Below are positions 1-64,000 of a DNA stretch of 64,000 nt, one piece after another (position 1 is the first letter of the stretch; each line of letters begins with the position of its first letter). The notes below the pieces were generated by a model. It did not search any database, had not been told where the DNA came from, and saw nothing but the letters and a program-made list of their open reading frames with translations. The position numbers were made by a program, and so were the translations under genes. Origin of the DNA: an uncultured OM182 clade bacterium (GTDB taxonomy: Bacteria; Pseudomonadota; Gammaproteobacteria; Pseudomonadales; Azotimanducaceae); NCBI GenBank assembly GCA_902567095.1, contig CACFLG010000001.1, positions 1 to 64,000 on the forward strand. Reading direction: 5' to 3'.

Positions 1-225
1 GGGATAGGGGTGTCAGGAGATGGCGTGGATCAGGACGACATGATCTCGTTTCTCGGAGTTCACCAAGCCGGGCTCCGAGTCGGCAATGGGCTGGGAAATG
101 CTCCCCCTGAACTTCGAGCAGATCAATTAGAAATCCCTGGACAGCAAGTACGCCTTCGCTACGTCAACTGTCCCCAAGTGCCTTTTATAGATAGCGCGGA
201 GACGGAGGTTTGTAATGGCTTGTAG
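1..225 (+). CDS. 3' end of a CDS truncated by the window edge, unknown product
   Basis: Frame is open from base 1 (GIGVSGDGVDQDDMISFLGVHQAGLRVG...CNGL*). Its stop (223-225) overlaps the ATG of the next ORF at 215, as in a translationally coupled operon. Confidence 0.5.
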   Translation, partial: GIGVSGDGVDQDDMISFLGVHQAGLRVGNGLGNAPPELRADQLEIPGQQVRLRYVNCPQVPFIDSAETEVCNGL

Positions 226-2038
226 CCGTTTGGCCGTATGCCCAACCCTCGTAATTTTGATGCTTCTCGTTTCGGGAAAAAACTTGGCAGGGGTCTTGCC
301 TGAAGTTGAAAAAATGTGTGTCGATGAGGAACAAGAAACAGCTTCGGTTCGGCGCCGTCCTGGCGTTCCGGTCGAGGAATATAAGCTCCCTGTTTGCTCA
401 CCAGAATTAAAAGACAGCAAGAGGGTGGTTCCTTATGAGGCGCAAATAAGTCTTGGCCCTCCCATCCCAGATCGATGGCGGATTGTTAGGACCGTTGGGG
501 TGGAGTCAAATCTGTGGGATCCCTACAACGGGCAGAACGTGCTAAAGGGCGATGTTCCTGCATGGGGCAAGGACTGGTTCTATAGCATTATCGCAATCTC
601 TGATACGATCGTAGAACCTCGAAGGTTCCCGATACCGGTCGGGGTTTCGACGACCGCGAGAGCCGGCAGCCTGGACACGATTGGGTTGGGTGATACCACT
701 ATTTTGGCTCAGACCTTCATCATTGAGAATGTTGTTTACAAGGGAAACACCACCTTCAAGCCGCCTGATTGGGAATTTCGATTTACCCCGGCTTTCCAGA
801 TCAATAAAGTTCATGCCGACGAGGTGATGGTTTTGGATATTGCGCCTAATGATGGCGGCAGAGACGGTAGAAGGAGAAAAGATACGTTCATGGGAGTGCA
901 AGCACTCTTTATCGACAAGCACCTTAGCAACATTGGAGAGAGGTACGATTTTGATAGCATCAGGGTCGGTATTCAGCCTTTTTCAAGCGACTGGAGAGGG
1001 TTTCTGTTCCAAGACAATCAACTGGGCGTTCGACTATTTGGAACTAGAGACAACAATATATATCAGTACAACCTTGCATGGTTTAGGCGCCTCGAAAAAG
1101 ACACTAACTCGGGGTTGAACGACCTTACTCAGTCGCCTCGAAAAGATGATGTGTTCGTTGCTAATCTCTATAAGCAAGATTTTCCCGTGAAAGGTTACTT
1201 CTCGCAAGCAACTATCCTCCACAATAGAAACAGAGAGAGTGGCAGAAGGTTCGAGTTCGATAAGAACGGGTTCATTCAGCGCCCCTCATCACTTCTCGAG
1301 GAGCGCTCTGCTAGAGATTATGACATCACTTATCTCGGCTATAACGGTGATGGCCACTTTGACCGTCTGAACATTACGACTTCTTGGTATCTTGCTGTAG
1401 GAGAGCAAGATAGCTCAAGGCTTCCCGGTGTTGAAGAGGAGGTAATGGCTTGGTTTACCGCCACGGAGTTGTCTGTTGACTTCGACTGGTTCAGACCAAA
1501 GTTTTCTTTTTTGTATGCCTCTGGCGATGATGACACCTTTGATTTGAAGGCCAAGGGGTTTGATGCAGTGTTTGAGAATCCTCAATTTGCGGGGGCGGAT
1601 ACCAGTTTCTGGATCAGACAAAACGTTCCATTTATAGGCGGTGGCGGGGTTTCTTTGGCTGGACGTAATGGAGTTTTGCCTTCGCTCCGGCCTAGCAAAG
1701 AGCAAGGGCAGTCTAACTTTATTAATCCTGGAATCATTTTAATTGGCCTTGGTGCAGATTTAGATTTGCTGCCAGAATTGAGGCTTTCTGCCAACATTAA
1801 CCATCTGATGTTTGATGAGGTTCAGACTCTGGAGCGATTTAGGCAGCAGTCAGATATAGACGAGGTGTTAGGGCAAGACATTTCGATCTCATTGATATGG
1901 AGACCCTTTATGTCTCAGAATATAGTTGCGAGATTTTCGGGTTCGGCCTTGATTCCGGGCGATGGTTTCGACGATTTGTTTGGAGAGGAGTCCGCCACAC
2001 CTTACTCCGTTCTTTTCAATTTGACACTGACTTACTGA
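215..2038 (+). CDS. predicted outer-membrane beta-barrel protein (porin-like) encoded with multiheme cytochromes
   Basis: 607 aa, N-terminal signal-like segment (LVILMLLVSGKNLAG), alternating aromatic/hydrophobic strands, C-terminus ...LFNLTLTY ending in an aromatic residue; overlaps the next ATG (TGATG at 2036-2040). Confidence 0.7.
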   Translation: MACSRLAVCPTLVILMLLVSGKNLAGVLPEVEKMCVDEEQETASVRRRPGVPVEEYKLPVCSPELKDSKRVVPYEAQISLGPPIPDRWRIVRTVGVESNLWDPYNGQNVLKGDVPAWGKDWFYSIIAISDTIVEPRRFPIPVGVSTTARAGSLDTIGLGDTTILAQTFIIENVVYKGNTTFKPPDWEFRFTPAFQINKVHADEVMVLDIAPNDGGRDGRRRKDTFMGVQALFIDKHLSNIGERYDFDSIRVGIQPFSSDWRGFLFQDNQLGVRLFGTRDNNIYQYNLAWFRRLEKDTNSGLNDLTQSPRKDDVFVANLYKQDFPVKGYFSQATILHNRNRESGRRFEFDKNGFIQRPSSLLEERSARDYDITYLGYNGDGHFDRLNITTSWYLAVGEQDSSRLPGVEEEVMAWFTATELSVDFDWFRPKFSFLYASGDDDTFDLKAKGFDAVFENPQFAGADTSFWIRQNVPFIGGGGVSLAGRNGVLPSLRPSKEQGQSNFINPGIILIGLGADLDLLPELRLSANINHLMFDEVQTLERFRQQSDIDEVLGQDISISLIWRPFMSQNIVARFSGSALIPGDGFDDLFGEESATPYSVLFNLTLTY

Positions 2039-5000
2039 TGGATATGTTTAAAAGAATGCGTGCATTGATTTTGCTTGCTCTAATAGTATCCTCTCATTCG
2101 GTTTTAGGCGCCGACTACTCTCGCTATGTTGAGAGGGTATACGATGAAATGGTGCCTGCTCCCCGGGCTCAATCTTATGCTTCAGCAATAGAGAAAAGTG
2201 CGGGTTGTCAGTCTTGTCACAGCAAAACTGATTCTATGACTATGCATGAAAACCCGGGGGTTATATTGGGTTGTACTGATTGTCACGGCGGAAACGCGAG
2301 CGTGTTCGCCTTGGAGGGCGATTCACATAATAAAAATCTAATGGAACGCGCCCACGTTTTGCCGAGCTATCCTGACGATTGGCATTACCCTCACAGCGCG
2401 AATCCAAAAGACAGCTACGCCCTGCTCAACAAGGAGGCCAAAGAATTCGTAAGATTTGTTAATCCTTCTGATCTCCGAGTAGCGGAGGAAGCATGTGGCG
2501 CCTGTCACCTGCCAATAGTTCAGGCAGCGAAGCGGAGCATTATGGCAACAGGGGCTATGCTTTTTGGCGGGGCGACTTACGCTAACGGTATACTTCCTTA
2601 CAAGAAATATTTGCTGGGAGAGGCCTATACACCAGATGGCAAGCCCAGTGCTATTGTTGGCCCGCCGCTAGACGATCCCGAGTCCGCCTGGAAGAATCAT
2701 GGGGTAATCGAACAGCTTTACCCTATCCCGGCTTGGGAGACGGTCCCGCCGGGTGATGTTTTTAGGGTCTTTGAGAGGGGCGGCCGGAATATTTCTAATC
2801 TGTTTCCTGAAACCGGTTTACCTAATGCCCTTGGTCTGTTGCAGAGAATAGAGGAGCCTGGTAGGCCTGACTTTCGCCAATCAAACAGAGGGCCTGGGAC
2901 TGGCCAAAGAATATCCGTGCCCGTGCTCAATGTCCATAAGACTCGTCTAAATGACCCGTTGATGTGGTTTTTAGGCACCAATGATAACCCGGGAGACTTT
3001 CGAACTTCCGGTTGCGGGGCTTGCCATGTTGTTTATGCGAACGATCGTGATCCGAAACACTCCGGCCCTTACGCGAAATTTGGGCACACAGGAAAAACTC
3101 AGACTGTCGATCCAACGATTAACAAGAGTGAAGAGGGACATCCCTTAGAACATAAATTCACTAGAGCTATTCCGACGGCAAGTTGTATGTCATGCCACAT
3201 GCATCAACCCAACATGTTTGTTAACACTTATTTGGGTTATACCATGTGGGATTATGAATCTGACGCTGAGTCAATGTTTCCTAAAAAGCAAAAGTACCCC
3301 TCATCAGAAGAAATTCGAAAATCCAACAAGACTAACCCGGAGGCTGCCGCGGTGCTTGGGTTATGGTCCGATCAGGATTTCTTGAGAGACGTATCAGATC
3401 TCAACCCAACTCTGAAAAATACTCAGTTTGCCGACTACCACGGTCACGGCTGGAATTTCAGGGCAGTATTCAAGAAAGATCGTAAAGGGAATTTGTTAGA
3501 TAAAGATGGCGTCATAGTTGAGCCGGACGACCCTAAGAAATTTGATAAGGCGGTTCATATGTCAAGCATTCATGCCGATGTCGGAATGCACTGCGTTGAT
3601 TGCCACTTCTCCCAAGACAGTCACGGGAATGGACACATTTACGGTGAGGTTGCCGCTGCGGTGGAGATCGATTGCGTGGATTGCCATGGAACAGCGGAGA
3701 AATATCCAACCCTCAGAACCTCGGGCCCTGCTGCACCCCCGGGGGGCAATGATTTGTCTTTGCTTAGAAATCCAGATGGTGAGAAACGATTTGAGTGGCG
3801 AGATGGAAAACTGTTCCAACGCAGCCTCTTGTGGCCTGAGAAAGAGTGGGAAATGAGTCTCGTTAAGGATAGCGTCAATGAGAACCATGCTGGGTATAAC
3901 AAAAAGGCTGCCCGCGCGAAGATGATGTCTAAAGATTCAGACACTCAGGCTTGGGGTAGTCAAGTTGCCGGTGATCAACGGGCTCATGACTACGACACCA
4001 TCGAGTGTTATACCTGCCATCAATCTTGGACAACCAGTTGTGGTGGGTGTCACCTTCCCATAGAAGCTAATTGGAAGACAAAGAGAAACCATTATGAGGG
4101 TGGAATAACTAGGAATTATGCGACGTACAATCCTCAGGTTGTTCGGGATCAGATTTTTATGTTGGGCAGGAGAAGCGAACTTAATGGTGGGCGTATAGCG
4201 CCGCTTAGATCAACATCAGCATTGGTACTTTCATCGACTAATTCCAATCGAGAAAAAATCTATATTCAGCAACCCCCGATTTCGGCGAGCGGTTATAGCT
4301 CGCAGGTTATAAATCCCCACTTTGCTCATACTGTTCGAAAGACGGAAACCAGGGTTTGCTCTGATTGTCACCTGTCTAAAGATTCGGACAACAATGCGAT
4401 CATGGCGCAAACGCTCGGATACGGTACGGATTTCATCGACTTTGTTGGCTACCACGCTTGGGTTGGCACTGATCAGTCGGTGGAGGCGGTTCAGGTTACT
4501 GAGTGGTCTGAGCCCCAGACGGTGATTGGCAGCCACTTGCATCGGATTGTTTACCCAGACTTTTATGAAAAGCACCAACAAAAATCTAAACAATTAGAGA
4601 CGGGACACAGGCACCGGTCGGGGAAAGTCAGCTGCTTGCAGCTTCGTGGTGAATATTTGTTCGCCGCGGCAGGGGAAAAGGGAATGATTGTTTATGACGT
4701 TGCTGGGATTGCCAATAAAGGAATCAGTCAGAGAATCATTACCGCGCCGTCGTCGAAGAGGGGGCACAATACAACAATTGATAGCGAGAACGCGACGTGC
4801 CTGTCTCTTATTACTACCCAGCCAATAGCGCCAGAGCGAAATAAGGGTGAATTAATGAGGGTGATTAATGAAGAAAAGCCCTTTCACCCTATTTACAATT
4901 ACGCGGTAATTACCGATTCGGTCGAGGGAATAATTCTTACCGACATAGGAACCTTGGCTGACGGCGAGCCTAGAAACAACTTCCTGACGCGAGCGCTGAC

Positions 5001-5787
5001 TTGGAATGAGGGTGGCGTGTTAATGGGTGCTAGGGACATTGCTGTGGGCGGTCGATACGCCTACATAATCGCTGACGCGGGCTTGGTTGTCTTAAATTTG
5101 GATGATCCTTTAAATCCAGAGCACTTAGCAACCGTGCCACTTGTTTCTGGTCGGTCAGTGGTTCAACAATTCAGGTACCTCTTTGTAACGGATTCTGAGG
5201 GTCTGAAGACAATTGACATTACTAATCCCGAAAAGCCTCAGCTAGTTCTAGATTCGAAATTGGCTCTGGCGGATGCTAACAAGGTTTTTCTCGCGCGAAC
5301 CTATGCCTACGTCGCAGCTGGGTCGGATGGCTTGATAATAGTAGATATTGAAGATCCTAAGGATATTAGGCTTTACAAGCAATTCAACACTGGCATCGTG
5401 GATGCTCAGGATGTTGTGGTTGCTAGCACTAACGCTAGCCTTTATGCCTACGTAGCTGATGGCGTCGACGGTTTGAAGGTTATCCAGCTTACTTCACCCG
5501 ATTCACAGCCTAGATACTACGGTTTTAGTCCTGAGCCGATGCCAGAGCTTATTGCGAGTTTTCCAATGCAGGGTAAAGCATTGGGCTTGTCTCGAGGTTT
5601 AGAAAGAGACAGAGCGGTCGATGAGACTGGTGGCCAAGTTGCTCTATTCAACAGGATAGGGTCTGGTCCGCTCTCAGAGAGCGATATGCGAGGCCTTTAT
5701 TTAGACAAAAAAGGCAAGCCTTGGTTTGTCGAGGATGATCCAACGCAAAAACTTACGGCTGAAACTCAAAGAATGGAGATCGAATGA
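2038..5787 (+). CDS. periplasmic or exported multiheme cytochrome c (10 CXXCH) with C-terminal LVIVD-like beta-propeller repeats
   Basis: Likely start is the ATG at 2038 (MDMFKRMRALILLALIVSSHSVLGADYS signal peptide) rather than 1897. CXXCH motifs: CQSCH, CTDCH, CGACH x2, CMSCH, CVDCH x2, CYTCH, CGGCH, CSDCH. C-terminal repeats such as GLVVLNLDDPLNPEHLATV, GLKTIDITNPEKPQLV, GLIIVDIEDPKDIRLY. Confidence 0.88.
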   Translation: MDMFKRMRALILLALIVSSHSVLGADYSRYVERVYDEMVPAPRAQSYASAIEKSAGCQSCHSKTDSMTMHENPGVILGCTDCHGGNASVFALEGDSHNKNLMERAHVLPSYPDDWHYPHSANPKDSYALLNKEAKEFVRFVNPSDLRVAEEACGACHLPIVQAAKRSIMATGAMLFGGATYANGILPYKKYLLGEAYTPDGKPSAIVGPPLDDPESAWKNHGVIEQLYPIPAWETVPPGDVFRVFERGGRNISNLFPETGLPNALGLLQRIEEPGRPDFRQSNRGPGTGQRISVPVLNVHKTRLNDPLMWFLGTNDNPGDFRTSGCGACHVVYANDRDPKHSGPYAKFGHTGKTQTVDPTINKSEEGHPLEHKFTRAIPTASCMSCHMHQPNMFVNTYLGYTMWDYESDAESMFPKKQKYPSSEEIRKSNKTNPEAAAVLGLWSDQDFLRDVSDLNPTLKNTQFADYHGHGWNFRAVFKKDRKGNLLDKDGVIVEPDDPKKFDKAVHMSSIHADVGMHCVDCHFSQDSHGNGHIYGEVAAAVEIDCVDCHGTAEKYPTLRTSGPAAPPGGNDLSLLRNPDGEKRFEWRDGKLFQRSLLWPEKEWEMSLVKDSVNENHAGYNKKAARAKMMSKDSDTQAWGSQVAGDQRAHDYDTIECYTCHQSWTTSCGGCHLPIEANWKTKRNHYEGGITRNYATYNPQVVRDQIFMLGRRSELNGGRIAPLRSTSALVLSSTNSNREKIYIQQPPISASGYSSQVINPHFAHTVRKTETRVCSDCHLSKDSDNNAIMAQTLGYGTDFIDFVGYHAWVGTDQSVEAVQVTEWSEPQTVIGSHLHRIVYPDFYEKHQQKSKQLETGHRHRSGKVSCLQLRGEYLFAAAGEKGMIVYDVAGIANKGISQRIITAPSSKRGHNTTIDSENATCLSLITTQPIAPERNKGELMRVINEEKPFHPIYNYAVITDSVEGIILTDIGTLADGEPRNNFLTRALTWNEGGVLMGARDIAVGGRYAYIIADAGLVVLNLDDPLNPEHLATVPLVSGRSVVQQFRYLFVTDSEGLKTIDITNPEKPQLVLDSKLALADANKVFLARTYAYVAAGSDGLIIVDIEDPKDIRLYKQFNTGIVDAQDVVVASTNASLYAYVADGVDGLKVIQLTSPDSQPRYYGFSPEPMPELIASFPMQGKALGLSRGLERDRAVDETGGQVALFNRIGSGPLSESDMRGLYLDKKGKPWFVEDDPTQKLTAETQRMEIE

Positions 5788-7058
5788 AATCAGTACACAT
5801 ATTCTTCATGTCGCTTGGTTTTTTAATTTATTTACCGGTCTTCGGTAGTGAGATTCCGCAATACGCGGAAAAGATGCACATGGGCGTAGCGACTTGCGCG
5901 TCAGGAGTTTGTCATGGTTCGATTCGGCCGCGGTCAGCTACTAATGTTCTTCAAAATGAATTTGTAACTTGGAGCAGGCTAGATCCCCACAGTAATGCTT
6001 ATAATCTTCTATTCAACGAAGACTCAAAACGCATAGCACGTAACTTGGGGCTTCCCAACGCCCACGAAGCAGGCGTGTGTTTAGATTGTCATGCTGACAA
6101 TGTGCCTACCGAGAGAAGGGGTCCCAAGTTTCAGATTTCTGATGGCGTGGGTTGCGAAAGTTGTCATGGAGGCTCGGAGACTTATCTTTCATCACACACC
6201 GATCCCAACCAGAGTCATGCGCAAAATGTTGGAGATGGATTGTATCCCACCTATGATGCATTGGCTCGAGCGAACCTTTGTTTTTCATGTCACATGGGTG
6301 ACCAGAATAAGATAGCTAGTCACGAGATTATGGGGGCAGGCCATCCAAGACTCTCGATAGAGCTTGATACGTTTACCGCGCTAGAACCTCCGCATTATCT
6401 GGTTGATTCTGATTATAGAAAGAGAAAATGGGATGAGGATAGTGTCGTCGTCTGGGCCGTCGGGCAACTTCAGGCCGCGAGACAGACGGTTTTGCTAATT
6501 GAAGAGCATTTGAATAAAAGTGATGATCGATTTCCCGAGTTATCCCTTTTTGACTGTCATGCGTGTCACCACCCAATTTCTGATATTAAGTGGCGGCAGA
6601 ACAAAACTGTTGGCCTTCCTCCCGGTTCGGTTCGATTAAACGATGCGGGTTTAAGCATGATTTTTCCGATGGTGGAAGTGCTGATGCCAGAGAGGAGCAG
6701 AAGCTTTGCGAAGTTGTCTAAAGACCTTCATTTAGCGTCCAGCAAAACCGTCGGACTCGCGAGATCTCTAGCAGATCTCACGGTTTTTCTTGACGGGTTG
6801 GAAGAGAAACTCAATCTGATACCGGAGCGCTCTAAGGATGTAATGCTCGAGATATTAAAGATGGGACAAGAAGGAAAATTCAGGGACTACGTTGCTGCAG
6901 AGCAGGCTGTTATGGCAGTGGACCTTCTTCTCCAGGCTAATGGGACGAGAGGTCGATCAGAGGCTTGGCTTAATGGGCTTTATGCAACCGTTGAGAACCA
7001 AGATCGTTACAATCCTCTTGCTTTTCAGAAGGCAATGCGAGGCACCACCGGTTTGTAA
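5784..7058 (+). CDS. multiheme cytochrome c, cytochrome c554-like (4 CXXCH + 1 CX4CH)
   Basis: Signal peptide MKSVHIFFMSLGFLIYLPVFG; motifs CASGVCH (CX4CH), CLDCH, CESCH, CFSCH, CHACH; ATGA overlap with the preceding CDS. Confidence 0.85.
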   Translation: MKSVHIFFMSLGFLIYLPVFGSEIPQYAEKMHMGVATCASGVCHGSIRPRSATNVLQNEFVTWSRLDPHSNAYNLLFNEDSKRIARNLGLPNAHEAGVCLDCHADNVPTERRGPKFQISDGVGCESCHGGSETYLSSHTDPNQSHAQNVGDGLYPTYDALARANLCFSCHMGDQNKIASHEIMGAGHPRLSIELDTFTALEPPHYLVDSDYRKRKWDEDSVVVWAVGQLQAARQTVLLIEEHLNKSDDRFPELSLFDCHACHHPISDIKWRQNKTVGLPPGSVRLNDAGLSMIFPMVEVLMPERSRSFAKLSKDLHLASSKTVGLARSLADLTVFLDGLEEKLNLIPERSKDVMLEILKMGQEGKFRDYVAAEQAVMAVDLLLQANGTRGRSEAWLNGLYATVENQDRYNPLAFQKAMRGTTGL

Positions 7059-7096
7059 TCTCGACCCTATAGATCCGTAAAAGAAAGTCTAAAAAG

Positions 7097-8536
7097 CTAG
7101 TAAGGATGGGAGCGAATTACAAGGTTTCGTATTTCGGTCATATCCTCTATCGCAAACTTGACGCCTTCTCGACCGATTCCGGAATCCTTCACGCCGCCAT
7201 AGGGCATGTTATCAACTCTATAGGACGGAACATCTCCGACTACTACTCCACCAACTTCCATTTTATCCCAGGCCCGTTGAACTTTGTAAAAGTCTCTTGT
7301 AAATATTCCTGCGTGAATTCCGAACTTACTATTATTAACTATTTTGATTGCTTCGTCCCAGGTGCTAAATTTAGTAATTAGTGCCATTGGGCCGAATGCT
7401 TCTTCCCGAGCAGCATCCGCATCAGCCGGAACATTTTCTAGTAGTGTCGCTTCCAACATGTTTTCTTCAATGCTCCCGCCGCAAAGAAGCTTGGCCCCGT
7501 CCGCAACCGCGCTGTCTATCCAACCCTTTAATCTCTCGGCTTCTCCAACCGAAATCATTGGTCCTATGAAAGTGTCTGGATCTTGGGGATTGCCGGATTT
7601 CAGTCTTTTCGTTGCTTCTACCAGCTTGCTTTTGAACTCATCATAAATCTCTTCATGAATGATAATCCTCTGAACTCCAATGCAACTTTGTCCAGATTGA
7701 TAAAAAGCACCAAAGATTATTCTCTCGATCGCGTCGTCAATATCCTGGGTGTCCGCATCAACCACAACAGCAGCATTGCCCCCAAGCTCAAGAACTACTT
7801 TTTTCTTCCCGCATTTTGCTTTTAAGTCCCAGCCGACTCCTGGTGAGCCGGTGAAGCTTAGAAGTTTTAATCTTTCGTCTACTGTGAAAAGATCGGCACC
7901 ATCTCTCGAGCAGGGCAGAATTGAGAAGGCCCCTTTTGGTAGGCTGGTTTCTGCCAACACCTCTCCCATAATTATTGCACCGAGTGGCGTTCTTGAGGCC
8001 GGTTTCATAACGAATGGGCAGCCAGCCGCTATTGCCGGCGCGACTTTGTGTGCTGCTAAATTTAACGGGAAGTTGAAAGGAGAGATGAAAGAACATGGTC
8101 CGATCGGCACTCGCTTCCACATTCCTCTGTAGCCCTTTGCTCTTGGTGATATGTCCAGAGTTTGGAGCTCTCCAGGAATTCGCACTGACTCTTCTGCTGC
8201 AATTTTGAAGGTATCAATAAGTCGACTGACTTCGCCTTCGCTGTCTTTAATGGGTTTGCCAGCCTCAATACATAGCGCGTAGGCAAGTTCATCCGACCTC
8301 TCTCGAAATCTCGCCACACAATGCTCCAGAATTTGTTGCCTTTCGAAAGAGGGCATGTCCTCCATTTCAGGAGCGGCAAGAACAGTAGCAGCTATCCCCT
8401 GGTCAATGGCTTTCGCATCCGCGAGCGCCACTCGAGTTGCTGGCTGGTTCGTATACTTATCTGTAACGACTAAGTCATCGTTTGCATAGACTGCCTCATT
8501 CGCCAAAAAGTAAGGATATTTCTCTCTTAGTCCCAC
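7097..8536 (-). CDS. NAD(P)-dependent aldehyde dehydrogenase family protein
   Basis: ALDH motifs: SFTGSPGVGWDLK, VLELGGNAAVVVDAD, FYQSGQSCIGVQRI, FGPMALI. Confidence 0.9.
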   Translation of the reverse strand: MGLREKYPYFLANEAVYANDDLVVTDKYTNQPATRVALADAKAIDQGIAATVLAAPEMEDMPSFERQQILEHCVARFRERSDELAYALCIEAGKPIKDSEGEVSRLIDTFKIAAEESVRIPGELQTLDISPRAKGYRGMWKRVPIGPCSFISPFNFPLNLAAHKVAPAIAAGCPFVMKPASRTPLGAIIMGEVLAETSLPKGAFSILPCSRDGADLFTVDERLKLLSFTGSPGVGWDLKAKCGKKKVVLELGGNAAVVVDADTQDIDDAIERIIFGAFYQSGQSCIGVQRIIIHEEIYDEFKSKLVEATKRLKSGNPQDPDTFIGPMISVGEAERLKGWIDSAVADGAKLLCGGSIEENMLEATLLENVPADADAAREEAFGPMALITKFSTWDEAIKIVNNSKFGIHAGIFTRDFYKVQRAWDKMEVGGVVVGDVPSYRVDNMPYGGVKDSGIGREGVKFAIEDMTEIRNLVIRSHPY

Positions 8537-8551
8537 TTCGAAGTCTCCTCG

Positions 8552-10198
8552 CTAAATTTCTGCACTCAGTTTCTTAATATTAACGTTCAGGATTTCGTCA
8601 TTCTCAGAATAATCCACTGGGCAATCGATCAAATGAACCCCAGGAGTGTCCAGAGAGTGTTTTAAAATGTCCGATAAGGAATCTGAGCTCTCAATTCTGT
8701 GACCAAATGCTCCGTAGCTCTCTGCATATTTCACAAAATCAGGGTTTCCATATTCAAGTCCCCAGTCCTTGAGGCCCATGTTTGCTTGTTTCCATCGAAT
8801 CATTCCGTATGCACTATCATTCAAAATTAAGACGGTAAGATTCAACTTTAGCCTAACGGCCGTCTCTAGCTCTTGGGAGTTCATCATAAACCCGCCGTCA
8901 CCGCAGATCGCCATAATTTTTTTGTCTGGATGGACTAAGTTCGCGGCCATAGCCGATGGCAGGCCCGCACCCATTGTGGCTAAGGCATTATCTAGCAACA
9001 CGGTGTTTGGTAGATAAGCAGGGTAATTTCGAGCGAACCAGATTTTGTAGACGCCGTTATCCAGACATATAATCCCATCATCAGGCATCGCATTACGCAC
9101 TTCTTTCACTAGTCTTTGGGGGTAGATTGGAAACCGAGGGTCGTCCTCTCCCTCACTAAGATTTTCGTTTTGTTTAGTTTTAACAAACGCCATTCTGGAG
9201 AAATCCCAATGGCTTTGTTTAGAAAGTTTTTCCTTGATTTGCCAAAGCGCATTTCCAATGTCTCCAACTACTTCAATCTGGGGGAAATAGACGGGGTCTA
9301 CCTCGGCGCGATTAAAGGATACGTGTATAACAGTCGGTCCCCCGTCCTTCATGAAAAAAGGAGGTTTCTCAATGACGTCATGGCCGACATTTATTATGAG
9401 ATCAGAGGCCTCAATCGCTCGATGAACAAAATCTCCAGCGCTTAGCGCTGCGTTACCCATAAAAAGCGGATGCCTCTCGTCGACCACTCCTTTCCCGAGC
9501 TGAGTCGTTACAAAGGGAATCCCAAAGTCTTCGACTAGGGCAGCCAGCATGTTACCAGTCACTTTTCTATTGGCGCCGGCTCCAACGACTAAAAGGGGGG
9601 CGGTTGCAGCTTCGATACTCTCCACAGCCGACCGTATTGCTTTTTCTTCTGCGACGGCTCTTCTTGCCGGCTGAGGGATCATAGGCTTCTCATCTGTCTG
9701 CTCATCCGCGATGTCTTCCGGCAACTCTAAGTGCACGGCACCTGGTTTTTCGTCTTCAGCTAATCTAAATGCCTCTCTGGTTTTGCTGGGAATATTATCG
9801 CTGGCGACGATCTGATGTGTGTACTTTGTGATTGGTCCCATCATGTCGACAACGTCAAGAATTTGAAATCGGCCTTGCTTTGATTTTTTCACTGGTTTTT
9901 GGCCAGTGATCATCATCATCGGCATCCCGCCAAGTTGAGCGTACGCGGCCGATGTTACAAAATTTGTTGCGCCTGGCCCGAGAGTAGACAAGCAAACACC
10001 CGTTTTACCCGTGAATCTGCCATAAGTGGCCGCCATAAAACCAGCGGCTTGCTCATGTCGAGTCAAGATGAGTTTTATTTTTTCTGAACGAGATAGGCTA
10101 TCAAGAAAGTCTAAATTCTCTTCGCCAGGAATTCCAAAGATATATTCAACTCCTTCTGCTTCCAATGTTTCTATAAATAGATCAGATGCTTTTGCCAT
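8552..10198 (-). CDS. thiamine-diphosphate enzyme, acetolactate synthase large-subunit-like
   Basis: MAKASDLFIETLEAEGVEYIFGIPGEENLDFLDSL; C-terminal ThDP motif GDGGFMMNSQELETAVRLKLNLTVLILNDSAYGMIRWKQ. The ORF extends to 10306, but the Met at 10198 fits the family N-terminus. Confidence 0.88.
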   Translation of the reverse strand: MAKASDLFIETLEAEGVEYIFGIPGEENLDFLDSLSRSEKIKLILTRHEQAAGFMAATYGRFTGKTGVCLSTLGPGATNFVTSAAYAQLGGMPMMMITGQKPVKKSKQGRFQILDVVDMMGPITKYTHQIVASDNIPSKTREAFRLAEDEKPGAVHLELPEDIADEQTDEKPMIPQPARRAVAEEKAIRSAVESIEAATAPLLVVGAGANRKVTGNMLAALVEDFGIPFVTTQLGKGVVDERHPLFMGNAALSAGDFVHRAIEASDLIINVGHDVIEKPPFFMKDGGPTVIHVSFNRAEVDPVYFPQIEVVGDIGNALWQIKEKLSKQSHWDFSRMAFVKTKQNENLSEGEDDPRFPIYPQRLVKEVRNAMPDDGIICLDNGVYKIWFARNYPAYLPNTVLLDNALATMGAGLPSAMAANLVHPDKKIMAICGDGGFMMNSQELETAVRLKLNLTVLILNDSAYGMIRWKQANMGLKDWGLEYGNPDFVKYAESYGAFGHRIESSDSLSDILKHSLDTPGVHLIDCPVDYSENDEILNVNIKKLSAEI

Positions 10199-10422
10199 AT
10201 TCCGTTCACTCCCGTTAACAATCCGAGCTTTGATACTAAACTGAGTTAGACAACGTTGCGAACAATTTTTCGCAGTCGGCGTTTCGTTGGCGAATTTTTT
10301 TTTCAATGGTGTTTTCGGGGGTAAAAAATGGTTTTGGGACTATAAAATGATCTGTTAGAGTGCTTCTGAGGGGCGTTAAGAACTGTGTTAAAGAATAATC
10401 GATATTTTTTAGGAGAGAGATT

Positions 10423-11247
10423 ATGAGATTAAAACTAGCGGTTTTAGCTCTAGCGGGCATTTTTTTGTCCGCGTGTGATAACGCTGTTGACGTGGATGAG
10501 GTGTCGGTTGAGGCAGAAGTCGAGCCTACCCCCGTTGCCTATTATGAGTATCTTTGGTGTAAGAGAGGCGAGAATTGGACGATGGAATCGGCTCAGAGTT
10601 TTGTCGCCGACTGGAATGCGGAGCTCGACGGCATGGAAAACACCCTAGATAGTGCATTCGTTTATGTGCCAAAGGATGCAGAAAACCAAAATTTCGATAC
10701 GGTTTGGGTTCTTCGTTTTCCTGATAAAGCGGCGATGGAAAAAGGTTGGTCGACGTATCAAGAATCTGGGGCAGATGATCGGTTGCAAACCATGCACCCT
10801 GAAGTGGTCGAATGCGGAAATGAGGTAAGTCAGAATCGGTTTGGGTTCGATATGTATTCCGGTCTAAGTGCACCAGATGGATTTGCCGATGAGGAGCCTT
10901 ATCTTGTTCAGGGCCAGTTTTGTAATTTCAATGAAGGAAAGGGTCCGGAGGATCTAACCCGTGTCATTCGCGATCACTTCGTGCCAGCAATAGAGGAAGG
11001 AAGAGCAGATGGAAGCTATCCTAGTTATTGGTTCATGGTGGGTGCTCCCGATTTTGAGCGTGAGAACCGCGCTGACTTTATCTGGATGGATTACTTCGCA
11101 AATTCTGACGCGATGGAAAAAGAAACCGGTATTTATTTCGGTAGAGAGAAGGGTAATTCGATACAAGCCATGTTCGACGAGGTTTCGGAATGCACTGATC
11201 AGAACCAGTCCGATGGCTTCTTTTTGCGAAGACCTGAGTCGTCGTAA
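10423..11247 (+). CDS. putative lipoprotein, tandem paralog 1 of 3, internally duplicated
   Basis: Lipobox LALAGIFLSAC; YYEYLWCKRGENWT signature shared with the next two genes. Confidence 0.75.
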   Translation: MRLKLAVLALAGIFLSACDNAVDVDEVSVEAEVEPTPVAYYEYLWCKRGENWTMESAQSFVADWNAELDGMENTLDSAFVYVPKDAENQNFDTVWVLRFPDKAAMEKGWSTYQESGADDRLQTMHPEVVECGNEVSQNRFGFDMYSGLSAPDGFADEEPYLVQGQFCNFNEGKGPEDLTRVIRDHFVPAIEEGRADGSYPSYWFMVGAPDFERENRADFIWMDYFANSDAMEKETGIYFGREKGNSIQAMFDEVSECTDQNQSDGFFLRRPESS

Positions 11248-11333
11248 CTTAGTCAAAGCCGGGCAGATGGAGTTTGTATTTTTTCGCAAACTCTCGCATC
11301 GCGGCTGAATAGGAATAAAAAAAGGAGAATAGA

Positions 11334-12164
11334 ATGTTAAGACTATTGATTATAATTTTTGGCGCTTTCCTGATTTCCGCATGCAATAAGTCTGGGGATG
11401 CCGAGGTGGCTGCCGAGTCGGCAGCGGTCGAAGCCACGAACCCGGAGCCGGTCGCTTATTACGAATACCTTTGGTGCAAGCAGGGCGAAAACTGGAGCCA
11501 GGATACATCTGCTGACTATATTGCGGATTGGAATAAAGAAATAGATACGATGTCTGACAACTTGGACGGAGCTGCGGCTTATGTTCCCAAAGGCTGGACA
11601 GATGATCGTTATGACGGCCTCTGGGTTCTGAGGTGGGGTGACAAAGCAGCGAGTGATAGAGGTTGGGCTGAGTATGCGGCATCAGGAGCCCAAGAGCGGT
11701 TAGAGGAGAAATATCCTGACAGATTGGATTGTGGCAACACCCCGGGAACCGATCGTTTTGGCTTCGAAATGTACGCTCCAATGGAGACTCCGGACGGCTT
11801 TGCTAGCGATTCTAACTACTTCCTTAGAAACCAGTTTTGTAATTTTAAAGAAGGGAAGTCAGTAGACGATCTTCGCCCGGTGGTCAGGGATCAGTTTGTT
11901 CCAAGCATACAGGCAGGGAAGGCAGGAGGCTTATATGAATCCTTTTGGTTTATGATAGGCGTGCCCGATTACGAGGGAGAGGATGTCCGAGATTTCAATT
12001 GGATCGAGTTCACTGAAACTGAAGAGGAGTCTGTGACAAACGAATCTGTATTTCAAGGTTCAGATGAAGGGCAGAAGATCGTAGAAAATTTCTATGATGT
12101 AGTCGACTGCACTGACTTTCAGGGCTGGGATGGCCGCATTCTGAGGCGTCCAGCATCTCTCTAG
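11334..12164 (+). CDS. putative lipoprotein, tandem paralog 2 of 3
   Basis: Lipobox FGAFLISAC; YYEYLWCKQGENWS; colinear with the flanking paralogs. Confidence 0.75.
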   Translation: MLRLLIIIFGAFLISACNKSGDAEVAAESAAVEATNPEPVAYYEYLWCKQGENWSQDTSADYIADWNKEIDTMSDNLDGAAAYVPKGWTDDRYDGLWVLRWGDKAASDRGWAEYAASGAQERLEEKYPDRLDCGNTPGTDRFGFEMYAPMETPDGFASDSNYFLRNQFCNFKEGKSVDDLRPVVRDQFVPSIQAGKAGGLYESFWFMIGVPDYEGEDVRDFNWIEFTETEEESVTNESVFQGSDEGQKIVENFYDVVDCTDFQGWDGRILRRPASL

Positions 12165-12185
12165 AACAATCTCACAAGTAAAAAA

Positions 12186-12215
12186 GAAAAGGCGAGTAGA
12201 TCTCGCCTTTTTTTG
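12186..12215 (+). terminator. Rho-independent terminator after lipoprotein paralog 2
   Basis: AAAAGGCGAG-TAGAT-CTCGCCTTTTTTTG: 6-bp GC stem plus T tract. Confidence 0.85.
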
Positions 12216-12279
12216 TTGTTCTTTGATTATAAATGCTTAAGATGATGCCGCGTCGGGCTTTTAACAGGGAGAAACAAAT

Positions 12280-13104
12280 ATGACTTTAAGGCTAGCAGCG
12301 ATATTTTTTGCGGTATTTTTTTTGTCCGCTTGTGACAACACAAATCAGTCTGCAGAGATTGGAGGTGGTTTAGATGACGAAACTCTGCAGGCGGCAACAA
12401 CACCAGCGGCTTACTATGAGTATCTGTGGTGTAAGCGCGGGGATAATTGGACTCAAGAGACTTCGATGAAATTCGTGGCAGACTGGAACGCGGAAATAGA
12501 AAAACTCGAAAATATTGTCGAGGGCGCGTTTGGTTATCAGCCGAGAGGAGAGACAGATGATCGTTTCGACGGTCTATGGGCGCTACGCTGGACTGATAAA
12601 GAGACCATGACGGCGGGATGGGACGAATATGAAAAAGCTGGGATAAATGATCGCCTTCAAGAGAAATATCCAGATCACTTGACCTGCGGTAACACGGTCG
12701 GCCAGGATCGCCACGGCTTTGTAACCTATCAGCCGCTTGAAGCTCCTGAGGGTTTTGCGAGCGAGTTACCCTATTACCTTGAAAACAATTTCTGTAGCTA
12801 CAAGGAAGGAAGGTCTATTGATGATTTCCGTCCGTTTATGTTGGAGCAGTTTATCCCGCATATTCAAGCAAGTAAGGCCCAGGGTTTGTATCAGGGTTAC
12901 TGGTTTCTAGTCGGTGTACCTGATGGTGTCTCACCCGAACCTGGGGACTTCAACTGGATTCACTTTAGCGCAAGTGCTGAAGAGTCTGCTCGAGATAACA
13001 TGATCTTTGAAAACTCAAAAGGGGGGCAGGAGCTTCAAGCTAAGATGCTTGAGATTCTTGATTGCTCGGAACTCCGTAAGTGGGATGGTTACGTCATTCG
13101 TTAA
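12280..13104 (+). CDS. putative lipoprotein, tandem paralog 3 of 3
   Basis: Lipobox FAVFFLSAC; YYEYLWCKRGDNWT; colinear with the other two. Confidence 0.75.
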   Translation: MTLRLAAIFFAVFFLSACDNTNQSAEIGGGLDDETLQAATTPAAYYEYLWCKRGDNWTQETSMKFVADWNAEIEKLENIVEGAFGYQPRGETDDRFDGLWALRWTDKETMTAGWDEYEKAGINDRLQEKYPDHLTCGNTVGQDRHGFVTYQPLEAPEGFASELPYYLENNFCSYKEGRSIDDFRPFMLEQFIPHIQASKAQGLYQGYWFLVGVPDGVSPEPGDFNWIHFSASAEESARDNMIFENSKGGQELQAKMLEILDCSELRKWDGYVIR

Positions 13105-13125
13105 GAATTCATCTTTGGTTCTGTA

Positions 13126-13155
13126 AAGAAGCGGGGAGTCCTCTCCGCTTCTTTT
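13126..13155 (+). terminator. Rho-independent terminator after lipoprotein paralog 3
   Basis: AAGAAGCGGGGAGTCCTCTCCGCTTCTTTT hairpin followed by T-rich tail. Confidence 0.8.
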
Positions 13156-13696
13156 AGTCTCTAAGACATCCAGTAAAAATTGTCTCCTCAGCGTTAAATA
13201 ACAAAGACCGCTCGGGATTCTATGATTCTTGGGAGCAACTAAATTTGCTTTTGTTTATTAATTGAGATGAATCTGAGGTTTCTTAGGTTGGTCAACAAAG
13301 TGAAACTCGTCTGTCCTTTGCTTTGATTAAGTTAGGACTATTTAACTAGTTCGAATTTTTGTTTTTTTGATCGAGGAGTAAAAGGGGGCAGGGAACCGTC
13401 AGATCTTATAGTCGAGTAAAGCGCTGAAGTTGGCTCGAGCTATAAAGGCTTATCGACAAAATTTGGTTATGACCTTTGAGTTTAGCAAGACAAGATTACG
13501 TTTTTGGTTTCCTGGCAATGGCTCTGGCGTTGTGGTTTGGTTTGCTTTGCTATTTGGAAAGAATCTAGAGAGCAGCTTCGTACAAAAAAACAGCATGAGT
13601 TGATTAGTTGCTGGATCGAAAAGGCAGTCTAAAAGATTTGAGCAGCTCGAAAGGAAGGCTCGTCGCACCCGCGAATTTGATGGGCTGTAGATGCTC

Positions 13697-14269
13697 TCAA
13701 AGCAGCCCTTCGGATAGAAGAGTTTGCTCTACAGATGGCCTAATATTTTTCAAATACGGAATTAGGTGTCCGTTATCTTTGATGCTAAAGTCATAATGTT
13801 GCATTTCAGATATGGCTCTTCTATCGGATATTTGTTCGAAAATTGTTCTGTATAAGAAGATAGCCCCCCCTGTTCTGTTTGTACCAGCTGCACAATGGAG
13901 AAGGACTTTTCTCCCAGCATTTTCCTCTTGCTTTAACTTCACCAAAGCCTTTTTATACTCAGCGGGGTTTCCGGTACCGTCGCCCTTCAATGGAAATCTG
14001 TAGATGGGGATACCTAATTCCTCAGCTATTTCTATCTCTTGATCCTGCCAGTCATGATTAGATTTTTTTTCGGTGAGAGAAATAATGGTATCGATCTTGT
14101 TTTTTTTCAAAACAGAATCATAGATATCAGGGTGGATTCGGCCGCTACGAAAGATCGTATCGTGCACTACTTCTCCAAATCTTTTGGGAAATATTCTGGG
14201 GCGTACTTCTTCAATCAGAATGTATAAACTCAGGATTGCTCCAAATAATACCGGTATGGTTTTCCTCAA
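13697..14269 (-). CDS. membrane-anchored/exported dual-specificity (tyrosine) phosphatase-like protein
   Basis: CX5R signature LLHCAAGTNRTGG; N-terminal hydrophobic segment MRKTIPVLFGAILSLYILI. Confidence 0.75.
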   Translation of the reverse strand: MRKTIPVLFGAILSLYILIEEVRPRIFPKRFGEVVHDTIFRSGRIHPDIYDSVLKKNKIDTIISLTEKKSNHDWQDQEIEIAEELGIPIYRFPLKGDGTGNPAEYKKALVKLKQEENAGRKVLLHCAAGTNRTGGAIFLYRTIFEQISDRRAISEMQHYDFSIKDNGHLIPYLKNIRPSVEQTLLSEGLL

Positions 14270-14338
14270 GTTTCTCTCCTTCTCGCAAAGACAATAAGAG
14301 ATTGCTTTCTAGGCGAGCTCAGAACTGTTCTACGACAC

Positions 14339-14366
14339 AAAAAAAACCCCGGCCTTGCCGGGGTTT
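14339..14366. terminator. Rho-independent terminator, positioned for proteorhodopsin (minus strand) and T/A-flanked on both sides
   Basis: AAAAAAAACCCCGGC-CTT-GCCGGGGTTTT: 7-bp all-GC stem with A tract and T tract. Confidence 0.85.
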
Positions 14367-14388
14367 TCGTACTAATTTTTACGAAAAA

Positions 14389-15093
14389 TTAGTGGCTAGC
14401 TTCTCCAGAATCTTTAATTGCAAGATTCCAAATGACAAGACCGAACAAGATCTTGTTTACAAAGTCAGCGAGGTTGTAGACGATATTCAATGTGTTGGCG
14501 TCCACCTGACCAAGCATATATCCGAAAACGTAGCCTAACGGATATATTGCCCAACCAACTAGGACAATAAGCCTCATTGCACTGAATGCACCCTGAACCG
14601 ATGCATTTGATGAGCCAGCTGCTTTGCTTGCCTCTCCTGCAAAGATTTCATAGATGATAATAGCCCAACCTACCATCGCGATAACGAATGCTATCGTTGA
14701 GTCCATGTATCCTGCCTCTCCCATAAATCCGAAGACCAGCATAACCAAGGTGCCGATAAGTAGTCGCAAGAAAGATGATGAGCCTACCGCCGCTCCAACA
14801 GCTGCTAGAATCAACCAGAACTCAATCATTTGAAGAGGTACGGTAATTAGCCAATCAATGTACCTATAAATGTTAGGAGTGCTTGATGTTGCTACCCAGA
14901 AGTCTCGCATGTAGTCATAGTGAACAGCGGCTACCAGACAAACGAGCGCAGCAACAAGTAACGATAGTCGCCACTGCTGCTTGACCCTTAGTCCTTCGTA
15001 TAGGAAGAAAACAGTAGCTGCTATCATTCCTATCGAGACAAGCCAGAAAGACACTCCGACGAAGTCTCCGCTTTGCAAAAACAATTTATCCAT
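14389..15093 (-). CDS. proteorhodopsin, predicted blue-absorbing proton pump
   Basis: Seven hydrophobic helices; RYIDWLITVPLQMIEFWLIL (Asp97/Glu108 equivalents present, Gln at position 105 equivalent); retinal Lys in YNLADFVNKILFGLVIW. Confidence 0.95.
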   Translation of the reverse strand: MDKLFLQSGDFVGVSFWLVSIGMIAATVFFLYEGLRVKQQWRLSLLVAALVCLVAAVHYDYMRDFWVATSSTPNIYRYIDWLITVPLQMIEFWLILAAVGAAVGSSSFLRLLIGTLVMLVFGFMGEAGYMDSTIAFVIAMVGWAIIIYEIFAGEASKAAGSSNASVQGAFSAMRLIVLVGWAIYPLGYVFGYMLGQVDANTLNIVYNLADFVNKILFGLVIWNLAIKDSGEASH

Positions 15094-15388
15094 TTGGATC
15101 CCCTCTATTTCTATTTCATCGATGATAAATTTTGCGTGGCTTTGGAAGGGCTAATATCTTCCTGCAGTTTTCTCTCCCTCAGAGTTACCTAATAAGGAGA
15201 ACCCCTTCGTTAGCCAAGCCTTCGGTTAATGATAATCCCAATAACCAGACAAGAGTGTAATATCTCTGAAGGAATAAGCAAAGAAAAGGATGCGTCAGAA
15301 AGTGGTAAAAAAATGGAGGCTTCGCCAATTTAGATAAGAAATGGACAAAAATAGTCTGTTTTGGCGCGAAATCACCTATTTGGATATA

Positions 15389-15808
15389 TTACCAATCTTT
15401 TGAGAAAATCTTTGTTGCTTCGCTTCGATTTTCTCTGAACAAAACCCAAGAAAGAACTAACAAGAATCCAAAAACCGACCACTCTTTCCAGCTCCAGATG
15501 TACCCTGATCTGAGAGTATAAATCACTGAAAAGAAAATTAAGAAGTTAATAAAGACCAAGACAGGGACTACCGAAGATAGTGGCTTTCGATTTCGCAGGT
15601 ACTTAAAAATAAAATAAGCCATAGTCATGAAAGACGCTGCCCGGACTATCTGCAATCTGAGAATGATCATGGCTTGGTCGTCTGTGGTTGGTTCAAGAGG
15701 CACCTGGAAATAAAAAAAAGGGAAAGAGAAGGTTATGTCTAGTAGGGGCATGCAAGCGCCGACGACGAACCAAAGAAGCAATATCCACATTAAGATTTTT
15801 GTGGTCAA
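15389..15808 (-). CDS. small multi-pass membrane protein, unknown function
   Basis: 139 aa with about four hydrophobic segments; no recognised family. Confidence 0.55.
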   Translation of the reverse strand: MTTKILMWILLLWFVVGACMPLLDITFSFPFFYFQVPLEPTTDDQAMIILRLQIVRAASFMTMAYFIFKYLRNRKPLSSVVPVLVFINFLIFFSVIYTLRSGYIWSWKEWSVFGFLLVLSWVLFRENRSEATKIFSKDW

Positions 15809-15986
15809 AGTCGGATTAACCTTCTAGACGATCTCAGTCACGAAGTATAGTGGTTAGAAACTAAAAATGCTAAGGAACTCTTTAGATTTATATCGATAAA
15901 ATTTTGCAAAAAGAGAGCGAAAGCTATTGTAAAAACAGTTGCTTGGAGAGTATCGTCATAGGATAAAAAAAATAAAAGGAGGGTAC

Positions 15987-18416
15987 GTGATTTTTTTAAT
16001 TAAAGTTATATTCTCATCCGTTTTAATTTTGTTTAGTTTTTCAGGCCTCGCTCAGGACGAGACTTCAGGGTACATGGAAGAAATCATTGTCACGACTAAG
16101 CGCGGCGACAGTGTAAATCTGCAGTCAATGTCTGAGGCGATCACGTCTTTTTCCGGAGACGGTCTGGCCAGAGAGGCGGCCGTGACTCTCGAGGACTTTA
16201 ACCACGCAATACCTAATGTTCAATTAGAGCACGTTGGTCTTTTTCAAGCAGCCGCATCATTCAGTATGCGCGGAATTGGAACCGCAGGGATAGAAAGCTT
16301 TGCTGATCCCGTCGTCGCCGTTTTTGTTGACGATGTCTACTACTCGAGAAATGCCGTCGCTTTGCTTGATCTTTTTGACGTTGAGTCTGTGAATGTTTAC
16401 AGAGGGCCGCAGGGAACTCTATACGGCAGAAATGCTTTCGCTGGCGCGATTGCAGTGAAGAGCAAAAGAGCGTCCATGGATCAGCAGGAGTTTGAGATAC
16501 ACTTAGATATCGGAAATCATGGCAGGCAAAACACTGGAATCGTTCTAAACCAGCCTCTTGGGGATTGGGGAGCCTTTCGAATCGCTGCAAACTACCATGA
16601 ACTTGACGGTTTCTTTGAAAACGACGGTGTTGTGATCGATTCATACGACGGCGCTAATTTAGTCACGCGAATTGATGATAACTTGAGAGGGCAGCCCGTC
16701 AATGGCGAGCGCTCTATTTTCGTGAGACCAAGCATACACCTGGAACCTAATGAGCAACTTACGTTAGATATTATCGGTGAGTTCTGGGATGACAAAGGAG
16801 ATGGGACCGCGAACTGGTCCCAGTGTTATCAGCCAGGCAGTCTTCCCCCACCTTTGGGAAGTGGTCCCAGCGGAGCTCCTCATGTCCACGCGCTTTTTGG
16901 TTTTCCTTGTAAAGATCCTTTTGGGGACAAGAGATTTGGGATAGAGGGGGATGGCAGCGATCCGTTTGAAATCGGCTCTAATCTTCAGCCGAATCAAACT
17001 ATACAAGAGATTAGAGGGGTTACACTTGACGCGAATTATGAGTTAGATCAGGGAACACTAACCTTAGTTCTTAATCGAAGAAGGGTCGAAGAAGATATTA
17101 CTACGGACACCGATGGCTTTAACTGGGACCTTTTCTCAAGCACTCGTATTCAGGAGTTTGAGTCTACTCAGCTCGAGGTTCGCTATGCAACGACCATAGG
17201 CGACGATATCGACTTGCTTGCCGGATTCTTTGGCCTGAAAGATGAGTATGAAGTGGAACAGCTTCTCTGGATTTTCCTAGACAGCGGTCTTTTCGGTGGC
17301 TCGGGTTTTACCCGAGACAATCCCGCCATGAGTTACGGTAAGAACTCGCAGGAGAGGACTTCTGTGGCGGGTTATGTTCAGGTAGATTGGCGGCTGAATG
17401 ATCAGTGGACAGTTAATCTTGGCGGGCGGTACACCAAAGAAGAAAAAGATGATGTTTTGGGAATGGCAATAAACGATAGTAACTGCCCGCCCGGAGCTAC
17501 TCCACAATCAGCCCCTTGCAATGGGGCTCCGTTCGCCGGCTCTGACCCAGGAGATTTTAGGGACATTGACCCTTCAGTTCGGTTTGGTCCTGTAGATGAT
17601 CAATGGAATGCCTTCTCGCCGCGAGTGGGAGTTGAATACCAGCTGAGTGATGATGTAATGCTCTTCGGTTTTTGGCAGCGCGCATTTAAGTCGGGAGGCT
17701 TCGTAAATAATGCAGGCACGTCGGCGGTATTCGAAGCTCCATATGATCAAGAGCAAGTCGATAATTTTGAGCTCGGCGCGAGGTCTGATCTGTATGACGG
17801 AAAACTGCGTTTGAACGCTAACATTTTCTTTGCTCAATACGAAGATTTGCAGAGGGGCGTTATTAGAGCCGCACCCACCTCTACCGGTCAAGAGACTTTT
17901 ACAGACAACGCAGCGGGCGCCGATTCTTTCGGGGTTGAGTTAACTTTTGATTTTAGGCCCAAAGACAACCTATCTTTTTATGGAAACATTGGTTATCTGG
18001 ATATTGAATATGACGGGTTCGTTGCCGACCTCACTGGTGATGGAGTTGAGACAGATAATAGTGCCCTTGACTTAGTTCGAGCTCCTAAGTGGGATCTCAA
18101 TGTTGGAGTTGATTATGAAATTGGTCTGGGGGAGCAGGGTGATGTCACACTGGGAGCAAGGTATAGCTATACAGATGATATGGTGCTGACAACTCCCAAT
18201 GACGTCGGTTTTTATCGAGATGAATTATCTACCATCGATCTTCAGGCCTCTTGGCAATCGCCCGATGATCGTTACCGTTTCATGGTTTGGGGTAGGAACA
18301 TCTCCGATGAAGTAGAGAGGATGGGTGGTACCCCTGTCGCAACACTCTTTGCTTTTGCGGCACCGAGCGCTCCTCGTCAGTATGGTGCGACCCTGGTCAT
18401 GCGATTTATTAAGTAA
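15987..18416 (+). CDS. TonB-dependent receptor
   Basis: TonB box-like MEEIIVTTKRG, plug motif VNVYRGPQGTLYGRNAFAGAI, C-terminal barrel ending ..LVMRFIK. GTG start at 15987 after AAAGGAGGG is preferred to the 15939 ORF start. Confidence 0.9.
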   Translation: MIFLIKVIFSSVLILFSFSGLAQDETSGYMEEIIVTTKRGDSVNLQSMSEAITSFSGDGLAREAAVTLEDFNHAIPNVQLEHVGLFQAAASFSMRGIGTAGIESFADPVVAVFVDDVYYSRNAVALLDLFDVESVNVYRGPQGTLYGRNAFAGAIAVKSKRASMDQQEFEIHLDIGNHGRQNTGIVLNQPLGDWGAFRIAANYHELDGFFENDGVVIDSYDGANLVTRIDDNLRGQPVNGERSIFVRPSIHLEPNEQLTLDIIGEFWDDKGDGTANWSQCYQPGSLPPPLGSGPSGAPHVHALFGFPCKDPFGDKRFGIEGDGSDPFEIGSNLQPNQTIQEIRGVTLDANYELDQGTLTLVLNRRRVEEDITTDTDGFNWDLFSSTRIQEFESTQLEVRYATTIGDDIDLLAGFFGLKDEYEVEQLLWIFLDSGLFGGSGFTRDNPAMSYGKNSQERTSVAGYVQVDWRLNDQWTVNLGGRYTKEEKDDVLGMAINDSNCPPGATPQSAPCNGAPFAGSDPGDFRDIDPSVRFGPVDDQWNAFSPRVGVEYQLSDDVMLFGFWQRAFKSGGFVNNAGTSAVFEAPYDQEQVDNFELGARSDLYDGKLRLNANIFFAQYEDLQRGVIRAAPTSTGQETFTDNAAGADSFGVELTFDFRPKDNLSFYGNIGYLDIEYDGFVADLTGDGVETDNSALDLVRAPKWDLNVGVDYEIGLGEQGDVTLGARYSYTDDMVLTTPNDVGFYRDELSTIDLQASWQSPDDRYRFMVWGRNISDEVERMGGTPVATLFAFAAPSAPRQYGATLVMRFIK

Positions 18417-18426
18417 TCTATTGCAT

Positions 18427-18457
18427 ATGGCAGCCGCTTATCCATGGCGGTTGCCAT
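18427..18457 (+). terminator. stem-loop at 3' end of the TonB receptor mRNA (terminator or stabiliser; no clear T tract)
   Basis: ATGGCAGCCGC-9 nt-GCGGTTGCCAT, 11 bp in RNA counting one G-U pair. Confidence 0.5.
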
Positions 18458-18596
18458 TCCCCAATAAATTAGATTTTACATCTATTCGGTGTCGTCATCT
18501 GCCTGCAGCCTTATCTGTTATTATTATCCTAGTGAACGGTATTTTGGAGGCTTCCGAAATCGCTAATTTAAAGGTTACCAATTAAGGATTATATTT

Positions 18597-19991
18597 ATGT
18601 CAATTGATCAGAGTTCTCAAAAAAAAATAGTTAAAGACAGCATGGGTGAGCTAGAGATAGATCATGAGGCGCTTTATGCTGCTCAAACTCAGAGAGCTAT
18701 CAACAACTTTCCTGTGAGCGGCAGAAGGCTCCCGAAAAGATTTATAGAAGCTCTGATCCTAATAAAGTTGAACGCTGCCAAAGCAAATAAATCTCTTCAG
18801 TGCATCGATGGAGCGATCGCCGATAGTATAGTGGAGGCTTGCTCAGACTTATTAGACAACCCCGACCTTTTGGATCACTTCCCCGTAGATGTCTTTCAAA
18901 CTGGGAGCGGCACAAGCTCTAACATGAATGCGAACGAGGTCATTGCAACAGTAGCGGAAAAAATTTCCACGATTCACGTGAATCCTAATGACCACGTTAA
19001 CTTCGGCCAGAGTAGTAATGATGTAATCCCAACGTCTATTCATGTAAGCGCTGTGCTTGCGGTGACTGGTCAACTTATTCCCGCTTTGAATTACGCAATT
19101 GACACGATTAAGACGAAAGCGCAAAGCCTTAAAGGCTACTGCAAGACAGGACGCACACACCTAATGGATGCGATGCCTGTAAGGATGGACCAGAGCTTGT
19201 CTGGTTGGGCGGATCAGTTGCAAAATAATATCCGGTTACTGGAGGCAGTTTTGCCGTCTTTGCAACAGCTTGGTTTAGGAGGTACAGCGGTTGGGACGGG
19301 GATTAATTGCCACCCAGACTTCCCCGCTGCTTTTAACTCTCTTCTCTCTGAGCACACAGGCATAAAATTTCAACCTGCATCGAACTTTTTTCCGATGATT
19401 GGCTCTCAGGATTCGGCTGTTGCACTATCGGGTCAACTAAAAACTGTTGCTGTTACTGTGATGAAGATTTCAAACGACCTTCGCTGGATGAACTCTGGAC
19501 CGCTGGCAGGTTTGGGGGAGATTTCTCTTGAGGCACTGCAGCCGGGATCATCAATAATGCCTGGGAAGGTAAATCCTGTAATTCCGGAGTCAGCCGCGAT
19601 GGTGGCGGCGGAGGTGATGGGCAATGACGTGACCATCGGAATTGCGGGTCAGTCGGGGAACTTTGAATTAAACGTAATGCTTCCGTTAATTGGCTACAAC
19701 CTGTTGAGTAGCATTGAACTCCTTAGCAACGCCTTAAACTTGTTGGCGGATAAGGCAATCTCGACCTTTTCTGTAAATGAAGAAAAGTTATCAGAGGCCT
19801 TGGATCTGAATCCGATATTGGTTACGGCGCTTAACCCGGTCATTGGGTATGAAAAAGCAGCTAGCATTGCAAAGTTGGCATACAAGGAAAAGAGACCCAT
19901 TATTGATGTGGCTGAGGAGAACACCGACATAGAAAGACAGGAATTAGAGAGACTCTTGAACCCATTAAAACTTACCGAGGGTGGTCTTTAA
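18597..19991 (+). CDS. fumC: class II fumarate hydratase
   Basis: Fumarase/aspartase signature GSSIMPGKVNPVIPES; TGSGTSSNMNANEV; NDHVNFGQSSNDVIPT; GRTHLMDAMPV. Confidence 0.9.
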   Translation: MSIDQSSQKKIVKDSMGELEIDHEALYAAQTQRAINNFPVSGRRLPKRFIEALILIKLNAAKANKSLQCIDGAIADSIVEACSDLLDNPDLLDHFPVDVFQTGSGTSSNMNANEVIATVAEKISTIHVNPNDHVNFGQSSNDVIPTSIHVSAVLAVTGQLIPALNYAIDTIKTKAQSLKGYCKTGRTHLMDAMPVRMDQSLSGWADQLQNNIRLLEAVLPSLQQLGLGGTAVGTGINCHPDFPAAFNSLLSEHTGIKFQPASNFFPMIGSQDSAVALSGQLKTVAVTVMKISNDLRWMNSGPLAGLGEISLEALQPGSSIMPGKVNPVIPESAAMVAAEVMGNDVTIGIAGQSGNFELNVMLPLIGYNLLSSIELLSNALNLLADKAISTFSVNEEKLSEALDLNPILVTALNPVIGYEKAASIAKLAYKEKRPIIDVAEENTDIERQELERLLNPLKLTEGGL

Positions 19992-20044
19992 GCCAATTAA
20001 GTGTAGATGAACTCTCTCGAATAACCTGGTCTAAAGGGAAAAAT

Positions 20045-20635
20045 ATGCGGCAACCGGAGGTCCTTGAAGCGAAGTCCGGCGACAAGAAAAAAGTTCTGAG
20101 TACGGCTTGTTTGGCTTTTAGCGCCGATCCGTTTATGAGATGGATTCTGCCTGAGGGGCAAAGTTATTTGGATAAGTATCGAGAACTAGTTGAGATCTAT
20201 TGTTGCGAGAAATCGCTCCAAAATTCTACGGCGTTTATGGTAGAAAGCTTCGCAGGGACAGCTATTTGGTTGCCCCCAGGTGTTTTTGGAGATGAGCAGA
20301 AAATTTCAGATTGGATTTCGGAAAACGTGTTGCCAGAAAAACTTGAAACGTTTGAGCAAGTGCTGGATGAAATGGAAAAATACCATCCAAAAGATAATCG
20401 ATCTTGGTACCTGGCGGTTCTCGCAGTTGATCCAGCGTTCCAGCGACGCGGGCTTGGGTCGATTATGATGAAGCACGTTAACAGAATTTTTGATGAGAAA
20501 GGTTTTCAGGGTTTCCTTGAAACTTCCAATCCAAAAAATATTTCTTTATATCAGCGGCATGGATATGAAATTATGGGTGAGATCAAAGTAGGTGACTGCC
20601 CGGTTGTTACTCCCATGATCCGTAAGCCGAACTGA
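20045..20635 (+). CDS. GNAT family N-acetyltransferase
   Basis: YLAVLAVDPAFQRRGLGSIMMKHV...FLETSNPKNISLYQRHGYEIMGE. Confidence 0.85.
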   Translation: MRQPEVLEAKSGDKKKVLSTACLAFSADPFMRWILPEGQSYLDKYRELVEIYCCEKSLQNSTAFMVESFAGTAIWLPPGVFGDEQKISDWISENVLPEKLETFEQVLDEMEKYHPKDNRSWYLAVLAVDPAFQRRGLGSIMMKHVNRIFDEKGFQGFLETSNPKNISLYQRHGYEIMGEIKVGDCPVVTPMIRKPN

Positions 20636-20671
20636 TTTGGTCTGGCGCGTCTATTGAAAGGAGGAGATTTA

Positions 20672-22324
20672 ATGCGTATTGAAACCGATGCATTGATCGT
20701 TGGATCTGGTTCTGCAGGTCTGGCTGCCGCTCTTACTGCTCGTTCAGAGGGTCTGGAGACTTTAGTCATAGAAAAGACTGATAAAATTGGGGGCACCACG
20801 GCATACTCTGGCGGGGTTATGTGGGTCCCCAACAACCACCTGATGGAACAAGCAGGGATCGAAGATTCGACTCTGAGGGCGATGGACTATCTTAGGAATA
20901 CGGTAGGCAACAGAGTCTCCGAGGAGCGACTTTTAGGTTTTGTTGAGAATGCTCCTAGAATGTTAAAGAAACTGACTGACGAAGGGTGTCTGCAAGTCGA
21001 GATTTTCGAGGGTTTCCCTGACTATCGGGCCGAAGTTATAGGCGGTGTGCTCGGTGGGAGGAGCGTCGAGCCAAAAGTTTTCCCCGGAAGAAAGCTTGGA
21101 GAAGAATTCGGTTCGATGCGCGCAAGAAAGTTTTCTAGCCCCGTGGCAGGGACAATGACTGAACTTCGTCGGCTTGCCGTGATCAAAACTAATTTTTTTG
21201 AGGCACTTAAGTCCTGGAGGGTTTTTACTCGAGCGGTCTTCGGTAAGCTATTTGGCTCGGAATACGTTTCCAGCGGGAGAGCTTTAACTTCTTGGTTAAC
21301 ATTCTCAGCGAAAAAAAATGGAATCACTTTTAGGTTAAAGCATCGGCTGGTTGAGCTGATCGAGGATGACGGCAGAGTTGTTGGGGCAAGAGTTGAAGAC
21401 GAGCAAGGTGAGCGCGTCGAAATCTTTGCGAGAAAAGGAATTGTGCTCGCCGCAGGGGGGTTTGAGCATAATGCTGAATTACGTGCTGAATATCTTGGAA
21501 AGCACGCCGCGATTGATCGTTCATCAGGCTCTGAAGGGAACGAGGGCGATGCCATCGAAAGCGCAAAAGCGATTGGCGCCGCGATTGATCTGATGGATGA
21601 CGCGTGGTGGGCTCCTACGTTTATGGTTCCAGAGGTAGGTCCTCAGATTGTTATTTTCGAGAGAGGAAAGCCCGGGCAGATCGTGGTTGATCATCTGGGC
21701 AATCGTTTCGCTAACGAAGCGCAGCCCTACAACGACTTTGTGAAGGCGATGTTTGAGTCTCTTGTCGTGAACGACGAGATGACCTCTTGTTTCATGGTCT
21801 TTGATCAGAATTTTCGTGATCGGTACCCGCTCGCTACCATGATGCCGGGCATTACTCCCGAAAAACACCTTAAAAGCGGTTTCGTTCGCAAAGAGAATTC
21901 GATAAAAGAGCTCGCTAAGAGTATCGGTGTTGACGCAGGTAATCTCGTCTCAACGGTGGAACGATTTAACGCAATGGCAGTTTCTGGAAAAGATAAAGAT
22001 TTTGGTCGGGGTGACTTTGCCTTTGATCGTTTCTCTGGAGATGACATTGCGAAGCCTAACAGTTGCCTAGCGCCGCTGAACCGGGCGCCCTTTTATGCGA
22101 TCGAGATGTTTGCGGGGGATCTTGGAACGAAGGGTGGGCTTATGACCGACGAGTCTGCGAGAGTAATTAATCAAGCTGGAGAGGTCATCGCCGGGCTTTA
22201 CGCGGTAGGTAATTGCTCGTCTTCCGTAATGGGACACTTTTACCCGGGTGCGGGCGGCACGATAGGGCCAGCAATGACTTTTGGATATGTAGCTGGAATG
22301 CACATGGCGAAAGAAATTAAATAA
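20672..22324 (+). CDS. FAD-dependent oxidoreductase, 3-ketosteroid dehydrogenase/fumarate reductase flavoprotein family
   Basis: GSGSAGLAAALTARSEGLETLVIEKTDKIGGTTAYSGGVMWVPNN; C-terminal GLYAVGNCSSSVMGHFYPGAGGTIGPAMTFGYVAG. ATG at 20672 after AAAGGAGG. Confidence 0.85.
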   Translation: MRIETDALIVGSGSAGLAAALTARSEGLETLVIEKTDKIGGTTAYSGGVMWVPNNHLMEQAGIEDSTLRAMDYLRNTVGNRVSEERLLGFVENAPRMLKKLTDEGCLQVEIFEGFPDYRAEVIGGVLGGRSVEPKVFPGRKLGEEFGSMRARKFSSPVAGTMTELRRLAVIKTNFFEALKSWRVFTRAVFGKLFGSEYVSSGRALTSWLTFSAKKNGITFRLKHRLVELIEDDGRVVGARVEDEQGERVEIFARKGIVLAAGGFEHNAELRAEYLGKHAAIDRSSGSEGNEGDAIESAKAIGAAIDLMDDAWWAPTFMVPEVGPQIVIFERGKPGQIVVDHLGNRFANEAQPYNDFVKAMFESLVVNDEMTSCFMVFDQNFRDRYPLATMMPGITPEKHLKSGFVRKENSIKELAKSIGVDAGNLVSTVERFNAMAVSGKDKDFGRGDFAFDRFSGDDIAKPNSCLAPLNRAPFYAIEMFAGDLGTKGGLMTDESARVINQAGEVIAGLYAVGNCSSSVMGHFYPGAGGTIGPAMTFGYVAGMHMAKEIK

Positions 22325-22342
22325 ACGGGCGAAGATCTGGTC

Positions 22343-23242
22343 TCAAGCCCCTTCATCTATTCTAAAATCGCTCAGAAATTGGAGCGTTCTCTCGGTTGCT
22401 CCTTTGTCTGTGTGCATGATGTACGCATTAAATTCTGTTACGCCCGCGTCTCTGTATTTGTAGATTTCTTCCCGCAAAGTTTTTTCGTCTCCCACGCTCG
22501 CTACATCTGCAGGGCCGTCAGCATTCTCCATATCTAACATCGCCCTGTAACTCGGAACTTTTCCGTATCCCTTTAAAATTTTTGAGATTTGTTCTTTGGC
22601 CTGATCAACTTGGTTTGTTAAGACTATTGGCACTCCGCCGATTACTTTGCTTTTTGGGTTTTTAAGTCCTGGCACAATATGGTCTCGCATGGTCTTGTGC
22701 CCCACCATCCAAGTGTTTGTGCCGTCGGTCAACTCGCCGGCAATTTCTAACATTTTTGATCCCAGTGCGCCCAATACAACTGGCATTGGCTTGACATCGG
22801 GGATATTTAATCTGAAATTACTGACGCTATATTCGCTCCCATAAAAACTTACTTGTTCTCCCCTTGCTAGAGGCATCAAAATACTCAAGTACTCGCGCAT
22901 GTGGTGAGCAGGTTTTTCAAAAGAGAGCCCCATAAAATCTTCGATAATTTTTCGGTGAGACAAGCCGATTCCCAAAGTAAATCGATTGCCCGAAAACGCG
23001 GCGGTGGTAAGCCCTTGCTGAGCCATTGCAGTGGGGTGTCTGGGGTAGGTGGGAGTGACAGCGGTACCAAGCGAGATTCTGGGGACTTCCCTTCCGATCA
23101 AACCCATTACAGAGATCGAATCAAAACCAAAGACGTGAGAAACCCAGAGGTGGTCGAGTCCGGCTCTTTCAATGCGTTTAGCCACCTCTATAAGATCACT
23201 TGGTGACTTTGGTGGCTTTAGAAGCATCGCCCCGATTTTCAT
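22343..23242 (-). CDS. LLM-class (luciferase-like, F420- or flavin-dependent) oxidoreductase
   Basis: MKIGAMLLKPPKSPSDLIEVAKRIERAGLDHLWVSHVFGFDS..., GNRFTLGIGLSHRKIIEDFMGLSFEKPAHHMREYL. Confidence 0.85.
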   Translation of the reverse strand: MKIGAMLLKPPKSPSDLIEVAKRIERAGLDHLWVSHVFGFDSISVMGLIGREVPRISLGTAVTPTYPRHPTAMAQQGLTTAAFSGNRFTLGIGLSHRKIIEDFMGLSFEKPAHHMREYLSILMPLARGEQVSFYGSEYSVSNFRLNIPDVKPMPVVLGALGSKMLEIAGELTDGTNTWMVGHKTMRDHIVPGLKNPKSKVIGGVPIVLTNQVDQAKEQISKILKGYGKVPSYRAMLDMENADGPADVASVGDEKTLREEIYKYRDAGVTEFNAYIMHTDKGATERTLQFLSDFRIDEGA

Positions 23243-23289
23243 TTATCTATCCTTAATAACCTTAATAAGCGTTTTTGATTCAGTAATCT

Positions 23290-24207
23290 TTACTTCTCAG
23301 GTAGCGAATTGCGAAGACTTTGCTTAAATGTTTCCAGTGCAGGCGTATGTAGTTTTCTAGAATGAACGCCTATTGCTAATCGCTGATCGGGCATCTTTAA
23401 GAGATCAGAAATAAGGGCATACTTGTCGGTGAGGCGTCCAAATTTGTTGATGGGATTTGATACCAAACTGAATGCATTAGTTTCAGAAACAATCCTACAC
23501 ACAACTTCAAAGTCGTCCGTCACGTATTGAGGGTTTAAAGGTGGCAGCCTGTTCGGAGCATACCGTTGAGCTAAATCAATGTGCGGAGGTTCGACGCTTG
23601 CTGGCAAAATGACTGGGTAGAGGAGCAGGTCTCTTTCAGTTGGGTTCTTCTTCTTTGTAATAGGGTGCCCTTTTCGGACCATGCACTGAGTATGTAGATC
23701 CCCTACAATTGTTACTGAAAGTTCAGGCCATTTAGATAGCGGTCTTGAGGAACCCCAAATGACATCCAGTTCTCCACCAATGACTTTGGGTGCCAACTCT
23801 TCAGCCGATCCGCTGACTATTTCAAGACGAATGCCAGGGTAGGCTTTCACCATTTTCTGTATTGTAGTTGACAAAAATCTTTGGAATCCTGCTGGTGCGA
23901 CTCCTATCTTTAATCGTCCTCTTTTTTTGCTGAGGTAATCTTCGGTATTGCTGATTAGATCTTCGACGTTGCCGATAATTTTTTTTGCCTCGGCCACAAA
24001 AAGCTCGCCCTCATCTGTGAGCCTGGTTCCGCGCCTGATCCTCTCGAAAAGCTGTATTCCAATTTGGTGCTCTAAAAGTGCGATACTTCTGCTCAGGGCT
24101 GGTTGGCTAATCCCCAGGCTCCCAGCGGCCACTGAAATCGAACCTGCTGAACCGACTTCGATAACGTGTCTTAACCTCCTAAGTTCAATATTCTGAATAT
24201 TTGCCAT
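23290..24207 (-). CDS. LysR-family transcriptional regulator
   Basis: N-terminal HTH LRRLRHVIEVGSAGSISVAAGSLGISQPALSRSIALLEHQIGIQLFERIRRGTRLTDEGE. Confidence 0.93.
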   Translation of the reverse strand: MANIQNIELRRLRHVIEVGSAGSISVAAGSLGISQPALSRSIALLEHQIGIQLFERIRRGTRLTDEGELFVAEAKKIIGNVEDLISNTEDYLSKKRGRLKIGVAPAGFQRFLSTTIQKMVKAYPGIRLEIVSGSAEELAPKVIGGELDVIWGSSRPLSKWPELSVTIVGDLHTQCMVRKGHPITKKKNPTERDLLLYPVILPASVEPPHIDLAQRYAPNRLPPLNPQYVTDDFEVVCRIVSETNAFSLVSNPINKFGRLTDKYALISDLLKMPDQRLAIGVHSRKLHTPALETFKQSLRNSLPEK

Positions 24208-24249
24208 GTCTGAACCTACTATGCGTCAGGATTATATTACACGACTTAC

Positions 24250-24267
24250 AAGGTATTGGACAACATG
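24250..24267 (+). promoter_or_regulatory. copy 1 of an exact 18-nt motif AAGGTATTGGACAACATG, candidate operator in the LysR/TonB-receptor divergent region
   Basis: Identical 18-mer recurs at 31052-31069 upstream of a catabolic operon. Confidence 0.6.
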
Positions 24268-24369
24268 TCTAAATGAAGTAAAGATGGAACGGTTAAAAAA
24301 ACTAAGTTGAAGCGGTTTTGTTCCACTAAAAAAAGGCCGCAGGGATTTCTTAATCAACGGGGAGGATAT

Positions 24370-26712
24370 ATGAGAAACAAAATCGCAGGTCTTATAGCTG
24401 TGCAAGCTTTCTTTGCAAGTTTGTTGTTAAGCAGCGTCATTGTTCAAGCTGATTCAAACGTGAGTGAAAGATTCACCGAAGAGATTGTTGTGACCGCCGA
24501 GAAAAAAGAATCGGCCCTTCAGAGCACTCCGATTGCTATCACTGCTTTAGATCGCGAAGCGATAAAGTTCAGAGAAATCCAAAACATGGAAGAGGTTCAG
24601 TATCTTGCTCCAGGAGTCTCTTTTAATCAGTTTGGTCCGACGGGTTTTGTGAGCATGCGCGGAGTCGGCATGGAGTTCACTGTTATAATGGCAGAAGCCG
24701 GTGTTGCGATGTACTCAGATGGGGTTTATCGGGGTACAACGATGTCCGCTGTAAATTCAATGTTTGACCTCGAGCGTATCGAAGTAGTTCGTGGTCCTCA
24801 GGGTACGCTCAATGGCCGTAATTCGACTGGCGGTAGTGTAAACATGATCAGTCGATTGCCGGGCGACGAGGCATCTTTTGAGGCGTCATTCATGTACGGT
24901 GATTATGATCGTTATAGGGTCGTGTTGTCGGGCGATATGCCCATTTCCGATAATTTTGCTATCCGCTTAGCGGCCATGAAGGATGAGAGAGACGGGTATG
25001 CTTATAACTCAACTTTAAATACTGACGAAGATGATTCTGACATCACTATCATAAAAGGATCGGCCGTCTTCACTCCAAGAGATGACTTAGAGTTTATTCT
25101 TAGATTTGAGCATAGCGATGTAGAGGTAGGCGGACCTTTATATTTAGCCACACAGACCTTTCCGGTCGCCCCTTTTTTCATCAGCCACACTAACCCCGGG
25201 GGCGCCCTATCGTTTGCGCCTGGAATTTGCGGCGCGTCTTCATGTATAGATGAGCTTGGGCTCGATATTCCCGCTGCTGTATCTGATATAACGGACCCGC
25301 GATCGGTAAGTGGTGGCGTTTTGACTGAGGCTGACTCAGCGACAGAGGGTTACAGCTTGACGGTAAATTATGACATCAGCGAAGACCTTGCGTTACGGTA
25401 TATTGGGTCTTACCATGATCAAGAGTACAATGCGATCAGGGACATTGACGGAACAAGTCTCGGTTTTTTTGATAGTGATCGTCGCGAAGAAATGGATGAG
25501 GTCAGTCACGAGCTTACATTACTCGGAAATACTGATAAGTTGGATTGGGTCGTTGGGGCTTACTATTACAAAAGCGACGCAGTCAACTTCAGTCTTTTTG
25601 AACTTCCAGACATAACTCGCACATATGAATCGCTGGTTGGGCTTTTCTTCTTCGGTTCAGCACTACCCCCTGGATCTCTGGCAGGTTTTGGTGTCCGGGC
25701 TCTTGATGATTCAGCAACCTCAGTTGCATTTTTGGACGATGTGTTCGAGCAAGAACTCAAGTCGACCGCATACTATGCTCAAGCTACTTATAGCATCACT
25801 GACAGCCTGCGAGCGACGCTTGGGGTGAGAACTACAGAAGATGACAAACTGATGTTCCAAACGAGTAGGAACAATATTTTGGATCCGGATCAATGCACGC
25901 GGAACAGGAACGAAGATGATTGGAGTGAGACAACTGGGAAGTTCGGTTTAGATTTCGACCTTGCCGACAAGACCATGGTTTACGGATCAATCTCGCGAGG
26001 CTATAAGTCAGGGGGATATGATGCTGGCCCGTGTTTTGATGATTACGAGCCAGAAGTACTAACGGCCTACGAAATCGGATTAAAAACAGAACTGCTAGAC
26101 AACAAGATGCGTATGAACGTCGCAGCTTTTGTATACGATTATGAAGATTACCAAGCTCGACTTTTCCAAGAAACAACTACGCAGGTTCTTAATGCTCCTG
26201 GAGCCGATATTCAGGGAGCAGAGATTGAAATCAACTGGTTAGCTACAGAAAGGTTAAGAATCGATGGATCTATTTCCTATTTAGATACAGAGTTTTCTAG
26301 TTTTGTAACGCAAAACCCAATGCGCCCAGAGTTAGGCGCTGTTAATCTTGAGGGGAACAGTCTTCTCAGATCCCCAGAACTTCAGGCGACAGTTGTAGTT
26401 GATTATGATATACCCACGGAAACTGGACTTGTTACCCTAAGCGGTGAGTGGGCATTTATGGATGAGCAGTATTTTACAATATTTAATGATCCGGAAGGCC
26501 TGGAGCCTAGCAGAAATATGGTTAATCTCAGGGTTAGATATGAGCCATCTAGCGACGCCCTTGAAAATCTCTCGTTCACTGCGTTTGTTCAAAACGCAAC
26601 AGACGAGGAATACGCAAACGGCTATATCCTCGCTGCGTTTACCGGAGCGGTGAATAACACCTTTGGTCCGCCCAGAACTTGGGGGATTCAGATCAATTAC
26701 GCGACTAATTAA
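24370..26712 (+). CDS. TonB-dependent receptor
   Basis: TonB box-like EEIVVTAEKKESALQSTPIAITAL, plug RIEVVRGPQGTLNGRNSTGGSVNMIS; ATG at 24370 preceded by GGGGAGGATAT. Confidence 0.9.
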   Translation: MRNKIAGLIAVQAFFASLLLSSVIVQADSNVSERFTEEIVVTAEKKESALQSTPIAITALDREAIKFREIQNMEEVQYLAPGVSFNQFGPTGFVSMRGVGMEFTVIMAEAGVAMYSDGVYRGTTMSAVNSMFDLERIEVVRGPQGTLNGRNSTGGSVNMISRLPGDEASFEASFMYGDYDRYRVVLSGDMPISDNFAIRLAAMKDERDGYAYNSTLNTDEDDSDITIIKGSAVFTPRDDLEFILRFEHSDVEVGGPLYLATQTFPVAPFFISHTNPGGALSFAPGICGASSCIDELGLDIPAAVSDITDPRSVSGGVLTEADSATEGYSLTVNYDISEDLALRYIGSYHDQEYNAIRDIDGTSLGFFDSDRREEMDEVSHELTLLGNTDKLDWVVGAYYYKSDAVNFSLFELPDITRTYESLVGLFFFGSALPPGSLAGFGVRALDDSATSVAFLDDVFEQELKSTAYYAQATYSITDSLRATLGVRTTEDDKLMFQTSRNNILDPDQCTRNRNEDDWSETTGKFGLDFDLADKTMVYGSISRGYKSGGYDAGPCFDDYEPEVLTAYEIGLKTELLDNKMRMNVAAFVYDYEDYQARLFQETTTQVLNAPGADIQGAEIEINWLATERLRIDGSISYLDTEFSSFVTQNPMRPELGAVNLEGNSLLRSPELQATVVVDYDIPTETGLVTLSGEWAFMDEQYFTIFNDPEGLEPSRNMVNLRVRYEPSSDALENLSFTAFVQNATDEEYANGYILAAFTGAVNNTFGPPRTWGIQINYATN

Positions 26713-26735
26713 ACCAATCGGTTTTAGTCTTATCT

Positions 26736-26771
26736 ATCTGGGGATCGAATGAATTTGTTCGATCTTCAGAT
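26736..26771 (+). terminator. stem-loop at 3' end of the TonB receptor mRNA
   Basis: ATCTG-GG-GATCGAA-8 nt-TTCGATC-TT-CAGAT; the GG/TT pair can be G-U wobbles in RNA, giving about 14 bp. No T tract. Confidence 0.5.
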
Positions 26772-26925
26772 ATGATTCCCTTCCTTCGGTTGACTCTTAA
26801 ATACCTTTCGTTGAATTATTGAGTTTTCTTGTTTCTCTGCAAGTAGACAACAATTACCATATTGAGCATTAACTGTTATTTGTGTATTTATCTACCTGCG
26901 TGTCCATAACTTATAGGGGCTTAAC

Positions 26926-29900
26926 ATGAGCTTTTCAGGGATTTTAATTGCAAACCGAGCCGAAATTGCGATCCGTATCTCGAGGGCAGCTTCGGCGTTG
27001 GGCATAAGGTCCGTGGGAATCTTCTCTGCAGATGACAAAACTAATCTTCACGTCGCAATGACAGATGAGGTCATAGAACTTGAGGGTTCAGGTCCAAAAG
27101 CATATTTAGATTTGGAACAAGTTGTTGAAGCCGCAAAAAAAAGTGGCTGCGACGCCATCCATCCAGGCTATGGTTTTTTATCCGAACGAAGTGAATTAGC
27201 TGAGCGATGCAGAGCAGAAGGTATTACCTTCATTGGTCCGCGTCCTGAGCACTTAGAACTGTTCGGGAACAAAAGCGACGCGAAAGTCGCTGCGAAGTCA
27301 GCCAGAGTTCCTACTTTGCGAGGCACGGATGAGCCGGCAGGTTTAGAGGATGCGATTAACTTCTTTGACGAGATGCCGCATGGGATAGTGATCAAGGCAG
27401 TCGCAGGAGGAGGTGGCCGTGGCACAAGAATAGTAACAAAGAGATCGGACATTCCCGAGGCGTTCCAATTGTGCCAGTCGGAAGCGATGACTTCTTTCGG
27501 TAACGATGATGTCTATCTCGAAGAATTTATGGCTCTCGCGAGACATATAGAGGTTCAGGTTTTGGGCGATCAATCGGGCAACATTGTCCATTTATATGAG
27601 AGGGAGTGTTCGGTTCAACGAAGAAATCAGAAGATTCTCGAGATTGCCCCAGCTCCTAATCTCTCCAACTGGCTCCGTGAAGAATTAATATCAGCATCGA
27701 TGCGTTTTGCTAGAGCTCATCGCTACGAGAGCTTAGGCACCTTCGAGTTTCTCGTCGATATGAATGCCTCTAAACCTAAATACGCGTTTATCGAGACAAA
27801 CGCGAGGTTGCAGGTTGAGCACACGGTTACAGAGGAAGTTACTGGTCTTGATCTTGTGAAGGCGCAAATTCAAATAGCCGCAGGGGCGACGCTTTCTGAG
27901 CTCGGCTTTTCGAGTGATGCCATCCCCGAGCCTCGCGGCTTCGCCATTCAGTCTAGGGTTAATCTTGAAACCTTGCAGTCGAATGGGAGTGTTTTGCCTG
28001 CAGCCGGATCCTTGGCAGTTTATGAGGTGCCAAATGGTCCAGGCGTAAGAACAGATGGATTTGGTTACTCGGGATACCAAACCAGTAACGCATTTGACTC
28101 GTTATTAGCAAAAGTGATAGTCCACTCAAATTCTCGTGGGCTCGAGGACATCTCAAAAAAAACTATCCGAGCACTCACAGAATTTCGGATTACAGGCGTA
28201 AAGAATAACCTTGCTTTCCTCAAAAAAATCTTAGCTCACCCTGATTTTGTAGGCGGACGGGTCCACACTCGGTGGGTCGAAGAGAACAGTGATGTCCTGT
28301 CTGGAGAATGGGTGCCGGATACAAATTTAGTTAACCATTTTGACACTGTTAATTCGGCTGAGGGCCTCGCCGGCGCAAAAGTGGATACCTCTGATCCCAT
28401 GGCACTCTTTGAATACGATCGCGAAAGCAAATCCAGGACTGGGTTATATGGGTTGGGATCTGAGGGCGAGTCAGGAAATTCTCCAGAGGGTTGGTTTGGG
28501 GTCGCGTCGCCTATTCAAGGGACGGTGGTTTCGATAGAAGCTGAAGTGGGAGAAGAAATTGCTGCGGGCCAGTCGCTTGCTATTGTCGAAGCAATGAAGA
28601 TGGAACACGTCATCTCCTCAGATCGGGATGGGGTTGTGCGTCGCGTGAGTATGAAAAACGGCGACGTTGTTCGGGAGGGTTTCCCGATTATCTTCGTTGA
28701 GGAGGCTGAAGTTTCTGTTGGTGCAGATAACATCAATGAAGTCGTCGATCTAGACTATATTCGGCCAGACCTTCAGGAAAATATTGAGCGCCATGCGTTT
28801 ACTCTTGATGAAAATAGGCGAGAGGCTGTGGAGCGTCGCCGCGCCCGTGGCGGCAGAATGCCGAGGGAAAATATAGCGGAACTAATGGACCCAGGATCTT
28901 TTAAGGAGTACTGGCCCTTAATTGTCGCGCGGCAACACAAGAGATATGACCCGGAGACTTTGCGAAAAAATACTCCTGCGGATGGAGTTGTGGCGGGAAC
29001 TGGCACTGTGAACAGAGATCTTTTTGGAGAAGAGCAAGCTCGCGCTATGATTGTCCACTACGATTATACCGTTTTGGCAGGGACCCAGGGCGGAAGAAAT
29101 CATTATAAGCAGGACAGAATCTTCGAGCTCGCATTACGATTTCGGTTGCCGCTAGTCCTTTTCGGCGAGGGTGGTGGCGGTCGCCCGGGTGATGACTCAA
29201 CTGGTCCCTCAGTGGCTTTCGACACCCATACTTTTTCCCAATTTTCAAAACTCTCAGGTGCGGTGCCTCTGGTCGGAGTAAATCACGGAAGGTGTTTTGC
29301 CGGAAATACCGCCTTGCTCGCTTGCTGCGATGTAATTATCGCAACAAAGGGCTCCACAATAGCGATGGGTGGGCCGGCGATGATTGAGGGCGGTGGATTG
29401 GGGATTTATACCCCTGAGGAAGTCGGACCCATGTCGTTTCAGGTTCCAAACGGTGTCGTTGATATTTTGGTGAATGACGAGCAAGAGGCAGTGATCATCG
29501 CTAAGAAATATCTGTCGTATTTCCAAGGCGAGTTGTCTGATTGGAAGGCACCCGAGCAGAAAAGACTTCGTCACATAGTTCCGGAAAATAGACTCCGTCT
29601 TTACGAGATGAGGGATATCATAAAGACATTGGCCGATGAGGGTTCAGTGCTTGAAATCAGGAAGGGTTTTGGTGTTGGAATTATTACCTGTTTTATTCGG
29701 GTTGAGGGTAGACCCTTGGGTGTAATAGCAAATAATCCCCATCATCTTGCTGGGGCAATTGATTCTGATGGCGCTGACAAGGGCGCTCGTTTTATGCAGC
29801 TCTGCGATGCTTTTGATATTCCTATTTTGAGCTTGATGGATTGCCCTGGAATCATGGTGGGGCCGGAGGTCGAGGCCACCGCCTTGGTGCGCCATAGTGT

Positions 29901-30315
29901 GCGCATGTTCAATACAGGAGCTAACCTAACTACTCCGCTGTTTGGCGTGGTTGTTCGAAAAGCTTATGGGTTAGGTGTCCAGGCGATGTGTGGCGCTAGC
30001 TCTTTGGAAGGGTTTTTCACTGTTGCCTGGCCAACAGCTGAGTTTGCAGGGATGAACATTGAGGGCGCAGTAAAACTAGGTTATCGAAAAGAATTGATGT
30101 CTATCGAAGATCCTAAAGAGCGGGCTAGAGAGTTTGAGGAGAGAGTCGCCCGAGCCTACGAGTCAGCGAAAGCAGTGAATGCTGCAGCTGGCGGAGGAAT
30201 TGATGACGTTATAGATCCTGCAGAGACGCGATCGTGGTTAGCGGAATCGTTAAAACGGGTTCCTCCCACTGCTCGTCGGGAAACCAAGAAGTACCCTTTT
30301 GTAGACACCTGGTGA
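26926..30315 (+). CDS. single-chain acyl-CoA carboxylase (biotin carboxylase - BCCP - carboxyltransferase fusion)
   Basis: BC: ILIANRAEIAIRISRAA, AGGGGRGTRIV, IETNARLQVEHTVTEEVTGLDLV; BCCP: IVEAMKMEHVISS; CT: GEGGGGRPGDD, GVNHGRCFAGNTALLACCDVIIATKGSTIAMGGPAMIEGGGLG. Confidence 0.92.
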   Translation: MSFSGILIANRAEIAIRISRAASALGIRSVGIFSADDKTNLHVAMTDEVIELEGSGPKAYLDLEQVVEAAKKSGCDAIHPGYGFLSERSELAERCRAEGITFIGPRPEHLELFGNKSDAKVAAKSARVPTLRGTDEPAGLEDAINFFDEMPHGIVIKAVAGGGGRGTRIVTKRSDIPEAFQLCQSEAMTSFGNDDVYLEEFMALARHIEVQVLGDQSGNIVHLYERECSVQRRNQKILEIAPAPNLSNWLREELISASMRFARAHRYESLGTFEFLVDMNASKPKYAFIETNARLQVEHTVTEEVTGLDLVKAQIQIAAGATLSELGFSSDAIPEPRGFAIQSRVNLETLQSNGSVLPAAGSLAVYEVPNGPGVRTDGFGYSGYQTSNAFDSLLAKVIVHSNSRGLEDISKKTIRALTEFRITGVKNNLAFLKKILAHPDFVGGRVHTRWVEENSDVLSGEWVPDTNLVNHFDTVNSAEGLAGAKVDTSDPMALFEYDRESKSRTGLYGLGSEGESGNSPEGWFGVASPIQGTVVSIEAEVGEEIAAGQSLAIVEAMKMEHVISSDRDGVVRRVSMKNGDVVREGFPIIFVEEAEVSVGADNINEVVDLDYIRPDLQENIERHAFTLDENRREAVERRRARGGRMPRENIAELMDPGSFKEYWPLIVARQHKRYDPETLRKNTPADGVVAGTGTVNRDLFGEEQARAMIVHYDYTVLAGTQGGRNHYKQDRIFELALRFRLPLVLFGEGGGGRPGDDSTGPSVAFDTHTFSQFSKLSGAVPLVGVNHGRCFAGNTALLACCDVIIATKGSTIAMGGPAMIEGGGLGIYTPEEVGPMSFQVPNGVVDILVNDEQEAVIIAKKYLSYFQGELSDWKAPEQKRLRHIVPENRLRLYEMRDIIKTLADEGSVLEIRKGFGVGIITCFIRVEGRPLGVIANNPHHLAGAIDSDGADKGARFMQLCDAFDIPILSLMDCPGIMVGPEVEATALVRHSVRMFNTGANLTTPLFGVVVRKAYGLGVQAMCGASSLEGFFTVAWPTAEFAGMNIEGAVKLGYRKELMSIEDPKERAREFEERVARAYESAKAVNAAAGGGIDDVIDPAETRSWLAESLKRVPPTARRETKKYPFVDTW

Positions 30316-30444
30316 TCGCTTGTCCGAAAAGATTGCGCGTCTTTACTGCTAATACGTCGGCTTTTTTTGCCTTTAGTAAGGTAGTGTGTAAGTTGCGGTC
30401 TCCTCTTGAGTATCCAATCTAAATGCTCCCATTAAAGGAAAAAA

Positions 30445-30939
30445 ATGATGAAACGCTTGCTAAAAAATTTAGTCTTAAATGGATTTTTTGTGAGTTTTGT
30501 TTTCGTGTCGGGTAATGCATATTCTTCAGAAACGAGGTTCCCCTTCGTGTTTCACTTAGTTCAAGTCTCCCTTTGGAAAGAGAGCTTGGAATCCGGCTCA
30601 ATTTATTATCCGCCGACCTACGAACAAGATGGATTCACCCATGGGACTTCGAACCCCAACAAATTGCTGAATGTCGCGAATCATTTTTATCCAGGGGTTG
30701 AGGGGGAGTGGCATTGCCTAAAAATGACGGTTGACAGTCTTGCTAAGGCTGGAGTGAAAGTAATTTTCGAGGGCACCGCGCCCGTTGGTGACAAAGCGCC
30801 TGATTTTGAGGGCGCCAATGATGAATTGTTTCCTCATATTCTTGGTGGTATTCCCCGAGAAGCGGTCATAAAATCATACCCAGTGATTCGATCAAAGAGC
30901 GGCGCATTCCTCTCTATTCCCGGTGTTATATCAGACTAA
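30445..30939 (+). CDS. exported DUF952-like protein
   Basis: Signal peptide then FHLVQVSLWKESLESGSIYYPPTYEQDGFTHGTSNPNKLLNVANHFYPG...ELFPHILGGIPREAVI, which matches the DUF952 pattern. Confidence 0.65.
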   Translation: MMKRLLKNLVLNGFFVSFVFVSGNAYSSETRFPFVFHLVQVSLWKESLESGSIYYPPTYEQDGFTHGTSNPNKLLNVANHFYPGVEGEWHCLKMTVDSLAKAGVKVIFEGTAPVGDKAPDFEGANDELFPHILGGIPREAVIKSYPVIRSKSGAFLSIPGVISD

Positions 30940-31022
30940 GAAAAGAAAGATATATACATAGGCTTATGAGACAAGACGTTAAGTTTGATGACTTTTTTAT
31001 GCCTTGAATAGTTAGTTTATGT

Positions 31023-31037
31023 ATGTCCATTGGACAT
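31023..31037. promoter_or_regulatory. near-perfect palindrome ATGTCCA-T-TGGACAT, candidate operator
   Basis: 7-bp arms around one central base; shares TTGGACA with the adjacent 18-mer. Confidence 0.5.
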
Positions 31038-31051
31038 AATTAAGTGCGGAT

Positions 31052-31069
31052 AAGGTATTGGACAACATG
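31052..31069 (+). promoter_or_regulatory. copy 2 of the exact 18-nt motif AAGGTATTGGACAACATG
   Basis: Identical to 24250-24267; located about 85 bp upstream of the enoyl-CoA hydratase operon. Confidence 0.6.
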
Positions 31070-31153
31070 GCTGATACAATGGATATTGTTTTTAAATTCT
31101 TTTTCCAACAAATGCGTATTAACGAAGTTAAAATTTTAGAAGTGGAGGTTTAG

Positions 31154-31918
31154 ATGATCTTGGTAAGTGACAAAGCCCACGTTCGAACAATAACGCTGAA
31201 TAGACCAGACGCGATGAACGCGTTTAACGGAGCACTTTTTGATGCACTGACCGAGGGGCTTTTGGAAGCGGGCGAGGACAGCAATGTGAGGGTCGTTGTT
31301 TTGACCGGAAAAGGCAAGGCGTTCTCCACTGGGCTGGATTTAAGTGAGGTAGGCAAGGATATGGAGCCGCCTAAGCACGGTGTTCCTGGTCTCTTCCGCA
31401 CGCTGGTAGATTTTCCAAAGCCGCTACTTCTCGCAATCAATGGGTTCGCCGTTGGTTTTGGAGCAACGGCTATTGGTTTCGCAGATATCTCCTTTATGGC
31501 AAGAAGTGCAAAATTACGAACTCCTTTTACCTCAATGGGAGTAGTGGCTGAGGGCGCAAGCTCGTTCACTTTTCCTCGGATTGTGGGGCCTCAGTGGGCT
31601 AATTGGATTTTGCAATCGTCTTCTTGGCTAGCTTCTGAAGATTGCGAGAAGGCTGGGCTAGTATTTAAGGTTTTGGAAGACGACGCCCTTCTTGAAGAGA
31701 CAGAAAGACATGCGCATATAATTGCAGCCAATTCGCCGACCGCATTGAAAAGAAACAAAGATCTAATCATGGGGCCAATTCGAGAAAAATATCGAGAGGC
31801 TATAGAAAAAGAGGGACTTGTCTACGAAGAGTTGATGGGCGGTCCGGAAAATATGGAAGCAATAAATGCCTTTTTAGAGAAGAGGGATCCAGATTTCTCT
31901 TCTATAGGCCGGAGATGA
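31154..31918 (+). CDS. enoyl-CoA hydratase/isomerase family protein
   Basis: ITLNRPDAMNAFNGALFDALTEGL, VLTGKGKAFSTGLDL, AINGFAVGFGATAIGFADISFMA. Confidence 0.88.
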   Translation: MILVSDKAHVRTITLNRPDAMNAFNGALFDALTEGLLEAGEDSNVRVVVLTGKGKAFSTGLDLSEVGKDMEPPKHGVPGLFRTLVDFPKPLLLAINGFAVGFGATAIGFADISFMARSAKLRTPFTSMGVVAEGASSFTFPRIVGPQWANWILQSSSWLASEDCEKAGLVFKVLEDDALLEETERHAHIIAANSPTALKRNKDLIMGPIREKYREAIEKEGLVYEELMGGPENMEAINAFLEKRDPDFSSIGRR

Positions 31919-31928
31919 GGAGGTCTCA

Positions 31929-33185
31929 ATGGCACAACCACTGAGCGGGATAAAAGTTGTAGAGATGGGGATGGCTATTCAAGGCCCGGCGGCAGGTGTT
32001 TACCTCTCAGATATGGGCGCAGAGGTGCTCAAGGTAGAGCCCCCAATTGGAGATTCAAGTCGATTTCATCGAGGGGTGAACAACAACACCCCGCCAGAAA
32101 CCCCTGGTGCTATGTTTATTGCTGGGAATAGAGGAAAGAAATCAGTCTGTCTTGATGTTCACTCGGAGAAAGGTCGAGACATTCTTCAGGCTATGATTGC
32201 TGATGCTGACGTCTTCATGAGCAACTATCGCCCAGTCTTTTTGAATCGGCTCAGCCTCGATTATGAGTCACTAAGGAAGTGTAACCCTAGACTGATCTAT
32301 GCCGTTGTTAATGGATATGGGCCTCTCGGTCCGGACGTAAATAGACCTATGGTTGAGGGAGCCGCGCAGGCAAGGGGAGGCGTCGCAAATCTCTGCGGAC
32401 CCAGTGACGGACTTGCTATGATGCCGGGAGCGACCACTGCTGATGGCACTGGAGCGATTGGCTTTGCTCTGGGAATCATGACAGCCCTGCTTGAGCGGGA
32501 GCGCCACGGGACAGGACAGAGCGTTAGCACGTCAGCGTTGGGAGCTCAGATTTTTATACAGTCTTGGGAGATACAACAATGCATCCTGACCGGAGAACCC
32601 CTACAGCGAGCAGGAAGTTATATGCCTAATATAAGGGGGCCTTACGGAGTATATGAAGCCAGCGACGGGGGAATGTTTCTTTTCACCTTGGTAGGTGACG
32701 AGGGTTGGGGTTTATTGTGTGAGAAGGGGGGAGACCCTGAGTTAGCTAAGGATGAAAATTGGAATGATGCCTTCAAGCGAATGGGTGCAGCGCCCGAGAT
32801 GCAGAGCGAAGAATCAGTATTGAATGTTCGGGATAGGATGAAGAGTATTTTTAAGCGGAAGACGACTGCTGAGTGGAGGGATTTCTTTCGGTCGAGAGAT
32901 GATTGTATTGTTGAAAAGATTCAAGATCATAGTGAAGTCCTTTCAGATCCTCAGGTGCTGGCAAATGACTACGTCGTCCCTATGAGCTTTGAAGGAATTG
33001 GAGAGTCGATGGTTGTAGGAAATCAGGTCCAACTTAGCGAAACACCGGCTGTGATAGAGAGACCTCCGCCTCAACTAGGCGATTCAACGAGGGAGGTAAT
33101 GAAAAATTTGGGTTATTCGGACCAGGATGTGGACGAAGTGGAATCTCATACGCTCAAAATAAGAAAGAAGTTTTTGGGAGAATAG
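31929..33185 (+). CDS. class III (CaiB/BaiF) CoA-transferase
   Basis: LSGIKVVEMGMAIQGPAAGVYLSDMGAEVLKVEPPIGDSSR; NRGKKSVCLDVHSEKGRDIL; MSNYRPVFLNRLSLDYESLRKCNPRLIYAVVNGYG. Confidence 0.92.
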   Translation: MAQPLSGIKVVEMGMAIQGPAAGVYLSDMGAEVLKVEPPIGDSSRFHRGVNNNTPPETPGAMFIAGNRGKKSVCLDVHSEKGRDILQAMIADADVFMSNYRPVFLNRLSLDYESLRKCNPRLIYAVVNGYGPLGPDVNRPMVEGAAQARGGVANLCGPSDGLAMMPGATTADGTGAIGFALGIMTALLERERHGTGQSVSTSALGAQIFIQSWEIQQCILTGEPLQRAGSYMPNIRGPYGVYEASDGGMFLFTLVGDEGWGLLCEKGGDPELAKDENWNDAFKRMGAAPEMQSEESVLNVRDRMKSIFKRKTTAEWRDFFRSRDDCIVEKIQDHSEVLSDPQVLANDYVVPMSFEGIGESMVVGNQVQLSETPAVIERPPPQLGDSTREVMKNLGYSDQDVDEVESHTLKIRKKFLGE

Positions 33186-33187
33186 AA

Positions 33188-33922
33188 ATGGCGATGGAAT
33201 TATGGACTGCAGCGACCCCAAACGGTTGGAAAGTCAACATTATGGTAGAGGAGCTGATAGAGCTCGGTATTGAGGTGTCTGAATTCAAGGTGCGAAGCAT
33301 CAATCTCCAAAATGGAGAGCAATTTTCCGAAGAATTCACAAGCCACAATTTAAACCAAAAGATCCCAGTGCTTATAGATGGAGAGACAAGCGTGATGGAG
33401 AGCTGCGCAATATTACAATACCTCGGAGAAAAATATCCGTCCACTCTCTTGCCCTCTGGAAACAAGCGTTGGGAAGCCCTCCAGTGGCTTTATTGGCAGG
33501 CTGCCAATGTCGGTCCTATTTTCGGCAATAAGCTCAGTTATACGCGCTACATGGAAGATGTACCCATCGAGGCAAAGGCTCACCCACTTGAGCGTTTCGG
33601 CAAGGAGGGGCTGAGGCTAGCCAATGTTTTAGATCGCAAGCTTGAAGGTCGAGATTACATCTGTGGTGAGAAAATTTCTGTGGCTGATATTGCGATTTAT
33701 CCCTGGATGAGGGGCTGGAAGTGGAGCAAAATAATTTTAGTTGATTGCAAAAACGTTATGGCATGGATTGATCGGGTTAGAGCGCGCCCCGCTGTTGAAA
33801 GAGGTCTTTCCTATGGAATGCCGAAAGACGAGATAGATCAATGGAGTGAGGAGCGCAAAAAAGAAACAGCTGCTAGTGGAGCAATTATTGCTTCTAATGA
33901 GGCATTGAAAACGGACGTTTAG
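33188..33922 (+). CDS. glutathione S-transferase family protein
   Basis: MELWTAATPNGWKVNIMVEEL, NQKIPVLIDGETSVMESCAILQYLGEKYP, ISVADIAIYPWM. Confidence 0.88.
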   Translation: MAMELWTAATPNGWKVNIMVEELIELGIEVSEFKVRSINLQNGEQFSEEFTSHNLNQKIPVLIDGETSVMESCAILQYLGEKYPSTLLPSGNKRWEALQWLYWQAANVGPIFGNKLSYTRYMEDVPIEAKAHPLERFGKEGLRLANVLDRKLEGRDYICGEKISVADIAIYPWMRGWKWSKIILVDCKNVMAWIDRVRARPAVERGLSYGMPKDEIDQWSEERKKETAASGAIIASNEALKTDV

Positions 33923-34041
33923 AAAAAAATATTACAGTGCTTCGCTTATTCAGTATTTGATTGACCCCGGCGTTGCATGTGCTGTAAATAGAACGTACCT
34001 GTATAAACTTATATAAATAGAAAGCGAGGCAGTATCGAACA

Positions 34042-35280
34042 ATGGCAAACGTCACAACAAAATCTGATGAAACATTTGAGCGCGCGAAAGCAGTGATTCC
34101 GGGCGGTATATCTGGGCACTATGGGTCTTTCGTCAGAAAGAACGGCCCAAAGTTTTTTTCAAAAAGCGAGGGTTCGCGGTTTTGGGACGTTGACGGGAAC
34201 GAGTATATTGACTTGATGTGTGCCTACGGGCCTATGGTGCTTGGCTATAACCACCCGGTGGTCAATGAGGCGGCGCTCGAGCAGCTCAAATACGGCAACA
34301 CCGTAAGTTTAGCCTCACCCGTTATGGTTGATCTAGCTGAGACCTTAGTTGACATGGTAGACGCGGCTGATTGGGCGATGTTTAGTAAAAACGGTGGTGA
34401 CGCTACCGCGCAGTCCGTGCTTATTGCTAGAGCGGCCACAGGCCGGAAAAAAATTGTTAAAATTAGGGAGGGGTACCATGGAGTAGCTGCCTGGATGCAG
34501 GAAGATAGACCTGGTACCACGCCCGCAGATACCGAGCACGTATTAGAGATCCCTTGGAACGACCTTGAAGCTTTTCAAGCTTTAATTGATCAATATCCGA
34601 GTGATATTGCCTGTTTTATCTCCTCGGCCTATGAGCATTCGTTATTTCGAGACAACGCATTGCCTGCGGAGGGTTATTGGGAAGGGATCGAAGCGCTTTG
34701 CAGAAAGAATGGTATCGTCTTGATTATAGACGAAGTTCGCACTGGCTTTAGAATAAATCTAAGGGGCGCCAACGTGGAGTATGGTTTTACCCCAGATCTA
34801 ATCTGCTTAGGCAAGGCAATTGCTAATGGGTTTCCGCTGGCGGCCTTGGTTGGCTCAGATGCGATGAAAGATGCAGCTAAAGAGGTTTACTTCACAGGGA
34901 CTCAATTTTTTAACGCCGCGCCGATGGCAGCGGCCAGAGCAACACTTTTAGAATTGCAAAAAATAGATGGTGCCCAATTGATGACTGAATATGGTAACAC
35001 TTTAAATCAGGGGCTAGTGGAGGTTGCTTCGTCACATGGATACGACCTTATCTCCTCAGGGGTGCCTGCTATGCCATATTATCGTATAGAGAGCCCCTCT
35101 CTTAAGCTCCACTCTGCATGGGTTGACCACTGCGTATCTCGTGGGCTTTACCTTCTAGCGGTTCACAACAACTTTGTATCGACCGCGCATTCAGAGAAGG
35201 ATTTGATCAAAATATTAGAAATTGCAGACGATGCATTTAGAGCATTAGGCCCACCTTCATCAAAAGCGATTACAGGCTAA
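34042..35280 (+). CDS. class III PLP aminotransferase (glutamate-1-semialdehyde aminomutase-like)
   Basis: FERAKAVIPGGISGHYGSFVRKNGP, MFSKNGGDATAQSVLIARAATGRKKIVKIREGYHG, LIIDEVRTGFRINLRGA, LICLGKAIANGFPLAALVG. Confidence 0.88.
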   Translation: MANVTTKSDETFERAKAVIPGGISGHYGSFVRKNGPKFFSKSEGSRFWDVDGNEYIDLMCAYGPMVLGYNHPVVNEAALEQLKYGNTVSLASPVMVDLAETLVDMVDAADWAMFSKNGGDATAQSVLIARAATGRKKIVKIREGYHGVAAWMQEDRPGTTPADTEHVLEIPWNDLEAFQALIDQYPSDIACFISSAYEHSLFRDNALPAEGYWEGIEALCRKNGIVLIIDEVRTGFRINLRGANVEYGFTPDLICLGKAIANGFPLAALVGSDAMKDAAKEVYFTGTQFFNAAPMAAARATLLELQKIDGAQLMTEYGNTLNQGLVEVASSHGYDLISSGVPAMPYYRIESPSLKLHSAWVDHCVSRGLYLLAVHNNFVSTAHSEKDLIKILEIADDAFRALGPPSSKAITG

Positions 35281-35284
35281 TACA

Positions 35285-36766
35285 TTGATCGCCGCTTATT
35301 GTTGGCCTCAAAGCGCCTTACCCGAAGAGACTATAAAAATCTTCTGCCACACCGAGGCAAAGTCGTTTCAGTTTACTGTCCTTCGCCAAGGAAAAAATAT
35401 TGAAAAAATATTAGAGAGCAGGGATTTAGAAGGTAAAGCTCAAACTATTTCTCCAGATATTTCGGTTGAAGGATGCGACTGGGACCCCTCCTTTGAGCTA
35501 GTTATAGACCCGAATTGGAATTCAGGTTTCTATCTGGTTCGACTTGAAGACAGCGACGGAGAGACTTCGGAGGCCTTCTTCGTTGTGAGGGCTAAGGAGC
35601 GGAAGCAGGGGTTATTTATATTGGCGACGTCGACTTGGAATGCATATAACACTTGGGGTGGGCCTAGTTATTATACAGGTGGCTACGTTACGTCGTTAAA
35701 GCGACCGCTCCCATCAGGGTTTCTGTCAAAAAAAGAACCTGAGCGGCACCGAATCGCGAGATATAAGTATTGGCCGAAAGAGGATGCAAGAGCTTTTGTT
35801 TCCGAGGGTTACGATGACTGGTCAATGGCGGCGGGGTGGGCTAACTGGGAAGTGCTTTTTGCGCAATGGGCTGAATCATCTGGATACGACCTAGGCTACG
35901 CGGTGAGTCAAGACCTCGATGAATTTCCTGACCTTCTTTCCAACGCCCCTTTATATATTTCTGTGGGTCATGATGAATATTGGTCTGAAGGAATGCGCAA
36001 TAACTTGGAAAATTTCGTAGAGCGTGGCGGAAAAGCAGCGTTTCTCTCGGGCAACACTTCTTTTTGGCAGGTCAGATTTGAGAATGATTACCGTCAAATG
36101 AGAGGGTACAAGGCTAACATGACCAAAGATCCCTTATATGACGGAAAGAAATGTTCAACTCTAGCCACGATGTGGTCAGATCCGCTAATCGATCGGCCCG
36201 AGAGTCAGATGACCGGTGTGTCATTCAGCAGGGGGGGTTATGCGCACATGCCAAATTCGCCCGACGGCACGGGCGGTTACACGGTTTGGCAACCTGAGCA
36301 TTGGGTTTATGAGGGGACCGGTTTGCAAAAAGGAGACGTGCTGGGAGATGAAAAAATTGTTGTGGGTTATGAGTGCGATGGGTGTGACCTCAAATTTATT
36401 GATGACAAACCTATCCCCACGGGGGAGTGCGGGGCTCCTTTAAATTTTAAAATTCTAGGTACTGCTCCCGCACACCTATGGGAGACTGAAGAGTCACTTG
36501 GGAACGTCGCCGATAACTATGTTGGGGAACTGAATTGGGTTGCGGAGAGGATTGGTGGCGGCGATACGCCGGAAGTGAGGGAGAGGTTTTCGAACGGGCA
36601 CGCGGTTTTGGGCACCTTTAAAAAAGGGAATGGCGAAGTATTCACAGTCGGATGCACGGACTGGGCCTACGGATTAACGGATAAAAACGTCTCAAGAGTA
36701 ACCAAGAATGTCTTAAATCGTTTCGCTGTATTAGACGAAAATGCTGAGAGAGCAAATAAAATATGA
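35285..36766 (+). CDS. N,N-dimethylformamidase large-subunit-like protein
   Basis: LFILATSTWNAYNTWGGPSYYTGG...LDEFPDLLSNAPLYISVGHDEYWSEGMRNNLENFVERGGKAAFLSGNTSFWQVRFE, pattern of the DMFase beta-subunit C-terminal domain family. No obvious signal peptide. Confidence 0.7.
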   Translation: MIAAYCWPQSALPEETIKIFCHTEAKSFQFTVLRQGKNIEKILESRDLEGKAQTISPDISVEGCDWDPSFELVIDPNWNSGFYLVRLEDSDGETSEAFFVVRAKERKQGLFILATSTWNAYNTWGGPSYYTGGYVTSLKRPLPSGFLSKKEPERHRIARYKYWPKEDARAFVSEGYDDWSMAAGWANWEVLFAQWAESSGYDLGYAVSQDLDEFPDLLSNAPLYISVGHDEYWSEGMRNNLENFVERGGKAAFLSGNTSFWQVRFENDYRQMRGYKANMTKDPLYDGKKCSTLATMWSDPLIDRPESQMTGVSFSRGGYAHMPNSPDGTGGYTVWQPEHWVYEGTGLQKGDVLGDEKIVVGYECDGCDLKFIDDKPIPTGECGAPLNFKILGTAPAHLWETEESLGNVADNYVGELNWVAERIGGGDTPEVRERFSNGHAVLGTFKKGNGEVFTVGCTDWAYGLTDKNVSRVTKNVLNRFAVLDENAERANKI

Positions 36767-37860
36767 AACCCGAAAATAATTCAGAAGATTTTGAGTTGCC
36801 CGGAAGATTAGGCAACCCGATGATGAGGTTGCAGGATGACCCTCGGCTTGATCCAAGAATACGCAGGGCTATGGATCGATTGGGATTATTTGCAGAAATG
36901 CCAGATCTGCCCGTTAATTTGAGTTCGAGTATCACCGAGATCAGAGAGTTCTGTATTCAGGCAGAGCTTGGCTATGAACATCAAAGTAAAATTACTCACA
37001 GCGACTGGAAACCACTTGATGGCGTGGAGGTAGAGAATAGGCAGATTGTCGGTCCAGAGGGAAACCAAATTGATATCTTCATACATCGGCCAAAGAACCA
37101 GGTTGGTTTAGTCCCAGGAATTCTTCATTTGCATGGCGGTGGTATGGTTCTAATGTCTACTACGAGCCCTGTGTACGATCAATGGAAAAGCGAGCTAGCA
37201 AATTCTGGGATGGTGGTTGTCGGTGTGGAGTTTAGAAATGCAGGAGGGAGGCTCGGCCCTCACCCATTTCCGGCCGGTTTGAATGACTGCGTAGCAGCTC
37301 TTCGTTGGATGCATGAAAATAGAGATGCGTTAAACCTCTCAGGGATAGTTGTCTCCGGTGAATCTGGAGGTGGAAATCTTGCCATTGCAACTAGCCTAAA
37401 AGCTAAGATGGAGGGTTTCGTAAACGAAATTAATGGGGTATATGCTCAGGCACCATTAATTTCAAATCGGTTAGTCAATAAAGACACTTCTCTTTTATCT
37501 CTGTTCGAATGCGACGGATATGTCATTGACTTAAAGTTGGTCGCAACGCTGACCAAACTTTACGATCCTCTCGAAGAGAACACAAAGAACCCTTTAGCTT
37601 GGCCCATTTTCGCTTCTAACGAATTATTGGAGGGTCTCCCGCCACACTTCTTTTCGCAAAATCAGCTAGACCCGCATCGCGACGAGGGTATTGCCTATGC
37701 AAGCAAGTTGCTTGCGGCTGGAGTAGACGTCAGTAGCCGCACTATTAATGGAACATATCACGTAGCCGACATGATTTATCGTGCTGAGACCCCTGATATT
37801 TTTTACGCAACGATTAACAGTATAAAAAGTTTTGCTGAAAGCGTTTCCGAACCGGATTAG
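36763..37860 (+). CDS. alpha/beta hydrolase, HSL-type esterase (paralog of 39690-40790)
   Basis: LHLHGGGMVLMS oxyanion motif; VVSGESGGGNLAIA nucleophile elbow; ATGA overlap with the preceding CDS. Confidence 0.88.
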   Translation: MKPENNSEDFELPGRLGNPMMRLQDDPRLDPRIRRAMDRLGLFAEMPDLPVNLSSSITEIREFCIQAELGYEHQSKITHSDWKPLDGVEVENRQIVGPEGNQIDIFIHRPKNQVGLVPGILHLHGGGMVLMSTTSPVYDQWKSELANSGMVVVGVEFRNAGGRLGPHPFPAGLNDCVAALRWMHENRDALNLSGIVVSGESGGGNLAIATSLKAKMEGFVNEINGVYAQAPLISNRLVNKDTSLLSLFECDGYVIDLKLVATLTKLYDPLEENTKNPLAWPIFASNELLEGLPPHFFSQNQLDPHRDEGIAYASKLLAAGVDVSSRTINGTYHVADMIYRAETPDIFYATINSIKSFAESVSEPD

Positions 37861-37899
37861 CTTTCTTGTCCGGCAGCTCGATTATCTAATATTTGCCTC

Positions 37900-39444
37900 T
37901 TAAATTTCGTTCTCTGCCCTTTTGAAATTTTTTCTGAATATTATCATGCCAACTGGTGTCAATAAGCCTATTAACCCTATCCAAACCCAAACCATATAAT
38001 GAAATGGATAGCCCTCTACGCTTCCCGAAGGCAAATAAGTAGCAAGCAAGATGCCGGACATAGGCCCAGCCAAGAATTGCCCTAAAAATAAGGGTAGGTA
38101 AGAAAGCGCAATGTATGACCCTTCCTTCTCTGGGGGTGCGATTTCTGCCGTGAATTGCATCAGTCTTGGAGCCCAAATTGCCTCCCCTACACTGAAGAAG
38201 AAAATAAACATAACTAACGATAGATAAAATGGGTCCCAGCTAACCCTTGGAATGTCTAACCAGCGATCAAAGACAATTAAACTGAAACTCGTGTCCATAA
38301 GAGGAAGAAGGAGTTCTGGAGGAGCAGTAGCAATCCAAATAGATAACGCTGATACGGAACAACCAAGAAGAAGCATCGAGTAACTGCTTGCTCGAGAGGT
38401 TAAAACAGAGAATAAAGGAGTAAGGAACACTATCACAATGGGGTTTAATACCGCGTAAAGATTTCCAACCTGTGCTCCATCACCGAACAGACGAATTCCA
38501 TAAGTCGGAAAGGTTAATAAAAAATGAAGAGACACAATCCTAATGAAAGTGACAATCGCCAGTGCAGAAATAAATATCCAGAACCGCCTCTCTCGAGAGA
38601 CTAGGTAAAGTAGTTTGCTGGTCTCTTTGGTTGCCTCCGAGATTTTTCTGCCCATTTCTGAAAATAGCGGTTTGACGTCTCGTGCCTTATTTTTCAGCAA
38701 GCGAATCCCTGATTCGGTCATTTCGATGTTGTCACGCATCAACGAAATCACAAGTATCTGGGGTAGGGTCAATATTAATGCTATGGCGATTAGCAGCTGA
38801 TAAATCGAGACTTCTCCAGCTATAGGTAAGTTAGCGACTAACGAATAGTCACCATAGGTTCCTCTAAAATAATCAAATATCCATCCGCCAGCGGCGAATC
38901 CAAGATTTAATAGGGTGTAGTACAAACCGAACGCAAGCGTGGCCCCAGAAGCAGTCGTAAAACGCTTGAGCGCTACTAAGAGAACGGGTCCAGAGATGGC
39001 GACGCCAAAAGCCAATGGAAGGAAACCAAACACAGAAATTAAGATTGGGTTTTCAAATATCGGGAGGGTTAGCCTCCCGATAATTAAGCTGACGCAACCG
39101 ATAAGCAAAGTTTGTCTGATCCCGATGACGTCGCAAACGGCTCCAACGACCATAATTAGGCCAGATATCATTACCATCCAGATGCCTACGTACGTTCCAG
39201 CACCGATGTCGGTCAAACCTACGTCATGACTAAGATAAAGGGCAAAAGTTAGCATTCCAAGTCCGAAGGCACCGTACTCAATGAACTTGACAAAAAGAAC
39301 TAAGAATAGTTCTCGCGGAGAACCTCGAAGTCCTTGAAAATAAGAACGTAAAATTCCCAGAAAGCAAAAAACCAACATTAGCATTGCGATACCTAAAAAG
39401 GCATCTAATCTATCGGCGTCGGTTCCTAAGAATTTGCTTAACAC
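37900..39444 (-). CDS. MFS-type transporter
   Basis: 514 aa with about 12 hydrophobic helices; LSHDVGLTDIGAGTYVGIWMVMISGLIMVVGAVCDVIGIRQTLLIG. Confidence 0.75.
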   Translation of the reverse strand: MLSKFLGTDADRLDAFLGIAMLMLVFCFLGILRSYFQGLRGSPRELFLVLFVKFIEYGAFGLGMLTFALYLSHDVGLTDIGAGTYVGIWMVMISGLIMVVGAVCDVIGIRQTLLIGCVSLIIGRLTLPIFENPILISVFGFLPLAFGVAISGPVLLVALKRFTTASGATLAFGLYYTLLNLGFAAGGWIFDYFRGTYGDYSLVANLPIAGEVSIYQLLIAIALILTLPQILVISLMRDNIEMTESGIRLLKNKARDVKPLFSEMGRKISEATKETSKLLYLVSRERRFWIFISALAIVTFIRIVSLHFLLTFPTYGIRLFGDGAQVGNLYAVLNPIVIVFLTPLFSVLTSRASSYSMLLLGCSVSALSIWIATAPPELLLPLMDTSFSLIVFDRWLDIPRVSWDPFYLSLVMFIFFFSVGEAIWAPRLMQFTAEIAPPEKEGSYIALSYLPLFLGQFLAGPMSGILLATYLPSGSVEGYPFHYMVWVWIGLIGLLTPVGMIIFRKNFKRAENEI

Positions 39445-39689
39445 TGGTTATATTCATGCGTTGAGAAGTGACTTGGCCATGCTCAATGAGTCTGATTCAG
39501 TTGTCAAATAACCTTTCTCGCCATAAGCATGCAGTTATCACATGCCTGTATATATCGAAAGCTTGGTTTGGTCTATCTTAAGTGCAAGAATGAGAAACTC
39601 CATTTTATTATTTTGGATTGAAGCAAAAAGATTGAAGCTTACTGAAAATATAGCGGGTCTTGTCATAAAACCTTGGTGAGAATTTGTAA

Positions 39690-40790
39690 ATGGATCGGAC
39701 CAATTTAGAAAAAGAAGTTTTTTTGCCCGGAAAGTTGGGTAACCCAAAAATGCGGATTGAAGATGATCCAAGGCTAGATCCACGACTTTTAGCTGCCATG
39801 AGGAAATATGGCCTGCTCGAGCAAAGTGGGCCGTTGCCGGTAAGTGTAAATTCATCTGTTCCGGATCTCATAGATTTCTGCAATCAGGCTGAAAAGGGTT
39901 GGGAGGAAGAAAACGCGAAGATATATGCGGACGTCAAACCTAATCCTGAAGTCTCGGTAAAGACAGTAGTTATTCGGGGTGTTGATAACAACGAAATTAA
40001 ACTCTTTGTTCATAGGCCAAAGGGTAACGATAGAGACCTGCCCGGAATTCTCTATCTGCATGGAGGTGGAATGGTTATGCTCTCCACCACCGGACCCATT
40101 TATCAGCAGTGGCGAGATGAGTTGGCTTTAGCAGGGCTAGTAAGTGTGGGTGTTGAGTTTCGAAATGCTGGGGGGAAACTGGGACCGCATCCTTTTCCGG
40201 CGGGCCTTAATGATTGTGTTTCTGCATTGTCTTGGATGCATAAGAACAAACGATTTTTGAAGGTATCTGGGATAATACTTTCGGGAGAGTCTGGAGGAGG
40301 AAATCTAGCAATCGCGTCTTGTTTGAAGGCAAAGGAAGCTAATATCTTGACTCATGTCCAAGGTGTTTATTCTCAAGCTCCTATTTTGGCAAACGCGTAC
40401 ATCGATAAAGATCCGACTATCCAATCTTTATTCGAATGCGATGGTTATGCAGGAATGGATTTAGCGCTAGTCGCGGCCTTAACTAAACTTTATGATCCTC
40501 AAGAAATATTTACCTCCGACCCTTTAGCCTGGCCCCTCTGCGCCAACCAAGATTTATTGCGGGGGTTGCCGCCGCACCATATTTCGGTTAATGAACTCGA
40601 TCCGCATCGCGACGAAGGAATTGCTTATGTTCGAAAATTGCTCGACGCCGGGGTAGAAGCTTCGAGTAGGACGATTAATGGCACCCATCATGTAGCCGAC
40701 ATGAAGTTTCGTAAGGAAGCTCCTGACATATTTTTTGATACTATAGGAAGTATTAAGAGTTTCGCAGACAGAGTTTCGAGAGGTGTTTAA
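39690..40790 (+). CDS. alpha/beta hydrolase, HSL-type esterase (paralog of 36763-37860)
   Basis: LYLHGGGMVMLSTTGPIYQQWRDELA, ILSGESGGGNLAIAS; full-length similarity to the 36763 product. Confidence 0.88.
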   Translation: MDRTNLEKEVFLPGKLGNPKMRIEDDPRLDPRLLAAMRKYGLLEQSGPLPVSVNSSVPDLIDFCNQAEKGWEEENAKIYADVKPNPEVSVKTVVIRGVDNNEIKLFVHRPKGNDRDLPGILYLHGGGMVMLSTTGPIYQQWRDELALAGLVSVGVEFRNAGGKLGPHPFPAGLNDCVSALSWMHKNKRFLKVSGIILSGESGGGNLAIASCLKAKEANILTHVQGVYSQAPILANAYIDKDPTIQSLFECDGYAGMDLALVAALTKLYDPQEIFTSDPLAWPLCANQDLLRGLPPHHISVNELDPHRDEGIAYVRKLLDAGVEASSRTINGTHHVADMKFRKEAPDIFFDTIGSIKSFADRVSRGV

Positions 40791-40809
40791 GAATGTTTAG
40801 AAACTCGAT

Positions 40810-42060
40810 CTATTTGGCCTTTATTCTTACAGGCAAACTCTTTAAGCCCGTAACAAAGTTTGACTCCATCATTTTTGGTTTTCCGTTAAGTTCAATCTTC
40901 TTAACTTTAGAGAAGAGTGTCTGATAAAGAAATTTCATCTCAAGCTTTGCTAGAATATTCCCGAGGCAGTGATGGGCACCGTGCCCGAAAGCAAGGTGAC
41001 GGTTTGGTCTTCTGTCAGCGATAAAGTTAAACGGTTTTTCAAAAACATCTTCATCTCGGTTCCCTGATGGGTAGAGAAGCATTAGGGCGTCGCCTTTTTT
41101 GATACTCGTGTTTCTAATATTGTAATCCATGGTTGCGTGCCGCATGAAATGTTTTACGGGGCTTGTCCAACGGATGGATTCGTCTACCGTAAGAGATAAA
41201 TCAATCTCTCCGGCCATCGCTTTTTTCATTTCGTTTGGGTGCTGCAGCATGGCGAGGAGACCACCGGCTGAAGCTGAGCTGGTTGTATCATGGCCTGCTG
41301 TTGCAATGATGACGTAATAAGAGACAGTTTCAAGTTCTGTTAATTGTTTCCCATTTACAGTTCCATTTGCGATGACGGATGCGACATCGTTTGAAGGTTT
41401 CGCTCGGCGTTCTTCGGTGATTCCTGAAAAATAAGAGAAATAATCCGCAATTGTCATATTGGTGTTATTTTTTTCTGAGGCAACTCGTTGCATCTCGGGA
41501 TCGCTGTCTCCTAACAGTTCTTGGGTTAGCTTTAACATCAACCCTTCGTCTTCTTCAGGAATGCCTAAAATCATCATAATAACTCGGAGTGGGAACCAGA
41601 CGGCGACATCTTTGACAAAATCAATCTCCTCACCTTTTTCGAGCATCTCCTCAATAATGTCATTTGCTAACTGTTTTACACGCTCTTCAGAATTTTTTAA
41701 GTTTTTCGGTAGAAACCATTCTCTCGTGAGGGCCCTGAACCCAGCATGCTCTGGCTCATCCATATGGATAAGAGTTTTTAACCAGGGACCGGTTTCCTCA
41801 AGAATTTTCTCGGTTTCTTTTGTTTCGAGGACAGAGTTAAGTGTGTTCTCAAAAATGCGGTTCTGCCGTTCGATCTCCAAAATATCGCTGTGCTTGCTTA
41901 TTGCCCAGAAAGGCTTATATTCGTCGGCTTGGATGCATGGCAGTGTGTCCTGCTGACGCATTTCCAAAGTTAACTCGTGGTAGTAATCCTCGTCTGCAAA
42001 TGTCGATGGCTTTACTATATCTTCGTATCGCATGAAGCGTTCCTGACGTTGAGTTGCCAA
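40810..42060 (-). CDS. cytochrome P450
   Basis: Heme-binding FGHGAHHCLGNILAKLEMKFL; I-helix ATAGHDTTSSASAGGL; ESIRWTSPVKHFMR. Confidence 0.93.
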   Translation of the reverse strand: MATQRQERFMRYEDIVKPSTFADEDYYHELTLEMRQQDTLPCIQADEYKPFWAISKHSDILEIERQNRIFENTLNSVLETKETEKILEETGPWLKTLIHMDEPEHAGFRALTREWFLPKNLKNSEERVKQLANDIIEEMLEKGEEIDFVKDVAVWFPLRVIMMILGIPEEDEGLMLKLTQELLGDSDPEMQRVASEKNNTNMTIADYFSYFSGITEERRAKPSNDVASVIANGTVNGKQLTELETVSYYVIIATAGHDTTSSASAGGLLAMLQHPNEMKKAMAGEIDLSLTVDESIRWTSPVKHFMRHATMDYNIRNTSIKKGDALMLLYPSGNRDEDVFEKPFNFIADRRPNRHLAFGHGAHHCLGNILAKLEMKFLYQTLFSKVKKIELNGKPKMMESNFVTGLKSLPVRIKAK

Positions 42061-42100
42061 TTTATTCCCTATTTATCGAACCTTTAATGAACATGTCCTT

Positions 42101-42853
42101 TCAGGAGAAAGCGCTGATTAGAACCCACACACCGAAGAGTGGCGCAATCATGTAAACAATGGTGGTAAACGTTTGCTCGGTCTCGCTGAGAGAAATTTCG
42201 TTGATATCAGGAAGGCTTAACAAGAGTGTAATCCTAAGCATTAGTGAATAGATAAAAACTGTATACAAAATAGCAAAGGCTGGTCGAACCCCATCTGGAT
42301 CGTCAACAAAACGCAACATCAAAATTAGTCCCACGACTGCGGCGACAACCGCGATGCCATGGATCAATCTTAGAACCTTGAAATAGCTTTCATGCCCGAA
42401 AAATTGGTTCAATAGTGCGAGTAACAGGAGGCCACCAAACACCACCACAATTGAGCTTGTATCAATAAAGGGCCCGATACCTGCCGCTGCGTTCATAGCC
42501 ATAGCGGTTAGTCCCAAGAAAGCAATCCCAGCAATCGTCGGCAACCCTATGCCCTCTGGTTTTGCAAGATCTTCGCTTTCCTTGTTAGAGAGCATGTAGA
42601 GCGGGCCTTTCAAGATGAGAGCATACAGAATAGGCAAAAAGACAAGCTGTAATTTGGGTACGAGCTCGCTAGCGCTCTCAAGATTCTTCATAACGCCGAC
42701 TATCCCAATGAACATGCCGAGGAGCGCTACATCAAGTACTAATTGATTGGATACATTTATCGCTTTTTGAAAGTTTCTGGTTGCGATAACTGCTAACAAA
42801 ATGGGTGAGAGAGTCCATACAAGGCTTGCGGGATCAAACAGATTCATAAACAT
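42101..42853 (-). CDS. multi-pass membrane protein, unknown function
   Basis: 250 aa, many hydrophobic helices. Confidence 0.6.
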   Translation of the reverse strand: MFMNLFDPASLVWTLSPILLAVIATRNFQKAINVSNQLVLDVALLGMFIGIVGVMKNLESASELVPKLQLVFLPILYALILKGPLYMLSNKESEDLAKPEGIGLPTIAGIAFLGLTAMAMNAAAGIGPFIDTSSIVVVFGGLLLLALLNQFFGHESYFKVLRLIHGIAVVAAVVGLILMLRFVDDPDGVRPAFAILYTVFIYSLMLRITLLLSLPDINEISLSETEQTFTTIVYMIAPLFGVWVLISAFS

Positions 42854-42960
42854 TGGCTACGTGTTTTTTTTCTTAAAACCCAAATAAATCAGAAACTAAC
42901 AAAAAAAGCAAAAGCGAGAGAAATGGTCGCAATTGGGAAGATATAACTAGGGTGGATGAC

Positions 42961-42985
42961 GCGGACCTCTTATAAAGAGGTCCGC
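42961..42985. terminator. strong stem-loop downstream of glnII (terminator or 3' stabiliser)
   Basis: GCGGACCTCTT-ATA-AAGAGGTCCGC, perfect 11-bp stem; no T tract on the minus strand. Confidence 0.55.
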
Positions 42986-43000
42986 GATTTATTTAAGAAG

Positions 43001-44011
43001 TTACGACAGCGCTTCTTTCGTCGTCTTGACTATAGCAGCTGCGACTTTATATGGATCAGCATTTGAGGCTGTTCTCCTGTCTTCAAGTCGGCCTTTCCAA
43101 CCATCCTGAACCGTGCCTACAGGTATGCGTATTGATGCTCCCCGGTCAGAAACTCCGTAACTAAACTCATCGATGGACTGAGTTTCATGTTCGCCTGTTA
43201 ATCTCTGATCATTATCTGCCCCATAGACGCTTATATGACGCTCGATATTTTTTCCAAATTCCTCGCAGATCTTAGTGAAGGTTTCTTCCTTTCCTGAATC
43301 TCGCATCAGTCCATTTGAAAAATTTGCATGCATTCCCGACCCATTCCAATCCAATTTCCCAAAAGGTTTCGGGTGCCAATTAATTGAGTATCCATATCTT
43401 TCACCAGTTCTCTCTAACAAATACCTAGCTACCCAGGTTTCATCTCCCGCTTGCTGAGCGCCTTTTGCAAAGACTTGGAATTCCCATTGGCCAGCTGCTA
43501 CTTCTGCATTGATGCCTTCCACGTTTATGCCCGCCTCCAGACAAAGGTCCATGTGGTCGTCTACGCAATCGCGTCCAAAAGCATTGGCTGCTCCGACAGA
43601 ACAGTAGTAGGGGCCCTGTGGTCCGGGGAACCCTCTTTGTGGAAATCCTGGTGGTAGATTTGTATCGATATCCCAAAGAAAATACTCCTGCTCAAAACCG
43701 AACCAAAAATCGTCGTCGTCATCGTCGATAGTAGCTCGCCCGTTTGAGGGGTGCGGTGTTCCATCCGCATTTAGGACTTCGGTCATGACAAGAAAGGCAT
43801 GTCTCCTATCTGGGTCTGGATAAATGGCCACTGGTTTAAGTAAACAGTCCGACGAACTTCCATCCGCTTGCTCCGTAGAACTCCCATCGAAAGACCACAT
43901 AGGACATTCTTCCAATGTTCCCCCGAAATTATCCCTTACCTGTGTCTTACTTCGCAGGCTCTGAGTGGGCGCGTAGCCGTCAAGCCAGATATACTCGAGT
44001 TTCGCTTTCAT
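43001..44011 (-). CDS. glnII: glutamine synthetase, eukaryotic-type (GSII)
   Basis: LEYIWLDGYAPTQSLRSKTQV, PMWSFDGSSTEQADGSSSDCLLKPVA, FGFEQEYFL, PQGPYYCSVGA, NWNGSGMHANFSN. About 336 aa. Confidence 0.92.
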   Translation of the reverse strand: MKAKLEYIWLDGYAPTQSLRSKTQVRDNFGGTLEECPMWSFDGSSTEQADGSSSDCLLKPVAIYPDPDRRHAFLVMTEVLNADGTPHPSNGRATIDDDDDDFWFGFEQEYFLWDIDTNLPPGFPQRGFPGPQGPYYCSVGAANAFGRDCVDDHMDLCLEAGINVEGINAEVAAGQWEFQVFAKGAQQAGDETWVARYLLERTGERYGYSINWHPKPFGKLDWNGSGMHANFSNGLMRDSGKEETFTKICEEFGKNIERHISVYGADNDQRLTGEHETQSIDEFSYGVSDRGASIRIPVGTVQDGWKGRLEDRRTASNADPYKVAAAIVKTTKEALS

Positions 44012-44310
44012 GATATGGTTTTTCTCCTTTTTTCAAACTAGAGGCGGGTGGATCTTAATGCTAAGACACATTCTCCCAGTATGGAAATTACAAGTTTTTT
44101 CCTTAAGTAAGGAAGAGCAATTTTTATGCCACTAGTTTAAATTGGTAAGCCATTGTTTTGCATAATTTTAAACTGGGCGTACGAGGTAAACACGCACCAA
44201 AAAAGTGCTTTAAAATATAAACTGCAAGAATAACGCACCAATATAAGGCAAAAACGGCGTATGTGTAAATATTTGAGAGGATTTCCGGAACTTAGAAGGT
44301 GTAAAAGATT

Positions 44311-45201
44311 ATGATTAAAGAGGATGCTCCAATAAGAACCCAACGCTACAGCGGTTTCGCGACAGACAGCACTAGATGGGATGATTTTAGACACCGCGAT
44401 GACGATATTTTTATTTGCACTCCTTGTAAGTGCGGGACCACCTGGACCCAAGCCCTCTGCGCTTTATTGATCTTTAAAAATCCAGAGCATCAAAAAAAAC
44501 CTGCAATGATTTCACCGTGGATAGATGCTCAGCTCATGCCTCTGGAATCGATGAACGCAATGCTAGCCTCCCAAAATCACCGAAGATTTATGAAAACTCA
44601 TACGCCCATTGACGGGATTAATTATTATCCTGCCTCGACTTACATCGCAGTCTACAGAGATCCAAGAGACGTCTACTTTTCACTTCGAAATCACATTCAG
44701 AATATGAATATGGACGTTCAGTCCGAATGGTTGGAAGAGGATGTCAGCGAGAGTTTTAGAAAATGGTCGGTCGCGCCTCATGTTGCGGGCGCGAGTGAAC
44801 TCTTTACTTTGTCTGAAATGGTGTATCACTATAAGAGTTTTCTTAATTTCAAACATTTGCCTAACATTCATTTTTTTCACTTCAGTGAGCTAAAGAGAGA
44901 CCTTTTGGGGCAGATGCAAAGGTTAGCCGGTGTCTTAAATATTGAAATTGATGCTGACTTATTAGAACAACTAGTCATCGCTGCCGGTTTTGAATCTATG
45001 AAAGATAAGGCTTCACAATACGTCCCAGCATCGGGAATGCAGGTTTGGAAGAGCGAAACAAAGTTTTTTAATCGAGGTGATGCTTATCACTGGTCAGAGT
45101 TGAAGCAAAAGGATCTTGAGATTTATGACAAGGCAATCTCTCAGTTAATCGGAAGAAAGGACATTGAATGGTTGGAGCACGGACCGACTATAACTATATG
45201 A
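44311..45201 (+). CDS. sulfotransferase family protein (PAPS-dependent, cytosolic type)
   Basis: FICTPCKCGTTWTQALCALL (5'-PSB loop variant), YIAVYRDPRDVYFSLRNH (3'-PB). Confidence 0.82.
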   Translation: MIKEDAPIRTQRYSGFATDSTRWDDFRHRDDDIFICTPCKCGTTWTQALCALLIFKNPEHQKKPAMISPWIDAQLMPLESMNAMLASQNHRRFMKTHTPIDGINYYPASTYIAVYRDPRDVYFSLRNHIQNMNMDVQSEWLEEDVSESFRKWSVAPHVAGASELFTLSEMVYHYKSFLNFKHLPNIHFFHFSELKRDLLGQMQRLAGVLNIEIDADLLEQLVIAAGFESMKDKASQYVPASGMQVWKSETKFFNRGDAYHWSELKQKDLEIYDKAISQLIGRKDIEWLEHGPTITI

Positions 45202-45336
45202 GTTGATTCGCTGTAGTTAGGAAAACCGGTAAACAGTAAATACATAATTGTCTTCTAGCAAAGTTTCTGAGATAGTTATCTCACGAAAAACCGTCCTCGT
45301 TAGTAGACAATAATTTTTAACAACACGGAATAAGCG

Positions 45337-45723
45337 ATGTATAGAACCAGTTTAATGAAAATATTCTTACTCTTATCTTTTGTCTTAGGCTCGTCGACTT
45401 TGCTTGCAGCGGAGACCTATCTAACTGACGGCAAGGGCCCGTCAGGCAGCGACGTAAAAATTTACATTTCTAAAATCCCGCAGCTTAAATACCCCAGAAA
45501 GGCTCTCCGACTCGGTGTAGAAGGGTACGTCAAATTAGGCTTCGACGTTAGTGAGAACGGAGATTTGGTAGATCTTCGCGTCGTGGATGCAAAACCGAGA
45601 GCTTTGTTTGATAAGTCAGCAATGCAATTTATGGGCGGAATGAAATTTTTGTCCCCGAAGGAGGAAGGGAGCTCTGTTAGGGCAAGAGACGCAGAATTCA
45701 CTGTGAAATTTCAACTGAATTAG
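45337..45723 (+). CDS. short exported protein with TonB C-terminal-like domain
   Basis: Signal peptide; PQLKYPRKALRLGVEGYVKLGFDVSENGDLVDLRVVDAKPRALFDKSAMQFMGGMKF. Confidence 0.75.
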   Translation: MYRTSLMKIFLLLSFVLGSSTLLAAETYLTDGKGPSGSDVKIYISKIPQLKYPRKALRLGVEGYVKLGFDVSENGDLVDLRVVDAKPRALFDKSAMQFMGGMKFLSPKEEGSSVRARDAEFTVKFQLN

Positions 45724-45739
45724 CCGAGAGATTTCATAG

Positions 45740-47995
45740 ATGACAATTAAAACCACAATAGTACTCATAATTCTTGCTGGATTCTGCCTTGTTTTCGGGG
45801 CTAACTTTTATTCATCCAACTTGCTCAACGAAGCAAATCAGGAGTATAGCTCAGATAACAGTCTCCAGAGCTACACATCGGCTTGGTTCAGCAACATGGA
45901 TATTCAATTTGAAAATAAATTACTGATTTATGATCCTTTTGAGGGAATGGCCGCGAATGCGGACCTTTGGGATGCAGAGTTGGACAGCTTCAATGGGACC
46001 GATCGTGCTAACCCGCTCTTCGAGGCTCTTCAGGGAAAAGATGCGGAATCCGCCGAGGCGCTTTTCGGCAAGATTTTCTCTGACCCGATTTTTGAAGAAC
46101 AAATTACTTTTGCTGTCGCTTATGACCGAAGAGGTCTTCAGTTGTATTGCGAGTCGAGCCTTTATGTGGTGGGCGTTGATCCATGCTCTCAGTCTGCTCA
46201 ACCAGATTACTTCTTAAACTTTGGGTCATTTGTGAAGTCCTTGGATGATGGGTCGTCTCGGAGCGTTATAAAGATAAAAGACCTGTCTAACGAAAAACCC
46301 GTTTCCATCAACGATACCTTAGCCTTCTCCTTAAAAGATGAAAATGAAAAAGCTATCGCAGTAATAGTTTTGGGTCGAAATGTGATCGATAGTCTCGAGC
46401 AATTTTCCGAAAATTTCGAGATTGAAACAGCGATAGCTTTGGACGACAACGCCTTGACTGTCTACGACTATTACGAAGAAGAAAAGCCAGAAATATTGAA
46501 GAAGTTAGTTCGAGTCGGTTTGGATCACGGGACGGCCAATGAGGTTTATCAGTACAGTTTTATTGATGAGGCTTCTTCATATCAAATTACCTCGATCCCG
46601 TTTAGCAAAAGTATTCGAGCGAGTGACCTCAGGATACTCATATTCGCAGACCAGGCAGAGTTAATTACGTCTCTAAATGATACGGAAAAACAGACGATCA
46701 TATTCTTCTTATTTTTAACTGTCTTGATTACTGTAGTAGTTTTCCTAGTAACCTCTGCGTCTTTCAATAGAATCACAGGAGCTATTCAAGTCTTAGAGAA
46801 GATGGCTGATGGTGATCTTTCAGCAAACACGCAAAAGGCACGATCAATTTTCAGCTCCGATAGAGATGAGGTAGGAAGGCTCCAGAAATCAATAGAGAGT
46901 TATCGCCAGCATCGGATAGAAGCAGAGGAAGACCGAATCAATCGAGCAAAGCGTCGCGACGAACGTGATGAGATCATGTTTGAGAAGATGACATTGTTGT
47001 CAGATCAGCTAGAGGGCCAGTCAAAGGATATGTTGTTGACTGAAATATCGGAAATGAAAGACGCTCTTTCAACCGGCGACGACGAGACAAAGGAAACGGC
47101 GTCAATAGAATTGATGTCCAGGGCTTTCTCTAAAATGTCAGATGAGGTGAATGCTCTCATCGCCGCCCGAACGCATGAGCTTGTTGAAGCGAGGGACGAG
47201 ATCAGCAGCTCGATTCGTTACGCAGCGCGATTGCAAAATGCTCTATTACCCAAATCTTTCCCGGGCGACTTTACGATTAATGTGGAATGGAGGCCAAGAG
47301 ATCTTGTAGGAGGTGACATATATTTTGTTAAAGACTTTCCTGACAAAGTGTATATAGCGGTCGTAGACTGCACAGGACATGGAGTGCCGGGCGCCTTCCT
47401 TTCTATAATCGCTAGAAGCCAATTAGAAAAAGCAATCGATGAAGAGAATTATCAAAGTGCTGGTCAGTACCTTTCTCTGGTCAATGATCTCTTAAGGGAA
47501 ACGTTATCAAAAGCAGATCAGAGCAATGTAGGAGAAGAAGGTTTTGATGGCGGGGTCTGTATATACTTCAGGAAAGAACAACGGCTCGAGTTTGCTGGAG
47601 CTAAGGCATCAATCTTTAACGTCGACTCTGTTAAAGCGGATGAAGTTGCTGGAGACAGGAAATCCGTAGGGTCAACACGAATGGCAAATGACTTTCAGTT
47701 CACGACGCACGTGATAGAAAAAAATGAAGGAGCCTTTGTCATGCTAACCGACGGAATCACGGACGTGATGAGCCCGGAAGAGAGACCTATCGCGTTCGGT
47801 CGAAGGAGAGTTCTGAAGATTCTCCGAGAATCAGTTAATACATCGCCGGGTAATATAGTCAGCAATATAATGACTAGCGTTGATCTGTATAGAGGAGGCG
47901 AGCCGCTCCGAGACGACCTAACCTTGCTCGCATTTTCTATGAACTCAGGGAATGATGTTCCTGAGGCAGGCAACGCAGTAGGAGACAAAATATGA
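45740..47995 (+). CDS. siaA: SiaA-like transmembrane sensor with HAMP and SpoIIE/PP2C phosphatase domain
   Basis: Two TM segments (IVLIILAGFCLVFGANFY; IIFFLFLTVLITVVVFLVTSASF), HAMP, PP2C motifs WRPRDLVGGDIYFV, VAVVDCTGHGVPGAFLSII-type, LTDGITDVM, RDDLTLLAF. Confidence 0.85.
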   Translation: MTIKTTIVLIILAGFCLVFGANFYSSNLLNEANQEYSSDNSLQSYTSAWFSNMDIQFENKLLIYDPFEGMAANADLWDAELDSFNGTDRANPLFEALQGKDAESAEALFGKIFSDPIFEEQITFAVAYDRRGLQLYCESSLYVVGVDPCSQSAQPDYFLNFGSFVKSLDDGSSRSVIKIKDLSNEKPVSINDTLAFSLKDENEKAIAVIVLGRNVIDSLEQFSENFEIETAIALDDNALTVYDYYEEEKPEILKKLVRVGLDHGTANEVYQYSFIDEASSYQITSIPFSKSIRASDLRILIFADQAELITSLNDTEKQTIIFFLFLTVLITVVVFLVTSASFNRITGAIQVLEKMADGDLSANTQKARSIFSSDRDEVGRLQKSIESYRQHRIEAEEDRINRAKRRDERDEIMFEKMTLLSDQLEGQSKDMLLTEISEMKDALSTGDDETKETASIELMSRAFSKMSDEVNALIAARTHELVEARDEISSSIRYAARLQNALLPKSFPGDFTINVEWRPRDLVGGDIYFVKDFPDKVYIAVVDCTGHGVPGAFLSIIARSQLEKAIDEENYQSAGQYLSLVNDLLRETLSKADQSNVGEEGFDGGVCIYFRKEQRLEFAGAKASIFNVDSVKADEVAGDRKSVGSTRMANDFQFTTHVIEKNEGAFVMLTDGITDVMSPEERPIAFGRRRVLKILRESVNTSPGNIVSNIMTSVDLYRGGEPLRDDLTLLAFSMNSGNDVPEAGNAVGDKI

Positions 47996-48372
47996 AATTT
48001 GAAAAAACGCAGAGGACGCCGTTGGTCGAAATAGGCTCTAGCTCCTGTCTCATAAAGGGTGAATGTTATCCGGAGAATATTGCTGAGTGGTCTGGGCCAG
48101 TGCTAGAAGCGCTTAAGAAAACCTTAGCAGACGCAAATACACAATTTAATGTGGATATTGAGCTATATTACTTCAACAGCTCCTCAGCGAAATTTTTGTT
48201 TGATTTTTTTGAGTTCTTGGAGGAGAGCTCGGAAGAAGGAAAAAAAATAAGAATAAATTGGAGGTATCGAGCAGAGGACGACACCATGCTCGAAGCTGGA
48301 GAAGATTTTCAAGAAGACATCACTGCATGTGAGTACAACCTTGTTATCGTAGAGTACGCCAGCGAAGAATAG
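47992..48372 (+). CDS. siaC: SiaC-like regulatory phosphoprotein (DUF1987)
   Basis: LIKGECYPENIAEWSGPVLEALKKTL...VDIELYYFNSSSAKFLFDFFEFLEE...WRYRAEDDTMLEAGEDFQED; overlaps the end of siaA. Confidence 0.8.
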   Translation: MKFEKTQRTPLVEIGSSSCLIKGECYPENIAEWSGPVLEALKKTLADANTQFNVDIELYYFNSSSAKFLFDFFEFLEESSEEGKKIRINWRYRAEDDTMLEAGEDFQEDITACEYNLVIVEYASEE

Positions 48373-48434
48373 GACCAAGAATAGTTTTCAAATTTTAGAA
48401 CAAAGCTAGAATGTAATTTCTAACTGGGGCAGGG

Positions 48435-48971
48435 ATGGAAAAAAATAAAGACACTTTGGGTTTGCACACTTTTATGCAAGACAGAAAGACACTGTTTTGT
48501 TATTCGGGGCCTCTAACCGAAGATTTACTCACCACTATCTCTAACCCCGTCAGACATCAGCTATCAGACAAAGAAACTGAGGAGACTGTATCAAAACGGG
48601 TCTTTGGAGTATTTATTGAGCAGGCCCAAAACATTATTAGGTACTCTACTCAGAAAACAAAGTCCACTGGAGATAGTATTGGAACAATCGCAATCAGCGT
48701 GGCTGAAGATGGCTTCTTAATTGAAGCCGTCAATAAGATTGACGAAAACAAAAGGGACGTTCTTGAGGCAACTCTTGTCGAATTAAGCGTAGCCGATCAA
48801 AAAGCGCTAAGGCAAATGTACAAACAAAGATTGCGTGATGGCCCCCCCGAGGATTCAGAAGGAGCTGGGCTCGGTTTTATAGAGATGGCGAGACGCGTAA
48901 AACACTTCGAATTTAATTTTGTTGAATCTGAGGAAGGTGCTCTTTTCGTTTATCGTGGATGGGTAAGTTAA
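48435..48971 (+). CDS. siaB: SiaB-like protein kinase (DUF6272)
   Basis: FCYSGPLTEDLLTTISNPVRHQL...RVFGVFIEQAQNIIRYSTQ...GAGLGFIEMARR; next to SiaA/SiaC-like genes. Confidence 0.78.
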   Translation: MEKNKDTLGLHTFMQDRKTLFCYSGPLTEDLLTTISNPVRHQLSDKETEETVSKRVFGVFIEQAQNIIRYSTQKTKSTGDSIGTIAISVAEDGFLIEAVNKIDENKRDVLEATLVELSVADQKALRQMYKQRLRDGPPEDSEGAGLGFIEMARRVKHFEFNFVESEEGALFVYRGWVS

Positions 48972-50035
48972 GTCTTACCTTTTTCCTTCTCTGCGAAGCC
49001 AGAATCATAAAAGAAGTCTAACGATTTCTGTCTTTTAAAATTGTCTATAGCGGTTATTGTGTCTTCGAGATTTAGCTTAGCAGTATCTAATTCTTGCTCA
49101 GATAATTTATTTAGAATTACCGACATTGTTCGCTCACCTAACTCGAGAGTGACTGAGGAAGAGTCCACTGATTTTAAAACCTTAAAGGGCTTGAAATTTC
49201 CCAATCCTTTTAAGTAAATTGGATCCAGTTCGACCGCCTCGATAGATCCCTTTACTAAGTTGTAGGTGTCTTCAGAGATGTAGATCGATCCATTTTCCGC
49301 TGCCTCTTCAAGTCTGGAGGCTTTGTTTACCGCTGAGCCTATAGCCGTATAATCTAGCCTAGATTCACAGCCAAAGTTTCCAACAGTAGCAAAGCCTGTG
49401 TCTATTCCTATTCTCATCTGGAGCTGTTCTTTGAGTCCATAACGGACCCATTGGTCTCCAAGATTGTCTAATTCTTTAAGCATCTCTAAGGCCATATTAA
49501 CGCATTTGAGAGCGTCCTCTCTGACACCTTCAGTTTCGGGGTCTCCAAAGAAAAGCATGATTCCGTCGCCAATGTATTTATCAATTGTCGCGCCATAATC
49601 CAAAGCGATTTTTGTCATGGACTCTAGATACAAATTAAGCAGGTCTGTCACATCTTCAGATTCCATGCTTTCGACGAAATTAGTGAATCCGCAAAGGTCT
49701 GAAAAAAAGACGGTCAGTTTTTTTCTCCGACTCACACGGCTGCCGTGTCTCGAACCCGAGAATATTGATTGGTACAACTGAGGAGATAAAAATTTAGACA
49801 ACTGAGAGGACATGCCCTCAAGTTGCTCGTTTGTCTCCTGAGCCTCTTGTTTTAACTCGTTGAGGCGGTGCTCGTTTTTGTCACTTAGTTTTATTATTCG
49901 CTTTGTGGTTCGAAGGAGTTTGCTATAGTTCCCAACGAGTTTATTGTAGTCTGACTGACCAGCCTTCCCACTTTCATTTGTCTTTTTAGCGTTGGCGAGA
50001 ACTTCTGTCTCTTGGCTAAATATATTGGTATCCAT
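48968..50035 (-). CDS. class III adenylate/guanylate cyclase with N-terminal coiled-coil
   Basis: VFFSDLCGFTNFVESM (metal Asp), TIDKYIGDGIMLFFGDP (Lys, metal Asp), LDYTAIGSAVNKASRLEEAA (Thr, Asn, Arg). N-terminal helix YNKLVGNYSKLLRTTKRIIKLSDKNEHRLNELKQEAQE. Confidence 0.9.
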   Translation of the reverse strand: MDTNIFSQETEVLANAKKTNESGKAGQSDYNKLVGNYSKLLRTTKRIIKLSDKNEHRLNELKQEAQETNEQLEGMSSQLSKFLSPQLYQSIFSGSRHGSRVSRRKKLTVFFSDLCGFTNFVESMESEDVTDLLNLYLESMTKIALDYGATIDKYIGDGIMLFFGDPETEGVREDALKCVNMALEMLKELDNLGDQWVRYGLKEQLQMRIGIDTGFATVGNFGCESRLDYTAIGSAVNKASRLEEAAENGSIYISEDTYNLVKGSIEAVELDPIYLKGLGNFKPFKVLKSVDSSSVTLELGERTMSVILNKLSEQELDTAKLNLEDTITAIDNFKRQKSLDFFYDSGFAEKEKGKT

Positions 50036-50215
50036 AAATCAGATCTCTCGTTGGTTTCTTTTTTCCCATCGCAAGACATGGGGCCGACCATTTTTAAAAG
50101 AACAAAAATACACCGTATCCTAAAAAAATGCACCCCCAAGATAATTACGTTTTATAAGTTAGTTTGATAAATTACGAACATCTTTTTTAATTTTCGATTC
50201 TCAGGAGCAAACAGC

Positions 50216-51046
50216 ATGTACGAGCAAATTCTTTACGAGGTTCAAGATCCAGTTGCAGTGATCACTTTTAATCGTCCCGAAGCGCTCAATGCCTTGACAG
50301 GGAGAATGCAACGAGAATTTAAGCATGCCCTCGCGGCCGCTGAGTCTGATCCCTCGGTGGTAGGCATTGTTCTTACAGGAGCCGGTCGTGGGTTTTGCGC
50401 GGGCGCCGATATTGGTGGATTACAATCAACGGCTGATGGGAAGAGAGGGCCAGAAGAGGATCTCTCTGCTTTGAAAGCAAGTCCTGGTGATCCAAATATG
50501 GGAGAGAATTTCACGGTTAGTTACACTTTTATGCTTTCCTTGAAAAAGCCGATAATAGCTGCAATTAATGGGCCCTGCGCGGGGCTAGGATTCTGCTATG
50601 CTCTTTTATGCGACATGAGATTTGCAGAGAAGCAGGCTAAGTTCACAACTGCTTTTGGTCAACGCGGTTTAATTGCTGAGCACGCATCAAGTTGGCTTCT
50701 GCCGAGATTGATTGGCGCAGGTAAATCATTAGATATTCTTTGGAGTGCTCGAAAATTTCAGGGCGAAGAGGCCAAGGAGCTTGGTTTGGTTGAACGGGTG
50801 GTTGACACAGGAGAATCACTAAACACTGCAATTCGATATATTCAAGATCTTGCGGAAAATGTCTCTCCGACTTCTTTGCGGATAATGAAGGCGCAAGTAT
50901 ACAGGCATCTAAATATGGAGCTTGGGGAAGCGATGGTTGAATCAAACCAGTGGATGGATGAGTCGCTGAAAAGCGAGGATTTCAAAGAGGGGGTAAATTC
51001 TTTCATCGAACGAAGAAAGCCAAACTTTAAGCGCCTAAACAATTAA
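50216..51046 (+). CDS. enoyl-CoA hydratase/isomerase family protein
   Basis: VITFNRPEALNALTGRMQREF, LTGAGRGFCAGADIGGL, AINGPCAGLGFCYALLCDMRFA. Confidence 0.9.
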   Translation: MYEQILYEVQDPVAVITFNRPEALNALTGRMQREFKHALAAAESDPSVVGIVLTGAGRGFCAGADIGGLQSTADGKRGPEEDLSALKASPGDPNMGENFTVSYTFMLSLKKPIIAAINGPCAGLGFCYALLCDMRFAEKQAKFTTAFGQRGLIAEHASSWLLPRLIGAGKSLDILWSARKFQGEEAKELGLVERVVDTGESLNTAIRYIQDLAENVSPTSLRIMKAQVYRHLNMELGEAMVESNQWMDESLKSEDFKEGVNSFIERRKPNFKRLNN

Positions 51047-51085
51047 ACTGTAAGGCTGGGAGATAAGTTTTTACTGGAGTAAGCA

Positions 51086-51871
51086 ATGGGTATTCAGCTT
51101 AGACAGGTTTGCCTCGTCGCAGAGAGCCTGGAATCTGTAGTGGACGGGTTAACAAAGATACTTGATTTGAATAGTTGCTTCATTGACCCCGGGGTAGCTC
51201 AGTTTGGGTTAGAAAATAATCTGATTGCCATAGGAAAAAACTTTCTTGAAGTAGTTGCTCCAATTGAAAAAAAAACCGCTGCGGGTAGATTTCTTGACCG
51301 TCGTAAGGGAGATGGGGGCTACATGGTAATTGTTCAGATGGATTCTGAAGAAGGCTTTAGTCAAGTGAAACAAAACGCACGAGGCGAAGGGGTGAGGGTT
51401 GCGTGGGAAATTGACATCGGAAGTTGGAAGAATTGTCAATTTCATCCCAAGGACATGGAGGCAGCGTTTTTAGAAATCGAGGTTGATGATTTCAACGATT
51501 TTGAGGGTTATTGGCACCCGGCTGGAGGTATCGGTTGGGAGAACTACGTAAAAGAGGACACCACTTTGGATATCATAGGAGTAGAGCTCCAGAGTGAGTT
51601 CCCCTCAAAGACCGCGATTCGTTGGGGACGGGTTCTAGGAAAGTCCCCGCATCCAGTTAGAGGAAATCTGGAATTACATCTCAACAACTCCATTGTGAGG
51701 TTCGTTCAATTGAGCGATGAAAGAGGGGCTGGGCTAAGCGCTTTGGATTTGTTAGTTGTCGATCCCCGCGAAATACTCAAACGAGCTTTGGAAAAAGGCT
51801 GTTTTATAGAGGGCAATGCCTTTCAATTTGGAGGAGTCCTATGGAGACTGCACACTAGGCGGTTTTTTTAG
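51086..51871 (+). CDS. glyoxalase/VOC-like domain protein
   Basis: IQLRQVCLVAESLESVVDGLTKILDL...NNLIAIGKNFLEVVAPIE; two VOC-like halves. Confidence 0.65.
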   Translation: MGIQLRQVCLVAESLESVVDGLTKILDLNSCFIDPGVAQFGLENNLIAIGKNFLEVVAPIEKKTAAGRFLDRRKGDGGYMVIVQMDSEEGFSQVKQNARGEGVRVAWEIDIGSWKNCQFHPKDMEAAFLEIEVDDFNDFEGYWHPAGGIGWENYVKEDTTLDIIGVELQSEFPSKTAIRWGRVLGKSPHPVRGNLELHLNNSIVRFVQLSDERGAGLSALDLLVVDPREILKRALEKGCFIEGNAFQFGGVLWRLHTRRFF

Positions 51872-51942
51872 GTTTACAATGAACAGGCCGGGTTCGTTAT
51901 TGAAATTTTCCCGGCCCTGAGAGATTCCCTGATTTAACTCTC

Positions 51943-52448
51943 TTATTTTGTTCGTCGCATCACCGCTGAATTTGTCTCGACCGTGTTGTCCGAGTTCAAA
52001 ACTGTATAGGTATAGGTGAATTGATCAGTGCCCTTTTTCAAGTCGCTAAATTTCCATGTATCTACAAATGAATCGTTAGCCGGATCAAGACCGCTTAGTT
52101 TTCTGTTTGTTGAAAAAGAAATAGAAGAATCCGTTGAGTCTGAGACGCTCATTTTTGGCTGGTTTCCCAGAGCGCAGTAGTGGGTCGCTAGGAGCTCTCC
52201 GCTTTGATCAGCAAATGCTGTCATCATTTCAATCCCGTCTTCATTGCTGTGCTCTACTATGGCGCTTCCATCCGATATCATTTTGTATTCCAAGCTGATT
52301 GGGATGTCTTCTTGAGCAGATCTGATCAAGGTTCCCTCCCATTTTCCTATGACGTTTTGCATCTGAAGGAAACCGCTGCTCTTCTCTGCCGCATGGCTTA
52401 GACTCATAAAGCAAAAGGAAATGACAATTAAAAAAAAGTTTTTCATAA
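51943..52448 (-). CDS. exported protein of unknown function
   Basis: Signal peptide MKNFFLIVISFCFMSLSHAAEKS from the Met at 52448; the ORF extends to 52551 but the internal start fits better. Confidence 0.65.
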
Positions 52449-52549
52449 ATATTTCTCCAACCAAATTTTTCGACAAAGGGTATATGCCAAAGTATAGATA
52501 GATTTTGATTGGAGTAAAGTTTGAAGGTAATTTTCGAAAAGGAGAGAAC

Positions 52550-53338
52550 ATGACCGCTCACTCTATCTTTCAGGTAGACGCTTTCACAGATAAAGTTTTT
52601 AAAGGAAACCCTGCTGGAGTTTGTCCCATTTATGGTTGGCTAGCAGATGATTTAATGTCTTCGATTGCGCGGGAGAACAATTTGTCTGAGACTGCTTTTG
52701 TCAACTTAGATCAATCACCTTATGGAATAAGATGGTTCACTCCAAAATATGAAGTCGAGCTATGTGGCCACGCCACCTTGGCCGCGGCGAAAATTCTTTT
52801 TGATCGATACCTTGATAGAGATAAAAATTCCGTTTCTTTTATTTCCGCGCGAGGGCCTTTGTCCGCAAAAAAAATTGACGAAAGAATCTACCTTGATTTT
52901 CCAGCAGATTTCCCGAATGAGCAGCAATTAGACAAAAAGATTGTTTCTGCACTAAATTCCGTGCCAAAAAAAATTTTTAGAGGCCAAGACGATTACTTAG
53001 CAATATTTGAAAGAGAGGAGGAGATTGCGTTGTTAACGCCGAACTTAAAAGAAATATCTCGTCTAGAAGCTCGAGGAGTAATCGCCAGTGCTCCGGGAAC
53101 GCAAAGCGATTTTGTTTCTCGATGTTTTTATCCCTCGGTAGGGGTGGACGAAGACCCGGTTACTGGATCAGCACACACCCTTTTGACACCCTATTGGGAA
53201 GCTGTCCTCAGCAAAAAAAAGATGTTAGCGAGACAAATTTCTGAAAGGGGCGGCCAACTCTTTTGTGAGCTTAATGGCGAGAGGGTAATGATAGGAGGAG
53301 AGGCAGTGACTTATCTAGCAGGAAAGATTTATGTTTGA
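52550..53338 (+). CDS. PhzF family (phenazine biosynthesis-like) isomerase/epimerase
   Basis: IFQVDAFTDKVFKGNPAGVCPI, ENNLSETAFV, IRWFTPKYEVELCGHATLAAA, DEDPVTGSAHTLLTPYW; ATG at 52550 after AAAAGGAGAG. Confidence 0.92.
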   Translation: MTAHSIFQVDAFTDKVFKGNPAGVCPIYGWLADDLMSSIARENNLSETAFVNLDQSPYGIRWFTPKYEVELCGHATLAAAKILFDRYLDRDKNSVSFISARGPLSAKKIDERIYLDFPADFPNEQQLDKKIVSALNSVPKKIFRGQDDYLAIFEREEEIALLTPNLKEISRLEARGVIASAPGTQSDFVSRCFYPSVGVDEDPVTGSAHTLLTPYWEAVLSKKKMLARQISERGGQLFCELNGERVMIGGEAVTYLAGKIYV

Positions 53339-53360
53339 AAGGAACCAATCTACAAAAAAA

Positions 53361-54356
53361 TCAGTTCCACTTAAACTTAAGAAGGGTTCGTTTGCTGTAA
53401 GTTTCTCCCGGCAACAGAATTGCTGAAGGGAAACTCGGCTGGTTCGGCGCGTCAGGAAACGCCTGAGTCTCAAGGCACACCCCAGCGAAAGGATGGAAAG
53501 GTTCTGCTAGGTGTTGGCCAGTGTATAGCTGAAGACCTGGTTGATCTGTATACACCATCAGGGTCAGATCTGCGGAAGCCGACGTTAGCGTCGCCGCTAA
53601 TGTCAAACCATCCTCTCCTTTCTTGAGCACATAGTTTTGATCAAAACCATGATCTCCGGTCAAATTTCTAAGCTCTTCCAGTTTTCTCCCGAGCATACTC
53701 GATTCTCTCAGGTCAAAAGGTGTTCCTTCGACGAGTCTAATCTCGCCTGTAGGTAACAGGGTTTCATCTTGAACGGTATATTCTTGAGCATTTATTTGGA
53801 CTGAATGGTTGCTGATGTTGGTTACTTTTCCGTCAAGGTTAAAGTAAACATGACTAACGAGATTTATTATAGAGGGGCTGTCGGTCGTCGCCGAGAAATC
53901 TATTAGCAATCTATCTGGATCAACAAGTTCATATTTTACCTTTGCTGACAGGTTTCCAGGAAATCCTTGATCGCCGTCGGGAGAGAAAACTTTCAAATTT
54001 GCTTTATTGATTGAGTCCTCTTTGATCCGCTTCCAAATTTTTTTGCTCAAGCCAATAGGCCCTCCGTGTAAAGCATGGGGACCAGCGGATGCGTCTCTAT
54101 CTAGTGAAAATGAGCGTCCGTTAAGTGCGAAACGCCCGTTCCTGATTCTTCCTGCATAACGACCACAAATTGCTCCCAAGTAGTATGGATCAATTTGATA
54201 CGCGCTTAGGTTTGGATAACTTAAGACAATGTCACGATGCCCGTTCAAAGTGGGTAATTTAATTGAACTTATCCGCGCACCCAAATTGAGAAGCTCGACC
54301 GAAATTCCGCTCTCTGATTTTATCTCGTGCGTTTCTAGGTTGGATTTGTGTTTCAA
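53361..54356 (-). CDS. galM: aldose 1-epimerase
   Basis: GAICGRYAGRIRNGRFALNGRSF, HALHGGPIGLSKKIW, SHVYFNLDG, GFDQNYVL, CLETQAFPDAPNQPSFPSAILLPGETY. Confidence 0.92.
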   Translation of the reverse strand: MKHKSNLETHEIKSESGISVELLNLGARISSIKLPTLNGHRDIVLSYPNLSAYQIDPYYLGAICGRYAGRIRNGRFALNGRSFSLDRDASAGPHALHGGPIGLSKKIWKRIKEDSINKANLKVFSPDGDQGFPGNLSAKVKYELVDPDRLLIDFSATTDSPSIINLVSHVYFNLDGKVTNISNHSVQINAQEYTVQDETLLPTGEIRLVEGTPFDLRESSMLGRKLEELRNLTGDHGFDQNYVLKKGEDGLTLAATLTSASADLTLMVYTDQPGLQLYTGQHLAEPFHPFAGVCLETQAFPDAPNQPSFPSAILLPGETYSKRTLLKFKWN

Positions 54357-54447
54357 GTTATCAGGTAGTTAGTTTTGCGAATGCAAAGCAACCCAATTTT
54401 AAACATTGTCTTTGGCTTCCTTCCCTAGTGGAGAGTTCTAACAAAAA

Positions 54448-56436
54448 CTAATTCTCTGAGGAAAAAACTAAAAGAAGGTTTCCCGGCTCATGGTAATACA
54501 GTCCGTATCCGGAATTTACAACCACATGTCTTTCGGCAACAAAGGGCCCTGAACCACTCATTCCGCCTCCCTTACCCTCAATTCCATTGACCGCTTGCCT
54601 TTCAGGTTTCGTATCAAAGGACCATAGAAGCTCTCCATTTTCTTCGTCATAAGCACGCACGAAGCCGTCTAGATGTCCAGCAAAGACCGCTCCCTTTGCA
54701 GCAGTAACGGGAGCACTAATACCTGGGTCACAGAACTCTTTGTTTGGCGCGCAGACATTTTCTTGAACATGATTCCAAACTACAGAGCCGTCATTAACCC
54801 GCAGGCTGTGCAGGCCTGGTTTCGCCTCAACCGGATCTAGATAGTCTCCGTTTCGCGTGTTGTTCATATCGTTAATTGGTACAAAAACTTGTGAGTCACT
54901 GGCAGCCATTCCAAAATGAACGCCTCCCTGAATGCTCCCCCTTCCTACTTTGGTCCTCCAAACTGTTTCGCCCTCATCATCTGGATCCAATCCGAGTACG
55001 TCCCCGTTCTTAAGTCCAGCAAGAAGGATGTCTTCATCGTTTTTACCCGATACCAGAAGAATGCTGGAGCCATGATCATAGTCGGGCCCATCTTCAGCCG
55101 GGCAGTTAGGGTTGTCAGCCATCATGCAAGCGACATTCCATGCGTCACCTGATGTAGTTTGTTTAGTCCATGCTCGGGTTCCTGTTTTGATATTGATTGC
55201 TAATATCGCATCTGAATTCCCCTCGGCAGGAGAGGAGTAGTTTTCTCCCGTGCCCACGTATAAGAGGTTACGCTTAGGGTCAATAGTTGGACTCGTCCAT
55301 ATTGGCGCGCCTGAAGGAGCGATTACGTCGGTTCCAAGCTTCGTTTTACCGATAATTTTTGGCTTGTCTGGGATGGCGTAATGACGCCATATAGTAGCGC
55401 CTGTTTCGCCGTTCACCGCTAGAAGGCTACCCCTGAAACTGCAACAACTATAATTTGGGTCTGCGGCAGGGACTACCTCTAATGAGGAAATCGGGATGAA
55501 AAGCACTCCCTGATAGTAAGCCGGCGTTCCAGTAAGTGTTGTGCTCGGGTGATCATCAGTTCTTATTGACCAAACTAATTTACCGTTTAAAGCGTTTACG
55601 GCATAAGCTCGGCCGAGGAGGTCACCAAAAAAAGCGAGGGGCGGATTTTTTTCTGATACCTGCTCGGATGGGGTAGACAGCACTATTCCAGTTCTGACCT
55701 CAGCGCTCGCAGAAAAAACCCACTTAGTGCATCCAGTCTCCAAATCGAACGCATAGACTCGCCCGTCTTGACTTCCAACGAAAACTGCGCCCATGGAAAT
55801 AGTGGGTTGCGATCGAGCCCGAAGAGCATTTGGAAAAGCGAAAGACCATTTCAGTTTAAGTTTTTTAACATCGTCTCTCGTTAAACCGCTGACGTCTTGA
55901 GGTGAATATCTTTTAGTGTCGTGACCCCAGTTAACCTCGTAAATTGGTTCAGCTTTTGACAATTCCCGATTGTCGCAGAAGTTTGGCTCTTTTAACGCGA
56001 AGTCAGTTCTCTCCTTTAGAGTCTGACGTGTCATGAACTCAGTCACTAATCGCTTCTCATCTAATGAGAGATTCGCTGCTTGCGCGCGCATGACCCCAGT
56101 CTGCATCGAATTAAATATCGCTGTTGGTGACATCATCTCTAGCCACTGAAAATGAGGTGCTTTTGGAACTTGTCCTTGGTGACATGCGGCGCAATTAATT
56201 TCGTAGAGGGTCTTGCCAGGATGAATTGAGCGATCGAACTCTTCTGCTCCGGTTTGGAACTCATCAGTTGATCCAAGAGTTTCGGCAAGTTGTGTTTTAT
56301 CCAAGTCGCGTTCACATCCGTAAAGTGCGAAGATTAAACACAAACTTGTTGCGGTAAATGTTTTGGAAAATAGCACCTTTACTCCCTCTTTGTTCCTTAT
56401 CGCCTTTAAAGGATATTGCAATGAGTAAAATCCCAC
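54448..56436 (-). CDS. quinohemoprotein: N-terminal cytochrome c + PQQ beta-propeller (polyvinyl-alcohol-dehydrogenase-like)
   Basis: NCAACHQGQVPKAPHF heme site; YEVNWGHDTKRYSPQDVSGLTRDDVKKLKLKW; PQQ repeats with GETGATIWRH, CysCys pair YSCCSFRGSLLAVN. The start codon may lie inside the listed ORF. Confidence 0.88.
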   Translation of the reverse strand: MGFYSLQYPLKAIRNKEGVKVLFSKTFTATSLCLIFALYGCERDLDKTQLAETLGSTDEFQTGAEEFDRSIHPGKTLYEINCAACHQGQVPKAPHFQWLEMMSPTAIFNSMQTGVMRAQAANLSLDEKRLVTEFMTRQTLKERTDFALKEPNFCDNRELSKAEPIYEVNWGHDTKRYSPQDVSGLTRDDVKKLKLKWSFAFPNALRARSQPTISMGAVFVGSQDGRVYAFDLETGCTKWVFSASAEVRTGIVLSTPSEQVSEKNPPLAFFGDLLGRAYAVNALNGKLVWSIRTDDHPSTTLTGTPAYYQGVLFIPISSLEVVPAADPNYSCCSFRGSLLAVNGETGATIWRHYAIPDKPKIIGKTKLGTDVIAPSGAPIWTSPTIDPKRNLLYVGTGENYSSPAEGNSDAILAINIKTGTRAWTKQTTSGDAWNVACMMADNPNCPAEDGPDYDHGSSILLVSGKNDEDILLAGLKNGDVLGLDPDDEGETVWRTKVGRGSIQGGVHFGMAASDSQVFVPINDMNNTRNGDYLDPVEAKPGLHSLRVNDGSVVWNHVQENVCAPNKEFCDPGISAPVTAAKGAVFAGHLDGFVRAYDEENGELLWSFDTKPERQAVNGIEGKGGGMSGSGPFVAERHVVVNSGYGLYYHEPGNLLLVFSSEN

Positions 56437-56584
56437 AACATGAGCAAAAGGTCAAAAGCATTACTGCCAATGATTTTTTTTCTTAAAAGTAGCCTAGATT
56501 TTTGCAGTTTTATTTGCTCTCACGCTGGCTTAACCTATTTAGCGAAACTAGGCGGTATTCGCCTAAAAAATGGTTTTTTGAATC

Positions 56585-57562
56585 TTGATTGAATCGTTAG
56601 ACATATTGAAGGAGGTGACTCCGCACTTAAAAAATTGGGGCCTTGATGGTGCCCAGTTGTCTTTGCAATCCATCTCAGAAAATATCGTTTTTAAAGTAGC
56701 CTGCAGAAGCGGTAATAAATATGTTCTGCGAGTGCATCGACCAAGATACCATTCCTATCGGGCCCTCAACTCCGAGCGAGAGTGGCTCGAATCTCTGTCT
56801 CTCGCTGGTTTCAAAGTACCGAAAATCTTGCCAACGAAACAAGCTAAGCATTATCTGCTGATTAATATGAGTGGAGGAAGCAGATACCTTAGCGTTTTAG
56901 ATTGGATAGAGGGTCGGTCTCTGCTTGAGATGGAGCTTGAAGGTTTAACAGGATCATTATTAGCGGATGCCTTGGCAAAGGTGGGTGAGTTAGTTTCTCA
57001 ATTTCACCTACACTCGGAGGAGTGGGAATCAAGCAAAGACTTTTCACGACACAGATTTGATGAAGATGGTTTTTTTGGCAAATCACCTTTTTGGGGTCGT
57101 TATTGGGACTCTGAGTATGTAACTAGCGATCAGCGCGTTTTATTACTGGGTTCCCAAGCGGTCATCTCATCTAAAATAAATTCCCTTGGGTATTCTAAGG
57201 ATGTATTTGGTTTGATTCATGGGGATTTGCATCCTGGAAACATTCTTTTTGATCTTGGTAAAAATATTCGGTTAATTGACTTTGATGATGCAGGTTTTGG
57301 TTGGTATCTCTACGACATTGCTAGCCTGTTATTCGAATACAAAGATCACCCTGAATTTGAAACCTTGTCGGAGGGATTCCTTCGCGGGTATAGAAAGCGG
57401 AGGTTCATGAGTGACAATGATTGGGGTATGCTACCCTTATTCATCCATATAAGGGGCAGGGCGACCATTGGTTGGGCCTCTGAAAGGCCAGAGCTTGGGC
57501 ACAAAAGTCAGATTTTAAATCTAGTCGAGTCTGTTTGTAGAGAAGCGCGCTCTTTTGTTTAA
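56585..57562 (+). CDS. APH-type phosphotransferase/kinase (SrkA/homoserine-kinase-like fold)
   Basis: KYVLRVHRPRYHSYRALNSEREWLESL, GLIHGDLHPGNILFDLGKNIRLIDFDDAGFGWYLYDIASLL. Confidence 0.85.
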   Translation: MIESLDILKEVTPHLKNWGLDGAQLSLQSISENIVFKVACRSGNKYVLRVHRPRYHSYRALNSEREWLESLSLAGFKVPKILPTKQAKHYLLINMSGGSRYLSVLDWIEGRSLLEMELEGLTGSLLADALAKVGELVSQFHLHSEEWESSKDFSRHRFDEDGFFGKSPFWGRYWDSEYVTSDQRVLLLGSQAVISSKINSLGYSKDVFGLIHGDLHPGNILFDLGKNIRLIDFDDAGFGWYLYDIASLLFEYKDHPEFETLSEGFLRGYRKRRFMSDNDWGMLPLFIHIRGRATIGWASERPELGHKSQILNLVESVCREARSFV

Positions 57563-57620
57563 AGCAGATCGTCTGGAATATCACGGCTTTGGTTTGTGAG
57601 GTTAAAAAAAGGAAAATGCC

Positions 57621-58397
57621 ATGGAAAAATTAGTGTTGATCGATCGATCCGAAGGTGTCGCTACCGTTTCACTTAATCGCCCTGAACAACTAAACGCTTT
57701 ATCAATTGCCTTGCGCGTTGCCCTAGTAGAGGCCTTTTCGGCTTTAAAAAATGACCAAAGTATTCGGGTAATTATCCTGACCGGGAAGGGAAGAGCCTTT
57801 TCTGCTGGTTTAGACCTTAAGGAGTTAGGGCAAAAAGGAATGCGCGGAGACGGTAATAAGAAAAGTAACCCGGATTTACAAACAGCGATTCGTGAAGTCG
57901 GTAAGCCCGTCATTGGTGCCATAAATGGTTTTGCGATAACCGGCGGTTTCGAACTTGCGCTAGCGTGCGACATACTTGTGGCTTCGGAGAAAGCACAATT
58001 TGCGGATACCCACGTCAGGATGGGCGTGGTGCCCGGTTGGGGGCTGTCTCAGCGTCTATCCCGATTGGTTGGAGTTTCTAGAGCAAAACAGATTAGCTTT
58101 ACGGGAGATTATGTCAGCGCCGAAAAGGCGGAGCGTTGGGGACTAGTAAACGACGTCCTAGCCCCCGATTGTTTGTTGCCGCATTGCTATAAGATGGCAA
58201 AAGACATTCAGAGCGGAAATGCTGAAACCCTGAGGAGTGTTCATCAGCTGATTGATTTCGGTTGGGAGGAGACGCTTTCAGCGGGGCTCGCGCAAGAAAA
58301 AAGTTCGAATCAAATCGCAAATGCTGATTTATCTGCCCAGACCCTCGAGCGTAACAGGCTCGATGTGCTTGCCCGTGGTCGAGATCAAATTTCGTAG
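57621..58397 (+). CDS. enoyl-CoA hydratase/isomerase family protein
   Basis: VSLNRPEQLNALSIALRVALVEAF, LTGKGRAFSAGLDLKEL, AINGFAITGGFELALACDILVA. Confidence 0.9.
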   Translation: MEKLVLIDRSEGVATVSLNRPEQLNALSIALRVALVEAFSALKNDQSIRVIILTGKGRAFSAGLDLKELGQKGMRGDGNKKSNPDLQTAIREVGKPVIGAINGFAITGGFELALACDILVASEKAQFADTHVRMGVVPGWGLSQRLSRLVGVSRAKQISFTGDYVSAEKAERWGLVNDVLAPDCLLPHCYKMAKDIQSGNAETLRSVHQLIDFGWEETLSAGLAQEKSSNQIANADLSAQTLERNRLDVLARGRDQIS

Positions 58398-58554
58398 TAC
58401 TTGCTTCTCGTCGTGTTATCTAATTCTGACAAAGACTTAGTTAAGATTTGCGATTTTTAGCGCATTTAAAAAAGTCAGAGCTCGCTCTGAAACGTTTCAT
58501 AATAAACGACTTGTTTGCAAAAGGCCGTAAATTCACTAAATTCCTCTGGAAATC

Positions 58555-59751
58555 TTAGCCTTGGTCAGCAGCCAAATCCCAGGAGAAATCTTTTTCTTGC
58601 CTCATGAAATGATCGATCCACCGGTGGTAATTCTGAACAGCGGGTTCATTTTTGCCATATAAGAACTGGGTATTGGCGCCGGCTTTGATTCCGTCTTGAA
58701 TGAGCAGCCCTAATCGATAATCTTCATCTTGAACAGCTTGCAAAACCATGGCGCTAAAGTTTTCTGCTGCCTCTAATTCTGTCTCGGTTTCTGGCACGTC
58801 AGACGCAAGCGTGTACTGAATCGTTCTAGTTATGTCTGCGGTTGGCCCGGGGAACACCAAGCTTACTAGGCAGTGGTCGCCCAGAATCCCAGATATTGAA
58901 AGATTAGGAAAGCAATTGTGCACTAGCCTTATATGCTCGAGAGGTTCCCAATCCTCCTCTGGCAGAGTTTCTAACGATTTTAGCGATTTTCTCCCTAGGG
59001 TGAGCCGTTGATGAGGTCCATGGGTGTCTAACACAAGCAGGTTGCCGATCGTATGCTGCCCAACTGTTCTTCCATGAACGGTGTTGTGGTGGTATATCTC
59101 TAAATATCCGTCCATGGTTACTTTCCATCCGGGTCCCTCAAGCTCACGTTTCTTGAAAAGATGCCAATTGCCCAAGTCTAAAGAGGCTAGTTTTTCGTGC
59201 ATCCCTCCTAGCCATTTCTTCATATCGATTTGTTCGCTTGAATCAAGGGTTAGCCAAATTATCCCCGCTTCTTCTTCACACCCTAAGGGAGTAAGTCCCA
59301 GAGAAGAATGGTCGAGATCTCCAAAAGTGTTGGCAGCGTAGCGGCTTGTTAGATTTCCTTGTAGGTCGTAAACCCATGAATGGTAAGGACACGAAAATTT
59401 CTTAACCACCCCTTCTTCAGCCTCACAAATCCTCGCCCCACGATGCCGACATACATTTAAAAAAGCTCTAGCTTTCCCGTCATCCCCGCGGACAAGCAGA
59501 AGCGGTTTCTCAAGGATTGAGATTGTCTTGTAGTTTCCTGGCCTCGGAAGTTCAATAGACAGGGCTCCCGCGATTGGCAAGCTTGAAAATATTCTATTTC
59601 GCTCTGCCTGATATCGTTTTTCGTCTGTGTAGGCTTCGATTGGCATTGTCATAATAGTTTCAGTCGTGTCTGTAGTCTGATTTAGACAATGGGCAAGTGC
59701 TCGTCTTGCCAAGTCCATCATGTCCTCTCTCTGATCTGCACTGTCCATCAA
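58555..59751 (-). CDS. Rieske-type aromatic ring-hydroxylating oxygenase alpha subunit
   Basis: Rieske CRHRGARICEAEEGVVKKFSCPYHSWVYDLQGNL; mononuclear-Fe region EIYHHNTVHGRTVGQHT. Confidence 0.9.
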   Translation of the reverse strand: MMDSADQREDMMDLARRALAHCLNQTTDTTETIMTMPIEAYTDEKRYQAERNRIFSSLPIAGALSIELPRPGNYKTISILEKPLLLVRGDDGKARAFLNVCRHRGARICEAEEGVVKKFSCPYHSWVYDLQGNLTSRYAANTFGDLDHSSLGLTPLGCEEEAGIIWLTLDSSEQIDMKKWLGGMHEKLASLDLGNWHLFKKRELEGPGWKVTMDGYLEIYHHNTVHGRTVGQHTIGNLLVLDTHGPHQRLTLGRKSLKSLETLPEEDWEPLEHIRLVHNCFPNLSISGILGDHCLVSLVFPGPTADITRTIQYTLASDVPETETELEAAENFSAMVLQAVQDEDYRLGLLIQDGIKAGANTQFLYGKNEPAVQNYHRWIDHFMRQEKDFSWDLAADQG

Positions 59752-60210
59752 CTATCCTCTGTTTTTTTCTTCAAAGTGGTCTGTAATGATGTCACTCCTT
59801 AGAGTCTTACCATCATTGTTACCTATTTTTATCGCAGGCCATTTGCCGTTTTTAAAAAAGAACAGAACCGTAGCACCTTCATCTCCCGCAAGCAGTGGCC
59901 CGTATCCGCGATTAGCTAGACCGATCCGAACGTCACCGGCGTGAAACCACTTGGCTCCCACTTTCTGTGAGCCCTCTAAGATTATCTCGGTGTAGTCGCA
60001 TTCGTGAGTGTGAGCCTCCACAAGACAGCCGGGCGGGTAATATGCTTTGAAAACGGTTGGAGACGAGGCGTCACCAGGGTCCCCCACCCTGAACATGCTC
60101 GTTGAAATCCCCGAAGGTAAATCAATTTTGTCGAGATCTTGCCAGTTAAAAGAGAGATGGCCCTTTCGTTTTAGCTCGAAAGAGACTTCAGCGTCCGTTT
60201 TCTGGGGCAT
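59752..60210 (-). CDS. cupin-domain protein
   Basis: FKAYYPPGCLVEAHTHECDYTEIILEGSQKVGAKWFHAGDVRIGLA cupin motif. Confidence 0.75.
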   Translation of the reverse strand: MPQKTDAEVSFELKRKGHLSFNWQDLDKIDLPSGISTSMFRVGDPGDASSPTVFKAYYPPGCLVEAHTHECDYTEIILEGSQKVGAKWFHAGDVRIGLANRGYGPLLAGDEGATVLFFFKNGKWPAIKIGNNDGKTLRSDIITDHFEEKNRG

Positions 60211-60260
60211 GTCCCCCTCCTATAACCAATCCTTCTCTTGTCCTTTCAGTATCATTTGAA

Positions 60261-61334
60261 TTAGCTCTTGAGGGGACTCCAGGCCAGTAATGCTTTTTCA
60301 GCTGCCTCGGAATTCGGGACAAGTTCTGCTCCTCCTCCCTCAGCAAGGGCAACGTACTCAACCCAAGAAAGCACCGCCTCTACCGGTGTTCCTTTTCCTG
60401 AGTCAAATATAAGTGGACCATAAACATTCGCGGTATATATTAGTGGCTCGTCGGTGAGACTCTGTGTTGACTCGTGACGAGCGCCTGCAGGCTCATAAAA
60501 CCACATTCCTGCTCCATATCCCTCGGGCGGCCCAGCGCGATATCCGATCGCACCGCTTAATACCAAGAAATCGGCGGCACCAATATGAGTGTGGGGTGTA
60601 GCCACTCCTTTATGTTTCACAATAAGTGAGATAACACCGGTCTCTTCACTCACCCTTAAGATTTTAAGTCCAATATCAGGTAGATCTGGGTTGATAATCC
60701 AAGGTACCGTTTTGGCGTCAATGAAATAATCGTGGGCATATTTGTTGATGTCACCCGATGGCTCCCCATCTACTAGTTCATTTGCATTTCTCTTTGCGAT
60801 AGCGAGGGGCGAAGGATCTCCTTTATATGCATTCGGTCTTGCTCGGGCGCAGTCCGCTAGGCTGCTAGGAACCATCGTAACGCCTACGTCCTTGGCAAGG
60901 TGGTTAACGTCCATCGCGGTAAAAATTGCTTCGACAGAGCCATTTGAATTCAAAATTGAGACGCCGTTGAAGCAATTGACTAGAATCTCAGATTCTTCTT
61001 TAGCTGCGATCGAACCTACTTTAGTATTTGCCGGGACAAAACCCCAGGTTCCAGGTTTTAGCGCGCTCGTTTGGCCGCCTTGAGAGAAATCTAATTCCCC
61101 AGATAATACAAGCAGGTCCATGCCTCCCAAAAAAACCGAAGTCGGAAAGGCTTTGCCCTCTTCAATTTTGAGAATCAATGAAAACATCCCGCTTTCCATG
61201 CTGGCACGAACGGTTTTCATTGAGACCCCGTTGGTGTTTGGTATGTCTAACCATGGCAAAAGGTTGGTATCTAGACCTCCTTCAATTCCTGTAGGATCAT
61301 ATTCTGGATTAAACCCGTCGACTGCTTCGCTCAT
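60261..61334 (-). CDS. bicupin protein (acetylacetone/dihydroxyacetophenone dioxygenase-like)
   Basis: Two related halves; C-terminal half carries GVATPHTHIGAADFLVLSGAIGY...EPAGARHEST. Confidence 0.75.
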   Translation of the reverse strand: MSEAVDGFNPEYDPTGIEGGLDTNLLPWLDIPNTNGVSMKTVRASMESGMFSLILKIEEGKAFPTSVFLGGMDLLVLSGELDFSQGGQTSALKPGTWGFVPANTKVGSIAAKEESEILVNCFNGVSILNSNGSVEAIFTAMDVNHLAKDVGVTMVPSSLADCARARPNAYKGDPSPLAIAKRNANELVDGEPSGDINKYAHDYFIDAKTVPWIINPDLPDIGLKILRVSEETGVISLIVKHKGVATPHTHIGAADFLVLSGAIGYRAGPPEGYGAGMWFYEPAGARHESTQSLTDEPLIYTANVYGPLIFDSGKGTPVEAVLSWVEYVALAEGGGAELVPNSEAAEKALLAWSPLKS

Positions 61335-61522
61335 CGCCTTCTCCCTTTATTATAATTTTTATACTTTCGAGCCAATATTTTGGTTTTAGCACTTGATAGG
61401 CTATTATTACACCTCGGAAATGGTAACATTTTTAAGACTACAAGAATAAATAATAATTTTCTGCTGAGTTACTAACTTCTTTTTTGGATCCTTAGGTTGC
61501 AGATACAATAAAAGGGGGACAC

Positions 61523-63727
61523 ATGTTTCTTTCTCGAGTGAGCCTATATTCGTTGGCTTTAATGCTATTCGGTTTTGTTTCAACTTTAACCTTCGTCAAT
61601 CCTGTATATGCTGACGGAGAAAACATGACCCTCGAAGAGGTCGTGGTTACTGCAAGAAAAAGAGGGGAGAGTTTGATTGATATCCCCGAATCAGTCGTTT
61701 CTATATCTGGAGACGCAATAGGAAGACAAAACATCAAAGGCCTAGATAAAATAGGATTAGCCGTCCCTAATCTTAACTTAGCGATGAGAACTGACGGCTA
61801 CCCTAACGTCTCGATCAGGGGTATCGGAGCCTTCGGGTTGACCCAGGGCGTAGGTTTTTATCTAGACGACATTCAGTTATTTAGCGATGCCTCTTCGCGT
61901 TTTGGAGATCTCGAGCGTATCGAGGTGCTAAAAGGTCCTCAAGGTACACTATACGGAGGCAGCAACATAGGCGGCGCAATAAAATTTGTAAGTGCTCGTC
62001 CGTCTTCTGATGATGTCTTTGGCAGAGTAAAGGTTCTTGGAGGACAGCAAGGTGTCATTGATGTAGAAGGCTCCGTCAACATTCCTCTCGGGGATAATGG
62101 ATGGGCCATGCGCGCGTTTGGGTTTACAAGAGAGGATGACGGTTTTATGACCAACCCTAACTCTCCCGCCCCTGATCCGAGTCAAGGGCCGTTCACTACT
62201 CAGCCAGAGGATGTAGGTGCATACGATGAAAGTGGGGGTCGAATATCCCTGTCTGGACCGTTAAGCGATAACCTCTCGCTGTACGCTTCGGTTCGATTTA
62301 ATGAGTACGACGGACCAGTAAACAATTGGGCAAGAGAACTGGGTGGGACCCCCGACAATTTCCAGTATCCCACAGTCCTTGATACAAACCGAAATCCTAC
62401 CCACGAGCGGGAAGTGTTTGGCGCCCATGTTGAGCTTACTTGGGAACTAGAAGGCTTCGACGTCAAATCGATCACGTCCTACACTGATGCAGAAAGTACT
62501 CGGCTTACAGATGTAGATTTGACTCAGTTTTGGTTTATTAATACTGACAGACCCGAGGAATTTGAGATCACCACCCAAGAGATAAGATTTACTTCGACTG
62601 GCGATGGGGATATTCAATGGATCGCAGGTTTTTATTATTCATCATATAAAAACGAGATGAACTCCCAATTTGTTTTTGGACCCGGTGTTCTTGCCGATGC
62701 ATCAGTCGGTCCCATTGCGGCTCCGTTTGAGCTTAGAGATCAAGACGAAAGGCATCTTGCTGTTTTTGGAAACCTAACCTACACCATAAATGATTGGGAA
62801 ATAGGCATCGGTGCTAGAATCGATCGCTGGGAAGAAGAAGAGGATAACCTTGATGCTGAGACCAACGGAGCTATTCATTCCGCAAAAATCGATGCTACCG
62901 AGTTTCTCCCGCGTATCTCAGTTAGCCGCCATGTTGGAGACGATTCTATGTTTTACTTCACTGCTTCGCAGGGTTACGAGCCTGGGGGGTTGAACGGTAC
63001 CACGCCTATCTTCACAGCAGATGGAACGCCTTCGCTTTTAGCCTTTGAGCCGGAGAAAGCCATTCAGTTTGAACTTGGTTGGAAGGGCTCCTTAATGGAT
63101 GGTCGAGCAACCGCGGGCGTAGCAGCCTTCTTCATTGACTACGAAGACAGGGCTTATCAAATCCTTACTCCAAACCCTAATGGGCCAGGCCTGATTGAGG
63201 GAATCACGAATGTTGGCGACACGGACCAAAAGGGTCTCGAGCTTGAGTTCGCATTCCTAATTAACGAATATCTCACTGTTACTGCGGCGGCAGGCTTTAT
63301 CGATGCAGAATGGGATACCGGCACGGTCATGCCCGATGGCACTGATTTAAGCGGAAGGACGCCCTCAAATGTTATCGATGACGGGTTCTCGATTACGGCT
63401 GACTTAAACCGGCCTATTTCTGATGACCTCACGTTTCTTGCTAGCCTGCAATTCAGCCATCAGGGGCAAGGAGAAAGCATGCCTCCGTTTGATCCGATTA
63501 CTAACGAAGCGTATTCAGTGTTGAATCTTCAAGCTGGATTCCAAAAAGGACCCTGGGAGCTGATGTTGAATGTAGACAACGTTACTGACGAGGAGTACTA
63601 CACTGACCTTGAAAATTTCCCTAACTTTGGGTTAGACGGGTTGAGTGGTGAAGGTCCCGCGACTATAGTCATTGGTACGTTTGGCCATCCTCGGATTGTT
63701 TCGGCAAGCTTAACCTACTCTTTTTAA
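61523..63727 (+). CDS. TonB-dependent receptor
   Basis: LEEVVVTARKRGESLIDIPESV, plug RIEVLKGPQGTLYGGSNIGGAIKFVS, C-terminal strand SASLTYSF. Confidence 0.93.
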   Translation: MFLSRVSLYSLALMLFGFVSTLTFVNPVYADGENMTLEEVVVTARKRGESLIDIPESVVSISGDAIGRQNIKGLDKIGLAVPNLNLAMRTDGYPNVSIRGIGAFGLTQGVGFYLDDIQLFSDASSRFGDLERIEVLKGPQGTLYGGSNIGGAIKFVSARPSSDDVFGRVKVLGGQQGVIDVEGSVNIPLGDNGWAMRAFGFTREDDGFMTNPNSPAPDPSQGPFTTQPEDVGAYDESGGRISLSGPLSDNLSLYASVRFNEYDGPVNNWARELGGTPDNFQYPTVLDTNRNPTHEREVFGAHVELTWELEGFDVKSITSYTDAESTRLTDVDLTQFWFINTDRPEEFEITTQEIRFTSTGDGDIQWIAGFYYSSYKNEMNSQFVFGPGVLADASVGPIAAPFELRDQDERHLAVFGNLTYTINDWEIGIGARIDRWEEEEDNLDAETNGAIHSAKIDATEFLPRISVSRHVGDDSMFYFTASQGYEPGGLNGTTPIFTADGTPSLLAFEPEKAIQFELGWKGSLMDGRATAGVAAFFIDYEDRAYQILTPNPNGPGLIEGITNVGDTDQKGLELEFAFLINEYLTVTAAAGFIDAEWDTGTVMPDGTDLSGRTPSNVIDDGFSITADLNRPISDDLTFLASLQFSHQGQGESMPPFDPITNEAYSVLNLQAGFQKGPWELMLNVDNVTDEEYYTDLENFPNFGLDGLSGEGPATIVIGTFGHPRIVSASLTYSF

Positions 63728-63741
63728 AGTGCTAGAGTTCA

Positions 63742-63774
63742 GACGGCAGGGAGTTCATCCTTGCCGTCTTCTTT
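63742..63774 (+). terminator. Rho-independent terminator after TonB receptor
   Basis: GACGGCA-13 nt-TGCCGTC followed by TTCTTT. Confidence 0.7.
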
Positions 63775-63781
63775 AGAGACC

Positions 63782-64000
63782 CTATTTCTCCGAAATCAAA
63801 TCAGACTCGAAGTCGAATCGCTCTGTGCTGACCGTCGCTTGAGCTGCCTCTGAATAACGAGGTCCCGATATGTTTTTCGGCAAGAATATCTCATTCAGTT
63901 GCTGCATAGTCTCCTCAGACAACTCGATACTCGCTGCATGGAAGTTGTCTTTCAAATGCGTCTCATTGATCGTGCCGGGAATAGGGACTGAAGTTGGATC
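63782..64000 (-). CDS. aldo/keto reductase, C-terminal part (truncated by window edge)
   Basis: Reverse-strand translation DPTSVPIPGTINETHLKDNFHAASIELSEETMQQLNEIFLPKNISGPRYSEAAQ...ISEK*, typical AKR C-terminus. Confidence 0.8.
   Translation of the reverse strand, partial: DPTSVPIPGTINETHLKDNFHAASIELSEETMQQLNEIFLPKNISGPRYSEAAQATVSTERFDFESDLISEK

Follow-up and report, generated by a model that had tools for sequence, protein, structure and literature searches.

A Sia-type partner-switching module with a class III nucleotide cyclase as its predicted output enzyme

The Sia-type partner-switching module described here probably delivers cAMP rather than c-di-GMP, with SiaC docking on the stalk of a nucleotide cyclase and activating it. 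The module lies in a 64,000-nucleotide stretch of DNA from an uncultured OM182 clade bacterium (hereafter the window), where positions 45740-50035 encode a SiaA-like membrane PP2C sensor, SiaC (PF09345), a kinase resembling SiaB (DUF6272) and, convergent to these, a class III cyclase (Table 1). The open reading frames match exactly the arrangement described in the initial annotation, a siaA-siaC-siaB row meeting a convergent cyclase gene. The start of siaC overlaps the end of the siaA-like gene by 4 bp, and the stop codons of the siaB-like gene and of the cyclase gene, which is on the opposite strand, also overlap by 4 bp. A TonB_C gene located 16 bp before siaA is part of the Sia unit, at its upstream end. 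Most relatives have it immediately before siaA, and it travels with that gene, the pair being kept even where siaA sits away from siaC (loci L029 and L030).

Table 1. Features of the Sia-type locus (positions within the window)
Feature	Position	Strand	Evidence
TonB_C-domain protein, small, exported-looking, 128 aa	45337..45723	+	Pfam TonB_C E 2e-14
SiaA-like membrane sensor phosphatase	45740..47995	+	Pfam SpoIIE/PP2C E 1e-15
SiaC-like phospho-switch protein	47992..48372	+	PF09345 E 8e-32; phmmer to 7e6g/6kko SiaC E 2e-16
SiaB-like GHKL kinase (DUF6272)	48435..48971	+	PF19788 E 6e-32; phmmer to 6kko SiaB E 1e-17
Class III nucleotide cyclase with stalk, soluble protein of 355 aa	48968..50035	-	Guanylate_cyc E 6e-27; CyaB 3r5g E 5e-58
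Cyclase stalk, residues 28-82, one continuous predicted helix	49790..49954	-	AF2 model
Candidate SiaC-docking motif, cyclase residues 31-66	49838..49945	-	Alignment to SiaD in 7e6g; partner-motif HMM
Catalytic cyclase homology domain, residues 102-292	49160..49732	-	CyaB alignment; Foldseek

The key residues of SiaA, SiaB and SiaC are all kept. The SiaA-like protein is a membrane PP2C phosphatase that consists, in order, of a transmembrane segment, a periplasmic double-Cache-like domain, a second transmembrane segment, a weak HAMP (Pfam E 0.016, under the cut-off) and a PP2C/SpoIIE domain, in which the acidic metal motifs GGD, VDCTGHG, TDG and RDD were recognized by eye. The sensor region received no Pfam assignment. 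When the sensor was modelled (AF2, residues 1-345, pLDDT 86.6), its PDB matches were mostly dCache/LuxQ-type sensor domains with only moderate TM, and the sensor is therefore named at class level only. In the SiaC-like protein, N62-S63-S64 at the start of helix 2 aligned with N67-T68-S69 of P. aeruginosa SiaC (phmmer alignment, 7e6g/6kko); the phospho-acceptor is therefore predicted to be Ser63. The sequence YFNSSSAKF is invariant across the cyclase-linked SiaC set, and some SiaC contact positions differ from those of P. aeruginosa (I71 to A, R103 to T). The SiaB-like protein is a DUF6272 GHKL kinase whose E62 falls on the catalytic Glu61 in the alignment to P. aeruginosa SiaB (6kko).

The nearest match of the cyclase is P. 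aeruginosa CyaB (3r5g), and the structural model of its catalytic domain agrees closely with it (Foldseek E 3e-21, TM (target) 0.90). The likeness lies in the catalytic domain, with about 50% identity and adenylyl-type residues: the metal pair D113/D157, the purine-specifying pair K153/D228 and the transition-state pair N237/R241 all align with CyaB. Among 26 aligned cyclase sequences D113, K153, D157, N237 and R241 are invariant, and position 228 is either D or E. The cyclase is predicted to be of the adenylyl type, using ATP as substrate and producing cAMP. The input domain of CyaB is an integral membrane MASE2, whereas the window cyclase has a soluble stalk with a predicted SiaC input.

The initial annotation had proposed the helix YNKLVGNYSKLLRTTKRIIKLSDKNEHRLNELKQ as a SiaC-docking stalk, and this proposal gained support because its motif aligns with the crystallographic SiaC-binding motif. 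The putative docking region reads ..Y.KLLRTTKRIIKLSDKNEHRL.. and aligns with the SiaC-contact residues R74-D91 of SiaD (crystal structure 7e6g), S51-D52 falling on SiaD S82-D83. SiaD K77-V-x-R-I-S-D-R...Q is paired with R-I-x-K-L-S-D-K...E of the cyclase, such that the 7e6g contacts K77, V78, R80, I81, S82, D83, R84 and Q86 correspond to R, I, K, L, S, D, K and E, respectively. Some stalk contacts are changed relative to SiaD (R74 to T, M88 to R), and the motif is present once in the cyclase stalk and twice in SiaD. SAR324/delta relatives carry an insertion of exactly seven residues within the cyclase stalk, equal to one heptad of a coiled coil. The AF2 model of the cyclase, a monomer, has low confidence at the junction of stalk and catalytic domain. 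A partner-motif HMM built without cyclases and without strict SiaDs found the cyclase stalk at E 6e-9, its best and sole significant match among the 301 ORFs of the window. An HMM from strict SiaD stalks alone did not find the cyclase significantly (E 5); the connection to the SiaD motif seen in the crystal is made via intermediate families and by aligning the contacts one by one. The assignment of a SiaC-contact motif to the output-enzyme stalk, as in SiaABCD, draws on the contact alignment, the motif HMMs and co-occurrence.

Co-occurrence was assessed in two samples. Among 207 genomes of the window's family, SiaC is present in 17, of which 16 also have the stalk; no strong stalk match was obtained in the 190 SiaC-negative genomes (Fisher p 6e-23, related genomes being non-independent samples). 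Among 399 Pseudomonadota genomes the cyclase stalk profile found matches in 52, and 51 of these bear SiaC (Fisher p 5e-49, again with related genomes as non-independent samples). Stalk-bearing cyclases common in SiaC-negative genomes were looked for in both samples and were not found. The window genome (72% complete) encodes three class III cyclases, one of which has the stalk. It is improbable that the likeness of the stalk is that of a generic coiled coil and that SiaC acts on another, unseen target. While coiled coils give rise to spurious similarity and the cyclase escapes the HMM made from strict SiaD stalks, a generic coiled coil would predict profile matches everywhere, rather than their near confinement to SiaC-bearing genomes and a single significant ORF in the window.

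Genome neighbourhoods likewise argued in favour of the pairing between SiaC and the cyclase. Where the contigs of close relatives extend as far as the cyclase gene, it almost always adjoins siaC-siaB; such conserved adjacency was among the checks that the initial annotation proposed. In gammaproteobacteria the cyclase gene is convergent to the sia genes, on the opposite strand and therefore outside the siaABC transcript; in SAR324/delta-type genomes it is found on the same strand and in varied gene orders. Could the cyclase belong to another pathway, its convergent layout inherited without a functional tie? The opposite strand in gammaproteobacteria and the synteny that close relatives share by descent would fit such a history, but it is very improbable, since the linkage survives reordering and, in SAR324/delta genomes, a same-strand layout, the stalk is absent from SiaC-negative relatives, and the identical stalk type occurs on unrelated output domains beside SiaC. 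Chance adjacency was rejected on the survival of the linkage in shuffled gene orders and on the presence/absence tests of stalk against SiaC. Taken together, gene linkage, stalk co-occurrence and the motif tests indicate that the pairing is more than chance.

In SiaABCD the output SiaD is a GGDEF diguanylate cyclase, whereas the neighbour here is a class III cyclase. A PF00990 search detected no GGDEF domain in the window genome (72% complete), ruling out a hidden GGDEF partner within that part of the genome, and none was found in three SiaC genomes of the same genus, one of them 93% complete. GGDEF was undetected in 15 of 27 SiaC-cyclase genomes (two of the 15 have a completeness of 93% and 97%); three genomes with a true siaD contain 30-48. 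The earlier proposal that a class III cyclase replaces SiaD is therefore upheld by the Guanylate_cyc neighbour, the conserved adjacency and the lack of a separate SiaD-like GGDEF partner in these searches. The Sia switch occurs here in bacteria mostly without, or with few, diguanylate cyclases.

A 36-aa stalk HMM built solely from the N-termini of these cyclases was run against 2789 ORFs from 43 SiaC loci, mostly of other lineages. Its matches up to E about 3 were confined to ORFs near siaC, with 21 matches at E < 0.001, and the matched proteins adjoining siaC contain GGDEF, HD-GYP, histidine-kinase or cyclase domains. That HD-GYP and histidine-kinase proteins beside SiaC also bear the stalk is a wider pattern, beyond the initial annotation. 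Sequence comparison suggests that the docking helix is an exchangeable plug that serves several kinds of output enzyme. The phylum sample gave 75 stalk matches, of which 25 lie farther than 2.5 kb from any siaC, all but one of them in SiaC-bearing genomes, and some genomes encode multiple SiaC as well as multiple stalk proteins. It is possible, though less likely, that SiaC in some genomes is a shared hub that controls several stalk enzymes in trans, the adjoining cyclase being one of several. In the window genome (72% complete), however, one stalk protein was found, and the cyclase is therefore the sole visible SiaC target here.

We propose a mechanism in which the SiaA phosphatase would sense a periplasmic signal via its double-Cache-like domain and, together with the kinase SiaB, would control whether SiaC is phosphorylated at Ser63 (T68 equivalent). 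Unphosphorylated SiaC would dock on the N-terminal helical stalk of the cyclase at the R-I-x-K-L-S-D-K-x-E motif, like the SiaC clamp on the SiaD stalk dimer. Docking would stabilize both the stalk, in its parallel form, and the dimer of catalytic domains, and so increase the conversion of ATP to cAMP; phosphorylation would release SiaC from the stalk. SiaC binding to the cyclase, the phosphorylation chemistry, ATP as substrate and activation rather than inhibition are what we infer. Unphosphorylated SiaC might instead keep the stalk non-productive and inhibit the cyclase, which phosphorylation would then free. No sequence feature fixes the direction of the SiaC effect; moreover, class III cyclases and diguanylate cyclases need different dimer geometries, and stalk registers can turn either off. 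Such an opposite sign is nevertheless unlikely, as class III cyclases, too, work as dimers that share their active sites, the stalk here is an element of the kind present in SiaD, and P. aeruginosa SiaC activates by stabilizing the stalk dimer (PMC8457831).

The module resembles P. aeruginosa SiaABCD (PMC8457831, PMC7647112, PMC7278518) in its PP2C sensor SiaA, its DUF6272 kinase SiaB, the N-S/T-S site of SiaC and an output enzyme whose helical N-terminal stalk bears the SiaC contact motif. It differs in having a class III cyclase rather than a GGDEF output, one stalk motif rather than two, Ser rather than Thr at the predicted phospho-site, the order A-C-B with a convergent cyclase and an upstream TonB_C gene, and no detected GGDEF in the (incomplete) genome. 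HptB-HsbA-HsbD and BgrSTUWV (cited in PMC8457831) are partner switches that act on diguanylate cyclases and in which a kinase/phosphatase-controlled, STAS-like protein similarly regulates a nucleotide-messenger enzyme; their regulators are true STAS proteins and their outputs GGDEF, with no cyclase homology domain output. For Campylobacterota, PMC9239204 predicts from gene clusters that partner switching is merged with other signalling enzymes, PP2C/stas-kinase/STAS proteins controlling c-di-GMP enzymes or chemoreceptors; the sections consulted describe neither a class III cyclase controlled by STAS or SiaC nor a docking motif. No SiaC-class III cyclase pair was found in a literature search outside subscription papers and preprints.

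If correct, this would be, as far as the literature searched shows, the first case of a class III cyclase controlled through partner switching by SiaC. A recognizable SiaC docking code would predict the partner where it is not a diguanylate cyclase, and the remark, left open in PMC8457831, that modulating adjacent proteins is a common function of DUF1987 proteins would become directly testable. For the engineering of soluble enzymes, the stalk would also provide a compact handle under phospho-control. We consider it likely that SiaC is a general phospho-regulated clamp whose portable stalk is fused to at least four outputs (diguanylate cyclases, class III nucleotide cyclases, HD-GYP proteins and histidine kinases), and that in this marine lineage, where GGDEF domains are few or missing, Sia was rewired from c-di-GMP to cAMP. 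A second messenger would thus have been rewired by exchange of the enzyme behind one docking helix.

All four genes lie where the initial annotation had placed them, as borne out by ORF positions and Pfam matches, and window SiaC and SiaB were both matched to solved P. aeruginosa proteins by plain phmmer. The assembly carrying the contig is 1.76 Mb and 72% complete; the nearest named relatives of the contig come from uncultured marine gammaproteobacteria, many of which carry the label Halieaceae/Luminiphilus.

Positions of genes and docking-motif matches in the window, in compared contig loci of other genomes (L) and in surveyed genomes (G)
Feature	Position	Strand	Pfam
TonB_C gene	window 45337-45723		TonB_C
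siaA-like gene	window 45740-47995	+	SpoIIE
siaC	window 47992-48372	+	SiaC (PF09345)
siaB-like gene	window 48435-48971	+	DUF6272
class III cyclase gene	window 48968-50035	-	Guanylate_cyc
TonB_C gene, siaA moved	L029:10516-10866; L030:12142-12408		
GAF-HD-GYP, motif	L085:3378-5453; L089:5880-7955; L092:640-2775; L094:5948-7987; L109:5916-8003		
Histidine kinase, motif	L079:2250-4514; L087:4489-5565		
Stalk match away from siaC (examples)	G209:C5:58887; G235:C48:90292; G198:C50:101109		

The proposal that this cyclase replaces SiaD as output was supported by relatives, where it adjoins siaC-siaB even in reordered and co-directional loci. Most gammaproteobacteria have the order TonBC-A-C-B with a convergent cyclase, three loci (L029, L030, L037) have C-B-cyclase then A, and SAR324-type genomes (L033, L158-L161) have co-directional C-B-cyclase-A; because it is kept across differing orders, the association has outlived rearrangement. 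Among 207 genomes of the family, 17 encode SiaC and 16 of these the cyclase stalk (the helical N-terminal part); in the remaining one (G065) siaB is cut by a contig end. The other 190 gave no strong stalk match and one partial (G626, E 0.007). On a SiaC tree of only 124 columns, with several placements unsure, the distribution of class III cyclase partners requires five or more changes, of which three are forced by well-supported branches, and for this reason partners have probably been swapped repeatedly. No c-di-GMP alternative is visible for the window module: PF00990 found no GGDEF domain in the 72%-complete window genome, nor any GGDEF match in 15 of the 27 genomes that pair SiaC with a class III cyclase, among them genomes 93% and 97% complete, while three genomes with a true siaD contain 30-48 such domains.

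Residues 28-82 of the cyclase, ahead of the catalytic domain, form a single unbroken helix in the AF2 model. The stalk of SAR324/delta-type relatives is exactly seven residues longer, a one-heptad insertion that a parallel coiled coil would allow. In the crystal structure, SiaC touches SiaD residues R74, K77, V78, R80, I81, S82, D83, R84, Y85, Q86, M88, R90 and D91, with T68 of SiaC inserted against S82 and Q86 (PMC8457831). Cyclase T-T-K-R-I-I-K-L-S-D-K-N-E aligns without gaps to SiaD R-L-E-K-V-A-R-I-S-D-R-Y-Q (letters from the 7e6g alignment), with identity or conservative replacement at most charged, hydrophobic and S-D positions. The window SiaC reads N-S-S where P. aeruginosa SiaC has N67-T68-S69, and has Asp at both E110 and D114 (residue numbers in PMC8457831 differ by one from those of the PDB chain). 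The stalk, which matches the SiaD contacts, looks like the SiaC docking site.

A partner-motif HMM, trained on SiaC-neighbour motifs of other lineages without class III cyclases or strict SiaD, returned the window cyclase as the sole significant match among 301 window ORFs (E 6e-9); because a regular expression built on S-D-x-x-Q/E had selected the training segments, independence of the test holds for the cyclases and not for that core. When the HMM was built from strict SiaD motifs only, the cyclase was not significant (E 5; 301 window ORFs), and the bridge between the two groups was moderate (SiaD of L040, E 3e-5, multi-locus ORF set). Reciprocally, a cyclase-only HMM, run on 2789 ORFs from six-frame translation of 43 siaC loci, gave 21 matches below E 0.001, all in ORFs overlapping, abutting or within ~1 kb of siaC; matches elsewhere began only at E 6. 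By Pfam and HMM scans the matched neighbours were GGDEF proteins, class III cyclases, GAF-HD-GYP proteins and (hybrid) histidine kinases. Across 399 evenly drawn Pseudomonadota genomes, a 72-aa cyclase N-terminal profile matched 52. SiaC was matched in 67 genomes, which included 51 of these 52; the stalk match in the remaining one was weak (E 4e-4). Stalk and SiaC co-occur (Fisher p 5e-49, which overstates independence given kinship among genomes).

For the catalytic domain, P. aeruginosa CyaB (3r5g) is the closest match both in sequence (E 5e-58) and, with the AF2 model, in fold (Foldseek E 3e-21, ~50% identity). ATP is the predicted substrate, since Lys153 and Asp228 occupy purine-specifying places. 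Six relatives (L025, L032, L034, L035, L041, L042) keep the Lys and have Glu at 228 (RLEYT), which makes their substrate less certain; preference may vary within the cyclase family. Of three class III cyclases in the window genome only this one bears the stalk, and five cNMP-binding domains could serve as cAMP readers.

On the input side, two predicted membrane helices of SiaA flank a domain (AF2 model, pLDDT 87) matching mostly double-Cache and LuxQ-type sensors. In most relatives 16-64 bp separate siaA from the small TonB_C gene just upstream, and the two remain together in loci where siaA is no longer next to siaC-siaB; the TonB_C product is a possible periplasmic partner for SiaA that, we suspect, takes part in sensing.

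The best reading is a Sia switch operating through SiaC docking on the cyclase stalk. SiaB would phosphorylate SiaC on Ser63 and SiaA would dephosphorylate it; SiaC docked on the stalk dimer would then promote the catalytic dimer. The analysis shows gene identity, linkage, the co-occurrence of the stalk with SiaC and the motif match; binding, phosphorylation, substrate and sign of regulation are what we infer, and an opposite sign of the SiaC effect is one main live rival. The other is that SiaC also acts on further targets in trans: 50 of 75 stalk matches in the 399 genomes lie within 2.5 kb of siaC, and the 25 that do not, all but one in genomes with SiaC elsewhere, may mark such targets. 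Each rival refines details of one and the same pairing, and neither therefore excludes the docking switch.

The N-terminal motif was also seen on five GAF-HD-GYP proteins beside siaC, which suggests SiaC control of this domain class, one that usually degrades c-di-GMP, and on two histidine kinases near siaC, one hybrid, which suggests partner-switch control of two-component kinases. In some genomes of a SAR324-centred group (L166, L167, L170, L171), additional SiaB-like genes alternate behind siaC with genes for ~300-330-aa stalk proteins whose output domain is not clear. In the published open-access papers searched, the sole described partner of SiaC is SiaD, a GGDEF enzyme, and DUF1987 proteins in general were suggested to modulate adjacent proteins (PMC8457831); for Campylobacterota, partner switches acting on chemoreceptors and on c-di-GMP enzymes have been predicted (PMC9239204). 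None of these open-access papers described a class III cyclase controlled by SiaC, or an HD-GYP or kinase output carrying the docking motif. A broader unifying reading, in which the docking motif would be common to several output types, is worth experiments.
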